Source: a bacterium (lineage in GTDB: Bacteria; CG2-30-53-67). From it: a DNA stretch of 43,553 nucleotides. The stretch's first letter is position 1; each line of letters opens with the position of its first letter. The position numbers and the translations under genes are program-made. Positions 1-43,553 of the stretch are shown here, piece after piece. The notes under the pieces are model-generated. The model had not been told where the DNA came from and did no database searches. It saw only the letters and a list, made by a program, of their open reading frames with translations. The stretch is taken from assembly GCA_024277725.1 (NCBI GenBank), contig JAJRUP010000138.1, positions 1 to 43,553 of the forward strand. The letters run 5' to 3'.

Positions 1-195
1 AGGGCGGGTAAGCCCCGGCCTGGGGTGGGGGTGGAACCATTTGACCCCAAGACACCTTTGTAAGTGGCCGCCGGAGGCGGCAAGGATGAACGAAAAGCGG
101 GACACGCTTTAGCGTAATTTACTTCAAATGGCGGGGGAGGAATCTCCTCCCCCGCCTCGTAAAAAGGCGTTCTTCGACTTTTTGCGAGGTCATCA
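1..195. repeat. Dispersed repeat family A, copy 1 (non-coding leader of the TPR operon)
   Basis: The 222-base gap before the first gene holds this element; I see no gene in it. Its left end (1-20) matches 29848-29867 at 19 of 20 bases, CATTTGACC recurs in both copies, and its right end (161-190) matches 29925-29954 with two differences. It contains a perfect 12-bp hairpin (130-141 with 145-156, 3-nt loop) and an imperfect AT-cored hairpin (155-189) flanked by CCTCG/CGAGG. The left border may lie outside the window. Both copies stand just upstream of a gene for a repeat-rich (TPR or HEAT) protein at the head of an operon. Function unknown. Confidence 0.7.
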
Positions 196-261
196 AGTTT
201 GTAAAATGAATGCCGGATCCCGATGGAGCTTTCTGGATTTCAAAGGCGAGAGATTGAAGGC

Positions 262-2304
262 ATGCGTAAACTGAAGTTCACCGTACTTACGATGATTCTT
301 GCAGGCTTCATGACGGCTTCCTCTTCCGCCATTCCCCCGGCGGAGGATCATCCGGAAAACAACCTGGAGATCCCCCCCTCCACAACAGCGGCGCAGGTCG
401 TTGCGCCGGAACGGGACGATCTTTCTCAGGCCTATGCCCGCTACCGGGATGCACGTTATGAAGAGGGAGCGAGGATCCTCGAAGTCTTCCTGACCACGCA
501 GATCAAACCCGATGAAAAAGAGGCCGCTCTCGTTCTTCTGGGCGAGTGTTACTATCACATGATCGATGAAAACCCGAAAGTAAACATGCAGCTGATGCTG
601 AATACCTATGAAAAGCTCACCCGGTTGTTTCCGAGTTCTCCTGCGGGGCCGAAGGCCCTCTACCGGGTTGCCGGAATCTTGTACAGACAGAAAATGTTTC
701 AAAAGGCCATCTTCCAGTATCGGAAGATCATGCGCCGATACCCGGATTCGTTTTATGTTGCACCTGCCATGTTCAACATGGGCAAGTCCCTGGTGAAGAT
801 CCAGGAGGAAGCCAAGGGACTGAAGGTCATCCAGGAGGTTGTCGAGAAATATCCCGAACATCCCGTGACTCAGGAGGTTCAGTCCTACCTGATCGATCAT
901 GATATGAAACTGAAAAAGTATCAAGAGGCTTTGCAACGTTTTGCGAAGATATCGTACGAGGTGATCCTGTACAATCCGAATCTTAGGCAGATGTATCCTG
1001 AACTGATGTTCCGGTTTGGTCGTTATCAGGAGGCAAGGGATGTCTATTTTAAATTGATCAATGTCTATCCCGATGATCCCCGTGCCTCATTCTGGATGGC
1101 AAGGATCGGGGATGCCTATGCCCGGGAGAAGAATGGGCAGGATGCAATAAAAATTTATTACCAAACCAAAAATCGTTTTCCCGGCAGTGAAGGAGAAATT
1201 CTGGCGGATTTGGGGATTCTCGACGTTCATTGTGAGGAACCTTCCCGGTTTCCCTTTCAAAAAATTGTCGAGGGATACGATCAACTTCTCGCGGATATTC
1301 CAAAGGGACCCCTACACAGTCTTGTGATGATGCGAAAGGCGATGATGTTCTACAAAAACAACTCCCTGCCGGAAGCGATTGCGTTATTGGATCAATTCTT
1401 CCGGGAATATCCGGAAAGTCCGTACGGGAAGAAATGTCAGGAAGTTTTGACGGATGCCTTTGCAAGACGGATCACGGCACTGTATCAGCAAGGTCGGTTT
1501 CCTGAAATCGTTGATCTGATGCAGAGAAATAAGCAATATCTGAAACTGGACGGACTCCCTTCCGTGCTCGCATGGAAAATTGCCGAGAGTCATTATCAGG
1601 TTGCCTTTTTTCATACGGCTTCCGTGATGATGGAGCGACTCCGGAAGCGGGATGCCGCGTACAGGATGAATGAGACGCTGCTCTTTCGGCTTGGTGAAAT
1701 CTATCTGGCCCAGGGTGCCGTCGAGCAATCCCGGGAGTTGTTCGATGCTCTGCTGAAACGTTTTCCGGAAAGCCGGTACCGGGGAGATGTGTACGCATTG
1801 AAGGGGCGGCGGGCCTTTCTCACCGGAGAGATGGATCAAACCATTCAATATTGTCGGCGTGCTCTCCGTGAGAAATGCCGGAGCCGCAGGGTGGATGCTT
1901 ATTATTACCTCGGGGCTGCACTGGCGGAACAGGGGGAAACGGAGCAGGCGCTCCAGGCTTATCAATCCGTGTTGACGAAGGGGCGAAATGATCCGTCGGC
2001 GCGGGAGAAGAAAATTCTGCCAAGCGCCCAATTTGCCATGGGAGATTTGCTGTACGATCTGGGGAGAAAGGAAGATGCCCGGGAAATTTATCAGGAAGCC
2101 GTGAAAAGCTATCCCGACGATCCGAACGCGGATTGGGCACAATATCGCATTGCCCTGATCCAGGCCGAAAAAGGGAACGCTGCGGCGGCGCTGAAAACTC
2201 TGGAAGGAATTGAAAAAAAGCCCGGGGAAGACCTTCTGGGGCTCCTGATTCGGACGGCCGGCAACGAAATCAAATGGCAACAGGACCTTCAAAAGTCGCT
2301 GTAA
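262..2304 (+). CDS. Exported TPR-repeat protein (680 aa)
   Basis: The product is a long tetratricopeptide-repeat protein, probably a periplasmic or envelope scaffold. I chose the ATG at 262 because it follows an AAGG-type ribosome site and opens directly into a signal peptide (basic MRKLK, hydrophobic stretch, then ASSSA near residue 23); an in-frame ATG at 223 would bury that signal. No lipobox cysteine is visible. From about residue 60 to the end there are successive helical repeats with TPR signatures, such as A-x-Y near Y-P-[DE]-[DS]-P turns (for example YPDSFYVAPAMFNMGK and YPDDPNADWAQYRIA). It lies 25 bp upstream of the FlrB-like kinase gene, so it is probably co-transcribed with the flagellar regulators. 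Its exact role is unknown; a surface or flagellar assembly scaffold is only a guess from context. Confidence 0.85.
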   Translation: MRKLKFTVLTMILAGFMTASSSAIPPAEDHPENNLEIPPSTTAAQVVAPERDDLSQAYARYRDARYEEGARILEVFLTTQIKPDEKEAALVLLGECYYHMIDENPKVNMQLMLNTYEKLTRLFPSSPAGPKALYRVAGILYRQKMFQKAIFQYRKIMRRYPDSFYVAPAMFNMGKSLVKIQEEAKGLKVIQEVVEKYPEHPVTQEVQSYLIDHDMKLKKYQEALQRFAKISYEVILYNPNLRQMYPELMFRFGRYQEARDVYFKLINVYPDDPRASFWMARIGDAYAREKNGQDAIKIYYQTKNRFPGSEGEILADLGILDVHCEEPSRFPFQKIVEGYDQLLADIPKGPLHSLVMMRKAMMFYKNNSLPEAIALLDQFFREYPESPYGKKCQEVLTDAFARRITALYQQGRFPEIVDLMQRNKQYLKLDGLPSVLAWKIAESHYQVAFFHTASVMMERLRKRDAAYRMNETLLFRLGEIYLAQGAVEQSRELFDALLKRFPESRYRGDVYALKGRRAFLTGEMDQTIQYCRRALREKCRSRRVDAYYYLGAALAEQGETEQALQAYQSVLTKGRNDPSAREKKILPSAQFAMGDLLYDLGRKEDAREIYQEAVKSYPDDPNADWAQYRIALIQAEKGNAAAALKTLEGIEKKPGEDLLGLLIRTAGNEIKWQQDLQKSL

Positions 2305-2329
2305 TGCAAATCAAGACAGGAGATCTTTC

Positions 2330-3619
2330 ATGAAGCCCGGAAAGGACGAGGAACTGGAACTTCTGAGCCGTGCCCTGGAGACATTTCACCAGGCCTCGGG
2401 TCAACTGGAACAGACTTACTGCCAATTGGAAGAAAAGGTCGAAACACTTACCCGGGAACTGGAGAAAAAGAATCGGGATCTGGTGCGCAACCTTGAAGAA
2501 AAAGAAAAAGTAAAATGTTATCTCCACAACATCCTGGAGAGTCTGCGGACCGGCGTGATTGTTCTTGATCTCTCCTGCCGGATCACGGTCTGCAACCGTG
2601 CCGTGGAGGAACTGATCGGCGACTCCCCCCAAAGGATCCAGGAGAAAGGTGTGGCGGCCGCCCTGGGGGTTACGGGGACTTTTTCCGGAGGCCGGAAGGA
2701 ACTGGAGCATCTCATGAAAGTGCTCGACCAGACTTCCATGGTGCGGAGCAAAGGGCGCCGGGAACGGACCATCCATCTGACGACCTCGGTGCTGAACGAT
2801 GAAGAGGAGACCGTCATCGGTGGGATTATTCTCTTGAAGGATGTCACGGAAATTCGGAGACTGGAAGAAGAGGCTGCCCGGCGCAACCGATTGACCTCCA
2901 TGGGAGAAATGGCCGCAAATATCGCCCATGAAATCCGTAACCCACTGGGTGGGATAGAACTTTTTGCTTCTCTTCTGAAGAAAGAACTTCAGGAAGATCC
3001 CGAGCGTCTTGAACTGGTCGAAAACATCAGCGCCGGTGTGAAGAGTCTGAATCATATCCTCTCCAATCTGCTCTACTATACCCGTCCACTGCGTCCGGTC
3101 TTTCTCCCTCTGTCGGTCCAGGGGATTCTGGAAGAATCCCTGGTTTTTGCCGGACATGTGCTGAAGCAGAAGGGGATTACCTGGACCTGTGTGCATGAGG
3201 GGGAGGATCGGGAACTGATCAGCGATGGAGAACTCTTGAAACAGGTTTTGATGAATCTGATCTTGAATGCCGTGCAGGCGATGCCCCGGGGGGGAGCGCT
3301 GCAGGTCGTCTCGGAAATCGAAGAAGAGGTCGTGGAGTTTCGTGTTTCCGATAACGGCCCGGGGATTCCTGAAGAGGATCTTCAGAAGATATTTCATCCC
3401 TTTTATACCACGCGACCCAAGGGGACCGGGCTGGGGTTGGCGATTGTCCATCAATTAGTGGAGACCCTGGGCGGAAAAATCTCCGTGGAAAGCCGGCCGG
3501 GTGAGGGAACCACCTTTACTCTTCACTTTCCCCTGGCCGGCAGACCGTCGGTCTCGGAGAAGGGACGTCTCTTCGCTCCCTTTGCACGGGAAACCGATCC
3601 CGTGATTACCGGTTGCTGA
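2330..3619 (+). CDS. Soluble PAS-domain sensor histidine kinase, FlrB/FleS-like
   Basis: This is a two-component kinase expected to phosphorylate the regulator encoded next to it. There is no membrane segment, so it should sense an internal cue. Residues about 5-62 form a charged coiled coil, about 65-175 a PAS domain, then a HisKA dimerisation domain with the H box MAANIAHEIRNP (phospho-acceptor His200), and a HATPase domain with the N box (NLILNAVQAMP), G1 (DNGPGIP) and G2 (GTGLGLAIV). An AGGAG ribosome site precedes the ATG. The gene overlaps the longest frame of the next gene by 7 bp, but that regulator probably starts at 3646. Architecture and position fit FlrB/FleS, kinases that control class III flagellar genes through a sigma-54 activator. 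Confidence 0.88.
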   Translation: MKPGKDEELELLSRALETFHQASGQLEQTYCQLEEKVETLTRELEKKNRDLVRNLEEKEKVKCYLHNILESLRTGVIVLDLSCRITVCNRAVEELIGDSPQRIQEKGVAAALGVTGTFSGGRKELEHLMKVLDQTSMVRSKGRRERTIHLTTSVLNDEEETVIGGIILLKDVTEIRRLEEEAARRNRLTSMGEMAANIAHEIRNPLGGIELFASLLKKELQEDPERLELVENISAGVKSLNHILSNLLYYTRPLRPVFLPLSVQGILEESLVFAGHVLKQKGITWTCVHEGEDRELISDGELLKQVLMNLILNAVQAMPRGGALQVVSEIEEEVVEFRVSDNGPGIPEEDLQKIFHPFYTTRPKGTGLGLAIVHQLVETLGGKISVESRPGEGTTFTLHFPLAGRPSVSEKGRLFAPFARETDPVITGC

Positions 3620-3645
3620 ATGCAGCAGAATCTGCAGGAGAAAAC

Positions 3646-5067
3646 ATGGGAAAACAGAAGATTCTCGTCGTGGATGATGATGGACAGATGCGGTTGGGAC
3701 TGAAAGAGGCCCTCATCCGTCATGGATATGCCGTGGATCCCTGTGGCAGCGCCGACGAAGCCTTGAAGGTCCTGGCCGGCACGCGGTATGCGATGGTGAT
3801 TACCGATATGCGGATGCCGGGACGGTCGGGGCTCGACCTGCTCGATGAAGTCAAAAAGAGGTCGCCCGAAACCCCTGTGGTGGTCATGACTGCTTTCGGG
3901 ACGATTCAGGATGCCGTTGATGCGATGAAAGGCGGGGCCTTCGATTATCTCATGAAACCCTTTGACCAGGAGACGCTGGAAAAGGTCGTTGCCAAGGCCC
4001 TGAAAGAGACGACAGGAAAGGTCCTTCGGAAATCTTTGCGATCTTCCGGACGGAACCGGAAAGAGGAGAAAGAGTTCGTAACCCGTGACCCGGTGCTGAT
4101 CAAGACCTTGCGGTTTGTCCGGGAGATCTCGGCCAGTCGTTCCACCGTCCTGATTCAGGGAGAGAGCGGGACCGGGAAAGAGTTGATCGCCCGTATGATT
4201 CACGCGAACAGTTCCGTTTCCACCGGCCCTTTTGTGGCGGTGAATTGTGCGGCAATTCCGGAGGGATTGTTGGAGAGCGAACTTTTCGGTCATGAAAAAG
4301 GCGCTTTCAGCGGCGCCCATGCACGAAAGATCGGGAAATTCGAGCAGGCCGATGGGGGGACTCTCCTTCTGGATGAAGTGGGAGAGATGGACCTGGTTCT
4401 CCAGGCCAAGCTTCTCCGGGTACTCCAGGAACGGGAGATTGACCGCATCGGCGGTGCCCGGTCCATCCCGGTGGATGTTCGAATTCTTGCAACCACAAAT
4501 CGGGATTTGCGCCGGGAAGTCGAAGAAGGACGTTTTCGTGAGGACCTGTTCTACCGGCTCAATGTGGTTCCGCTGCGGATCCCTCCCCTGCGGGAACGTA
4601 CCTGCGATATCCTCCCGCTCTGCGAATATTTCATTCAGTGCCGAACGTCCGGTGAGGTGGTGGGACTTTCCCCGGAGGCTGCGGCCTTCCTGAAGAAAAG
4701 GAATTTTCCGGGAAATGTTCGTGAACTGGAGAACCTGATCGAGCGGGCGATGCTGATCCGCCGGGGCGATGAGATCGATGTGGAGGACCTGACGGCACCG
4801 GACAGCGGGGTCCGGCCGACGGAATCGATCCGGGTTCTGCCGGGACAGCGGGGATCGGTGAAGAACATGGAACAGGAACTGGTCCTCCAGACCTTGCGCG
4901 AGGTTCATGGCAATCGGACGCAGGCCGCCGTGCTTCTCGGCATCAGTATCCGCACGCTTCGGAACAAGCTGGCGGAGTATCGAAAAGCGGGGATTACAGT
5001 GCCCGACTATGAGCCGGAAAAGCAATCCAGAGGGAGGGGGGCTGCGCTTCGATGTGCCGGAGGGTAG
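3646..5067 (+). CDS. Sigma-54 dependent response regulator, FlrC/NtrC-like (473 aa)
   Basis: This bacterial enhancer-binding protein should activate sigma-54 polymerase at flagellar promoters. Domains in order: receiver (residues 3-120, acceptor Asp54, conserved Lys104), AAA+ domain with Walker A GESGTGKE (172-179), the sigma-54 contact loop GAFSGA (219-224, usually GAFTGA) and Walker B LLLDEVGE, the sensor region around FREDLFYRLNV, and a C-terminal Fis-type helix-turn-helix (NRTQAAVLLGISIRTLRNKL). The ATG at 3646 is preceded by AGGAG and starts the receiver cleanly; an earlier in-frame start at 3613 would add 11 residues. A sigma-54 promoter lies about 165 bp after the stop, in front of flgB, which makes the target clear. 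Threonine to serine in the GAFTGA loop is conservative and probably functional. Confidence 0.92.
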   Translation: MGKQKILVVDDDGQMRLGLKEALIRHGYAVDPCGSADEALKVLAGTRYAMVITDMRMPGRSGLDLLDEVKKRSPETPVVVMTAFGTIQDAVDAMKGGAFDYLMKPFDQETLEKVVAKALKETTGKVLRKSLRSSGRNRKEEKEFVTRDPVLIKTLRFVREISASRSTVLIQGESGTGKELIARMIHANSSVSTGPFVAVNCAAIPEGLLESELFGHEKGAFSGAHARKIGKFEQADGGTLLLDEVGEMDLVLQAKLLRVLQEREIDRIGGARSIPVDVRILATTNRDLRREVEEGRFREDLFYRLNVVPLRIPPLRERTCDILPLCEYFIQCRTSGEVVGLSPEAAAFLKKRNFPGNVRELENLIERAMLIRRGDEIDVEDLTAPDSGVRPTESIRVLPGQRGSVKNMEQELVLQTLREVHGNRTQAAVLLGISIRTLRNKLAEYRKAGITVPDYEPEKQSRGRGAALRCAGG

Positions 5068-5083
5068 GAGCATCGTGCCCATT

Positions 5084-5109
5084 CCGGAAAAATGTGCCTA
5101 CTTTTCCGG
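5084..5109. promoter_or_regulatory. CCGGAAAA inverted repeat, possible activator site or flrC terminator
   Basis: A perfect 8-bp inverted repeat, CCGGAAAA (5084-5091) and TTTTCCGG (5102-5109), lies just after the FlrC-like gene and about 120-145 bp upstream of the flgB -24 element, a usual distance for enhancer-binding sites. The motif CCGGAAAA recurs at 17118-17125 upstream of the motA sigma-54 promoter. It could instead be an RNA hairpin ending transcription of the regulator operon, although no T-run follows directly. Confidence 0.35.
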
Positions 5110-5230
5110 TTCTCCGGCATTGCCGGACGACATGGAAATAACATGAATATATCTCTGTAACATGGTGTAAATAAAGAAAATATAGAGGTGGTGAAATTGC
5201 GCCTCCGGGGATCGTGAACCTGCGGCGGCA

Positions 5231-5246
5231 TGGCATGAAAGTTGCT
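5231..5246 (+). promoter_or_regulatory. Sigma-54 (-24/-12) promoter for the flgB operon
   Basis: TGGCATGAAAGTTGCT keeps the invariant GG and GC exactly 10 bases apart and matches the consensus TGGCAC-N5-TTGCA/T closely. It lies 58 bp upstream of the flgB start codon and just downstream of the gene for a sigma-54 activator. The predicted transcript start is near 5257-5260. Confidence 0.82.
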
Positions 5247-5304
5247 CATTCGGTTTATGGTGTTTTCCTGCAACCAGGAATGTTGAGAAAGGAAGGGAAA
5301 GGCG

Positions 5305-5712
5305 ATGGCGGATCTTTTTGGAAAGGAACTTCAGGTACTGGCCCGGTCTCTCGATTTCTGTGTACAGCGCAATAACCTGATTGCGGCCAATCTGGCCAAT
5401 GCCGATACCCCCGGTTACAAGGCCGTGCGGATCGATTTTGAAGAGGCCCTGCAGCAGATGGTTGAGCAACAGGGAGGCAAAGAAATCCGCAGGACCGATC
5501 CAAAACATTTTCCCTTGGACCCGGCCGTAATGCAGGTGAAGCCGGAGATATACATCCGGGAGGAGTCCGTCAAACGGGACGGCAATTCCGTTGATATGGA
5601 CGAAGAGATCGCGAAGATGTCCATCAATCAAATCCGGTACAACGCCGGTGCGGAGGTTCTCAATAAACTGTTCAAAGGCCTTGAATATGCGATTCAGGAG
5701 GGAGGTCAGTAG
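5305..5712 (+). CDS. flgB: Flagellar proximal rod protein FlgB
   Basis: FlgB is one of the proximal rod subunits above the MS ring, exported through the flagellar type III gate. The 135-aa product has the family N-terminal signature (QRNNLIAANLANADTPGYKA), the middle GNSVDMDEEIAKM motif and a C-terminal helix ending in LNKLFKGLEYAI. Its length is normal. The start follows a GGAAGGGAAAGG ribosome site. It is the first gene after the sigma-54 promoter, and flgC begins 3 bp after its stop. Confidence 0.96.
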   Translation: MADLFGKELQVLARSLDFCVQRNNLIAANLANADTPGYKAVRIDFEEALQQMVEQQGGKEIRRTDPKHFPLDPAVMQVKPEIYIREESVKRDGNSVDMDEEIAKMSINQIRYNAGAEVLNKLFKGLEYAIQEGGQ

Positions 5713-5715
5713 AAA

Positions 5716-6153
5716 ATGGATTTCTTTAATGCCATGAACATCAGTGCATCGGCACTCAGTGCGCAGCGGGAACGGATGAATGTCGTGGCGAGCAATCTGG
5801 CAAACATCCATACCACCCGCACCCCGGAAGGAGGACCCTACCGAAAGAAGAGCGTCGTCTTTGAGGCGCAGGACCCGGCCGGTCCCTTTGAAAGTATGCT
5901 CCAGGACCGGTTACGGGAACATGTGAAGGGAGTACGTGTCGCCGGGATCGAGGCAAGCCGCAAACCGCCTCTTCGGGTTTATGATCCTTCCCATCCCGAC
6001 GCGGATGAAGAAGGCTATGTGCTGAAACCGGACATCAACCTGATGTCGGAAATCGTTGATATGATCTCCGCCTCCCGGTCCTTTGAGGCCAATGTGACGG
6101 CGGTGAATGCCTCCAAGAACATGGCGACCAAGGCCCTGGAGATCGGACAGTAA
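5716..6153 (+). CDS. flgC: Flagellar proximal rod protein FlgC
   Basis: This is the second proximal rod subunit. The 145-aa protein carries the rod/hook family N-terminus (SASALSAQRERMNVVASNLANIHTTRT), the GYVLKPDINLMSEIVDMI segment typical of FlgC, and the C-terminal coiled-coil helix (RSFEANVTAVNASKNMATKALEIG). It is translated right after flgB with a 3-bp gap and precedes fliE by 22 bp, the normal FlgB-FlgC-FliE order. Nothing is odd in length or motifs. Confidence 0.96.
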   Translation: MDFFNAMNISASALSAQRERMNVVASNLANIHTTRTPEGGPYRKKSVVFEAQDPAGPFESMLQDRLREHVKGVRVAGIEASRKPPLRVYDPSHPDADEEGYVLKPDINLMSEIVDMISASRSFEANVTAVNASKNMATKALEIGQ

Positions 6154-6175
6154 AGGGAATCGGTAGGAGAAGGTT

Positions 6176-6478
6176 ATGAACAAGATCGGCATGGGGCAGC
6201 CCCTTTCCATTCTCAAGGGAAATGAGTTGGAGAAAGAAACGGGGCGGGAGATTCAAAAAGGCTCTTTTCGGGAATTGTTAAAGAACTCGATTCATGAAGT
6301 TGATCGGGTGCAAAAGGAAGCGATGCAGGCCGCCGAGGACCTGGCCGTGGGAAAAACGGAAAACATTCATGAGACCATGATTGCCCTGAAAAAGGCGGAA
6401 CTGACCTTCAAGATGATGATGCAGGTGCGTAACAAGATTGTGAAAGCCTACGAAGAGATCATGCGGATGCAGGTCTGA
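6176..6478 (+). CDS. fliE: Flagellar hook-basal body protein FliE
   Basis: FliE links the MS ring to the proximal rod and is needed early for export of rod proteins. The product is 100 aa, normal for the family. The C-terminal two thirds hold the conserved helices: SFRELLKNSIHEVDRVQKEA, DLAVGKTENIHETMIALKKAELTFKMM and QVRNKIVKAYEEIMRMQV. The gene lies between flgC and fliF. A short inverted repeat GAACCG/CGGTTC (6479-6484, 6495-6500) sits in the 65-bp gap before fliF and might tune expression. Confidence 0.94.
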   Translation: MNKIGMGQPLSILKGNELEKETGREIQKGSFRELLKNSIHEVDRVQKEAMQAAEDLAVGKTENIHETMIALKKAELTFKMMMQVRNKIVKAYEEIMRMQV

Positions 6479-6543
6479 GAACCGGTCGGGCAAGCGGTTC
6501 CATGACGTAAACGATTCAACCGGTTTCTGACGAAGGAGTATCG

Positions 6544-8124
6544 ATGGCGGATTCCAGAAGTAATTTCCTCACCGGCCTGGGAGAACTTCCCACACCGAAG
6601 AAGATCCTGATCTTAGGGCTCCTCGGGACGGCTGCGGCCGGGTTTGTGTTCTTCATCCTTTCCCTTCAAAAGCCTTCATTTGTCCTCCTCTATTCCGGGC
6701 TCTCCTCGTCCGACGCGTCGGCTGTTGTGGAGGAACTCCGGAAGGAGCGGGTCCCCTATCAGATCGGTGCGGAAGGAGGGAGCATCCTGGTCCCGGGAGA
6801 CAAACTTTATGAAGCACGGCTTTCGCTGGCGGGGAAGGGGTTGCCTCAGAACGGCGTCGGTTTTGAAATCTTTGACAAGGTGAACATCGGGACGACGGAG
6901 TTCGTCCAGAAGATGAACTATCAGCGTGCCATGCAAGGTGAACTGGCCCGTACGATCTCGCAGATCGATGGCGTAGAACGGAGCCGGGTGCACATCTCCA
7001 TTCCCGAAGAAACCGTTTTTGTCGAGGACCAGCAGGAAACGACGGCCTCGGTCTTTCTCAAGCTGAAACCGGGATTCAAACTGCAGGCCGGGCAGGTGAA
7101 AGGGATCTCCTATCTTGTTTCCGGAGCGGTGGAAGGGCTGAAAGCCGAAAATGTCACCATCATGGACACCAACGGAAAGGTTTTAAGCGGTCCCCGGGAC
7201 GAAGACCCCGTTTTGGGACTCTCCAATTCCCAGGTCGAGATGCAGCAGATCCTGGAGCGGCATCTGGAGAAGAATATCCAGACCATGCTGGAAAAAGTCA
7301 TCGGTCCGGGCAAGGTGGTCGCTCAGGTCAGTGCCACGCTCAACTTTCAGCAGGTTCAGAGTACGGAAGAGATCTATGATCCGAACGTAACGGCCGTCCG
7401 GAGTGAACAGACCAGCAAGGAAAAATCGAGCGGACAGAACGGGACGCCTTCGGGGGTTCCCGGTGTGGCGTCCAATGTCCCCGGCGAAGGCGGGGGCGCC
7501 GCATCCGGTTTGAGCAGCAAAACATCACAACGACAGAGTGAAACCATAAATTATGAAATCAACAAGGTTACCCGTCAAGTGATCGATCCGGTAGGAACCA
7601 TTCAACGCCTGACCGTCGCTGTCCTGGTGGATGGGACTTACAAGCCGGTCGAAGGCTCGGAAGAAATGGAATACATTCCCCAGACGAAGGAGCAGATGGC
7701 CCAGTATGAAACGCTCATCAAAGGCGTGGTGGGGTTCGACGCAAAACGGGGGGATGAAATCCATGTCGAAAACATTCCTTTCCAGACCGGCAGTGATGAT
7801 TCCTGGGTCGAAAAAGGAGAGACGGGCGGATTGATCAGTCCGCTCATGATCGTCATCATACGGTATCTTCTGATGGCGCTCTTCGGGATTCTTTTTCTCC
7901 TCTTCTTCGTGAAACCCCTCGTAAACTGGTTGACCAGACAGTCCGCCGGTTCCGATTATCCCACGACGGTGGGGGAACTGGAGTCGGCGTTGAATGAAAA
8001 GATGCTTACGGGGATGAGCGCCAAGACGCAGGAGAATATGAAGGAAGAGATCCATCAACTGGTGAAGGAAGATCCTGCACTGGCGACGACTCTTGTCCGG
8101 GAATGGTTGAACGAGAAAGGGTAA
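6544..8124 (+). CDS. fliF: Flagellar MS-ring protein FliF
   Basis: FliF assembles the membrane MS ring on which rod, C-ring and export gate are built. The 526-aa protein has a first membrane segment at about residues 20-42, a secretin-like ring-building periplasmic region (YSGLSSSDASAVVEELRKERVPYQI; SRVHISIPEETVF), a low-complexity Gly/Ser-rich loop near residues 290-330, a second membrane segment at about 440-460, and a C-terminal tail (ATTLVREWLNEKG) of the type that binds FliG. Length and topology are normal. fliG starts 6 bp after the stop. Confidence 0.96.
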   Translation: MADSRSNFLTGLGELPTPKKILILGLLGTAAAGFVFFILSLQKPSFVLLYSGLSSSDASAVVEELRKERVPYQIGAEGGSILVPGDKLYEARLSLAGKGLPQNGVGFEIFDKVNIGTTEFVQKMNYQRAMQGELARTISQIDGVERSRVHISIPEETVFVEDQQETTASVFLKLKPGFKLQAGQVKGISYLVSGAVEGLKAENVTIMDTNGKVLSGPRDEDPVLGLSNSQVEMQQILERHLEKNIQTMLEKVIGPGKVVAQVSATLNFQQVQSTEEIYDPNVTAVRSEQTSKEKSSGQNGTPSGVPGVASNVPGEGGGAASGLSSKTSQRQSETINYEINKVTRQVIDPVGTIQRLTVAVLVDGTYKPVEGSEEMEYIPQTKEQMAQYETLIKGVVGFDAKRGDEIHVENIPFQTGSDDSWVEKGETGGLISPLMIVIIRYLLMALFGILFLLFFVKPLVNWLTRQSAGSDYPTTVGELESALNEKMLTGMSAKTQENMKEEIHQLVKEDPALATTLVREWLNEKG

Positions 8125-8130
8125 AAGAGA

Positions 8131-9135
8131 ATGGCGGAAAAGCTGGTGGGACCGGAAAAGGCTGCGCTTTTGGTACTGGCACTTGGGGAGAATTTTGCCC
8201 AGGTATTGCAGGGGCTGGAAAACTTTGAGATCCAGAAACTGGGTGCCTACATGACCAAGACCAGGAATGTCTCTCTGGAAGATGTGGACAAGGTCATCAG
8301 TGAGTACCATCAGAGGGCCTTTCAATCCAAAAAAGGATTGCCGATCTGTGACGAAGGTTATGTCAAACGCCTGATCCTCGCGGCGCTGGGAGAACAACGG
8401 GCACGCCCGATCCTGGAAAAACTCTCTTCCGCCCATAATGAGGTCGATCTCTCCTTTGTCCGTGAGATCGAACCGCGGAGCCTGGTCAATATTATCAAGA
8501 TGGAACATCCCCAGACGATTGCTCTGATTGTTTCGAATCTGGGTTCCGCTCAGGCGGCGGAGGTGCTGTCGCTTCTGCCCGACACCCTCCGTGCGGAAGT
8601 GGTGATGCGGATGGCCGGAATCAAGTCGGTCGACACCAACATGATCAGCGAGATTGCCGGAGTGCTCGAACGGGAAGTGAAGCTTTCCGGCGGGTCCACC
8701 GGCAGCCAGGAGGTCGGAGGGCTGCAGACGGTCGCAGAGATCATGAACAATCTCGACAAATCCGTTTCGGGCGAAATCTTCTCCTACCTGGAAGAGAAAA
8801 ACAAGGATGTTTCCGACGGGATTCGTGAATTGATGTTTGTTTTTGACGATATTGACATGATCGACGACCGCGGGATTCAGGCGATCCTGAAGAATATTGA
8901 AAACGACAAACTGATTATCGCCCTGAAAACCGCCGACGAAAGTCTCAAGGAAAAGATCTTCCGTAATATGTCCACCCGCGCGGCACAGATGATCCAGGAA
9001 GAGATGGAAATCATGGGGCCTGTCCGGATCAGCGAGGTCGAGGAAGCCCAGAAAGAGATTGCCGCCGTTGCCCGGAAGCTGGAGGAGAGCGGCGAAATCG
9101 TCATCTCCAGGGGAGGGGGAGATATCGTTGTCTAA
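8131..9135 (+). CDS. fliG: Flagellar motor switch protein FliG
   Basis: FliG is the rotor protein that meets the MotA/B stator and sets rotation direction with FliM and FliN. The product is 334 aa, the usual size. The N-terminal domain (residues 5-100) should bind the FliF tail. The middle domain carries the FliM-contact EHPQ motif at residues 125-128. The C-terminal domain holds the charged torque helix region (DRGIQAILKNIENDKLIIALKTADESLKEKIFRNMSTRAAQMIQEEME). The stop lies beyond the probable fliH start, so the two genes overlap by 8 bp. Confidence 0.97.
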   Translation: MAEKLVGPEKAALLVLALGENFAQVLQGLENFEIQKLGAYMTKTRNVSLEDVDKVISEYHQRAFQSKKGLPICDEGYVKRLILAALGEQRARPILEKLSSAHNEVDLSFVREIEPRSLVNIIKMEHPQTIALIVSNLGSAQAAEVLSLLPDTLRAEVVMRMAGIKSVDTNMISEIAGVLEREVKLSGGSTGSQEVGGLQTVAEIMNNLDKSVSGEIFSYLEEKNKDVSDGIRELMFVFDDIDMIDDRGIQAILKNIENDKLIIALKTADESLKEKIFRNMSTRAAQMIQEEMEIMGPVRISEVEEAQKEIAAVARKLEESGEIVISRGGGDIVV

Positions 9136-9868
9136 ATTACACTCGAAAGAGGAAAACATCAGTGTGTGGAGCCCGCAGGAGGTTTCAGGAACCCCTGCAG
9201 CAGCATGCCGGACGGTTGCGGCGAATCCGGAGGAGATCTTTGAAGTCTGCGGATTTCTTCCGGGGAAGGAGGCCTGTGAGGTCCGGCTCTCTCCACAGGA
9301 GATCATCGCCAAAGCAAAAAAACGCGCGGACGAAATCGCCAAGGAAGCCTACGACAAGGGTTTTGAACAGGGAGAACGGGCCGGATTTGAATTCGGCAAC
9401 AAGAAGGCGGAGACGGTTGCGGAGGAGTTTCTGGGGATCCTCGAGGAGATCCGGCAGTGCCGGGAGCACGTTCTCCGCCAAGGGGAGACCGAAGCGGTCC
9501 GTCTGGCCATGGTTTTGGCGGAAAAAATCATTTGTCGGGAAATCTCTCTCCAGGAAGATGTGATTATTGGCGTGGCCCGGGAGGCCCTCTCCCTGTGTGC
9601 CGAGAGCGACCGTATCCGGATCGAGGTGAGCCCCGAGGACTATACCTTTCTGGAAGGATGCGGGGACCGTTTCCAAAAGGCAGTCAAGAAGATAAAAGGG
9701 ATTGAGACGGTCGCCAACCCCGCGGTTCAGCGAGGGGGGTGCATTGTGGATACGGCGCTGGGAAGAATCGATGCCCAGGTGGAGGAGAAAATCGAAATGC
9801 TTTTCGGCACGCTGAAAGAAAAAATTGAGGAAATGACTCCCGAGTCGGATGAGAAGGAATCTTCCTGA
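9128..9868 (+). CDS. fliH: Flagellar export regulator FliH (TTG start)
   Basis: FliH forms the stalk that holds the FliI ATPase at the export gate. I place the start at TTG 9128 because GGGGAGGGGGAGA stands 5-6 bases upstream; no ATG fits as well, and the earlier in-frame ATG at 9059 lies deep inside fliG. This gives 246 aa. A variable N-terminus is followed by a long helix with repeated small and charged residues (IIAKAKKRADEIAKEAYDKG, EQGERAGFEFGNKKAE) typical of FliH/V-ATPase E-subunit stalks, and a C-terminal domain (EVSPEDYTFLEGCGDRF, GGCIVDTALGRIDAQVEEKI). Its TGA overlaps the fliI ATG. Confidence 0.92.
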   Translation: MSKLHSKEENISVWSPQEVSGTPAAACRTVAANPEEIFEVCGFLPGKEACEVRLSPQEIIAKAKKRADEIAKEAYDKGFEQGERAGFEFGNKKAETVAEEFLGILEEIRQCREHVLRQGETEAVRLAMVLAEKIICREISLQEDVIIGVAREALSLCAESDRIRIEVSPEDYTFLEGCGDRFQKAVKKIKGIETVANPAVQRGGCIVDTALGRIDAQVEEKIEMLFGTLKEKIEEMTPESDEKESS

Positions 9869-11181
9869 TGGCCCTTGATCTTGCCCCTTACATCGAGGTT
9901 GCTCAAAAGACTTCCGTGATCCGGATCAGCGGTACCGTAGCCCGCATTACCGGGCTTCTGATCGAAGCCAACGGACCGGCGACCCGGCTGGGCGGTTTGT
10001 GTGAGATCTTTCCAAAAGAGGGGGATGCCCCCATTCGTGCGGAGGTCGTCGGGTTTCGGGATCACAAAATCCTCTTGATGCCTTTCAGTTCCAGCCAGGG
10101 GGTCGGTCCCGGTGACCGGATTATCGCCATACAGTCGGTGGGAACGATTGCGGTGGGACCGCAACTATTAGGCCGTGTGATCAATGGTTTTGGAGAGGCG
10201 ATTGACGGCGGCAGGCAACCTTCCTGCCGGGAAGAGGTTTTGCTTGTCGCGCCGCCCCTGAATCCCTTGTTGCGTAATCGTATTCGAGAGCCTCTCGATC
10301 TGGGGATTCGGGCCCTCAACGGGCTTCTGACCTGCGGGAAAGGGCAGCGTCTCGGGATCCTGGCCGGAAGCGGCGTCGGGAAGAGTGTTCTCCTCGGCAT
10401 GATCGCCCGGTACACCCGTGCGGAGATCAATGTGATTGCCCTGATCGGTGAGCGGGGCCGGGAGGTCCGGGAATTCATTGAAAAAGACCTGGGGCCGGAA
10501 GGGTTGCAACGGTCGGTCGTGGTGGTGGCGACTTCGGACCAGTCTCCCCTCCTGCGTATCCGCGCAGCCTATGCGGCGACGGCCATTGCCGAATATTTCC
10601 GGGATCAGGGACGCGATGTCAACCTGATGATGGATTCCGTAACCCGATTCGCCATGGCCCAGCGTGAGGTAGGACTGGCCATTGGGGAACCACCGACAAC
10701 GAAGGGGTATACGCCGTCCGTCTTTGCCCTCCTTCCCAAACTGCTCGAACGTGCCGGAACCTGTGCGGGAAGGGGAACCATCACCGGTCTGTATACCGTT
10801 CTGGTGGAAGGGGATGACATGAACGAGCCGATCGCCGATGCAACCCGGGCCATCCTGGACGGACATATCGTGCTCTCCCGGCAGTTGGCCGCCCGGGATC
10901 ATTATCCGGCGATAGACGTACTCAACAGCAAGAGCCGGGTCATGATCGATGTGGTCGATCCGGACCACCGGAAGATGGCGAACCGGTTCATTGCCACCCT
11001 GGCCACCTACAGGAATGCCGAGGACCTGATCAATATCGGCGCCTATGTTGCCGGCAGCAATCCGAAAATTGATGAGGCCATCGGAAAGATCGATGCGATC
11101 CAGGCGTATCTTCAGCAGGGGATCCAGGAGCAGGTGACCCTGAATGAGAGTGTGGCAGGTCTGAAAAGGATCTTTTCGTAA
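9868..11181 (+). CDS. fliI: Flagellum-specific ATPase FliI
   Basis: FliI powers the unfolding and delivery of export substrates and resembles the F1-ATPase beta subunit. The 437-aa sequence has Walker A AGSGVGKS near residues 166-173, the catalytic segment IGERGREVREFIEK, Walker B-type VNLMMDSVTRFAMAQREV, the family signature GEPPTTKGYTPSVFALLPKLLERAG, and the C-terminal ISIGAYVAGSNPKIDEAI-like region (here NIGAYVAGSNPKIDEAI). Coupling to fliH is by an ATGA-type overlap. A 144-bp gap with a dispersed repeat separates it from fliJ, which is unusual because fliI and fliJ are normally close. Confidence 0.97.
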   Translation: MALDLAPYIEVAQKTSVIRISGTVARITGLLIEANGPATRLGGLCEIFPKEGDAPIRAEVVGFRDHKILLMPFSSSQGVGPGDRIIAIQSVGTIAVGPQLLGRVINGFGEAIDGGRQPSCREEVLLVAPPLNPLLRNRIREPLDLGIRALNGLLTCGKGQRLGILAGSGVGKSVLLGMIARYTRAEINVIALIGERGREVREFIEKDLGPEGLQRSVVVVATSDQSPLLRIRAAYAATAIAEYFRDQGRDVNLMMDSVTRFAMAQREVGLAIGEPPTTKGYTPSVFALLPKLLERAGTCAGRGTITGLYTVLVEGDDMNEPIADATRAILDGHIVLSRQLAARDHYPAIDVLNSKSRVMIDVVDPDHRKMANRFIATLATYRNAEDLINIGAYVAGSNPKIDEAIGKIDAIQAYLQQGIQEQVTLNESVAGLKRIFS

Positions 11182-11223
11182 TGAATCGGGTATTCGGAGT
11201 TCACGGAATCCCGGACCCCAAGT

Positions 11224-11300
11224 GGGCCGGTTTGTATATGTTGTGACGCACCGGGAGAGTTTGCCTGTGGGTCACACGCAGACGGGCCGCCGTATTTACG
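11224..11300. repeat. Dispersed repeat family B, copy 1 (between fliI and fliJ)
   Basis: This short copy shares its outer parts with copies at 28717-28839 and about 41506-41684: a left end like GGGCC-GTTTGTAnAT..., a middle GCACCGGGAGAG, and a right end ACACGCAGAC-GGCCGCCGTATTTACG. It is non-coding and fills most of the fliI-fliJ gap. Reading it as protein gives only chance peptides that resemble those read from copy 2. Confidence 0.65.
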
Positions 11301-11325
11301 TGCAGGACTACCCAGGGAGTGGGGC

Positions 11326-11820
11326 ATGTACCGATTTCGATTTGAGTCCGTTCTTCGTTACCGGCGACAGATCATGGATCAGGTCCTGAGGGAGTTTTCC
11401 GAGCTGCAACGGAAGTTGGTCACGGAATATTCCAAGCTCGATCTGCTTGAACAGACCGGACGGGAATATGCCCGTCTGTTCCATGAGCGGCAGGAAACGG
11501 GGATTACGATCCGGGAAGTCGGTCTTTTCCAGTCCTTCTTCCATCGGCTCCATTTTGAGACCGATGCCCAGCGGCAAAAACTTTATACCCTGAATCAGCA
11601 GGTTGAAGCCAAACGGCAGGAACTGCTCGATGCATCGAAAAAGAAAAAGATCCTGGAACGTCTCCGCGAGGTGGAAGAGGAAAAATACCGTGAGGAAGAA
11701 CGAAAACGTGAGCAGCGACAATATGATGAAATCGCCGTGAACAAGATTACCCGTACGCAGGGGGGCTGGAGAAATTCCGGGACGGAGGATGAGATTGTCC
11801 GGTTCGGGGAGAAAGGATAA
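11326..11820 (+). CDS. fliJ: Flagellar export chaperone FliJ
   Basis: FliJ is the coiled-coil stalk of the FliI ATPase ring and an escort for export chaperones. The 164-aa product begins with the typical YRFRFESVLRYRRQIMDQVLREFSELQRKL and is helical and highly charged throughout, with no membrane segment. Position between fliI and the MotE-like gene is standard for this cluster type. The final dozen residues diverge from the helical pattern. Sequence conservation of FliJ is low, so part of the confidence comes from its place in the operon. Confidence 0.9.
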   Translation: MYRFRFESVLRYRRQIMDQVLREFSELQRKLVTEYSKLDLLEQTGREYARLFHERQETGITIREVGLFQSFFHRLHFETDAQRQKLYTLNQQVEAKRQELLDASKKKKILERLREVEEEKYREEERKREQRQYDEIAVNKITRTQGGWRNSGTEDEIVRFGEKG

Positions 11821-11822
11821 AG

Positions 11823-12365
11823 ATGCGTACTGCGGGAATAATAGGATGGATGCTTTGTCTGATGATCCGGATGGTGGGTCCGGCTCCTCTTTATGCTGTG
11901 GAGAAGAGGCTCAACACTGATACTGCTGCACAGCCGGCTGTGGGAGAATCCACGGTTGCAGAAGCCGACCGACAGTTGATTCAGACCGTCTCTCTGGAGC
12001 GGGTGAGCCTGGACAAGATGAGACGGGACATTCTGCTCGAACGGGATCGTCTGGAGCAGACGCGAAAAGAGATCGAAGCCCGGATTCATGATCTCAAGCA
12101 ATTAAGAGAAGAGGTAAATGCCAAGATTTCCACGCTGCAAAACCTTGAAGAGAATTAGATCAAGCACCTGGTTAAAGTTTATGAGTCGATGAGTCCGGAA
12201 GAAGCGGCGCCACTTGTGGAGGGGTTGAAACAGGAAATTGCCGTTGAGCTCTTGTCACGGATGAAGGGCAAAAAAGCCGGCAAGATACTGGAATTTGTTG
12301 AGGAGAAGAAAGCGGTGGAACTCAGTGAGGTGCTGGCGAAAAGAAAAGAGCTGAAAAGCAGATAG
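11823..12365 (+). pseudogene. MotE-like (MgtE-N domain) gene split by an in-frame TAG
   Basis: Reading through one TAG at 12156-12158 joins two halves of a familiar protein. The first half (111 codons) has a hydrophobic N-terminal segment (residues 5-24) and a coiled coil (DKMRRDILLERDRLEQTRKEIEARIHDL). The second (68 codons, stop at 12363) is an MgtE-intracellular-like domain (VYESMSPEEAAPLVEGLKQ, LLSRMKGKKAGKILEFV). This domain pair defines the MotE-like proteins that often follow fliJ; MotE in Sinorhizobium is a chaperone for MotC. The frame is otherwise intact, and glutamine (CAG) would fit at the stop. The second half has no good ribosome site (first ATG at 12189). It may be a recent nonsense mutation, an assembly error or a read-through site. 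fliK, 66 bp downstream, is intact. Confidence 0.82.
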
Positions 12366-12381
12366 ATCACAATTCCCGTGC

Positions 12382-12409
12382 GGAACGATTCCGGTCCGGG
12401 AACGATTCC
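12382..12409. repeat. Two tandem copies of an 11-bp semi-palindrome before fliK
   Basis: GGAACGATTCC occurs at 12382-12392 and again at 12399-12409, a 17-bp period. Each unit is itself GGAA-N3-TTCC. The pair sits between the split MotE-like gene and the fliK ribosome site, so it could be a protein-binding or RNA-structure site, or chance. Confidence 0.5.
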
Positions 12410-12430
12410 AATAGAAAGGAGGTGATATTG

Positions 12431-13951
12431 ATGGAAACAATCAGCATGGAAATGATGGCCCCGGCTGTGTCACAGACGGGGCCACCGGGATCTTCACCGG
12501 ATACGGTGCAAGACGCTTCCTTCGGGGAAATGCTTGCGCAGGTGCGGGAGGAAACCGGAACCGAAGTGCCGGCGGAGAGGGCTCCCACCCACGTGGAACA
12601 GGGGCCGAAAACCGTCCGGGACTCGCTGCGTGAAGGGAATCCAGCCGGGGAGAAAGGTTACGACTCGAAGGTGCAGGAAGACGCAGAGGACGATGCATCT
12701 TCCGTAAACTCCTCCGGTCCGATGGCGCTTTTTGAAGTTCGGACACCGGAGGGAGAGCTGTCGGAGATGCCGGTTCTTCCGGATACCCCCGCGCCGGTTC
12801 CCGCGAAAACGACGGTGGATCGCATGGAACTTCCGGAAGGTCTGCCGAGGGCGGAGAAGGTCAATGCCGAGGTTCCGGTCCGATCGGATCCGTTTGCCCC
12901 TCCAACGTTGGAGGAAGAGGAACCGGCCGCTGCAGCGGAAAGACACGGGGCATCGGAAGCGGAAACCACGGAGGTGTACCGGGTGCCTGTGGGCAGGGAA
13001 CGTCCCACGGCGTCTTCGGTACCTTCCCGGGAGATCGGCACGGGGGATGTGTCTCTCGTGGATGTTACGCGGGTCTTGGAAAGCGGTTCCGGAGAGCAAA
13101 GCAACGCTCCCCCGGATCGTATTCCCCGGGAACGGGAGATGACGAAAGTCCCGGAACTTCCCAAGCTCGACCTTCGGATGCCGGAGCATCCATCCGTAAC
13201 GATGGAGGCCGGGAAAGGGGAATGGTCCCGGAACCGGAATCTCTCTTCGTTTCAACGACGGGAAGCTTCCCTGACGGAACCCAATGCCCCGCCGGGGCAG
13301 CCGCCGCAGACGGATAAGGAAACCTCCTTCGTCGGCGGCAAGATGATGCAACCCGGTGATGAGGGCTCCTTGTGGTTGCGGGAGGGATTTGCCGGCACTC
13401 CGCCGGAGGGGTTCTTCCCTACCGACGGTCGTCTTACCGTGGAAGGACCGGAAAAGGGATCGGCTCCCGCGGCGCCGACCTTCGGCGAAGAACCGGGGCA
13501 GGGTCTTCTCGAGCAGGTGCAGTCGCAACTGCATAGGATGGCGATACGGGGCAGGGAGAAGATTACCTTGCAGCTTCATCCGGAATCTTTGGGGAAACTG
13601 AAGATGCATGTCTCTATGCAGAATCAGCATCTTGTTGTAGAGATGACCACCGATTCGGCGATGACCCGTGAGATCCTTTCCCGTCACGTGCATACCCTGA
13701 AAGAGGCTCTGATGGATCATGGAGTTCGGTTGGAACGTTTTGATGTTCATTTTCAGGACAACCCGACCGATAACGGTTCCCGTCATGCCGGTCAGGCCTT
13801 TCAGGAGCAAGCCCGACAGCAGCAACAAGGAAGAGCCTATTACAGAACATTCCCGTCGGAGGATGTACCGGTGGTACCGGGGCTTGCGGAAGTCGCTCCG
13901 GTTGCTGCCGCAATGGCGGCCTCCGGCCCCGGCATTAATCTGTTTGTCTGA
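12431..13951 (+). CDS. fliK: Flagellar hook-length control protein FliK
   Basis: FliK measures the hook and switches export from hook to filament substrates. I take ATG 12431 because AAAGGAGGTGA ends about 5 bases upstream; the GTG at 12422 lies inside that site. The 506-aa product has a long, poorly conserved N-terminal region rich in Pro, Glu, Gly and Arg (the ruler part), and a C-terminal Flg_hook domain at about residues 365-450 (KITLQLHPESLGKLKMHVSM, LVVEMTTDSAMTREILSRHVHTLKEALMDHGVRLERFDVHF), which contacts FlhB. A Gln/Arg-rich stretch follows it. Length is in the normal range for this variable family. Confidence 0.92.
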   Translation: METISMEMMAPAVSQTGPPGSSPDTVQDASFGEMLAQVREETGTEVPAERAPTHVEQGPKTVRDSLREGNPAGEKGYDSKVQEDAEDDASSVNSSGPMALFEVRTPEGELSEMPVLPDTPAPVPAKTTVDRMELPEGLPRAEKVNAEVPVRSDPFAPPTLEEEEPAAAAERHGASEAETTEVYRVPVGRERPTASSVPSREIGTGDVSLVDVTRVLESGSGEQSNAPPDRIPREREMTKVPELPKLDLRMPEHPSVTMEAGKGEWSRNRNLSSFQRREASLTEPNAPPGQPPQTDKETSFVGGKMMQPGDEGSLWLREGFAGTPPEGFFPTDGRLTVEGPEKGSAPAAPTFGEEPGQGLLEQVQSQLHRMAIRGREKITLQLHPESLGKLKMHVSMQNQHLVVEMTTDSAMTREILSRHVHTLKEALMDHGVRLERFDVHFQDNPTDNGSRHAGQAFQEQARQQQQGRAYYRTFPSEDVPVVPGLAEVAPVAAAMAASGPGINLFV

Positions 13952-13969
13952 ATGAAAGGAGGTGAGTTG

Positions 13970-14629
13970 ATGCTGAATTCAGTGGGTTCGGATCCGAACA
14001 TTTCTCTTCCATCATCCGAGGATTCGAAGAAGAGTGCAATCCTGGCCAAGGACCAGTTCCTGAAGATCCTGGTGGCGCAGATGAAGTACCAGGACCCGAT
14101 GAACCCTGTGAAGGGGACGGATTTTACCAATCAGCTTGCACAGTTTTCGAGTCTGGAACAGCTCATCCAGGTGAACGATAACCTGGGGTCGGTCCGGACA
14201 GGACAGGAGCAACTGGGACAGCTTGCGATGACGAACTTTCTCGGCAAGAATGTCCTGAGCGAAGGTTCCGGAATTACCGTCACGAACGGAACGCCGACAA
14301 CGGCCCGCTACGAAGTATTGGGATATGCGGAAAGCGGAAGCCTGACGGTTTTTGATGAGACCGGTGCAATCATCTGGATTACGGATCTGGGAAGAAAGGC
14401 ACCCGGGCGCTACGATGTCTCCTGGGATGGGAAAGACATGCAGGGGAATTCCGTACCCGATGGTGAGTATCGTTTCCAGACCGATTTCTATGATGAGAAG
14501 GATGACTATGTGCCTTCGCAAAATTATCAGACCGGAACGGTACAGCGCGTAACCTTTGATGACGGTGGGGCTTCTTTTGATCTTGGAAATACGAAAGTGC
14601 CTGTGGAGAGTGTAATCGAGGTTTACTGA
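13970..14629 (+). CDS. flgD: Flagellar hook assembly (cap) protein FlgD
   Basis: FlgD caps the growing hook. The start at 13970 follows AAAGGAGGTGAGTTG; an in-frame ATG at 13952 lies upstream of this ribosome site. The 219-aa product has the classic N-terminal export region DQFLKILVAQMKYQDPMNPV followed by FTNQLAQFSSLEQL, and a C-terminal FlgD Ig-like and Tudor-like fold (ARYEVLGYAESGSLTVFDETG, VSWDGKDMQGNSVPDGEYRF). Length is normal. It lies between fliK and a small flagellar-operon protein gene, as in many Gram-negative and Firmicute clusters. Confidence 0.96.
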   Translation: MLNSVGSDPNISLPSSEDSKKSAILAKDQFLKILVAQMKYQDPMNPVKGTDFTNQLAQFSSLEQLIQVNDNLGSVRTGQEQLGQLAMTNFLGKNVLSEGSGITVTNGTPTTARYEVLGYAESGSLTVFDETGAIIWITDLGRKAPGRYDVSWDGKDMQGNSVPDGEYRFQTDFYDEKDDYVPSQNYQTGTVQRVTFDDGGASFDLGNTKVPVESVIEVY

Positions 14630-14681
14630 ATGCACTCCACTGCCGGGTGAGAACGAAGCCGTTTTTTCAAGAGGCAAGCTT

Positions 14682-15092
14682 ATGATTGACAGACTTTTTC
14701 AGCACCCCCTCCCGGGCTCCCGGTCAGGACCGGACCCGATTCGCAAATCGGGAAGAGCGACCCGTCCGGAGGATCGTTCCGGCAGCGTTCCGGCGCCGGG
14801 TTCTTTCGATGCGGTTCTGCAGAAGGCGTTCGGCAGCCGGGAAATCCGTTTTTCCCGCCATGCCATGGACCGGATGGACCGTCGCAACATTACCCTCAAC
14901 CCCGATGAGATGGCCCGGTTGCAAGGTGCGATCGATCGGGCGGAAAAATCCGGAATGAAGGAGTCGCTGGTCATTCTCGATCAAAATGCACTGATCGTGA
15001 GTGTGCCGAACCGGACGGTGATTACTGCCATGGACCGGTCTTCGATGCGGGACAATCTTGTGACCCATATCGACAGCGCCGTGCTGTTGTAA
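14682..15092 (+). CDS. Flagellar operon protein, TIGR02530-like (136 aa)
   Basis: This small soluble protein resembles the family named only flagellar operon protein (TIGR02530), which usually sits between flgD and flgE as here. The N-terminal 45 residues are Pro, Arg and Ser rich and probably disordered. The conserved part runs from about residue 55 to the end: IRFSRHAMDRMDRRNITLNPDEMARLQGAIDRA, then SLVILDQNALIVSVPNRTVITAM. The family's molecular role is not established; a hook-assembly helper is a reasonable inference from position. Start choice: ATG 14682, with a weak AAGAGGCAAGC ribosome site; an out-of-frame ATG at 14686 is ignored. Confidence 0.85.
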   Translation: MIDRLFQHPLPGSRSGPDPIRKSGRATRPEDRSGSVPAPGSFDAVLQKAFGSREIRFSRHAMDRMDRRNITLNPDEMARLQGAIDRAEKSGMKESLVILDQNALIVSVPNRTVITAMDRSSMRDNLVTHIDSAVLL

Positions 15093-15264
15093 AAGGGCTT
15101 GAAAGAGGACTGCGCCCGGTGAGGCGCGTAAAACAACCAACAGGCCGGACCTCAGTGGTTCCTTTGAAAAAGGGCCGCGTAAGCAGGGAGGCCTTCCACC
15201 GCGGACCGACGGAAGCGGTGCGTTCAGGATACGGGCGGCGTCCGTATCCGGAAAGGAAGGTACG
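15093..15264 (+). promoter_or_regulatory. Structured 172-nt leader before flgE
   Basis: This gap contains several perfect small inverted repeats: GCGCC/GGCGC (15112-15116, 15123-15127), CACCGC/GCGGTG around 15197-15220, and GGATACGG/CCGTATCC (15227-15234, 15242-15249) whose 3' arm touches the GGAAAGGAAGG ribosome site. No -24/-12 or sigma-28 element is evident. The last hairpin could control flgE translation; this is inferred only from position. Confidence 0.4.
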
Positions 15265-16896
15265 ATGACGATCTTAAGCTCTCTCTATTCCGGGGTGAGC
15301 GGGCTGACCACCAACGGGAATGCCCTCTCCATCATCGGAGACAACATTGCCAATGTCAATACGATCGGATTTAAAACCAGCCGTGCGACTTTTGCGGATG
15401 TCATGGCGGCCAGTCTGGCCGGTGCCGGAAAAAACCAGGTCGGGCAGGGGGCACGTCTGACATCGATTGATGTACAGTATACCCAGGGGTCCTTTCAGAC
15501 CACGACCAATCCTACGGATCTTTCCATCGACGGCAAAGGGTTTTTCGTCCTTGCCGACAGCAACGGTGTTTATTACAGCCGTGCCGGCCAGTTCCATTTT
15601 GACGCCGACGGAAACCTGGTCAATCCCAGTGGTTTGAATGTTCAGGGATACGGCGTCGATTCCAGTGGAAATGTGACCGGCGCTCTCGGGGACATCAATG
15701 TTTCCGGGATTTCTTCAGCCCCGAATGCCACCACATCTGTGGAGATCGATGCCAACCTTGATTCCCGGGAGAGTACGACCGGGACGGGGCAGACCGTTAT
15801 TTCCGGTGCCTCGGCGGCAACCTCGACGACTGCCGGCGACACCCTGACGATTAATCTCGACGGTGACGGCGCCCAGACCATTACCCTGGCGACCAGTGCG
15901 ACAGGGGCGGCCGTTGCCGCGGACATTCAGGCGAAGGTACGTGCACTGACGGCTGCGACTTCCACCAATCAGGGAGCCTACGACAGTTTTACCTGCACTT
16001 ACAATGCGTCGACCGGGTCTTATAAGCTGATCTCCGGAAGCAATTCTTCTTCTTCCGATGTTGCCGTCTCCGGAGGTACGGCGCAAGCGGCGCTGAAGCT
16101 CAGTACGGCCACCGGAGCCAGCACGACCGGCGCTTTTGATGTGGACGATCCCCTCTCCAGTTCGAATTTCTCTACGGCCCTCACGGTTTACGACTCTCTT
16201 GGAAATGGGCATCAGATCAATATCTATTTCCGGAAGGATGATACCAATGACTGGAGCTGGTATGCCGTGACGGATTCCAATGACAACGAGAACGGGACCG
16301 GCGATGAGGTCCAGGCGCGGGGCAACCTGCAGTTCAACACCTCGGGTCTCCTCTATGATGCCGATTCCGTGACGTTGCCGACGGGCGGGTTTGATTTCAC
16401 CGGTGGTGGTGCTCAGAACCAGTCGATCTCCTTCGACTTCGGGACGGATGTAGCCGGCAGTGGTACCGGCAGTGACGGGATCACCCAGTACGGTCTGACT
16501 TCGACAACCAGCTTTCAGAGTCAGGACGGCTATACCTCGGGATCGCTCCGGAACTTCAGTGTCAATACCGAGGGCCTGATCACAGGGAATTTTTCCAACG
16601 GACGTACGGTCAATATTGCCCAGGTCGGACTGGCCACCTTTCAGAGCAATGACGGCCTGACCCGTCTGGGTGGGAATCTCTTTCTGGAGACGGCCGATTC
16701 CGGGCAGCCGATCATCGGACAGCCCTCTTCCGGTGGTCGGGGGAATATCAGCTCCAATTCCCTGGAACAGTCGACGGTCGATCTGGCACAGGAATTCGTG
16801 AACATGATTACCAATCAGCGCGGTTTCCAGGCAAATTCCCGTACCATTACGACCACAGATGAACTTCTCCAGGAACTGATCAATCTCAAACGGTAA
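15265..16896 (+). CDS. flgE: Flagellar hook protein FlgE with a flagellin-type insertion
   Basis: FlgE polymerises into the hook. The 543-aa product is longer than the roughly 400-aa enterobacterial FlgE. It has the rod/hook N-terminal motif (SGLTTNGNALSIIGDNIANVNTIGFK), the FlgE/F/G core (FQTTTNPTDLSIDGKGFFVL), a FlaE-type middle domain (about 300-440, including TALTVYDSLGNGHQINIYFRK), and the C-terminal QEFVNMITNQRGFQANSRTI helix. Residues about 178-290 form a Thr/Ala/Ser-rich insertion with DTLTINLDGDGAQTITL, AADIQAKVRALT and GSYKLISGSNSSSS, which looks like the repeat found in flagellins and FliD (Flagellin_IN type). It ends the operon before an intrinsic terminator. Confidence 0.95.
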   Translation: MTILSSLYSGVSGLTTNGNALSIIGDNIANVNTIGFKTSRATFADVMAASLAGAGKNQVGQGARLTSIDVQYTQGSFQTTTNPTDLSIDGKGFFVLADSNGVYYSRAGQFHFDADGNLVNPSGLNVQGYGVDSSGNVTGALGDINVSGISSAPNATTSVEIDANLDSRESTTGTGQTVISGASAATSTTAGDTLTINLDGDGAQTITLATSATGAAVAADIQAKVRALTAATSTNQGAYDSFTCTYNASTGSYKLISGSNSSSSDVAVSGGTAQAALKLSTATGASTTGAFDVDDPLSSSNFSTALTVYDSLGNGHQINIYFRKDDTNDWSWYAVTDSNDNENGTGDEVQARGNLQFNTSGLLYDADSVTLPTGGFDFTGGGAQNQSISFDFGTDVAGSGTGSDGITQYGLTSTTSFQSQDGYTSGSLRNFSVNTEGLITGNFSNGRTVNIAQVGLATFQSNDGLTRLGGNLFLETADSGQPIIGQPSSGGRGNISSNSLEQSTVDLAQEFVNMITNQRGFQANSRTITTTDELLQELINLKR

Positions 16897-16904
16897 TCCG
16901 CTCC

Positions 16905-16934
16905 GGGGGAGGCGAAAGCCTCCCCCTCTTTTTT
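16905..16934 (+). terminator. Rho-independent terminator after flgE
   Basis: A perfect 9-bp GC stem, GGGGGAGGC (16905-16913) and GCCTCCCCC (16918-16926), closes a GAAA tetraloop and is followed by TCTTTTTT. It lies 9 bases past the flgE stop and should end the flgB operon. Confidence 0.92.
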
Positions 16935-17117
16935 CGTCAAAGGGCTGACTCATTCTTCGGAAATTGACGAAAATCACTTCCCTCGACATAAGAGTTGGGC
17001 GATTCTCCCCTGATTTCTCCGGAATCCTTGCTTGCTTTGATTCTCTGTGCCCCGGACTAAGGGTCTTAAAAAGTAAAGAATAACAAACAGATAGCTGCTG
17101 CAATCCGATGCAGTCCG

Positions 17118-17130
17118 CCGGAAAATTCCG
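17118..17130. promoter_or_regulatory. CCGGAAAA motif, possible FlrC-type activator site
   Basis: CCGGAAAATTCCG contains a symmetric CGGAA-N2-TTCCG and shares CCGGAAAA with 5084-5091, upstream of the other sigma-54 promoter. It lies 44 bp upstream of the -24 element. It is a candidate only; two occurrences do not establish a binding motif. Confidence 0.3.
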
Positions 17131-17173
17131 TTTTGCAAGATCCCTGCGGAAAAGATCCCTTCAATTCATGAAT

Positions 17174-17189
17174 TGGCATATAGATTGCT
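17174..17189 (+). promoter_or_regulatory. Sigma-54 (-24/-12) promoter for the motA operon
   Basis: TGGCATATAGATTGCT has GG and GC exactly 10 bases apart and shares TGGCAT and TTGCT with the flgB promoter. It lies 68 bp upstream of the motA start codon. The predicted transcript start is near 17200. Confidence 0.82.
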
Positions 17190-17257
17190 TTTGAGAAAGT
17201 TCGAGTTGCTTCTTTTTGCAAAGTTGTTTTTTTCGACCGTTCGGAAGGCAAATCATT

Positions 17258-18025
17258 ATGGATATCGCAACCATTATCGGGATCGTCCTGGCCTTCGCCC
17301 TCGTGTTTACAGCCATCCTCTTGGGGGGCGGGCTGGTGATTTTTATCGACATTCCCTCTTTGTTCATCGTCGTGGGGGGGGTCATCGGGGTGACCCTGGT
17401 AAACTATCCATTAGGCGACATGCTGAAGGTGATGAGTGTTGCCTTAAAGACGCTCTTTCCATCGAACTCCAATCCGACGGAGTATATCGGCAAACTGGTG
17501 GAGTTCTCCGGACTGGCCCGCAAAGAGGGGATCCTGGCGTTGGAGAATGCCTCTGCCGAGATCAAAAACGACTTCATGAAAAAGGGAATTCAGTTGGCCG
17601 TCGACGGACTGGAGAATCAGGCGATCCGGGATATCCTGGAGACGGAGATCGACAAGCTGGAGCAACGGCACAAACTGGGTGCGGAGCTTTTTACCGCTAT
17701 GGGGACCTATGGACCGGCCATGGGAATGATCGGAACTCTGATCGGCCTCGTCCAGATGCTGCAGACGATGAACGACCCGAGCTCTATCGGACCGGCGATG
17801 GCCGTTGCCCTTCTTACAACCTTTTACGGTGCGATCATGGCCAACATGCTTTTTCTGCCGATGGCGGGGAAACTGAAAAATTCCAGTGCCAAGGAAGTCT
17901 TCACGAATGAGCTGATCATGGAAGGAATCCTGGCCATCAACAGCGTTGATAACCCGCGGGTTGTGGAGCAGAAACTCCATGCCTTTATCGCCCCGAAATT
18001 ACGAAAATCAAGCTTTGATCAGTAG
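17258..18025 (+). CDS. motA: Flagellar stator protein MotA
   Basis: MotA forms, with MotB, the proton- or sodium-driven stator. I start at ATG 17258, which follows GGAAGG and opens with the first membrane helix (MDIATIIGIVLAFALVFTAILL); an earlier in-frame start at 17216 adds an unlikely tail. The 255-aa product has four predicted membrane segments (about 2-22, 28-48, 145-170, 180-200). The cytoplasmic loop has the torque-region ARKEGILALE, and the pore helix motif MGTYGPAMGMIGTLIGL carries the conserved proline. Coupling ion cannot be told from sequence by eye. First gene after the second sigma-54 promoter. Confidence 0.95.
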   Translation: MDIATIIGIVLAFALVFTAILLGGGLVIFIDIPSLFIVVGGVIGVTLVNYPLGDMLKVMSVALKTLFPSNSNPTEYIGKLVEFSGLARKEGILALENASAEIKNDFMKKGIQLAVDGLENQAIRDILETEIDKLEQRHKLGAELFTAMGTYGPAMGMIGTLIGLVQMLQTMNDPSSIGPAMAVALLTTFYGAIMANMLFLPMAGKLKNSSAKEVFTNELIMEGILAINSVDNPRVVEQKLHAFIAPKLRKSSFDQ

Positions 18026-18058
18026 AGATAACGAAACGGACATTCATACGAGACGACG

Positions 18059-18886
18059 ATGGCCAAGAAACAAAAAGGGTGTGACTGCGAACCGGGACTT
18101 CCCGGGTGGATGGCGACATTCTCCGATATGATGACGTTGCTGTTGACCTTTTTCGTACTTCTCCTCTCCATGGCTTCCCTGGATCAGCAGAAGATCAAGG
18201 AGGCGATTGGTTCCCTTCAGGGGTCTCTCGGCGTCCTGCAGGGGGGGACGAAAACGGAGGTCAATATTCGGGAACTGATTCCTTCGTTGGAGATCGTGGA
18301 GGTCTCCCGGCGGAAGTTGATCGAGCGGAATTTCGACGAAGTCCGAAAATGGTTAACCAAGTTGAAAATGGAGGAGAAAGTCCGGGCCGACCGGACGGAA
18401 CAGGGGATCCTGATTCATGTGAACAGTCAGGTCCTTTTCCAAGTCGGTGCCGCCGAGGTGAATCCCGAGGCAACCGCTGTTCTGCACGAGATTGCGGAGG
18501 TACTCCGGTCCAACAAGGCCGAGGTCCGGATTGAAGGACATACGGACAACGTCCCGATCCATACGGAGCGCTATCCTTCGAACTGGGAACTCTCCACGGC
18601 CCGGGCCGTGAAGGTCCTTCGTTACTTTGTGGAAAAAGAGAAAATGGATCCCCTTCGTTTTTCGGCCGTCGGTTACGGCGATACCCGGCCGATCGCTTCG
18701 AATGAAACTCCGGAAGGAAGAGCGAAAAACCGTCGGGTGACGTTGGTTCTCAATTATCCGGAGGACCCGCTTGAAGAACCCGGATCGAAGAAGGTGAGTC
18801 CATCGGGAGGGAAAAGAAAGCGAGGGAGAGTGCATGTTTCAATGAACCTGAGAAAAGAATTGAATCTCTATCAGGGAGGAAAATAG
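18059..18886 (+). CDS. motB: Flagellar stator protein MotB
   Basis: MotB anchors the stator to peptidoglycan and carries the ion-binding aspartate. The 275-aa product has the MotB entry motif GLPGWMATFSDMMTLLLTFFVLLLSM, with the ion-binding Asp at residue 23, one membrane helix (about 20-40), a plug and linker region, and a C-terminal OmpA-like domain (about 125-240) with EVRIEGHTDNVPI and SNWELSTARAVKVLRYF. The last 35 residues are basic. It follows motA by 33 bp, and its TAG is immediately followed by the fliL ATG. Confidence 0.95.
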   Translation: MAKKQKGCDCEPGLPGWMATFSDMMTLLLTFFVLLLSMASLDQQKIKEAIGSLQGSLGVLQGGTKTEVNIRELIPSLEIVEVSRRKLIERNFDEVRKWLTKLKMEEKVRADRTEQGILIHVNSQVLFQVGAAEVNPEATAVLHEIAEVLRSNKAEVRIEGHTDNVPIHTERYPSNWELSTARAVKVLRYFVEKEKMDPLRFSAVGYGDTRPIASNETPEGRAKNRRVTLVLNYPEDPLEEPGSKKVSPSGGKRKRGRVHVSMNLRKELNLYQGGK

Positions 18887-19411
18887 ATGGCTGACAAAAA
18901 TGAAGCGAAGAAGGGTGTTGCCGAGGAAAACGGAGAAGCCGCCCCGAGGAAAAAGTCGAAGGGGAAACTGATCATCATCCTGGTTACGGCTCTGCTCGTC
19001 CTGGGAGGAGGGGGGTTCGGTATCTACAACTTTGTCCTCAAAAAACCGGCGGAGGAGGTGGAGGCGAAGGTCCCGGAAAAGACTCCCAAGGAGAATCTCG
19101 ATGCTGTTGTGGGAACAATGTATCCTCTGAAGACCTTCCTGGTGAACATCGGGGACGAGGAGGATAATCGGTTCTTAAAAACCACCTTGACCCTGGAGCT
19201 GGACGATGAGGCATTAAAGGATGAACTGGACAAACGGATCGCCCAGGTCCGGGATATTATTCTGCTTCATCTCAGCACCAAGCGGTTTCCCGAAGTGCGG
19301 AGTTTTGACGGGAAATATATCCTGCGGGAAGAACTGTTGGAGAAGCTCAACAATATTCTGATTACGGGGAAATTGAAAAATATATATTTTACCGAATTTA
19401 TCGTGCAGTAA
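18887..19411 (+). CDS. fliL: Flagellar basal body protein FliL
   Basis: FliL surrounds or supports the stator in many bacteria. The 174-aa product has a short charged N-terminus, one membrane helix (about residues 26-48, KLIIILVTALLVLGGGGFGIY), an acidic linker, and the periplasmic FliL domain (YPLKTFLVNIGDEEDNRFLKTTLTLEL, then RDIILLHLSTKRF and a C-terminal YFTEFIVQ, the usual ending). It starts directly after the motB stop codon and precedes fliM by 9 bp, which suggests tight translational coupling. Confidence 0.94.
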   Translation: MADKNEAKKGVAEENGEAAPRKKSKGKLIIILVTALLVLGGGGFGIYNFVLKKPAEEVEAKVPEKTPKENLDAVVGTMYPLKTFLVNIGDEEDNRFLKTTLTLELDDEALKDELDKRIAQVRDIILLHLSTKRFPEVRSFDGKYILREELLEKLNNILITGKLKNIYFTEFIVQ

Positions 19412-19420
19412 GGGGATACG

Positions 19421-20392
19421 ATGAACGATATTCTCGATCAAAATGAAGTGGATGCCCTGCTCAAGGGGGTGGACAACGGAGACGTAGAAACCGAGACCAA
19501 TGTTCCTTCGCAGGATTCGGAGGACATGACCTACGATCTGACGAACCCCGAAAAGATTATTCGGGGGAAGATGCAGGGATTAAACGTGGTCCATGACAAG
19601 TTTCTCAAACAGTTCCAGAATTCCCTCAGCTCCTTTCTGCGAATGGATGTCTCTTTGTCGCTCCTGAGTTTCGAGGTGATGAAGTATGTCCGTTTTATCG
19701 AGACCATTCCACTTCCGGCGAGCCTTTGTATCCTCAATGTGGAGCCGAACAACCGGGCGATGATTCTCCAGATGGATGCCGTCTTTGTCTTCAGTATCAT
19801 GGACATCCTTTGCGGCGGTGACGGAAACAGCCGGTTCAAAGTGGAAGGACGGGAATTTACTTCCATTGAATTGAAAATTATCGACCGGGTGGCGAATCTG
19901 GCCCTGGCCGATCTGGCGCTGGCCTGGAAACCGGTGGTTCCCTTTACCTTTTCCCTGAAGAAAACCGAAATGAATCCCCGTTTCGTGACGGCGGTGGAGC
20001 GGACGGAGACCCTTTTAGTCTTTGACTTCGAGGTTTCCATCGAGCAGGTCAATTGCTGCATGAAGATCTGTATTCCCTATTCCACGATTGAACCGTACCG
20101 GGCCGATCTTTCCGGTGAGGTGCACACCGCCAAGATCGTGAAACAGGACGGGAAGGCGAGCCGCTGGCTGCAGCAGAATCTGAAGGAGATGGAGATCAAT
20201 GTGGTCGGGGAAATGGGACAGGGGGAGATGACCTTCCGGGATCTCATGCATCTCAAGGTCGGCGATATTATTGAACTCAACAAGACGGAAGAAGACCCCT
20301 TGATTGTTTTGTGTGAAGGGGTGGGAAAATTCAAAGGTCTGCCCGGTCAGCATAAAGGGCACATGGCCATACAAGTACTTTCGCCCATTTGA
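19421..20392 (+). CDS. fliM: Flagellar motor switch protein FliM
   Basis: FliM forms the C-ring wall and receives CheY-phosphate. Its N-terminus carries the CheY-docking peptide (ILDQNEVDALLKGV, residues 4-17). The middle CheC-like domain and C-terminal SpoA domain (about 245-320: GQGEMTFRDLMHLKVGDIIELNK) are complete, and the 323-aa length is standard. The docking peptide shows that this motor is built to respond to the CheY proteins encoded downstream. fliN follows 18 bp after the stop with an AAGGAGGGA ribosome site. Confidence 0.97.
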   Translation: MNDILDQNEVDALLKGVDNGDVETETNVPSQDSEDMTYDLTNPEKIIRGKMQGLNVVHDKFLKQFQNSLSSFLRMDVSLSLLSFEVMKYVRFIETIPLPASLCILNVEPNNRAMILQMDAVFVFSIMDILCGGDGNSRFKVEGREFTSIELKIIDRVANLALADLALAWKPVVPFTFSLKKTEMNPRFVTAVERTETLLVFDFEVSIEQVNCCMKICIPYSTIEPYRADLSGEVHTAKIVKQDGKASRWLQQNLKEMEINVVGEMGQGEMTFRDLMHLKVGDIIELNKTEEDPLIVLCEGVGKFKGLPGQHKGHMAIQVLSPI

Positions 20393-20410
20393 TAAAGGAG
20401 GGATCCGATC

Positions 20411-20788
20411 ATGGCGGAACAAGAAGTCCGGGAAACACCCGTAACGGAAGAAGCGACTGTTGAAACGGAAGCGGCAATGGAGGACACCTCACTGGAAGAG
20501 ATGACGGCGAATGACGGTGAAGTGCCGATGCGGAGTCTCGATTTCATTCTTGATCTCCCCTTGAAGGTCTCCGTGGAACTGGGGCGTACGAAGATGCTCG
20601 TGAATGATCTGTTGCAACTGGCCCAGGGATCGATCATCGAGCTTGAAAAAATGGCCGGGGATCCCTTGGAGATCCTGGTCAACGAGAAACTGGTCGCCCG
20701 GGGTGAGGTGGTTTCCGTGAACGACAAATTCGGAATCCGTGTGACCGACATCATTTCACCGACGGAACGTATCGAACAGCTCGGGTGA
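20411..20788 (+). CDS. fliN: Flagellar motor switch protein FliN
   Basis: FliN makes the base of the C-ring and helps dock FliH. The 125-aa protein has an acidic N-terminal extension of about 40 residues (many Glu, Thr, Ala) and a C-terminal SpoA domain from residue 45 on (LDFILDLPLKVSVELGRTKMLVNDLLQLAQGSIIELEKMAGDPLEILVNEKLVARGEVVSVNDKFG as separate motifs of the family). The length matches ordinary FliN rather than the larger FliY, so there is no added CheC phosphatase domain. Confidence 0.96.
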   Translation: MAEQEVRETPVTEEATVETEAAMEDTSLEEMTANDGEVPMRSLDFILDLPLKVSVELGRTKMLVNDLLQLAQGSIIELEKMAGDPLEILVNEKLVARGEVVSVNDKFGIRVTDIISPTERIEQLG

Positions 20789-20816
20789 AAGCGAAAGGCA
20801 TTCATCATAAAAGGAA

Positions 20817-20936
20817 TTCACCGCAGAGAACGCAGAGGCCGCAAAGAAAAACAAACCGTATAAAAAGCATAAACCGAAGCAAAGGCAAAGTCAAAAAGCA
20901 TTGACCACGGGGAACACCGGGAGCACGGGGAAAAAG
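20817..20936. repeat. Degenerate CACCGCAGAG/CACGGGGA short-period repeat before fliO
   Basis: Two blocks with a period of roughly 9-10 bases fill the fliN-fliO gap: one at 20817-20850 (CACCGCAGAGAACGCAGAG type) and one at 20905-20935 (CACGGGGAACACCGGGAG type). The same kind of repeat is common between genes in environmental bacterial genomes. Read on the minus strand it gives the spurious peptide LCGLCVLCGE. The second block ends 5-6 bases before the fliO ATG and seems to provide its purine-rich ribosome site. Confidence 0.7.
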
Positions 20937-20940
20937 AATA

Positions 20941-21492
20941 ATGAAAAATGAAAAACCAGAGAGCAAAAATGGAATAACCCCGATCCTTTTCGGGATTTTC
21001 TTCCTGGCCGGGATGATCCTCTGGGCCGGGCCGGTCATTGCGGTCCCCTCTCCGGAACCGGGCGACATCTTCGTAGGGGATGCGGCCGATCCGGCCGGAG
21101 ATGCCGCGGTGCAAAATGTTGTGCCTGTGACGGTGGAGGGACGGGATCCGGGACGTCCGAATCTCTTCCAGTCCGGGATCCGTATGATGACGGCCCTGAT
21201 CGTTGTCATCGGCATCATGTTGCTCGTTGCCTATGGGGCGAGGCGCTTCCTGGCCCGAAAGGGGACCTTGCCCGGGAAAGAGGCGATGATCCGGATTCTG
21301 GCGACGCGGTATCTTGGCTCCAAAAACAGTCTGAGCGTGGTCGATGTCGATGGGGAGCGGTTTGTGATCGGCCTTTCGCCGCAGGGGATCTCCTTTTTGA
21401 CTGCATTGTCCAATCTGCCGGAAACCGGGGGAGAGGGCGGTGGGGAGAACTCCTTTCGAAAGATCCTGCGGAGGAATCTGAATGAGGGATGA
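20941..21492 (+). CDS. fliO: Flagellar biosynthesis protein FliO
   Basis: FliO helps assemble the FliP pore of the export gate. The 183-aa product has a hydrophobic N-terminal segment (residues 12-33, perhaps a cleaved signal), a short periplasmic part, one membrane helix (about 80-100, [23 protein letters not shown]), and a cytoplasmic domain with the weak FliO pattern ([37 protein letters not shown]). FliO is poorly conserved; identification rests on this pattern and on its place between fliN and fliP. Its end overlaps fliP by 11 bp. The start could also be ATG 21013, but the chosen one gives a better N-terminus. Confidence 0.88.
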
Positions 21493-22255
21493 GACGTTGA
21501 GAAGATTGTTTGGGGTCTGGACGGTGGTCGTTCTGTTTTGCGGGGTTCTGCACGCCCTTCCCGTGGAGGCGGTTACGGTGCCGGACCTGAAGATCAGCGT
21601 TGGTGCGGCTTCCAGTCCGGAACAGGTCTCGACGACCCTGCAGATCCTCATTCTTCTTACGGTGCTGACCCTCGCCCCGGCGATCCTCGTGATGATGACT
21701 TCTTTTGTCCTGATTGTGGTGGTCCTCTCCTTTCTGCGCCAGGCAATCGGTACGCATCAGGTTCCTCCCAATCAGGTCCTCGTTGGTCTGGCCCTCTTTC
21801 TGACCTTTTTTGTGATGACCCCGGTCTGGACGCAGGTGAACCAGAACGCCCTGCAACCTTATTTCAACCATGAATTGTCCCAGGGAGAGGCGTTCACGCG
21901 CGCCATGGTGCCGATTCGCAAATTCCTTTTTCACCAGACCCGGGAAAAGGATCTCTCCCTTTGTATCCGTCTTTCGGGGGAGAAGAAACCAACAAACCGC
22001 AAGGAGGTCAAAACCATTCCGCTCCTGACCGCTTTTGTAATGAGCGAGCTGAAAACAGCCTTTCAAATCGGCTTTATGATCTACATTCCCTTCCTGGTGC
22101 TCGATATGGTGGTGGCCAGCATTCTCCTTTCCATGGGAATGATGATGCTGCCTCCGGTGATTATCTCCCTTCCATTCAAACTGATGCTTTTTGTCTTAGT
22201 GGATGGCTGGTACATGATCGTTGAGTCCCTGATCAAGAGTTTCGGAACCCTATGA
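21482..22255 (+). CDS. fliP: Flagellar export gate protein FliP
   Basis: FliP is the main subunit of the export pore. The 257-aa product has a signal peptide ([22 protein letters not shown]), and then the family core: [58 protein letters not shown] and, near the C-terminus, [43 protein letters not shown], given here as the recognisable segments. Length is standard. It overlaps fliO by 11 bp, which implies coupling, and precedes fliQ by 28 bp. Confidence 0.97.
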
Positions 22256-22283
22256 CGATGATGGAAAAACCGGGGGAGAGACA

Positions 22284-22553
22284 ATGACACCACAGTTTGT
22301 GATCGGATTCGGCAAGGAAGCCCTGGAGTTGACCCTGATGCTCTCCGCTCCCCTTCTGGTGACGGGGATGATCGTGGGGTTGGTGGTAAGCGTTTTCCAG
22401 GCGGCGACACAGATTCAGGAAATGACCCTGATCTTTGTACCGAAGATCATCGCCGTTATCGCGGCGTTGATCTTTTTCGCGCCCTGGTTGCTCGATATCC
22501 TGACGAACTTTACTTCGTCGGTGCTGGCGAATATTCCGGTCTATATCCGATGA
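22284..22553 (+). CDS. fliQ: Flagellar export gate protein FliQ
   Basis: FliQ is a small two-helix membrane protein of the export gate. The 89-aa product has the family signature ALELTLMLSAPLLVTGMIVGLVVSVFQAATQIQEMTLIFVPKI and a second helix (AVIAALIFFAPWLLDILTNF). Length and order (fliP-fliQ-fliR) are normal. A GGGGGAGAGACA ribosome site precedes the ATG. Confidence 0.97.
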   Translation: MTPQFVIGFGKEALELTLMLSAPLLVTGMIVGLVVSVFQAATQIQEMTLIFVPKIIAVIAALIFFAPWLLDILTNFTSSVLANIPVYIR

Positions 22554-22604
22554 GAGGAGAACCATGCATCGAGATGTACGGACGATTCGGAACGGGAGGG
22601 GGAA

Positions 22605-23393
22605 ATGAACCCCATTGATCTGCCCTTTGAACAGTTCCAGTATTTTGTGCTGATCCTGATTCGTGTGACGGCGACCCTCATGACCCTGCCGGTGATCGGC
22701 AGCCGGAATGCCCCGCTCATGGTCAAGGTCGGTTTTGCTCTTCTGACGTCCATACTGGTCTTTCCCCGGGTACAGACGGCCTCCATTCCGGTTCCGCAGG
22801 AGAACGTGGCCCTGGTGTTGGCGATCCTGCGGGAGATCGGCATTGGGCTGTTGATCGGTTACTTTGCCCGGTTGATCTTCGCCGGTGTTCAGGTCGCGGG
22901 ACAACTGATCGGGTACCAGATGGGGTTTGCCATCGTCAGTGTTTTTGACCCGCAGAGCAGTTCACAGCTGTCCATTATGGCTTATTTTGAAAACCTCCTG
23001 GCACTGCTTCTCTTCCTTTCCCTGAATATCCATCATGTGTTGCTTCGCGGGCTGGTTGAGAGTTTTCAAATGATTCCGCTTCTCGGGGGACATTATCCCC
23101 AGGCCGTCATGCATCAGTTGGTACGGAATACGGGAGAACTCTTTGTCCTTGCCGTGAAGATCGGCGCCCCGGTCATGGCCGCCCTGCTGTTCACCAATGT
23201 GGCGATGGGGGTGATCGCCCGGACCGTACCGCAGATGAATATTTTTATCGTTTCCTTTCCCTTTCAGATCGGATGCGGGTTGATTGTACTCGGGCTCAGT
23301 CTTCCCCTGACGGTCAAGATCTTTGAACATTCCTTTATTGCACTGGAACAGGATATCCGAAATCTGTTCCGGATGATTCAGATGGGGGCCTGA
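22605..23393 (+). CDS. fliR: Flagellar export gate protein FliR
   Basis: FliR completes the FliP5-FliQ4-FliR1 pore. The 262-aa protein is hydrophobic with about six membrane segments and carries the family features LILIRVTATLMTLPVIGSRNAP near the start and GQLIGYQMGFAIVSVFDPQSSSQLSIM in the middle. The ATG follows a strong GGGAGGGGG ribosome site. Its TGA overlaps the flhB ATG, so the pair is translationally coupled. Confidence 0.96.
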   Translation: MNPIDLPFEQFQYFVLILIRVTATLMTLPVIGSRNAPLMVKVGFALLTSILVFPRVQTASIPVPQENVALVLAILREIGIGLLIGYFARLIFAGVQVAGQLIGYQMGFAIVSVFDPQSSSQLSIMAYFENLLALLLFLSLNIHHVLLRGLVESFQMIPLLGGHYPQAVMHQLVRNTGELFVLAVKIGAPVMAALLFTNVAMGVIARTVPQMNIFIVSFPFQIGCGLIVLGLSLPLTVKIFEHSFIALEQDIRNLFRMIQMGA

Positions 23394-24460
23394 TGGCGAC
23401 GGGATCGGATCAGGAAAAAACGGAGCGCGCAACTCCGAAAAAGAGAGAGGAAGCACGGGAACGCGGTCAGGTGGCCAAGAGTCGTGAAGTGGCATCGACG
23501 GCCGTCTATCTCTCCCTGCTTTTCGTCCTCTATTTTTTCAGCCCCTATTTTTTAAAGCACCTTTTAGGGTTGATGAAGGAGTTCCTTTCTCAGACGACCC
23601 AGGTGCAGATCACATCGGCGAACCTGATGCTTCTGACCTCCCAGGCCTTGATGCAGCTTTTCCAGATTTTGGCCCCGCTCTTTGCCGTTGCTTTTGTGAT
23701 GGGGTTTCTGGGGAACGTCCTGCAGTTTGGTTTTCTCCTCAGCGGGGAATCGCTGCGGCCGAAACTTGACAAGCTGAATGTTGTCAAGGGGATCGGGAGG
23801 ATGTTTTCGAAAAGTGCCCTGATTGAACTGCTCAAGTCGATTGCCAAGATCGTTGTGGTCGGTTTCCTGGCCTATTCCGTGGTCCGTGATGAATTCTTCC
23901 GGACCTTGCCGACCTTGGTCGATCTGGATGTCTGGGGGATCTTCTTCTATATTGCGAGGATCTCCTACAAGATTCTGGTCCATGTTCTCTGGTTTCTGAT
24001 CATTCTTTCCGCTGTCGATTACGCATTTCAGCGCTGGCAGTACGAGGAAGATTTGAAGATGACCAAACAGGAGGTGAAGGATGAATACAAGCAGCGGGAA
24101 GGGGACCCTCAGGTCAAGGCACGTGTCCGGAGCATTCAGCGGGAAATGGCCCGGAAACGCATGCTGGCCGATGTGCCTCTGGCCGATGTGGTGGTCACCA
24201 ACCCGACTCATCTTGCCGTTGCGTTGCAATATGATCCGGATAAGGGTGCCGCTCCCCGGGTGGTGGCCAAGGGGGCCGATTTCCTCGCCGAAAAGATCCG
24301 GAATATTGCGAAGGAGCATGGGGTGCCCCTGGTGGAAGACAAACCGTTGGCCCGGGCGCTTTACAAGGGGGTCAAGGTGGGGCAGTTGATTCCGGAAAGC
24401 CTCTACAAGTCTGTGGCGGAGATTCTCGCCTATGTCTACAGTCTGAAAGGAAAACGTTAA
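23393..24460 (+). CDS. flhB: Flagellar export switch protein FlhB
   Basis: FlhB is the export-gate protein whose self-cleavage lets the system change from hook to filament substrates. The 355-aa protein begins with the charged SDQEKTERATPKKREEARERGQV motif, has four membrane segments (about 35-55, 88-115, 145-165, 185-210), and a cytoplasmic domain with the autocleavage site NPTH at residues 270-273. The C-terminal part (PLVEDKPLARALYKGVKVGQLIPESLYKSVAEILAYVY) is complete, so it should be active. flhA starts directly after the stop codon. Confidence 0.97.
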   Translation: MATGSDQEKTERATPKKREEARERGQVAKSREVASTAVYLSLLFVLYFFSPYFLKHLLGLMKEFLSQTTQVQITSANLMLLTSQALMQLFQILAPLFAVAFVMGFLGNVLQFGFLLSGESLRPKLDKLNVVKGIGRMFSKSALIELLKSIAKIVVVGFLAYSVVRDEFFRTLPTLVDLDVWGIFFYIARISYKILVHVLWFLIILSAVDYAFQRWQYEEDLKMTKQEVKDEYKQREGDPQVKARVRSIQREMARKRMLADVPLADVVVTNPTHLAVALQYDPDKGAAPRVVAKGADFLAEKIRNIAKEHGVPLVEDKPLARALYKGVKVGQLIPESLYKSVAEILAYVYSLKGKR

Positions 24461-26524
24461 ATGCTGGAATTCTCGAAACGCTTTGGAAATCAGAGCGAAC
24501 TCTATCTTGCCGCGGGGATTGTGATGATCCTCGGGATCATGGTGGTCCCCATGCCGCCGGTGATCATGGATACCCTCCTTTTTTTCAATATCGCCTTTTC
24601 CCTCGTGATCCTGCTGGTCTCGATCTATACGGAACGGCCGCTTGATTTTTCGATCTTCCCCAGCGTCCTGCTCATGACGACCCTTTACCGACTATCGCTC
24701 AATGTCGCGTCGACCCGGCTAATTCTTCTCCATGGCGCGGATGGAACCAAGGCCGCCGGGAACATCATCCAGGCATTCGGGACCTTCGTGGTGGGAGGGA
24801 ACTATGTGGTCGGCATGGTCGTCTTCCTGATTCTGGTGATTATCAATTTTGTGGTGATTACCAAAGGCGCCGGCCGAATCGCCGAAGTCGGCGCACGGTT
24901 TACCCTGGATGCCCTGCCCGGCAAGCAGATGAGTATCGACGCCGATCTGAATGCGGGACTGATCGACGAAGCCCAGGCCCGCCGGCGGCGGAAGGATGTC
25001 GAGATGGAGGCGGATTTCTACGGGGCCATGGACGGTGCCAGCAAGTTCGTCCGGGGCGATGCCATTGCCGGGATCATTATTACGGTCATCAATATTGTGG
25101 GCGGGCTGGTGATCGGGGTCCTTCAGCAGCATATTTCCGTCAAGGAAGCGGCCCAGACCTATACCCTCCTGACGGTCGGGGACGGCCTGGTATCCCAGAT
25201 CCCCGCGTTGATTGTTTCCACGGCGGCCGGTCTGGTGGTGACCCATGCCGGGTCGGGAGGAAGCCTCGGGATTGCCGTGGTGCAGCAGCTCTTTTCCAAA
25301 ACCCGCCCGATCGCCGTGACGGCGGGGATCATGTTCCTCCTCGGTCTGGTCCCCGGCCTGCCGCAAATTCCCTTTCTTTTCTTCTCCATGGTGATGGGAG
25401 GGGCGGCATATTTCATGTATACCCGGCAGGAAAAGACCCGGAAAGAGGAGGAAGAGGAGGCCGCTGCACCGCCGCCGCCGGAACCGGAACGGATCGAGAG
25501 ACTCCTTCCCCTCGACCTGTTGGAAATGGAAATCGGTTACGGCCTGATTCCTCTGGTGGACCGGGAACGTGGCGGAGATCTGCTGGAGCGGATCCGGTCG
25601 GTGCGGCGTCAATTTGCTACGGAGATGGGGATCATCGTTCCGCCTCTGCATATTCGTGACAACCTGAAGCTGAAGGCCGGTGAGTATGTCTTCCAGATCA
25701 AAGGTGAAAGGGTAGACGGCGGTGAACTGATGATGAATCATCTCCTGGCGATGGACGGCGGCAACGTCAAGGAACGAATCAAGGGGGTGGAGACAACGGA
25801 ACCGGCCTTCGGTTTGCCGGCACTCTGGGTCGATGCCCAGGAGAAGGAACGGGCCCGGATGTCCGGATATTCCGTGGTGGACCATTCCACGGTTATTGCG
25901 ACGCACCTGACGGAGATGATCCGGAAACACGCCGACGAATTGTTGGGGCGGCAGGAGGTGCAGGTACTTCTGGATCATTTTTCCGAAGCCTACCCCAAGG
26001 TGGTGGAGGAACTGGTGCCCAATCTGCTGAGCCTCGGTGCCGTGCAGAAGGTGCTCCAGAATCTGCTACGGGAGCGGATTTCAATCCGGGATCTTAGAAC
26101 CATTCTGGAAACGCTGGCCGATCATGCCGAATACACCAAAGATACCGACCTGTTGACGGAATATGTCCGCCAGAAACTGGGGCGATCGATTACCCGGCCT
26201 TACATGGACCCGGCCGGGGAGCTTCGAGTGATTACCCTCGATCATCAGGTGGAAGACCAGATCTCCGAGTCGATCACCCGTCATGAACAGGGGACCGTCC
26301 TGGCCATGGATCCCGGTGCGGCGCAAAAAGTCATCAGCCGTATCGGCAAGGCAATGGAGAAGGTTGCCGCCATGAATATCGAACCGGTCCTGCTCTGTTC
26401 CCCCGGTATCCGGATGGTTCTGCGGAAAATGACGGAACGGTTTCTACCGGACCTGGTTGTTCTTTCTCATTCCGAGGTCGCTCCGAACGTGAAAATACAA
26501 TCTGTTGCGTCAGTGAGGATGTGA
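24461..26524 (+). CDS. flhA: Flagellar export protein FlhA
   Basis: FlhA forms the nine-membered ring that receives cargo and chaperones. The 687-aa product has eight predicted N-terminal membrane segments to about residue 320, including the family blocks FPSVLLMTTLYRLSLNVASTRLIL and GAGRIAEVGARFTLDALPGKQMSIDADLNAGLIDEAQARRRR, a proline-rich linker (AAAPPPPEPERIE, about 338-350), and a C-terminal cytoplasmic domain to the end. Length is normal. There is no gap after flhB and one base before flhF. Confidence 0.97.
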   Translation: MLEFSKRFGNQSELYLAAGIVMILGIMVVPMPPVIMDTLLFFNIAFSLVILLVSIYTERPLDFSIFPSVLLMTTLYRLSLNVASTRLILLHGADGTKAAGNIIQAFGTFVVGGNYVVGMVVFLILVIINFVVITKGAGRIAEVGARFTLDALPGKQMSIDADLNAGLIDEAQARRRRKDVEMEADFYGAMDGASKFVRGDAIAGIIITVINIVGGLVIGVLQQHISVKEAAQTYTLLTVGDGLVSQIPALIVSTAAGLVVTHAGSGGSLGIAVVQQLFSKTRPIAVTAGIMFLLGLVPGLPQIPFLFFSMVMGGAAYFMYTRQEKTRKEEEEEAAAPPPPEPERIERLLPLDLLEMEIGYGLIPLVDRERGGDLLERIRSVRRQFATEMGIIVPPLHIRDNLKLKAGEYVFQIKGERVDGGELMMNHLLAMDGGNVKERIKGVETTEPAFGLPALWVDAQEKERARMSGYSVVDHSTVIATHLTEMIRKHADELLGRQEVQVLLDHFSEAYPKVVEELVPNLLSLGAVQKVLQNLLRERISIRDLRTILETLADHAEYTKDTDLLTEYVRQKLGRSITRPYMDPAGELRVITLDHQVEDQISESITRHEQGTVLAMDPGAAQKVISRIGKAMEKVAAMNIEPVLLCSPGIRMVLRKMTERFLPDLVVLSHSEVAPNVKIQSVASVRM

Positions 26525-26525
26525 T

Positions 26526-27809
26526 ATGCAGATTAAAAAATATGAAGCCGTCGACATGCCCTCTGCAGTACGGATGATCAAAAACGATCTCGGTGCGGAT
26601 GCGGTGATCCTCTCCACCCGGAATATCCGGAAGGGCAAGGGGACCTTCGGTCTTTTCGGCCGGTCGATGGTGGAGGTCACGGCGGCCGTGGATCGTGACC
26701 CGCAGCCGCGGGAGACACAACGATTCGGCCGTACTCTTTCCGAGACGATGCACCGTGCGCCCCGGCCTTCTCTCGAAGCGCTTCCGGGCTGGCTGAACCC
26801 CTTACGTCAGGATCTTCAGGAGCTGCGGGAAGAGATGGATGTTCTCCAATCCCACCGTTTTGATTCACAGGAGCTCCAGGGGCTGATGGAGGAACTGAGT
26901 GCCGTCAAGGAGATGATGAAAACCCGTTTTCTCGCGGGCAGGGACGAGGCATGCGCACATTATCCGGAGCATCTTCGGAGAATGGCGCAACGTCTCATGG
27001 AGAATGACGTGTCGCCCGCCATCGTGGACAAACTGATCCAGGGGATTACGCAGCGGCTCCCGGCATCCAACTACGGAACGGACAACAAGGTGGAAGGTGC
27101 CGTCCGCAGGGTCCTGCGCAATCTTTTCCGGGTGCAACGGGGGATCAGCCGGGAAGGTGCAGGGCCGAAGAAGGTTGCCCTGATCGGTCCAACCGGCGTA
27201 GGCAAGACGACAACCATCGCCAAGATTGCTGCGGAAAGCGCGCTGGCACAAAATGAGCGGGTCGCTCTGGTGACGGTCGATACCTACCGGATTGCCGCCA
27301 TTGAACAGTTGAAGATCTATGCCCGGATCATCGGGATCCCCGTTGATGTGGTGGTCCGGCCGGAGGACCTGCACCGGGTTTTCGAAAAACATCGGGACAA
27401 GGATCTCATCCTGCTCGACACGGCGGGACGCAGCCACCGGAACCGGGCGCAGATCCTGGAACTGGAAAGGGTACTCAAGGGAGAAGAGGAGGTGGAGCGC
27501 CATCTGGTCCTCAGTGCAACGACCAAGCAGTCCGACCTGAGTCGTATCCTCCGGAACTTCAAACCGGTCGGGTTTGACTGTTTGATATTTTCAAAGATCG
27601 ATGAGGGGAGTCGTTTCGGAACATTCCTGAATGCCGCCCTGCAGGCCGGAAAACCGATTTCCTATCTGACCGATGGTCAACGGGTGCCCGAGGATCTCCA
27701 CATCCCCCGGGTCGAGGACCTGATCCAGCTGGTCCTGGCGCCCAACCGTGTCCGTCTCTCCTCACCGATTCTGGAAATGAAACCAAAGACCCTGACCGCC
27801 ATGCAATGA
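26526..27809 (+). CDS. flhF: SRP-like GTPase FlhF
   Basis: FlhF is a signal-recognition-particle type GTPase that marks the place of flagellum assembly, usually a cell pole. The 427-aa product has a basic N-terminal B domain (KKYEAVDMPSAVRMIKNDLGADAVILSTRNI), a helical N domain, and a G domain with G1 GPTGVGKTTTIAKIA (from residue 221), VDTYRIAAIEQLKIYARIIGIP, G3 LLDTAGRS and the G4-like SKIDEGSRFG. It follows flhA by one base and precedes flhG. The FlhF/FlhG pair suggests a polar flagellum with controlled number. Confidence 0.96.
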   Translation: MQIKKYEAVDMPSAVRMIKNDLGADAVILSTRNIRKGKGTFGLFGRSMVEVTAAVDRDPQPRETQRFGRTLSETMHRAPRPSLEALPGWLNPLRQDLQELREEMDVLQSHRFDSQELQGLMEELSAVKEMMKTRFLAGRDEACAHYPEHLRRMAQRLMENDVSPAIVDKLIQGITQRLPASNYGTDNKVEGAVRRVLRNLFRVQRGISREGAGPKKVALIGPTGVGKTTTIAKIAAESALAQNERVALVTVDTYRIAAIEQLKIYARIIGIPVDVVVRPEDLHRVFEKHRDKDLILLDTAGRSHRNRAQILELERVLKGEEEVERHLVLSATTKQSDLSRILRNFKPVGFDCLIFSKIDEGSRFGTFLNAALQAGKPISYLTDGQRVPEDLHIPRVEDLIQLVLAPNRVRLSSPILEMKPKTLTAMQ

Positions 27810-27846
27810 ATGGCGCCGGGAATCATACGTGAAGATGGAGGAAAAT

Positions 27847-28716
27847 ATGGATCAGGCCGGGACATTGCGTACCATCAGCAATCAAAAGAAGGGAGACGAA
27901 GGACCGAAAAAACAGGTGAAGGTTATTGCCGTGACCAGCGGAAAAGGCGGCGTTGGAAAGACCAATGTCGTGGCCAATCTGGCCTATACACTTTCCGTTC
28001 TGAACCGGAAAAAGGTCATGATTCTCGATGCCGATCTCGGCTTGGGGAATCTTGATATCCTCTTGGGACTGGCACCCGAATACAACCTGTCCGACGTACT
28101 CGAAGGGCGGAAGAATATCCGGGAGATCGTTCTGGAAGGACCGGGGGGGATCAAGATCCTTCCGGCCGGTTCCGGGATTCAGGCGATTACGGAACTGGGC
28201 CGGGCGGACAAGGCCAATCTGCTGACACAGATCGATGAACTGGAAGAGGAGATTGATTTTCTTTTTATCGATACGGCAGCGGGGATCTCGTCCAATGTCA
28301 TGTTTTTTAATGTGGCGGCTCAGGAGATCCTGGTGGTGGCCTCTCCGGAACCGACCTCGATTACCGATGCCTATGCGTTGATGAAGGTCCTGTCCCAGGA
28401 ATATGCTGAGAACCACTTCAAGTTGCTCGTCAATTCCGTGAAGAACGAAGCCGAGGCCAAGGCGGTATACAAAAAGCTCTGCACCGTGGCGGATCGTTTT
28501 CTGAATATCTCCATCGACTATTTCGGTTTTGTCGTGTCCGACCCGGTGGTGACCCGGGCCGTACTGCAACAGAAGGCGGTTACGGAGTCTTTCCCGGGGT
28601 CTCCGGCGAGTCTCTGTTTCCGCAGGATGGCATGCAGACTTTCGGACAGCAGTGAACCGGTTACTGCCGGTGGGAATGTACAGTTTTTCTGGAAGCGGAT
28701 CTTTCAAATGGTTTAG
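27847..28716 (+). CDS. flhG: MinD-like ATPase FlhG (FleN/YlxH)
   Basis: FlhG is a MinD/ParA-type ATPase that limits flagellar number and stimulates FlhF. The ATG at 27847 follows GGAGGA; an in-frame GTG at 27829 would add six residues. The 289-aa product has a short N-terminal tail of the type that stimulates FlhF (DQAGTLRTISNQKK), the deviant Walker A KGGVGKTNVVANLA, MILDADLGLGNLDILLGL, the Walker B-like FLFIDTAAGISSNV, and a C-terminal helix (FFWKRIFQMV) that may bind membranes. In FleN-type proteins this ATPase also represses the flagellar master regulator; that is possible here but unproven. Confidence 0.94.
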   Translation: MDQAGTLRTISNQKKGDEGPKKQVKVIAVTSGKGGVGKTNVVANLAYTLSVLNRKKVMILDADLGLGNLDILLGLAPEYNLSDVLEGRKNIREIVLEGPGGIKILPAGSGIQAITELGRADKANLLTQIDELEEEIDFLFIDTAAGISSNVMFFNVAAQEILVVASPEPTSITDAYALMKVLSQEYAENHFKLLVNSVKNEAEAKAVYKKLCTVADRFLNISIDYFGFVVSDPVVTRAVLQQKAVTESFPGSPASLCFRRMACRLSDSSEPVTAGGNVQFFWKRIFQMV

Positions 28717-28839
28717 GGGGCCTGTTCGTAAATACGGTGAAGCACCGAGAAGGCCTGCCTCTGCGTTGCTTGTCTGCGTGCGGCGCTTCCGTACAGGCAG
28801 GCACGCAGACAGGCCGCCGTATTTACGAATCGGGCCGCT
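28717..28839. repeat. Dispersed repeat family B, copy 2, with inverted ends (flhG-fliA gap)
   Basis: A non-coding element of about 120 bp with perfect 11-bp inverted ends, CGTAAATACGG (28727-28737) and CCGTATTTACG (28817-28827). Inside it are further inverted pairs, TCTGCGTGC/GCACGCAGA and GCCTGCCT/AGGCAGGC. Related copies lie at 11224-11300 and about 41506-41684. It looks like a small palindromic mobile repeat without coding capacity. It supplies most of the gap between flhG and fliA, and an in-frame upstream extension of fliA would be translated from it. Confidence 0.72.
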
Positions 28840-28853
28840 TAGAGGATCAGGTG

Positions 28854-29606
28854 ATGAACAAGACACAACGGGCGACCTTGAATGTAACGGAAACCTTTGA
28901 CCCCTCCAAAAGGGATGAACTGATTCTGGCCTATGCGCCGCAGATCAAGTATATCGCCCATCGTCTGGCCATGCGTTTGCCGCCCCATGTCGAAGTGGAC
29001 GATTTGATCAGTTCCGGTGTGATCGGTCTCATCGATGCCATCGAGAAATTTGATCCGAGTCGGGAAATCCAGTTTAAAACCTATGCGGAATTCCGGATCA
29101 AGGGGGCGATGCTCGACGATCTTCGCTCCCAGGACTGGATCCCCCGTTCCGTACGGCAGAAGGCGGCGGCGTTGGAACGAACCTATGCCGAAATCGAGCA
29201 ACGGGAAGGACGTGCGGCGACGAATGAGGAAGTGGCCGAGGCCCTCGATATGACGATGGATGCTTTTTACGACCTTATGAGTCGGGTGAAAGGGCTCTCG
29301 TTGATCAGCATCGAATGCGGCGATGAGGACAATATCCTGAATCGAAGGATCTTTGAATCGCTCTCCGGTGACCCCGAGGACAATCCGCTCTCGTTTATTA
29401 AGAGAAAGGAGTTGCAGCAGATCATCGCCCGCAATATCGAGGCGCTACCGGAAAGCGAAAAGATGGTCGTCTCCCTCTATTATTACGATGAACTGACCAT
29501 GAAGGAGATTGGAAAAGTTCTTTCCATTACCGAATCACGGGTTTCCCAGATCCATACCCAGGCGATGCTGCGGTTGCGCGGAAAACTCAAGAAAGAATTA
29601 AAGTAA
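28854..29606 (+). CDS. fliA: Flagellar sigma factor FliA (sigma-28)
   Basis: FliA directs transcription of late flagellar and chemotaxis genes and is normally held by FlgM (not in this window). I start at ATG 28854, behind AGAGGATCAGG; an open frame reaches back to 28737 but only through a repeat element. The 250-aa product shows sigma region 2 (YAPQIKYIAHRLAMRLPPHVEVDDLISSGVIGLIDAIEKFDPSREIQFKTYAEFRIKGAMLDDLR as its familiar run), region 3 and region 4 with the helix-turn-helix LTMKEIGKVLSITESRVSQIHTQAMLRLRGKL. Length is normal. Confidence 0.95.
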   Translation: MNKTQRATLNVTETFDPSKRDELILAYAPQIKYIAHRLAMRLPPHVEVDDLISSGVIGLIDAIEKFDPSREIQFKTYAEFRIKGAMLDDLRSQDWIPRSVRQKAAALERTYAEIEQREGRAATNEEVAEALDMTMDAFYDLMSRVKGLSLISIECGDEDNILNRRIFESLSGDPEDNPLSFIKRKELQQIIARNIEALPESEKMVVSLYYYDELTMKEIGKVLSITESRVSQIHTQAMLRLRGKLKKELK

Positions 29607-29689
29607 TAAAAACAACTAATTGAAAGACAAACTTCATGAGTTTGTGTAAGAAAACCTCGGAAGTTTTCCGCAACATAATTAAAAAAGAC

Positions 29690-29717
29690 TCAAGTGATTA
29701 ACTGTAAGTTCCGATAG
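29690..29717 (+). promoter_or_regulatory. Possible sigma-28 (FliA) promoter
   Basis: TCAAGTGA, 12 bases, then TCCGATAG resembles the FliA consensus TAAAGTTT-N11-GCCGATAA, with CCGATA intact. It lies about 260 bp upstream of the HEAT-repeat gene that begins the chemotaxis operon. The -35 part is imperfect and the long distance is a weakness. Confidence 0.35.
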
Positions 29718-29847
29718 AGAAATGCAGATGAAATTCCGAGAAAGAAATCTCACCACGGCCGGAATCGGGAGCGGGGCCGGCAGATTCGTTTGTGGTTCAT
29801 CGTAGAAACCCACTGGATGGATTCTTTTGAGTTCATCGGACGGGGCG

Positions 29848-29954
29848 AGGGCGGATAAGCCCCGGCCGGGGGGATCATTTGACCGCAGGATCCCTTCGTG
29901 TAAGGACCGCCTCGGCCGGTGAGGAAAAAGTCGTTCTGCGACTTTTTGCGAGGT
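29848..29954. repeat. Dispersed repeat family A, copy 2
   Basis: This copy is shorter than copy 1 but shares its left end, the CATTTGACC core and the right end. Its right end carries a perfect 9-bp hairpin, AAAAAGTCG (29925-29933) and CGACTTTTT (29939-29947), 5-nt loop. The stem ends in T5 on either strand, so it could act as a weak two-way terminator. Similar AAAAAGTCG...CGACTTTTT elements are, to my knowledge, common in deltaproteobacterial genomes. Confidence 0.7.
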
Positions 29955-29976
29955 TACCCTATTTGGAGCAGGATGT

Positions 29977-31908
29977 ATGATGTTGCAGGTGGAACGGGAA
30001 CTTCAGGAGTTGCTCACTCAGCTGAGGGAGAAAGACCCTGCGTTGCGCAGGCAGGCCGCCCGTTTATTGGGGGTGACAGGCAATCCCAAGGCGGTCCCGG
30101 CCCTGGTCCGGGCGCTGGAAGATCCTCATCGCGGTTGTCAGGAAGCCGCCATGGATGCCCTCGTCCGCATTGATGGAGAAGAGACCATAAAGGAACTTAC
30201 GAGGCTGGCCTCCGGCGGGAAGGTCTACGCGCGAAATGCGGCGTTCGAAATTCTGGAACAGATCGGGCGGGATGTACCGGCACTCCTGATGCATCTTCTC
30301 GAGGATGAGAATGATACCATCCGGATCATTGCGGCCGGCATCTTTGGGCATCTGAAGACCGAAGAAGCGGTTCTCCCCCTGACGAAGCTTCTGTTCGATC
30401 ACAATCCCAACGTACGTTGTGCTGCACTGAACGCCTTGGGAACGATCGGTGACCGGGAAGCGCTCCCCAGCATCCGGGTGTATCTGGAGGATCCGGAAGA
30501 ATGGGTCCGCTTTTCCTGTATTCAGGCCCTGGGAAATCTTCGGGATCAGGTCTCCTTCCCGACACTGCTGAAACTTCTGGAGGGCGATGTTGCCGAACCG
30601 ATCTGCTGGGTGGCCGTGGAGGCACTGGGGAAGATCGGCGGTCTTAAAGCCGTGCCGAAAATGCTGGACCTGCTTCCCCGCGCCACACTGCTGGTGCAGC
30701 ACCAGATTGTGCATCATCTGGTCCGGATTGCGTTGGAACACCCCGGGGAAGATACAAGCCGGGTCGAAGCCTTCGCACCTTATGAGACATATTTTATCGA
30801 AGCCTTAAAAAGTCCACAGAAGGAAGTCCAGGATTCTGCGGTTCAGGGGTTGGAGTGGATCGGTACGGCTCAGGCCGTTGTTCCCCTGATGGCCTTCGCC
30901 CCGACCCTCCATGAATATACCGAAGAAGAGCGTGTCAACGGTCTTCGAAAGGCTTTAACGGCGATCGGCGAATCGGACGATCTTATACAGATTCTCTTCG
31001 AGGCGGCCTCTGCGGAGTGTTCGGACGAACTTTCCCTGAAGTTGGCCGGGGAGGTTCTGGGGAGATTGAAGGAAGTACGCGCCGTACCGGCCATTCTTCA
31101 ACATCTTACAGGATTCTCCGAGCCCGTTCGGCGTGTCATGACTCAGGCGTTGGGAAGGATCGGGGATCCCCTGGCCTGTCCGCCCCTGGTGGCGCTTTTG
31201 AAAGACGGAAACGGTCATGTGCGCAGGGAGGCTGCATGTTCGCTCGGCTGGATCGGCGACGAACAGGCTGTTCTTCCTCTATTTGAATCCCTCGATCGGG
31301 AGGAGTTCATGGATGTCCGGGAAACGATCCTGGATGCCCTCGTTGCCATCGGTGGAGCCCGGGTGAAGGAAAAATTCCGGGAATTCATCTTTTATCCTGA
31401 TCCCAACATCCAGGCTCTGGCCATCCAGGGAATCGGACTTTTGGGGGATACAGAGGCCTGTGATCACCTCATCGCCATCTTAGGGGATGAGAACGAACAG
31501 ATCCGCCTCAAAGTCGTCGAATGCCTGGGCAGGCTTGATTGCGACCGGATGATGGAACCGTTGATTTACGCCTTGAACGATGAAAATGAATAAGTGCGTC
31601 TTTCGGCAATTGCTGTCCTTTCCGAGCGTCCTTCGACAACGGTTGTGCGCTCTTTGATGGACGCACTCTATGACGGTAATCATTGGGTCGCCTTCAAGGC
31701 TGCCGATGCATTGGGTCGGATCGCCGACCCCATGGCGGTAGAAACAATGATGGACCTGCTGGAAGAAACCGAAGACGTCCCTTTGAAGGTTGCCTTGATC
31801 CGTGCCTTGAAGAAGATGGGCGATCCACGCTCTGAAACGATTCTGCGAAAGATGGAGCATGATCCGAACCCGGATGTCCGTACTCTTTTTGCGGAAGAAG
31901 GGGAGTAA
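29977..31908 (+). pseudogene. HEAT-repeat protein gene split by an in-frame TAA
   Basis: The frame from 29977 runs through at least a dozen HEAT/PBS-lyase type repeats of about 31 residues (pattern A-x-x-L-x-x-L-G-x-[IL]-[GK]-[DS]; for example ALNALGTIGDREALPSI and QALGRIGDPLACPPLV). A TAA at 31591-31593 breaks it in mid-repeat (LIYALNDENE-stop-VRLSAIAVLSE), and the same frame continues with two or three more repeats to 31908. A neighbouring repeat reads DENEQIRLK, so CAA (Gln) is the natural codon at the stop. A GTG directly after the TAA could allow restart, but there is no good ribosome site. The 538-residue first part may still fold. The start follows GGAGCAGGA. It is probably a scaffold tied to chemotaxis because the cheR start lies 4 bp after its stop; role unknown. 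Confidence 0.82.
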
Positions 31909-31912
31909 CCCG

Positions 31913-32806
31913 TTGACGCTGATACCTCCTGTCAATGATTATCTCAGATCCCGGCCGATGCGGCGGGAGGAGAAGATCCGGATTGACGCGAAATCCTTCC
32001 GGAATCTGAGTAAGATCATCTATGAACGCTCCGGCATTCATGTGATGGAGGGGAAAGAGTACCTGCTGGAAAACCGCCTCGCCAACCGGCTCAAGGTGAA
32101 CAACTGTAAGTCCTTTGAGGAGTATGATTATTTTCTCCGTTATGAACCGGGTGGTGAGAAGGAAATTACCCGGATGGTGGAGTGTATTACCACCAACGAA
32201 ACCTATTTTTTCCGGGAAAAAAGCCACTTCACGATGTTGCGGGAAGAGATTCTGCCGCAACTGATCGCAAAGAAACGGACCTCGGGCAACCCGACGATTC
32301 GGATCTGGAGTGCCGCCTCGTCCACGGGAGAGGAGCCCTACACCATTTCCATTCTGGTGGAAGAGATGAAAAAGGAGTTGTCGGGGGTGCGGGTCGAGAT
32401 CCTTGCAAGTGACATCAATAATTCGGTGATCCGGGCGGCCCGCAGAGGGATCTACGGGGACAATACCGTTCGCCATGTTCCGCCGGATATCCGGATGCGA
32501 TATTTTCGAAAGATTGATGGACGTTATCATCTGGACGAGAGGATCAAGTCGCGGGTCCGTTTTGCCCGTCTGAATCTGGTGGACGAAAACCGGCTGCGAA
32601 TTGCCGCCGGGATGGATATCATCTTCTGCAAAAATGTGTTGATCTATTTTGATCTGGCCGCCAAGAAAAAGGTCGTCGATTCACTGTATGATTCCCTCTT
32701 GCCGGGCGGGTACCTTTTGATCGGAAAATCGGAAGCCCTCCATGATATTTCACGGGCCTTCCATCCGGTGAAAATGAGAAACGGTCTGGTCTTTCAGAAG
32801 GAATAG
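31913..32806 (+). CDS. cheR: Chemotaxis methyltransferase CheR (TTG start)
   Basis: CheR methylates glutamates of chemoreceptors with S-adenosylmethionine. I choose TTG 31913: GAAGGGGAG lies 7-8 bases upstream, overlapping the end of the HEAT gene, while the ATG at 31958 lacks a ribosome site. This gives 297 aa. The N-terminal helical domain (FRNLSKIIYERSGIHVMEGKEYLLENRLANRL) is followed by ECITTNETYFFRE and the SAM-binding motif IRIWSAASSTGEEPYTISI, then DIIFCKNVLIYFD and a C-terminal SLLPGGYLLIGKSEAL. All are typical of CheR. No TPR extension is present. Confidence 0.93.
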   Translation: MTLIPPVNDYLRSRPMRREEKIRIDAKSFRNLSKIIYERSGIHVMEGKEYLLENRLANRLKVNNCKSFEEYDYFLRYEPGGEKEITRMVECITTNETYFFREKSHFTMLREEILPQLIAKKRTSGNPTIRIWSAASSTGEEPYTISILVEEMKKELSGVRVEILASDINNSVIRAARRGIYGDNTVRHVPPDIRMRYFRKIDGRYHLDERIKSRVRFARLNLVDENRLRIAAGMDIIFCKNVLIYFDLAAKKKVVDSLYDSLLPGGYLLIGKSEALHDISRAFHPVKMRNGLVFQKE

Positions 32807-32936
32807 CAGAGCTGCCTGTGAACCTGGGAGCGAAAGAAGTCATCGGACGGTGTGTATCGCGAATCCGTCACCGTATTAATGACGACGCTTCAGGGGGTGG
32901 GGAGGAGAAAAATTAGCATGCGGAAAGGGGTTCTTC

Positions 32937-33305
32937 ATGGCTATCCGAATTCTGGTCGTTGATGATGACAGCATTACGAGGAAGTTTGTCAGCTTCATTC
33001 TGAGATCGGAAGGGTTTGAAGTCATTGCCGCACAAGATGGAATGGAGGCTTTGGAGGTGATGGGAGGGACGGAGGTGGACCTGGTCATTACCGATCTTAA
33101 CATGCCGAAGATGGACGGGGCCGAATTGATCCGGACCATCCGGAATGGGACGGTACAGGCCGATCTGCCCATCATCATGTTGAGCACGGAGGCGGATGAA
33201 GAAAGCCGGAATCTTGTTTTTCAGGCCGGGGTATCGGAATACATGATCAAGCCCGTATCCCGGAAAGTACTGACGGACAAGGTGCGGGATTGTGTTAAGA
33301 ATTGA
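32937..33305 (+). CDS. CheY-like single-domain response regulator (first copy)
   Basis: This 122-aa protein is a lone receiver domain. Key residues are present: the acidic pair and Asp9-Asp11 cluster (LVVDDD), phospho-acceptor Asp53 in VITDLNMPKMDG, Ser/Thr at 83-84 and Lys105 in YMIKP. It may be a CheY or a phosphate sink beside the more canonical copy encoded 36 bp later. A 130-bp gap separates it from cheR; that gap has an inverted ACGGTG/CACCGT and no gene. Confidence 0.9.
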   Translation: MAIRILVVDDDSITRKFVSFILRSEGFEVIAAQDGMEALEVMGGTEVDLVITDLNMPKMDGAELIRTIRNGTVQADLPIIMLSTEADEESRNLVFQAGVSEYMIKPVSRKVLTDKVRDCVKN

Positions 33306-33341
33306 GCGAGATGGATCACCCTCAACGGAAGGACTAACCCC

Positions 33342-33722
33342 ATGATTAACACCAATATTGATGTCCTGGTGGTGGATGATTTTCCAACGATGCGGAAGAT
33401 TATCATGAACCTGCTCAAACAACTCGGCTTCAAGAAGATCAAGGAAGCCGAAAACGGTGAGCATGCATTGAGTGTGATTAAGCAAGGCACCATTGATTTT
33501 GTCATTACCGATTGGAACATGCCAAAGATGACGGGTATCGATCTGTTGAAAACGATCCGGGCGGACACCGATCTCAAGTCGATGCCGGTATTGATGGTGA
33601 CGGCCGAAGCCGACAAGTCGAGTATCATCCAGGCGATACAGGCGGGCGTCAATAATTACATCGTGAAACCTTTTACGGCGGAAACCCTGAAGGAAAAGAT
33701 CGAGAAGATCTTTTTGAACTAA
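33342..33722 (+). CDS. cheY: Chemotaxis response regulator CheY
   Basis: This 126-aa receiver matches canonical CheY in register as well as sequence: Asp12 and Asp13, phospho-acceptor Asp57 in [12 protein letters not shown], Thr87 and Lys109, the same numbering as Escherichia coli CheY. It should bind the FliM N-terminal peptide when phosphorylated by CheA and change motor rotation. It lies directly upstream of cheA (33 bp gap). Confidence 0.95.
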
Positions 33723-33755
33723 CGGCGTACGTTAATGATGTGGAGGTTCTGATTT

Positions 33756-35588
33756 ATGACTGAAGGGATGATCCCAGATGAAATGAAGGAAATCGTTGAG
33801 GATTTTATCAGCGAGACCCATGAGAGCCTGGACAATCTGGAGCCGACCTTTGTCGAGCTGGAAAAGGACCCGGGCAATCTGGAGTTAATCAACAGTGTCT
33901 TCCGTGTGGTTCATTCCCTGAAAGGCGCAGCGGATTTCCTGGGTTTTCCAAAGGTGGTGAAGATCGCCCACAAATCGGAAAGCCTTTTCAACCGGTTGCG
34001 TAAAGAGGAAATGGTCCTCACCCCGGAGATCATGGATGTGGTTTTTGAAGCGGTGGATGTTTTAAAAGCGCTCATTCATGAGATCGAAACCGGAGAGACT
34101 GCGGATGTTGATGTTGAGGGAACGGCCGATCGGTTGGTGGCGCTTTTGTCGGGTGAGAAATCGGAAAAGAATGATCCCCCCGTCCCACCGGCACCAGAGA
34201 CCCTCACGCCGGAGAGTGCGCCGCCGCAGGTCGACGTCTCCACCGTGGAGGATCCCCCTCCGGCGGAGACTGCGCCGGTATCGACCGGCGAGAACGAAAG
34301 CGAAGAGGCGGCCCCTCCCTCGTCCGAACCCGAACCGGAGCCGGTGCAGCAACAGGTCACAACGCCGCCGGCCCACAAGGAATTCCATGAGAGCGGGGTG
34401 GAACAGACGATCCGCGTTGAGGTGGAACGTCTTGATTCCGTGATGAATCTTGTGGGAGAACTCGTGCTGGCCCGGAACCGTCTGTTCAAGATCAATCACG
34501 ATCTGGAACAATCCTATGGGGAGGATACGCGGATTCAGGACCTCATCGACACGACCCTCCAGTTGAGTCTCCTGACCACCGACCTGCAACTGGCCGTACT
34601 CAAAACCCGCATGCAGCCGCTCAAAAAGGTCTTCAGCAAGATCCCCCGCATGATACGGGACCTGGCCCGGAAGATGATGAAGGAGGTTGATCTTCAGATT
34701 GTCGGTGAAGAGACGGAAGTGGACAAGTCGGTGATCGAGGCGATCGGTGATCCCCTGGTCCACCTGATTCGAAATGCCGTCGATCACGGAATCGAGATTC
34801 CTGATTTTCGCGTGCCCCTGGGGAAACCGGAAAAAGGGATGATTCGGGTTTCCGCCTCGTATGAGGGGGACCACATTCTTATTGATATTGAAGACGACGG
34901 AAAGGGCATGGACCCGGAACAGTTGCGGCAGACGGCTGTGGAGAAGGGCATCCTGGATGCCGCCGAAGCGGAACGTCTTTCCGTCAAGGAATGTTTCAAT
35001 CTGATCTTTGCTCCCGGATTCAGTACGGCCGCAAGGATTACCAGCACCTCCGGCCGGGGGGTCGGGATGGATGTCGTCAAGACCAATATCGCCAAGCTGA
35101 ACGGCTCCGTCAATGTCGAAAGCCAATTGGGGGTAGGGAGCAAATTCCGTATCCGGCTTCCTCTCACTGTGGCGATTATCCAGTCCCTGATGGTCGGAGT
35201 GGAAGAGGAGATCTATGCCATTCCCTTGAGTTCCGTCATCGAAACGTTGCGTGTGACACCGCAGGAGATCCAGACGGTTGATGACAAGGAGGTCATTACC
35301 CTGCGCGATGAGATCCTTCCTCTTGTGCATCTCTCCGAAAGGGTGGGACTGCCCCCGACGGCACTGGAGCAGCATGAGCAGATGTATGTGGTGGTGACGT
35401 CCGTGGCGGAAAAGAAGGTGGGGCTGATGGTGACGAAGCTTTATGGACAGGAAGAGATCGTCATTAAATCGCTGGGCAACTATCTCAAGGGCCATCCGGA
35501 GTTTTCCGGTGCTACATTGACGGGCGACGGAAAGGTCATCATGATTCTCGATATCGTCGGTTTGCAGAAACAACCGGTTCTGGCATGA
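33756..35588 (+). CDS. cheA: Chemotaxis histidine kinase CheA
   Basis: CheA is the signalling kinase that phosphorylates CheY and CheB. The 610-aa protein has an N-terminal Hpt domain with phospho-acceptor His53 (FRVVHSLKGAADFLGF), then a Pro/Glu-rich linker (about 135-210) where a CheY/CheB-binding P2 domain is normally found, a P3 dimerisation domain (RVEVERLDSVMNLVGELVLARNRL), the P4 ATPase domain (LVHLIRNAVDHGIE, DIEDDGKGMD, GRGVGMDVVKTNI) and a C-terminal CheW-like P5 domain. The lack of a visible P2 domain is the only oddity; such CheA proteins are known and should still phosphorylate their partners. Confidence 0.96.
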   Translation: MTEGMIPDEMKEIVEDFISETHESLDNLEPTFVELEKDPGNLELINSVFRVVHSLKGAADFLGFPKVVKIAHKSESLFNRLRKEEMVLTPEIMDVVFEAVDVLKALIHEIETGETADVDVEGTADRLVALLSGEKSEKNDPPVPPAPETLTPESAPPQVDVSTVEDPPPAETAPVSTGENESEEAAPPSSEPEPEPVQQQVTTPPAHKEFHESGVEQTIRVEVERLDSVMNLVGELVLARNRLFKINHDLEQSYGEDTRIQDLIDTTLQLSLLTTDLQLAVLKTRMQPLKKVFSKIPRMIRDLARKMMKEVDLQIVGEETEVDKSVIEAIGDPLVHLIRNAVDHGIEIPDFRVPLGKPEKGMIRVSASYEGDHILIDIEDDGKGMDPEQLRQTAVEKGILDAAEAERLSVKECFNLIFAPGFSTAARITSTSGRGVGMDVVKTNIAKLNGSVNVESQLGVGSKFRIRLPLTVAIIQSLMVGVEEEIYAIPLSSVIETLRVTPQEIQTVDDKEVITLRDEILPLVHLSERVGLPPTALEQHEQMYVVVTSVAEKKVGLMVTKLYGQEEIVIKSLGNYLKGHPEFSGATLTGDGKVIMILDIVGLQKQPVLA

Positions 35589-35625
35589 AGCGCGTTTGGG
35601 CCGGGCCGTCTCCATGGGAGAACAC

Positions 35626-36747
35626 ATGACAAAGCACAATGTGCATGCAAGGCAGACGGACAATGAGATCCGGGTCCTGGTCGTTGATGACTCTTTTTTC
35701 ATGCGGTCGCTGATCCGGAAATTTCTGGAATCCGACCCGGCGATCCGGGTGGTCGGTACGGCCCGAAACGGTCAAGAGGGCGTGAAAAAGGTCCTGGATC
35801 TTCATCCCGATGTAGTCACCCTCGATGTGGAGATGCCCGAAATGGACGGACTGTCCGCTTTGCTGGAGATCATGAAAAAGGCCCCCTGCCCGGTGATTAT
35901 GGTCAGTTCCGTCACCGAGGAAGGATCCCGGGCGACCTTCGATGCCCTGGATCTGGGTGCCGTAGATTTTATCCACAAAGTGCGTGACGGCGATATTTCG
36001 GGGATTATCCAGATTCGTGAGACGCTTATTCGGAAGGTAATGGGTTGTGCCTTATCCAATCCGTCCCCAAGAAAGAATCGGATGCCGTTTCCTCCGGTTA
36101 CGGAGAAGGTACAACCGGTACCGCGAGAGTCGTCGGTGATCGATGTGATCGTGATCGGCGCCTCGACCGGCGGCCCGAGCGCACTGCAGGATGTGATTCC
36201 TCGTCTGCCGGAAACCTTGGGGGCCGCCGTGATTCTTGTACAGCATATGCCGAAGGAATTTACACGGGCCTTTGCGGAGCGGTTGAACATGGTAAGCCGC
36301 CTTTCGGTCAAGGAAGCGGAGGAAGGGGACTCCATCGTCCCCGGGAGGGTCTTCATTGCACCGGGAGGCCGCCATCTGTCCGTGGAAAGACCCGCCGGGG
36401 AAGGCGGCAGGATCCATCTTTCCGACTCCCCGGCAGGTCTTCTTTACCGTCCCTCCGTGGATGTGGCCATGGAATCCATTGCACGGGCTTACCGGGAGAA
36501 GGCCCTGGGAGTGATCATGACGGGGATGGGGTGCGACGGCAAGGAAGGGATGGCGATGATCAAAAATTTCTCCGGAAGGACATTGGCCCAGGATCATGAG
36601 AGCTGTGTGGTGGATGGGATGCCCGGTTCCGCCGTAAACGCGGGTGTAGTCGAGGAACGGGTGCCGTTGAAGCGATTGGCGGAGAGCATCATGGAAATCG
36701 TTTATGGTGAAAAGGAGAATCACCTTCGAAAAGGAGTTCGGGCATGA
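35626..36747 (+). CDS. cheB: Chemotaxis methylesterase CheB
   Basis: CheB removes methyl groups and deamidates receptors when phosphorylated. I start at ATG 35626 (GGAG 5 bases upstream); earlier in-frame starts add residues without homology. The 373-aa product has a receiver domain (Asp67 in [12 protein letters not shown]), a linker, and a methylesterase domain with the catalytic set Ser180 (GASTGGP), His207 (VQHMP) and Asp304 (GMGCDGKEG). It is complete. Its TGA overlaps the chemoreceptor ATG, so the two are coupled. Confidence 0.96.
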
Positions 36748-38027
36748 GGATTACAATCGGTCACAAGCTTGTTCTGGCTGCGGTATTGATCACGGCGGGG
36801 ATCCTCCTGGTGAGCGGTGAGGCGCTGCTGAATCTTCGGGACATACAGGCCGGATATCAGGTGGAGCTCCAGCAATATTCGCAATCGAAAGAGCTCACCG
36901 CCGCTGCGGTGCGAACCGGTTCGGTTGCGAAGGCACTGCAAAACTTCAAGAAGAAGTTAATGATCATGGCGGGATTCCTGATCATTCTCTCCTGGGCAGT
37001 GGCCATGCTGCTGTATCGGAATATTATTACTCCCCTTCAACGGATTTCCATAATGGTCCGAAATGTGGCCGCCGGAGATTTCATGACCGACATCGAAGCC
37101 GTGGAGAGCCACGATGAACTGGGTGACCTCTATGGTGAAATGATGAAGCTCAAACAGAACCTGGGGGGGCTGATTGAGGGAGTGGCACAAAGCAGCGCTC
37201 ATCTGGCCTCGGCCTCGGAGGAGTTTTCCAGTGTCTCGACGCAGATGACCCGGCGGATGACGGACCAGGCCCGGCGAGGGGAGGAGATTTCGTCCGCGGT
37301 GGAAGAGATGAATTGTTCCATCCAGGGGGTGGCCCGGTCTGCCGAAGAATCGTCTCAGGCGGCGGAGGAGATGGTTCACCTTGTCCGGGAAGGAAACGAA
37401 AAAAATGAAGAGATTCAGACAACATTGAACCGGTTTTCAACGGTTCTTGCGCAGTCCTCTGAAATGAGCGCCGATCTCTCGCGAAAGAGTCAGGAGATTG
37501 GAAATATTACGAAGGTCATCGACGATATCGTGGAACAGACCCATCTTCTTGCCTTCAATGCCGCCATCGAGGCGGCCCATGCCGGTGAACAGGGGAGGGG
37601 GTTTGCCGTGGTCGCCGATGAAGTCCGGAAACTTTCGGAGCGGACCTCCAAGGCAACCAAGGAGATCGTGCAGATGATCGATCAGATCCAGACCGTCAGT
37701 GGTGACGCTGTGGTGAGTCTTTGTGATGGGATTGAACTGATGGAGGCGAGTTCGGAACGCAATCAGGAGAACAAGCTGCTTTTGCAGCAGATCCTCAGCA
37801 GTGTTGTTCAAGTGAAGGAGCAGGTACAGCAGATTTCCACATCCGCCCAGGAGGAAGCGAATACCTCCGGGATCATCTCGCAGAAGATTCAGGAGATTGC
37901 ACTTCTCGGCAGAGAGGCCTCCAACGAAGGGGAAAAATCTCGGAAGGCTTGTGAAAACCTGAGTCGCCTGGCAGCGGAGATGGAACGGGAGCTGTCGGTT
38001 TTCAAGGTGAATAAAAGGGGTGGATAA
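36744..38027 (+). CDS. Methyl-accepting chemotaxis protein with a very small periplasmic part
   Basis: This 427-aa chemoreceptor has two membrane segments (about 8-27 and 72-93) separated by only about 45 residues, too few for a usual ligand-binding domain. A HAMP-like region follows ([19 protein letters not shown]), then a long coiled coil and the signalling tip [37 protein letters not shown] (shown here as its recognisable run), and the return helix. No C-terminal CheR-tethering pentapeptide is seen. It overlaps cheB by 4 bp and lies inside the che operon, so it is probably a core receptor that senses membrane, energy state or a partner protein. Confidence 0.93.
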
Positions 38028-38075
38028 AGGATCGGTTTTTTAATTATATACCAAAGCGGTTTGGAGGAATGTGTT

Positions 38076-38924
38076 ATGACTGCAACGATTGAAGAAGTGA
38101 TCATGGAGGCCTGTGATCTGCCGGCGGTGCCCGACGTTGCCAACAAGGTGATGAAGCTCCTGGCCGATCCCAACACCTCCTCGGCGATGGTCTGCCGGAC
38201 CATCTCGGATGATCCGGCCCTGACGGCCCGGATCCTCAAAATTTCAAATTCCGCTTTTTACGGTTGCCTGCGGACGATCAACAATCTCCAGTCGGCCATC
38301 GTGATTATCGGGTATAGTGCCATCCGAAGTCTGGTGATCGCGGTTTCGACGAAGGAGGTCTACAAGAATTTCGGGCTGACGGAACGGATGCTCTGGGAGC
38401 ATTCGGTGGGGATGGGAATCGCCTCCCATATCCTGGCCAAGGAGGCCAAAATCAGCAAGGTCGATGATGTCTTCGTCTGCGGTCTCATGCACGACATCGG
38501 GAAGGTCATCATGAACAACAGTAACAGTGATCTCTACAATACTGTCATGGAACGGACCTACAATGAGGGGATTTCTGCGCTGGAAGCGGAACAGGACCTC
38601 TTTGGTTTTACCCATCCCGAAGTCGGGGGACTGGTGATCAAGAAGTGGAATCTCACCGATGAGCTGGAAAAGGCGGTGCAATTCCATCATGATCTGCAGA
38701 AGGTGGCCGGCGAGGATAAATACATTCTTACGCTTACCTCGATCATCAATCTTGCCGACACGATTTGCCGACGCCTGGGGATTGGGACCAAGGGGCCCGA
38801 TGAAGGCATCGATGTGAAGGGAACGGAGGCAGCAAAAACCCTGGGGTTCACGGCGGCACAACTCGACGAGTTGATCCCGATGATTGCAAAGACGTATAGC
38901 GAAGAAAAGAATATCTTTGAGTAA
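38076..38924 (+). CDS. HDOD domain protein
   Basis: HDOD proteins are HD-like signalling proteins that usually lack metal-binding residues. This 282-aa protein starts at ATG 38076 (GGAGGA about 9 bases upstream). It has the family pattern: LPAVPDVANKVMKLLADPNTSSAMVCRTISDDPALTARILKISNSAFYG near the N-terminus and later MHDIGKVIMNNS and HPEVGGLVIKKWNL. The HD pair in MHDIGK is kept, so weak hydrolase activity cannot be excluded. HDOD proteins are frequent in chemotaxis and c-di-GMP neighbourhoods; the exact target is unknown. Confidence 0.92.
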   Translation: MTATIEEVIMEACDLPAVPDVANKVMKLLADPNTSSAMVCRTISDDPALTARILKISNSAFYGCLRTINNLQSAIVIIGYSAIRSLVIAVSTKEVYKNFGLTERMLWEHSVGMGIASHILAKEAKISKVDDVFVCGLMHDIGKVIMNNSNSDLYNTVMERTYNEGISALEAEQDLFGFTHPEVGGLVIKKWNLTDELEKAVQFHHDLQKVAGEDKYILTLTSIINLADTICRRLGIGTKGPDEGIDVKGTEAAKTLGFTAAQLDELIPMIAKTYSEEKNIFE

Positions 38925-38949
38925 GCACTTCGGGGGGTTGGAGGACTTT

Positions 38950-39384
38950 ATGGAGATCAAGACGGACGAGAGGAAGTCGCTCTATACCATTCGTGTTGCA
39001 GCCGAACTTTCCGGTGTTTCCCCCGGAACAATACGTGAATACGAGCGTCAGGGATTGCTCCGGGTCTATCGGGATCCGAGCAGCCGTCATCGACTTTTCT
39101 CCGCCCTGGAAATCAACTGGGTGCGGCAGATCTGGCATCTCATTCATGAGGAGCGGCTCAATGTGGAGGGAATCCGGCGTCTCTTGACGGTCGTGCCCTG
39201 TTTTGAAATTGCCAAATGTTCCCGGGAAATACGGGAGGTCTGTCCCGTCGTCCGGGAGAAGGATCACCCCTGCTGGGCGTCAAAATGCCTGCCTCTGTGC
39301 TGTGGGGAGTCGGGGCGTAATTGCCAATCCTGCGAGGTGTATACGCTTTCTCAGCAGAATCCGGTGCTGATCCCGAAGGTATAA
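38950..39384 (+). CDS. MerR-like protein with a nine-cysteine C-terminal region
   Basis: The N-terminal 75 residues are a MerR-type winged helix-turn-helix (LYTIRVAAELSGVSPGTIREYERQGLLRVYRD, RHRLFSALEINWVRQI). The rest (residues 84-128) holds nine cysteines at 84, 90, 98, 108, 113, 117, 118, 125 and 128, with PC-F-x4-C, CPVV and PCW patterns like the so-called two-CW motif seen in other deltaproteobacterial proteins. A metal- or redox-sensing role is an inference. Start: ATG 38950 behind GGAGGAC; an in-frame ATG at 38884 lies inside the HDOD gene. It lies between the HDOD gene and cheW, an unusual place for a MerR regulator. The length is 144 aa. Confidence 0.85.
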   Translation: MEIKTDERKSLYTIRVAAELSGVSPGTIREYERQGLLRVYRDPSSRHRLFSALEINWVRQIWHLIHEERLNVEGIRRLLTVVPCFEIAKCSREIREVCPVVREKDHPCWASKCLPLCCGESGRNCQSCEVYTLSQQNPVLIPKV

Positions 39385-39455
39385 GTTGCCGGGAAGGGGG
39401 TACCGACCTTTGCAGGCGACTCCCGGCCCGTCCAAAAAGAAAAAGGGGGTGAGCA

Positions 39456-39926
39456 ATGTCTACGGAAGTCATTCAGGAGCATGTTGCCCAAAAAAACCTT
39501 GTGCAGTTGGTTACGTTTCACGTGGGCCGGGAAGAATATGCAGTGGATATTCTACGTGTCCAGGAGATTATCCGGCTCCAGGACATGACCCGGGTGCCCA
39601 ACACGCCGGATTACCTGAAGGGAGTGATCAATCTTCGAGGAAAGATCGTCCCCGTCATGGATCTTCGGAGCCGGTTCAGAATGGAAGCAATTGAGCTGGG
39701 GAAGGAAGCGAGAATTGTGGTCGTGGAAGATGCGGAGAAAAACGTCGGGTTGATCGTTGATTCCATGTCCGAGGTTTTGAGCATCCCCGATACCTTCATC
39801 CTGGCGCCGCCCGATAGTGGGGACGGCTCGGGCAATGTGGAGTTTATCCAGGGGGTGGCGAAGTTGGAGGACCGACTGCTGGTTTTTCTCAGCCTGGAAA
39901 CCCTCCTGGGAGAGCATGGCCTTTAA
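39456..39926 (+). CDS. cheW: Chemotaxis adaptor protein CheW
   Basis: CheW couples receptors to CheA in the core signalling array. The 156-aa product shows the family sequence throughout: VTFHVGREEYAVDILRVQEIIR, RVPNTPDYLKGVINLRGKIVPVMDLRSRF and EKNVGLIVDSMSEVLSIP. The length is normal. The start follows AAAAAGGGGGTGAGCA. The 71-bp gap before it has an inverted GCCGGGA/TCCCGGC (39388-39394, 39421-39427) that could be a local hairpin. Confidence 0.96.
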   Translation: MSTEVIQEHVAQKNLVQLVTFHVGREEYAVDILRVQEIIRLQDMTRVPNTPDYLKGVINLRGKIVPVMDLRSRFRMEAIELGKEARIVVVEDAEKNVGLIVDSMSEVLSIPDTFILAPPDSGDGSGNVEFIQGVAKLEDRLLVFLSLETLLGEHGL

Positions 39927-39938
39927 AGGGACAGGGGA

Positions 39939-41150
39939 ATGCTGAAGAAGATCCATATCAACGACCTGCAAATCGGCATGTATGTTGAGAAAGTGGATCG
40001 CTCCTGGATCGAGATCCCTTTCTTTAAAAAACATATCCGGTCTTTGCAACAGGTTGAAAAACTCCGGGAGTATCATGTCGAGGTCTTGTACGTGGATACG
40101 GAGAAGGGCGACTGGGTTGAATCGGCCCCGTCATCCGGACAGTGTCCCGTCCGGGAAGCGAAGACGGAACCGGGACCCGTCGAGGGGACGAAGACCGGGG
40201 AGATCCCCTCCATCTTTGATGCAGAGGAGATCCGGGTTGCCCGCGCCCTGCAGCAGCAGGCCGTGGAATGCGTCCAAGGGGTCTACCGGAATATTGCCGA
40301 AGAAGAATCTCCCGATCTGGAAGCCGCCGAAGAGGTGGTCGGCCGGATGATCCATCATATTACCCACCATCCCAATGTTCTCTTTACTCTGTCCAAACTA
40401 CAGGATTTCGACGAATATACCTTTATGCACTGTGTGAATGTTTCGACCTTCTCTCTGATTATCGGGAAGGCCTTGCATTATACCCAGAACGAGCTGAAAA
40501 AACTTGGTGTGGGAGCCTTGTTTCACGATGTGGGAAAGACCCGCGTGGACAAGAAGATCCTGAACAAGCCGGGCAAGCTTGATGCCGGGGAGTTGATGGT
40601 GATCCGGAAGCATCCTATTTTCAGTGTGGAACTGCTCCGGGAGGTCCCGGGGATGAGAATGGAAAGCATGCGGGTCGTCCTGGAACATCACGAACGTATC
40701 TCCGGGGGGGGCTATCCCCGGGGACTGAAGGGGAAGGAGATCTCCCCCTTCGGGCAGATCGCCGCCATTGCCGATGTTTACGATGCCATGACCACCGACC
40801 GGGTCTATCAGAAAAAGCTTCTGCCCTATGCAGCGGTTTCCCGCATCTACCGGATGACGAAAGAGAATTTCGATCCAGGCCTGGTGGAGCGATTTATTGC
40901 CCGGATCGGTGTTTATCCGGTGGGCACAGTGGTCGTCCTCTCTTCCGGTGAGATCGGAGTGGTAACGGAGATCCACCGTGATCATCTCCTCTCCCCCATT
41001 GTGCTGATCTTCGTTGACCCGGCGGGCAACAGGATCGAGACCCCGGACCGGATTGATCTGCTCCATGATCATCATAATCGCAAAATCGAGCAGGTGATTC
41101 ATCCGGAAGAGGCCGGCATCTCTCTGGAGGTATTGGTGAATAGCACCTGA
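39939..41150 (+). CDS. HD-GYP cyclic di-GMP phosphodiesterase with N-terminal DUF3391
   Basis: This 403-aa protein should hydrolyse cyclic di-GMP. Residues 1-60 match the DUF3391 pattern (HINDLQIGMYVEKVDRSW, VLYVDTEKG). After a linker, the HD-GYP domain (about 140-340) keeps HD in LFHDVGK (His196, Asp197), KHPIFSVELL, LEHHER and the GYP signature GGGYPRGLKGKEIS (258-260), plus FGQIAAIADVYDAMTTDR. All metal ligands seem present, so it is probably active. It begins 12 bp after cheW, which ties cyclic di-GMP turnover to chemotaxis or motility control. Confidence 0.95.
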   Translation: MLKKIHINDLQIGMYVEKVDRSWIEIPFFKKHIRSLQQVEKLREYHVEVLYVDTEKGDWVESAPSSGQCPVREAKTEPGPVEGTKTGEIPSIFDAEEIRVARALQQQAVECVQGVYRNIAEEESPDLEAAEEVVGRMIHHITHHPNVLFTLSKLQDFDEYTFMHCVNVSTFSLIIGKALHYTQNELKKLGVGALFHDVGKTRVDKKILNKPGKLDAGELMVIRKHPIFSVELLREVPGMRMESMRVVLEHHERISGGGYPRGLKGKEISPFGQIAAIADVYDAMTTDRVYQKKLLPYAAVSRIYRMTKENFDPGLVERFIARIGVYPVGTVVVLSSGEIGVVTEIHRDHLLSPIVLIFVDPAGNRIETPDRIDLLHDHHNRKIEQVIHPEEAGISLEVLVNST

Positions 41151-41180
41151 GATCCTGTCCAGGCAGGCGGGGAGAAAGAA

Positions 41181-41423
41181 ATGAGCGATCCTTTCGACAT
41201 TCAACGTATAGGCCCACCGACAACGGATGGAATCCCCCGGACATCGAAAAAACACACCGGGATCCAAAAGCAGGATATTGCGACGGAATCCACCCCTGAT
41301 GCGGCCAAAAGACTTGAAAAAAAGAACCGCAGGGAAGGGAATCATAAAGAGCGAAAGACCAAAGACACCCCCGAGGATTCCGAAGACCGGGAGAACGAAG
41401 GGGTGATTGATATCGTTATTTAA
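41181..41423 (+). CDS. Small hydrophilic protein of unknown function (80 aa)
   Basis: I do not recognise this protein. It is 80 aa, very rich in Lys, Glu, Asp, Arg and Pro, probably disordered, with a hydrophobic C-terminal end GVIDIVI. It has no cysteine, signal peptide or membrane segment. The ATG follows GGGGAGAAAG and lies 30 bp after the HD-GYP gene, so it is probably the last gene of the chemotaxis operon. Codon use looks like that of its neighbours, and the frame is supported by a good ribosome site, but a chance frame is possible. Confidence 0.6.
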   Translation: MSDPFDIQRIGPPTTDGIPRTSKKHTGIQKQDIATESTPDAAKRLEKKNRREGNHKERKTKDTPEDSEDRENEGVIDIVI

Positions 41424-41505
41424 TGAAGGTCCTCACGACAGTTCTCCATCCGCGTTTTCTCCGAACATAAATAATCAGGAAGAATTCATCGATAATTCAA
41501 TGGGT

Positions 41506-41684
41506 TCGTGGAAATAAAGCGGCCCCTTTGCGTGCAATGCACAGGCAGGCCTTCGAGTGCTGCAGGACGGCCTCAAGGCCCTCGGCCGGGGCGTCTTCCC
41601 TGTGGCATGGCGCAGGGAATGAAACGATGATGACTCCAGCCTGCAACTCTCTCGGTACGTCGCTGCGTTTCCAAACAGGACCAC
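41506..41684. repeat. Dispersed repeat family B, copy 3 (longer, opposite orientation)
   Basis: Read on the minus strand, the left end (GGTCCTGTTTGGAAACG, then ACCGAGAG) matches copy 2 (GGCCTGTTCGTAAATACG, then ACCGAGAA) and the right end (GCACGCAAAG-GGCCGC-ATTTCC) matches GCACGCAGAC-GGCCGC-ATTTAC. The middle is about 60 bp longer than in copy 2. Borders are approximate and the match is imperfect. Confidence 0.55.
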
Positions 41685-41715
41685 TTAAGTTTGTCATGCA
41701 CTAACGTAAAAGAGC

Positions 41716-41742
41716 TTGACAAGTTACTTTTAAGGTTATAAT
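41716..41742 (+). promoter_or_regulatory. Sigma-70 type promoter for zapB-zapA
   Basis: TTGACA at 41716-41721 and TATAAT at 41737-41742 are both perfect. The spacer is 15 bases, shorter than the ideal 17; TAATAT two bases on gives a spacer of 17. An AT-rich stretch follows. It lies 42 bp upstream of the ZapB-like start codon. Confidence 0.7.
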
Positions 41743-41784
41743 ATAAAAAAAAATTGTAACCATAAGAAAAATTGGGGATTTTAG

Positions 41785-42111
41785 ATGACGCAGGTCGATC
41801 TGGATAGTTTGGATCGAAAGATTCATGAAGCCATTCAAGTTATCGCTGCACTGCGGGAGGATAATGTTGCACTGAAAAAGCAGCTTCGGGATCTTGAGGC
41901 AGCCGTCCGGAAGGAAGAGGGGAGAGGGAAGGTTGACGCCGAAACCACGGAACAACTGAAAAAGATGAAAGAAGAGTGGAAGCGCATGAAAAGTGAACGC
42001 ACGACGATCCGGAAGAAGGTGCGGAGTGCTTTGAGAAAGTTGGAAGGGATTAAAGTAAAGGGGAAAAAGACGGAAAAAGTACAGCAGGATCTCTTTGGAA
42101 GCGATTCGTAA
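41785..42111 (+). CDS. ZapB-like coiled-coil protein
   Basis: This 108-aa protein is a charged coiled coil (LDRKIHEAIQVIAALREDNVALKKQLRDLEAAV; later EQLKKMKEEWKRMKSERTTIRKKVRSALRKLEGI), with no membrane segment. Small coiled-coil proteins directly upstream of zapA are usually annotated as ZapB-like division factors that support the FtsZ ring. Sequence identity to the enteric ZapB cannot be judged by eye. The end, QQDLFGSDS, has the QxxLF-type short motif that in other proteins binds the DNA sliding clamp; this could be chance. It starts the operon after a near-consensus promoter. Confidence 0.78.
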   Translation: MTQVDLDSLDRKIHEAIQVIAALREDNVALKKQLRDLEAAVRKEEGRGKVDAETTEQLKKMKEEWKRMKSERTTIRKKVRSALRKLEGIKVKGKKTEKVQQDLFGSDS

Positions 42112-42136
42112 ATGTCCGGTTGGAAAGGGGCTGAAG

Positions 42137-42421
42137 ATGGCGACCCAGGTTAATGTAAAAATCTTCGGACAGGAATTCACCATCAAGGGAGAAGACTCAC
42201 CGGAATATGTGGAGAGTCTGGCCGAGTTCGTCGATAAAAAGATGCGGGAAGTCGCCTCCGCCTCTTCCGTGATTACCTCTCATAAGGTGACCATTCTCAC
42301 GGCAATCAATATCGCCGATGAACTCTTTCGATTACGCAAAGAGTTGGAAGAGAATCAGAAAAATCTGGCGGAGCGGTCCTCCGAATGGCTGACGTTGCTT
42401 GATCAGGCCGTGAAAGAATGA
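42137..42421 (+). CDS. zapA: Cell division protein ZapA
   Basis: ZapA crosslinks FtsZ protofilaments at the division ring. The 94-aa product has the family features: VNVKIFGQEFTIKGEDSPEYVESLAEFVDKKM at the N-terminus and a long C-terminal coiled coil (VTILTAINIADELFRLRKELEENQ). I start at ATG 42137 behind AAAGGGG; the frame open from 42095 overlaps the ZapB-like gene and adds residues without homology. A 6S RNA gene follows, an arrangement known from many proteobacteria. Confidence 0.93.
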   Translation: MATQVNVKIFGQEFTIKGEDSPEYVESLAEFVDKKMREVASASSVITSHKVTILTAINIADELFRLRKELEENQKNLAERSSEWLTLLDQAVKE

Positions 42422-42452
42422 TTTTACGATGATTGCCGAATTGCTTCCAGCC

Positions 42453-42495
42453 TGCCCTGATGCCCGAACAGGGCGACCTGCCTGCGGCAGGCAGG
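42453..42495. repeat. Two inverted repeats after zapA
   Basis: GCCCTG (42454-42459) pairs with CAGGGC (42469-42474), and a perfect palindrome, CCTGCCTGC-G-GCAGGCAGG, spans 42477-42495. No T-run follows either. They separate zapA from the 6S promoter and may end or attenuate the zapA transcript, or be a dispersed palindrome. Confidence 0.55.
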
Positions 42496-42515
42496 TAGAA
42501 ACAATCTTTTCGTTA

Positions 42516-42545
42516 TTGACTTCCCCCGATTTCCTGCTGTATAGT
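42516..42545 (+). promoter_or_regulatory. Sigma-70 promoter of the 6S RNA gene
   Basis: TTGACT (42516-42521), an 18-base spacer and TATAGT (42540-42545) form a good promoter. The predicted transcript start is near 42551-42553, immediately before the 6S RNA 5' strand. Confidence 0.75.
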
Positions 42546-42551
42546 ACCGAC

Positions 42552-42750
42552 TGAGAAGACAGACAATGGTTCCCTGCCTTGCAGGTGATGACCGACGTGT
42601 TTTGAGCCAACACATATTTGAATGGGATCTATGTTCGAAAGATGGTGTGCACGCCCTGGTAACAGGGAAGCCTAAAATCTTTGACGGGATACCCACCTGA
42701 TTTTTCAGGTTCAAATAATTTCGGTCACACGGTAAGGCGGGGGCATTTGT
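42552..42750 (+). ncRNA. ssrS: 6S RNA
   Basis: 6S RNA binds the sigma-70 polymerase holoenzyme by imitating an open promoter. The most telling part is 42664-42735: GGGAAGCCTAAAATCT, TTGACGGGATACCCACC, the hairpin ACCTGA-TTTT-TCAGGT (42695-42710) and TTTCGGTCACACGG, which follow the conserved 3' half of proteobacterial 6S RNA (GAAGCCTTAAAACTG... in Escherichia coli). The ends pair: CTGCCTTGC (42574-42582) with GTAAGGCGG (42732-42740), extended by ACAATG and CATTTGT. A small hairpin CCCTG-GTAA-CAGGG (42654-42667) lies between. Location after zapA is the usual one. The exact 5' and 3' ends are estimates. Confidence 0.88.
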
Positions 42751-43235
42751 ATATAGATACCTTGAATGCGTTATACAATCTACCGGAAAGGGAACAACAC
42801 GAATCATTCAACCATCGAAACCGGTCATTTCCTTGATCCGGAAGAAGATGGTCACTCAACAGCAGACGTTGGATAGGATATTGAAGGGGTTTATTGACAA
42901 CGATAGAAAAAGGTTTTCATCTCCGTGAAAAGACGGTTTTACTGTTTTATAAGTTTTGTTTTGTATTTTATGGGGTGGCCCTTGATCTGACGGGAAAGAA
43001 AGGGGCGGCGTTTTCGCAGCGCCCGGTCCATGGAAGTTAAGGGCTTTCCCGTTCTCCTTCAATCTTCTTGGCTTCTTATCCTCCCTGCGTACGGGGATTT
43101 TCGAGGTCTTTTTCCAGACCGGAAGGTTTCCGCATTTCGAGTATTTCCTTTTCCCTGTTTTGTCCGTAGATTGTTCCCTGACGCCTCCTGACGGTTGCAG
43201 CAATGTTCCAATGCGTTGGAACGATGGGATCACGG
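42751..43235 (+). other. About 0.48 kb without a convincing gene, between 6S RNA and rarA
   Basis: I see no supported gene, tRNA or known riboswitch. The first half is AT-richer. A nested inverted structure lies at 42991-43051: CGGGAAAG (42991-42998) with CTTTCCCG (43044-43051) enclosing a GC hairpin around 43002-43024. Minus-strand frames of 125 and 64 codons cross the region but lack family features. Confidence 0.5.
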
Positions 43236-43553
43236 ATGGATCTTTTCCCTGAGCATGAGAAGCGCGTCAAAAATGCCCCCTTGGCATGGCGAATGCGTCC
43301 CCTTACCTTTGAAGAGTTTGAAGGTCAGTCGCACCTTGTGGCTGCGGGCAAACCCCTCCGGCAGGCGATAGAAGATGACCGGATCTCCTCCCTGATCCTT
43401 TATGGACCGCCAGGGACGGGGAAAACCGCCCTGGCCCATCTGATTGCCCGGCGGACAGGCAGGGCCTTCCGAACCTTGAATGCCGTCACGGCCGGTGTGA
43501 GCGAGATCCGTAAGGTGGTCGCCCAGGCCGGGGAGAGTTTCGGGACCGGTATG
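43236..43553 (+). CDS. rarA: Replication-associated recombination protein RarA, 5' part (cut by window end)
   Basis: RarA (MgsA) is an AAA+ ATPase related to clamp loaders that acts at stalled replication forks. The 106 visible codons contain the family start (PLAWRMRPLTFEEFEGQSHL), the Walker A GPPGTGKT at residues 57-64 in LILYGPPGTGKTALAHLIA, and the VTAGVSEIRKVV block typical of RarA rather than RuvB. The first residues MDLFPEH resemble other RarA N-termini, so ATG 43236 is preferred; ATG 43224 in the same frame is possible. The gene runs off the right edge. No clear promoter is seen. Confidence 0.92.
   Translation, partial: MDLFPEHEKRVKNAPLAWRMRPLTFEEFEGQSHLVAAGKPLRQAIEDDRISSLILYGPPGTGKTALAHLIARRTGRAFRTLNAVTAGVSEIRKVVAQAGESFGTGM

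Follow-up and report, generated by a model that had tools for sequence, protein, structure and literature searches.

A MerR-family protein with a distant two-CW cysteine domain, encoded among flagellar and chemotaxis genes, may link motility to metal or redox state

The window analysed in this work is a stretch of 43,553 nucleotides (contig JAJRUP010000138.1) from a bacterium of the CG2-30-53-67 lineage, and the gene under study occupies positions 38950–39384 of its plus strand, where the translation gives a protein of 144 amino acids with no stop inside the frame. Among named sequences the locus is closest to L042 and L043, which are metagenome-assembled contigs labelled uncultured Nitrospirae bacterium, of CG2-30-53-67 types. 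The ATG at 38950 is supported as the start, because a ribosome-binding site read from the sequence (GGAGG, 38940–38944, plus strand) begins 10 bp 5' of it and because the L042 and L043 proteins begin at the same residue. The gene belongs to a co-directional run in the order cheR, cheY, cheY, cheA, cheB, methyl-accepting chemotaxis protein (MCP), HDOD, MerR/two-CW gene, cheW, HD-GYP-type gene. The first five (31859–36747, plus strand) are named from reading their sequences, with no family search, and their order is the same in L042 and L043 with 55–74% identity (tblastn). They are followed on the same strand by the MCP gene (36744–38027; PF00015, E 3.9e-38). A first-pass annotation, made from the sequence alone, had placed the regulator gene between HDOD and cheW genes, and family searches bear this out: the HDOD gene (38061–38924, plus strand; PF08668, E 2.6e-57) lies 25 bp upstream, and cheW (39456–39926, plus strand; PF01584, E 3.5e-39) lies 71 bp downstream, ahead of a DUF3391/HD-domain (HD-GYP-type) gene (39939–41150, plus strand; PF11871, PF13487). 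Flagellar genes lie 5' in the window, including those for a FliI-type ATPase, FliM and an FlhF-type GTPase (Pfam) and FlhA (search), the others being recognized by eye. A sigma factor gene (28857–29606, plus strand; Sigma70 regions 2, 3 and 4) is of FliA type by position, and because it follows flhA and flhF we infer that it is FliA. A HEAT-repeat protein is encoded immediately 5' of cheR (29977–31908), and this order is kept in a genome of the same genus, G001, with 77% DNA identity over a stretch including cheR. The G001 contig ends within the second cheY, so the absence of the regulator from G001 is uninformative.

The N-terminal half of the protein is a MerR-type winged helix–turn–helix (HTH; residues 12–79, 38983–39186, plus strand), matched by the Pfam models MerR_1 (E 2.5e-13, 50.4 bits against a cut-off of 21.6) and MerR (E 4.7e-11, 42.7 bits against 28.2). 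Judged by the sequence of this domain, the protein belongs to the MerR family, as the first-pass annotation had proposed. That annotation had also suggested modelling the cysteine cluster. Of two AlphaFold runs with 81 sequences, one gave the HTH block-mean pLDDT values of 75–95, and in neither was the tail, with block means of 64 at most, modelled with confidence. MerR-family proteins have a long dimerisation helix after the HTH, known members carry metal, drug or B12 domains as C-terminal parts, and the operator of the family sits in an over-long promoter spacer. The window protein shares the N-terminal winged HTH with this family, but the long post-HTH helix is absent from both models, in a region where the block-mean pLDDT does not exceed 64, and its C-terminal part is a two-CW tail instead of one of the known domains. 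Like SoxR, MerR, CueR and ZntR it has a MerR HTH followed by cysteines, and by analogy it may work as these metal or redox sensors do, although its cysteine pattern is unlike theirs; the MerR, ZntR and CueR models covered at most residues 12–89 of the window protein, all with scores below their cut-offs.

The closest relatives of the HTH lie elsewhere in the family. The top NCBIfam match is HspR (NF047375, residues 10–82), with 57 bits, and the best solved-structure matches to the family profile are GlnR (E 4.1e-16) and TnrA, restricted to the HTH and leaving the cysteine domain unmatched. GlnR and TnrA are nitrogen regulators answering glutamine synthetase, and the activity of HspR and of GlnR/TnrA is governed through partner proteins. 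Identity with HspR was ruled out, since the 57 bits do not reach the 105-bit cut-off of that model, and the window protein also differs from HspR by its cysteine domain and its motility context. A protein acting in the manner of HspR on heat-shock or protein-stress genes, thereby linking stress to motility with the tail as an accessory, would agree with the top NCBIfam match, but the score is far below the cut-off, a further MerR protein of the window genome (L026) is devoid of a cysteine tail, HTH-only matches (not named by family search) are present in G003 and G005, and no chaperone gene was recognized among the named neighbours of the window and clade loci. We consider this explanation very improbable.

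The C-terminal part contains nine cysteines, at positions 84, 90, 98, 108, 113, 117, 118, 125 and 128. The motifs PCFEIAKC, CPVV and PCW and the CC pair recognized in the first-pass annotation are all present, and beyond them there is a closing CxxC. With the cysteine rate of 0.73% measured over 20 plus-strand open reading frames of the window of at least 250 amino acids, the probability of at least nine cysteines in this 61-residue tail is about 7e-10 (a post hoc test). The cysteine domain spans residues 84–131 (39199–39342, plus strand), with C84, C90, C98, C108-W109, C117-C118, C125 and C128 as landmarks; it is defined by cysteine conservation and by the profile comparison described below, the structural model being of low confidence there. 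Conservation was read from 84 rows, composed of the window protein, the best 80 of 384 confirmed matches and three further loci. Because selection of the 80 loci went by resemblance to the entire protein, the presence of a tail in them is partly built in. C84, C90, C98, C108, C125, C128 and W109 are invariant in all 84 rows, and every row has exactly eight cysteines drawn from one set of nine positions. The eighth cysteine lies in the tail in the clade of the window protein, where the CC pair is present and residue 60 is not a cysteine (11/11), whereas in the other 73 rows it is at residue 60, within the HTH domain, and a single cysteine stands in place of the pair (73/73). At columns 117 and 118 this single cysteine shifts column with the alignment, which does not affect the count of eight. 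C113 is private to the window protein (1/84 rows), so that of the nine-cysteine tail noted earlier the nine residues are indeed there, but only eight are conserved in the clade. The first-pass annotation had named loss of the cysteines in homologues at the same gene position as counting against its reading; L042 and L043, in the same HDOD–CheW position, keep eight of the window's nine. Between L042 and L043, dN/dS is about 0.18 overall and 0.34 in the tail, pairs with the window being saturated. Eight cysteines would be compatible with two sites of four ligands each, or with a cluster plus a single site.

A likeness of this tail to a two-CW metal-binding motif had been noticed at first reading, and it proves to be a homology, although a distant one. 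Positions 2–79 of the 80-position model NF045718 (two_CW_domain) align to residues 83–136, with 8.4 bits (E 2.7) against a cut-off of 35 bits, and this model matches 74 of 81 rows at E values up to 10, the best being 0.0014. When a profile of 24 MerR tails was aligned by hhalign to a profile of 10 two-CW domains, eight from the window genome and two from the family members G002 and G004, the probability was 97.4 and the E value 1.2e-11, and the seven core cysteines all lined up. In addition, residues 80–139 of the window protein match a kinase frame of 435 aa in the window genome (E 1.2e-6). In whole genomes at E 1e-3 the ten-domain profile missed the window gene and had no match in six genomes of the motility clade; the only MerR genes that it matched are those of G046 (E 8.8e-5) and G048 (E 6.5e-4). 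Because of this miss and of the low NF045718 score, we class the tail, from its sequence, as a distant two-CW domain, by homology rather than by curated score. The seven core cysteines and the second CW (C108-W109) align with those of the long frames and of the stand-alone two-CW proteins, while the window tail differs in its shorter spacing, in having C84-F85 in place of the first CW (many homologues have both) and in being fused to a MerR HTH. The possibility that the tail was acquired from kinases, and not inherited with the HTH, was rejected: the 11 motility tails scored a median of 43.3 bits with a profile of the 73 other MerR tails and 18.8 bits with a two-CW profile made of 12 domains from frames of at least 190 aa, profiles of different depths, three of the 12 domains being of a long-linker type and perhaps not from kinases. 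A relative beyond the 84 rows and in another genome, L008, encodes a MerR protein (1144–1857, minus strand; 35% identity) in which only the first half of the two-CW tail is present and leads in frame into a Nitro_FeMo-Co domain (PF02579, E 4.9e-18), a domain that, from its name, is presumably linked to metal-cluster handling; this fusion, although a single case, favours a metal theme.

The window genome has seven NF045718 matches, five of them above the cut-off, in four short proteins (frames of 84–125 aa) and in frames of 710, 960 and 391 aa. The short, stand-alone two-CW proteins are on contigs C168, C239, C170 and C112 of this genome (G000), and the two-CW profile matches 13 times in G046, its MerR gene included. 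Two long frames were scanned with Pfam: in the 435-aa frame, which has HisKA and HATPase domains, the two-CW domain is N-terminal to HisKA, and the 960-aa frame has HAMP, PAS and two-CW domains and then a HisKA match just below the cut-off. The position of the domain ahead of HisKA, which is the place expected of a sensory part, argues for a sensory function. It also argues against the main rival explanation, in which the cysteines bind only structural zinc, the tail being a zinc-held dimerisation or protein-contact module, and the protein answers another signal, for example a partner in the chemotaxis array or a kinase. Stand-alone small two-CW proteins would likewise be odd for a mere dimerisation module. 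On the other side, small cysteine-rich domains often bind structural zinc, the conservation of eight cysteines in 84/84 rows would also fit a rigid site, and the nearest relatives of the HTH, HspR by NCBIfam and GlnR/TnrA by structure, are partner-governed. No PDB sequence was significantly related to the tail; the top phmmer match, at a non-significant E value of 0.16, was a stretch of BTK that we take to be its zinc motif, a hint in the same direction. Nor did the ten two-CW domains match anything in Pfam better than E 0.012. We regard structural zinc with another signal as a real possibility, though less likely than our preferred reading. Our preferred reading separates into parts of different strength: the cysteines very probably bind a cofactor, and we lean towards this cofactor being the sensed element rather than a structural one.

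In a maximum-likelihood tree of 88 rows, the window protein and ten others form one group with support 100/98, in a tree with few columns, an unsettled bootstrap and outgroups on long branches. All 11 genes of this clade lie in flagellar or chemotaxis clusters, in three arrangements. Three of them are in a che run of the window type. Six are divergent from flgF-flgG, five of these being directly 5' of motA-motB, while in the sixth locus (L046) the contig stops after the regulator gene. The remaining two, L047 and L048, follow parA- and cheW-like genes: in L047 the regulator gene is followed by another cheW match and by flgF-flgG-flgA-flgH, and in L048 MCP, HDOD and MCP genes are upstream and the contig stops after the regulator gene. 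The link to motility genes proposed from the window locus thus extends to 11/11 clade members. These are not eleven independent events, since the clade shares one origin, but the existence of three arrangements argues for a functional tie rather than for one frozen operon. At an E value of 1e-10, none of the 73 loci outside the clade had flagellar or che neighbours, in a tblastn search made with window and L044 proteins only, in which positive controls worked and the control loci were at least 3.4 kb long (mean 15.1 kb); one weak cheB match, at E 1e-6, was present in L055. Outside the clade the neighbours are unrelated, many loci having a penicillin-binding protein gene or atpB (names read from sequence). 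In five of the loci, L051, L068, L077, L055 and L061, the two-CW MerR gene is directly, or a few genes, 5' of pilC-like genes of type IV pili, with pilS and pilR after the pilC-like gene in four of the five, these names also being read from sequence.

The association with flagella does not extend to two-CW MerR proteins in general. A full-length profile at E 1e-20 matched 132 of 395 Nitrospirota genomes, eight at 233–266 bits, which are those of the motility clade, and the rest at 124 bits or less. FlhA (E 0.001) was found in 7/8 motility-clade genomes and in 60/124 of the other carriers, compared with 169/263 Nitrospirota genomes with no regulator match. Taken together, carriers are less often flagellate than non-carriers (odds ratio 0.57, P 0.012, species not being independent), and a general link between two-CW MerR proteins and flagella was therefore rejected; the link is confined to the motility clade. 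FlhA had no match in G045, yet the regulator locus of this genome includes MCP and CheW genes.

The six loci in which the regulator gene diverges from flgF (L044, L045, L046, L161, L162 and L163) share an intergenic region with a conserved order of elements, which is, starting from flgF, a sigma54-like site, paired TGCC boxes, an inverted-repeat-like element and a sigma28-type promoter. We named the promoter sites from what we take to be the sigma54 and sigma28 consensus sequences. The sigma54-like site, GG-N10-GC, faces flgF in the six regions. The sigma28-type promoter, TAAAGT-N14-CCGATA, stands ahead of the regulator gene in 6/6 loci, exactly in five and with one mismatch in one; it has the usual spacing and the inverted repeat upstream. 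At up to one mismatch this match is unique in each locus, compared with 0.4 matches for all six loci together in shuffles, and the exact pattern occurs 11 times in the six genomes, five times at these loci, compared with two occurrences of the reversed control. The sequence TGGCAC-N5-TTGCT is exact at its place in these regions in 4/6 loci and has one mismatch in the other two. At up to two mismatches it has 29 matches in the six loci (shuffled mean 20.8, largest 26), so that what speaks for it is the constancy of its position. The distance from the inverted-repeat-like element to the sigma28-type promoter, which lies 3' of it, is 43–44 bp in 6/6 loci, the intervening sequence being poorly conserved. 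A degenerate pattern for it found, in 11 genomes, the six source sites, which are there by construction because the pattern was written from them, and two strays, compared with one match of the reversed control. It had no match in the genomes of the window and of L042, nor in G044 or G045, and one match in the L043 genome (G005), on another contig. From its sequence and place this element looks like a putative site for a factor acting on operons of the flgF/merR type, perhaps the regulator itself, though it may be another factor. The paired TGCC boxes, conserved in the six regions between the sigma54-like site and the inverted repeat, are perhaps candidate activator sites for the sigma54 promoter.

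The operator that the first-pass annotation had proposed to look for was not found at the window locus: neither promoter nor operator was detected near the window gene, which is internal to a long run. The sigma28 pattern at up to two mismatches had four matches in the window (shuffled mean 1.8, largest 6), none of them 5' of the che run, and the L044 inverted-repeat pattern, with as many as three mismatches allowed, had two, with 2.0 expected. The promoter pattern of the non-clade rows had no match in the window, where the corresponding matrix reached at most 3.9, compared with a median score of 53.8 for the sites of its own. In the non-clade loci (L053–L120), a CTTGC(A/T)TTT-type motif is present upstream of the MerR gene in 38/73 cases, and 37 such sites when stacked give a promoter-like consensus that is perhaps an autoregulatory promoter. 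The outcome of the operator search at the window gene, like the unrelated neighbours of the non-clade genes, is what would be expected of a passenger gene, whose targets are elsewhere and which, caught in motility operons, stays there for the timing of its expression. The three motility arrangements within one clade, with 0/73 outside it, argue instead that the gene moved among motility genes and did not enter one operon once, and we judge the passenger explanation improbable. That the window protein is a DNA-binding regulator of motility genes is, in our view, probable.

We propose, as a reading to which we give about an even chance, that this MerR-family regulator of motility genes binds a metal cofactor through its two-CW domain and thereby senses redox or metal state. 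The cofactor, the signal, the direction of regulation and the targets are conjectural parts of this model. A small cytoplasmic protein belonging to the flagellar and chemotaxis gene set would bind DNA as a dimer through its N-terminal HTH, with the two-CW domain standing where a ligand-binding domain would be. The eight conserved cysteines of each chain would hold a metal cofactor, most likely an Fe-S cluster or a zinc/thiolate site, and oxidation, loss or exchange of this cofactor would alter DNA binding and so adjust the motility genes. The targets would be the regulator's own operon with motAB in those Nitrospirota that have this arrangement, and its own che run in the window lineage. In the motAB arrangement, the sigma28-type promoter 5' of the regulator gene suggests a feedback late in flagellar assembly, by which stator or chemotaxis output would be trimmed to redox or metal state.

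More tentatively, and with less confidence than we have in the model itself, these proteins could form a novel class of flagellar regulators that sense redox or metal state in the cytosol. The two-CW cofactor would be common to them and to histidine kinases of the same cell, the proteins of the motility clade would be made late in assembly and would adjust stators and the chemotaxis array to the redox state of the cell by feedback, and the position of the eighth cysteine would reflect the way in which DNA binding is coupled to the cofactor. The locus combines an HTH of known type with a domain that is known but has yet to be characterised; for such a combination in a motility setting, no published report appeared among the matches listed in a broad search of the literature, as far as it was accessible. 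A DNA-binding regulator with a conserved cysteine tail amid motility genes suggests that swimming may be tuned to the metal or redox state of the cell, sensing itself being a guess. With its candidate sites, the intergenic region of flgF/merR/motAB offers DNA ready for use in binding tests. If the model is correct, the two-CW domain, for which the literature searched gave a name but no function and among whose listed matches no paper on the domain was found, would gain a testable function, and in Nitrospirota and their kin, here represented mostly by metagenome assemblies, redox or metal state would act on motility by a direct transcriptional route.
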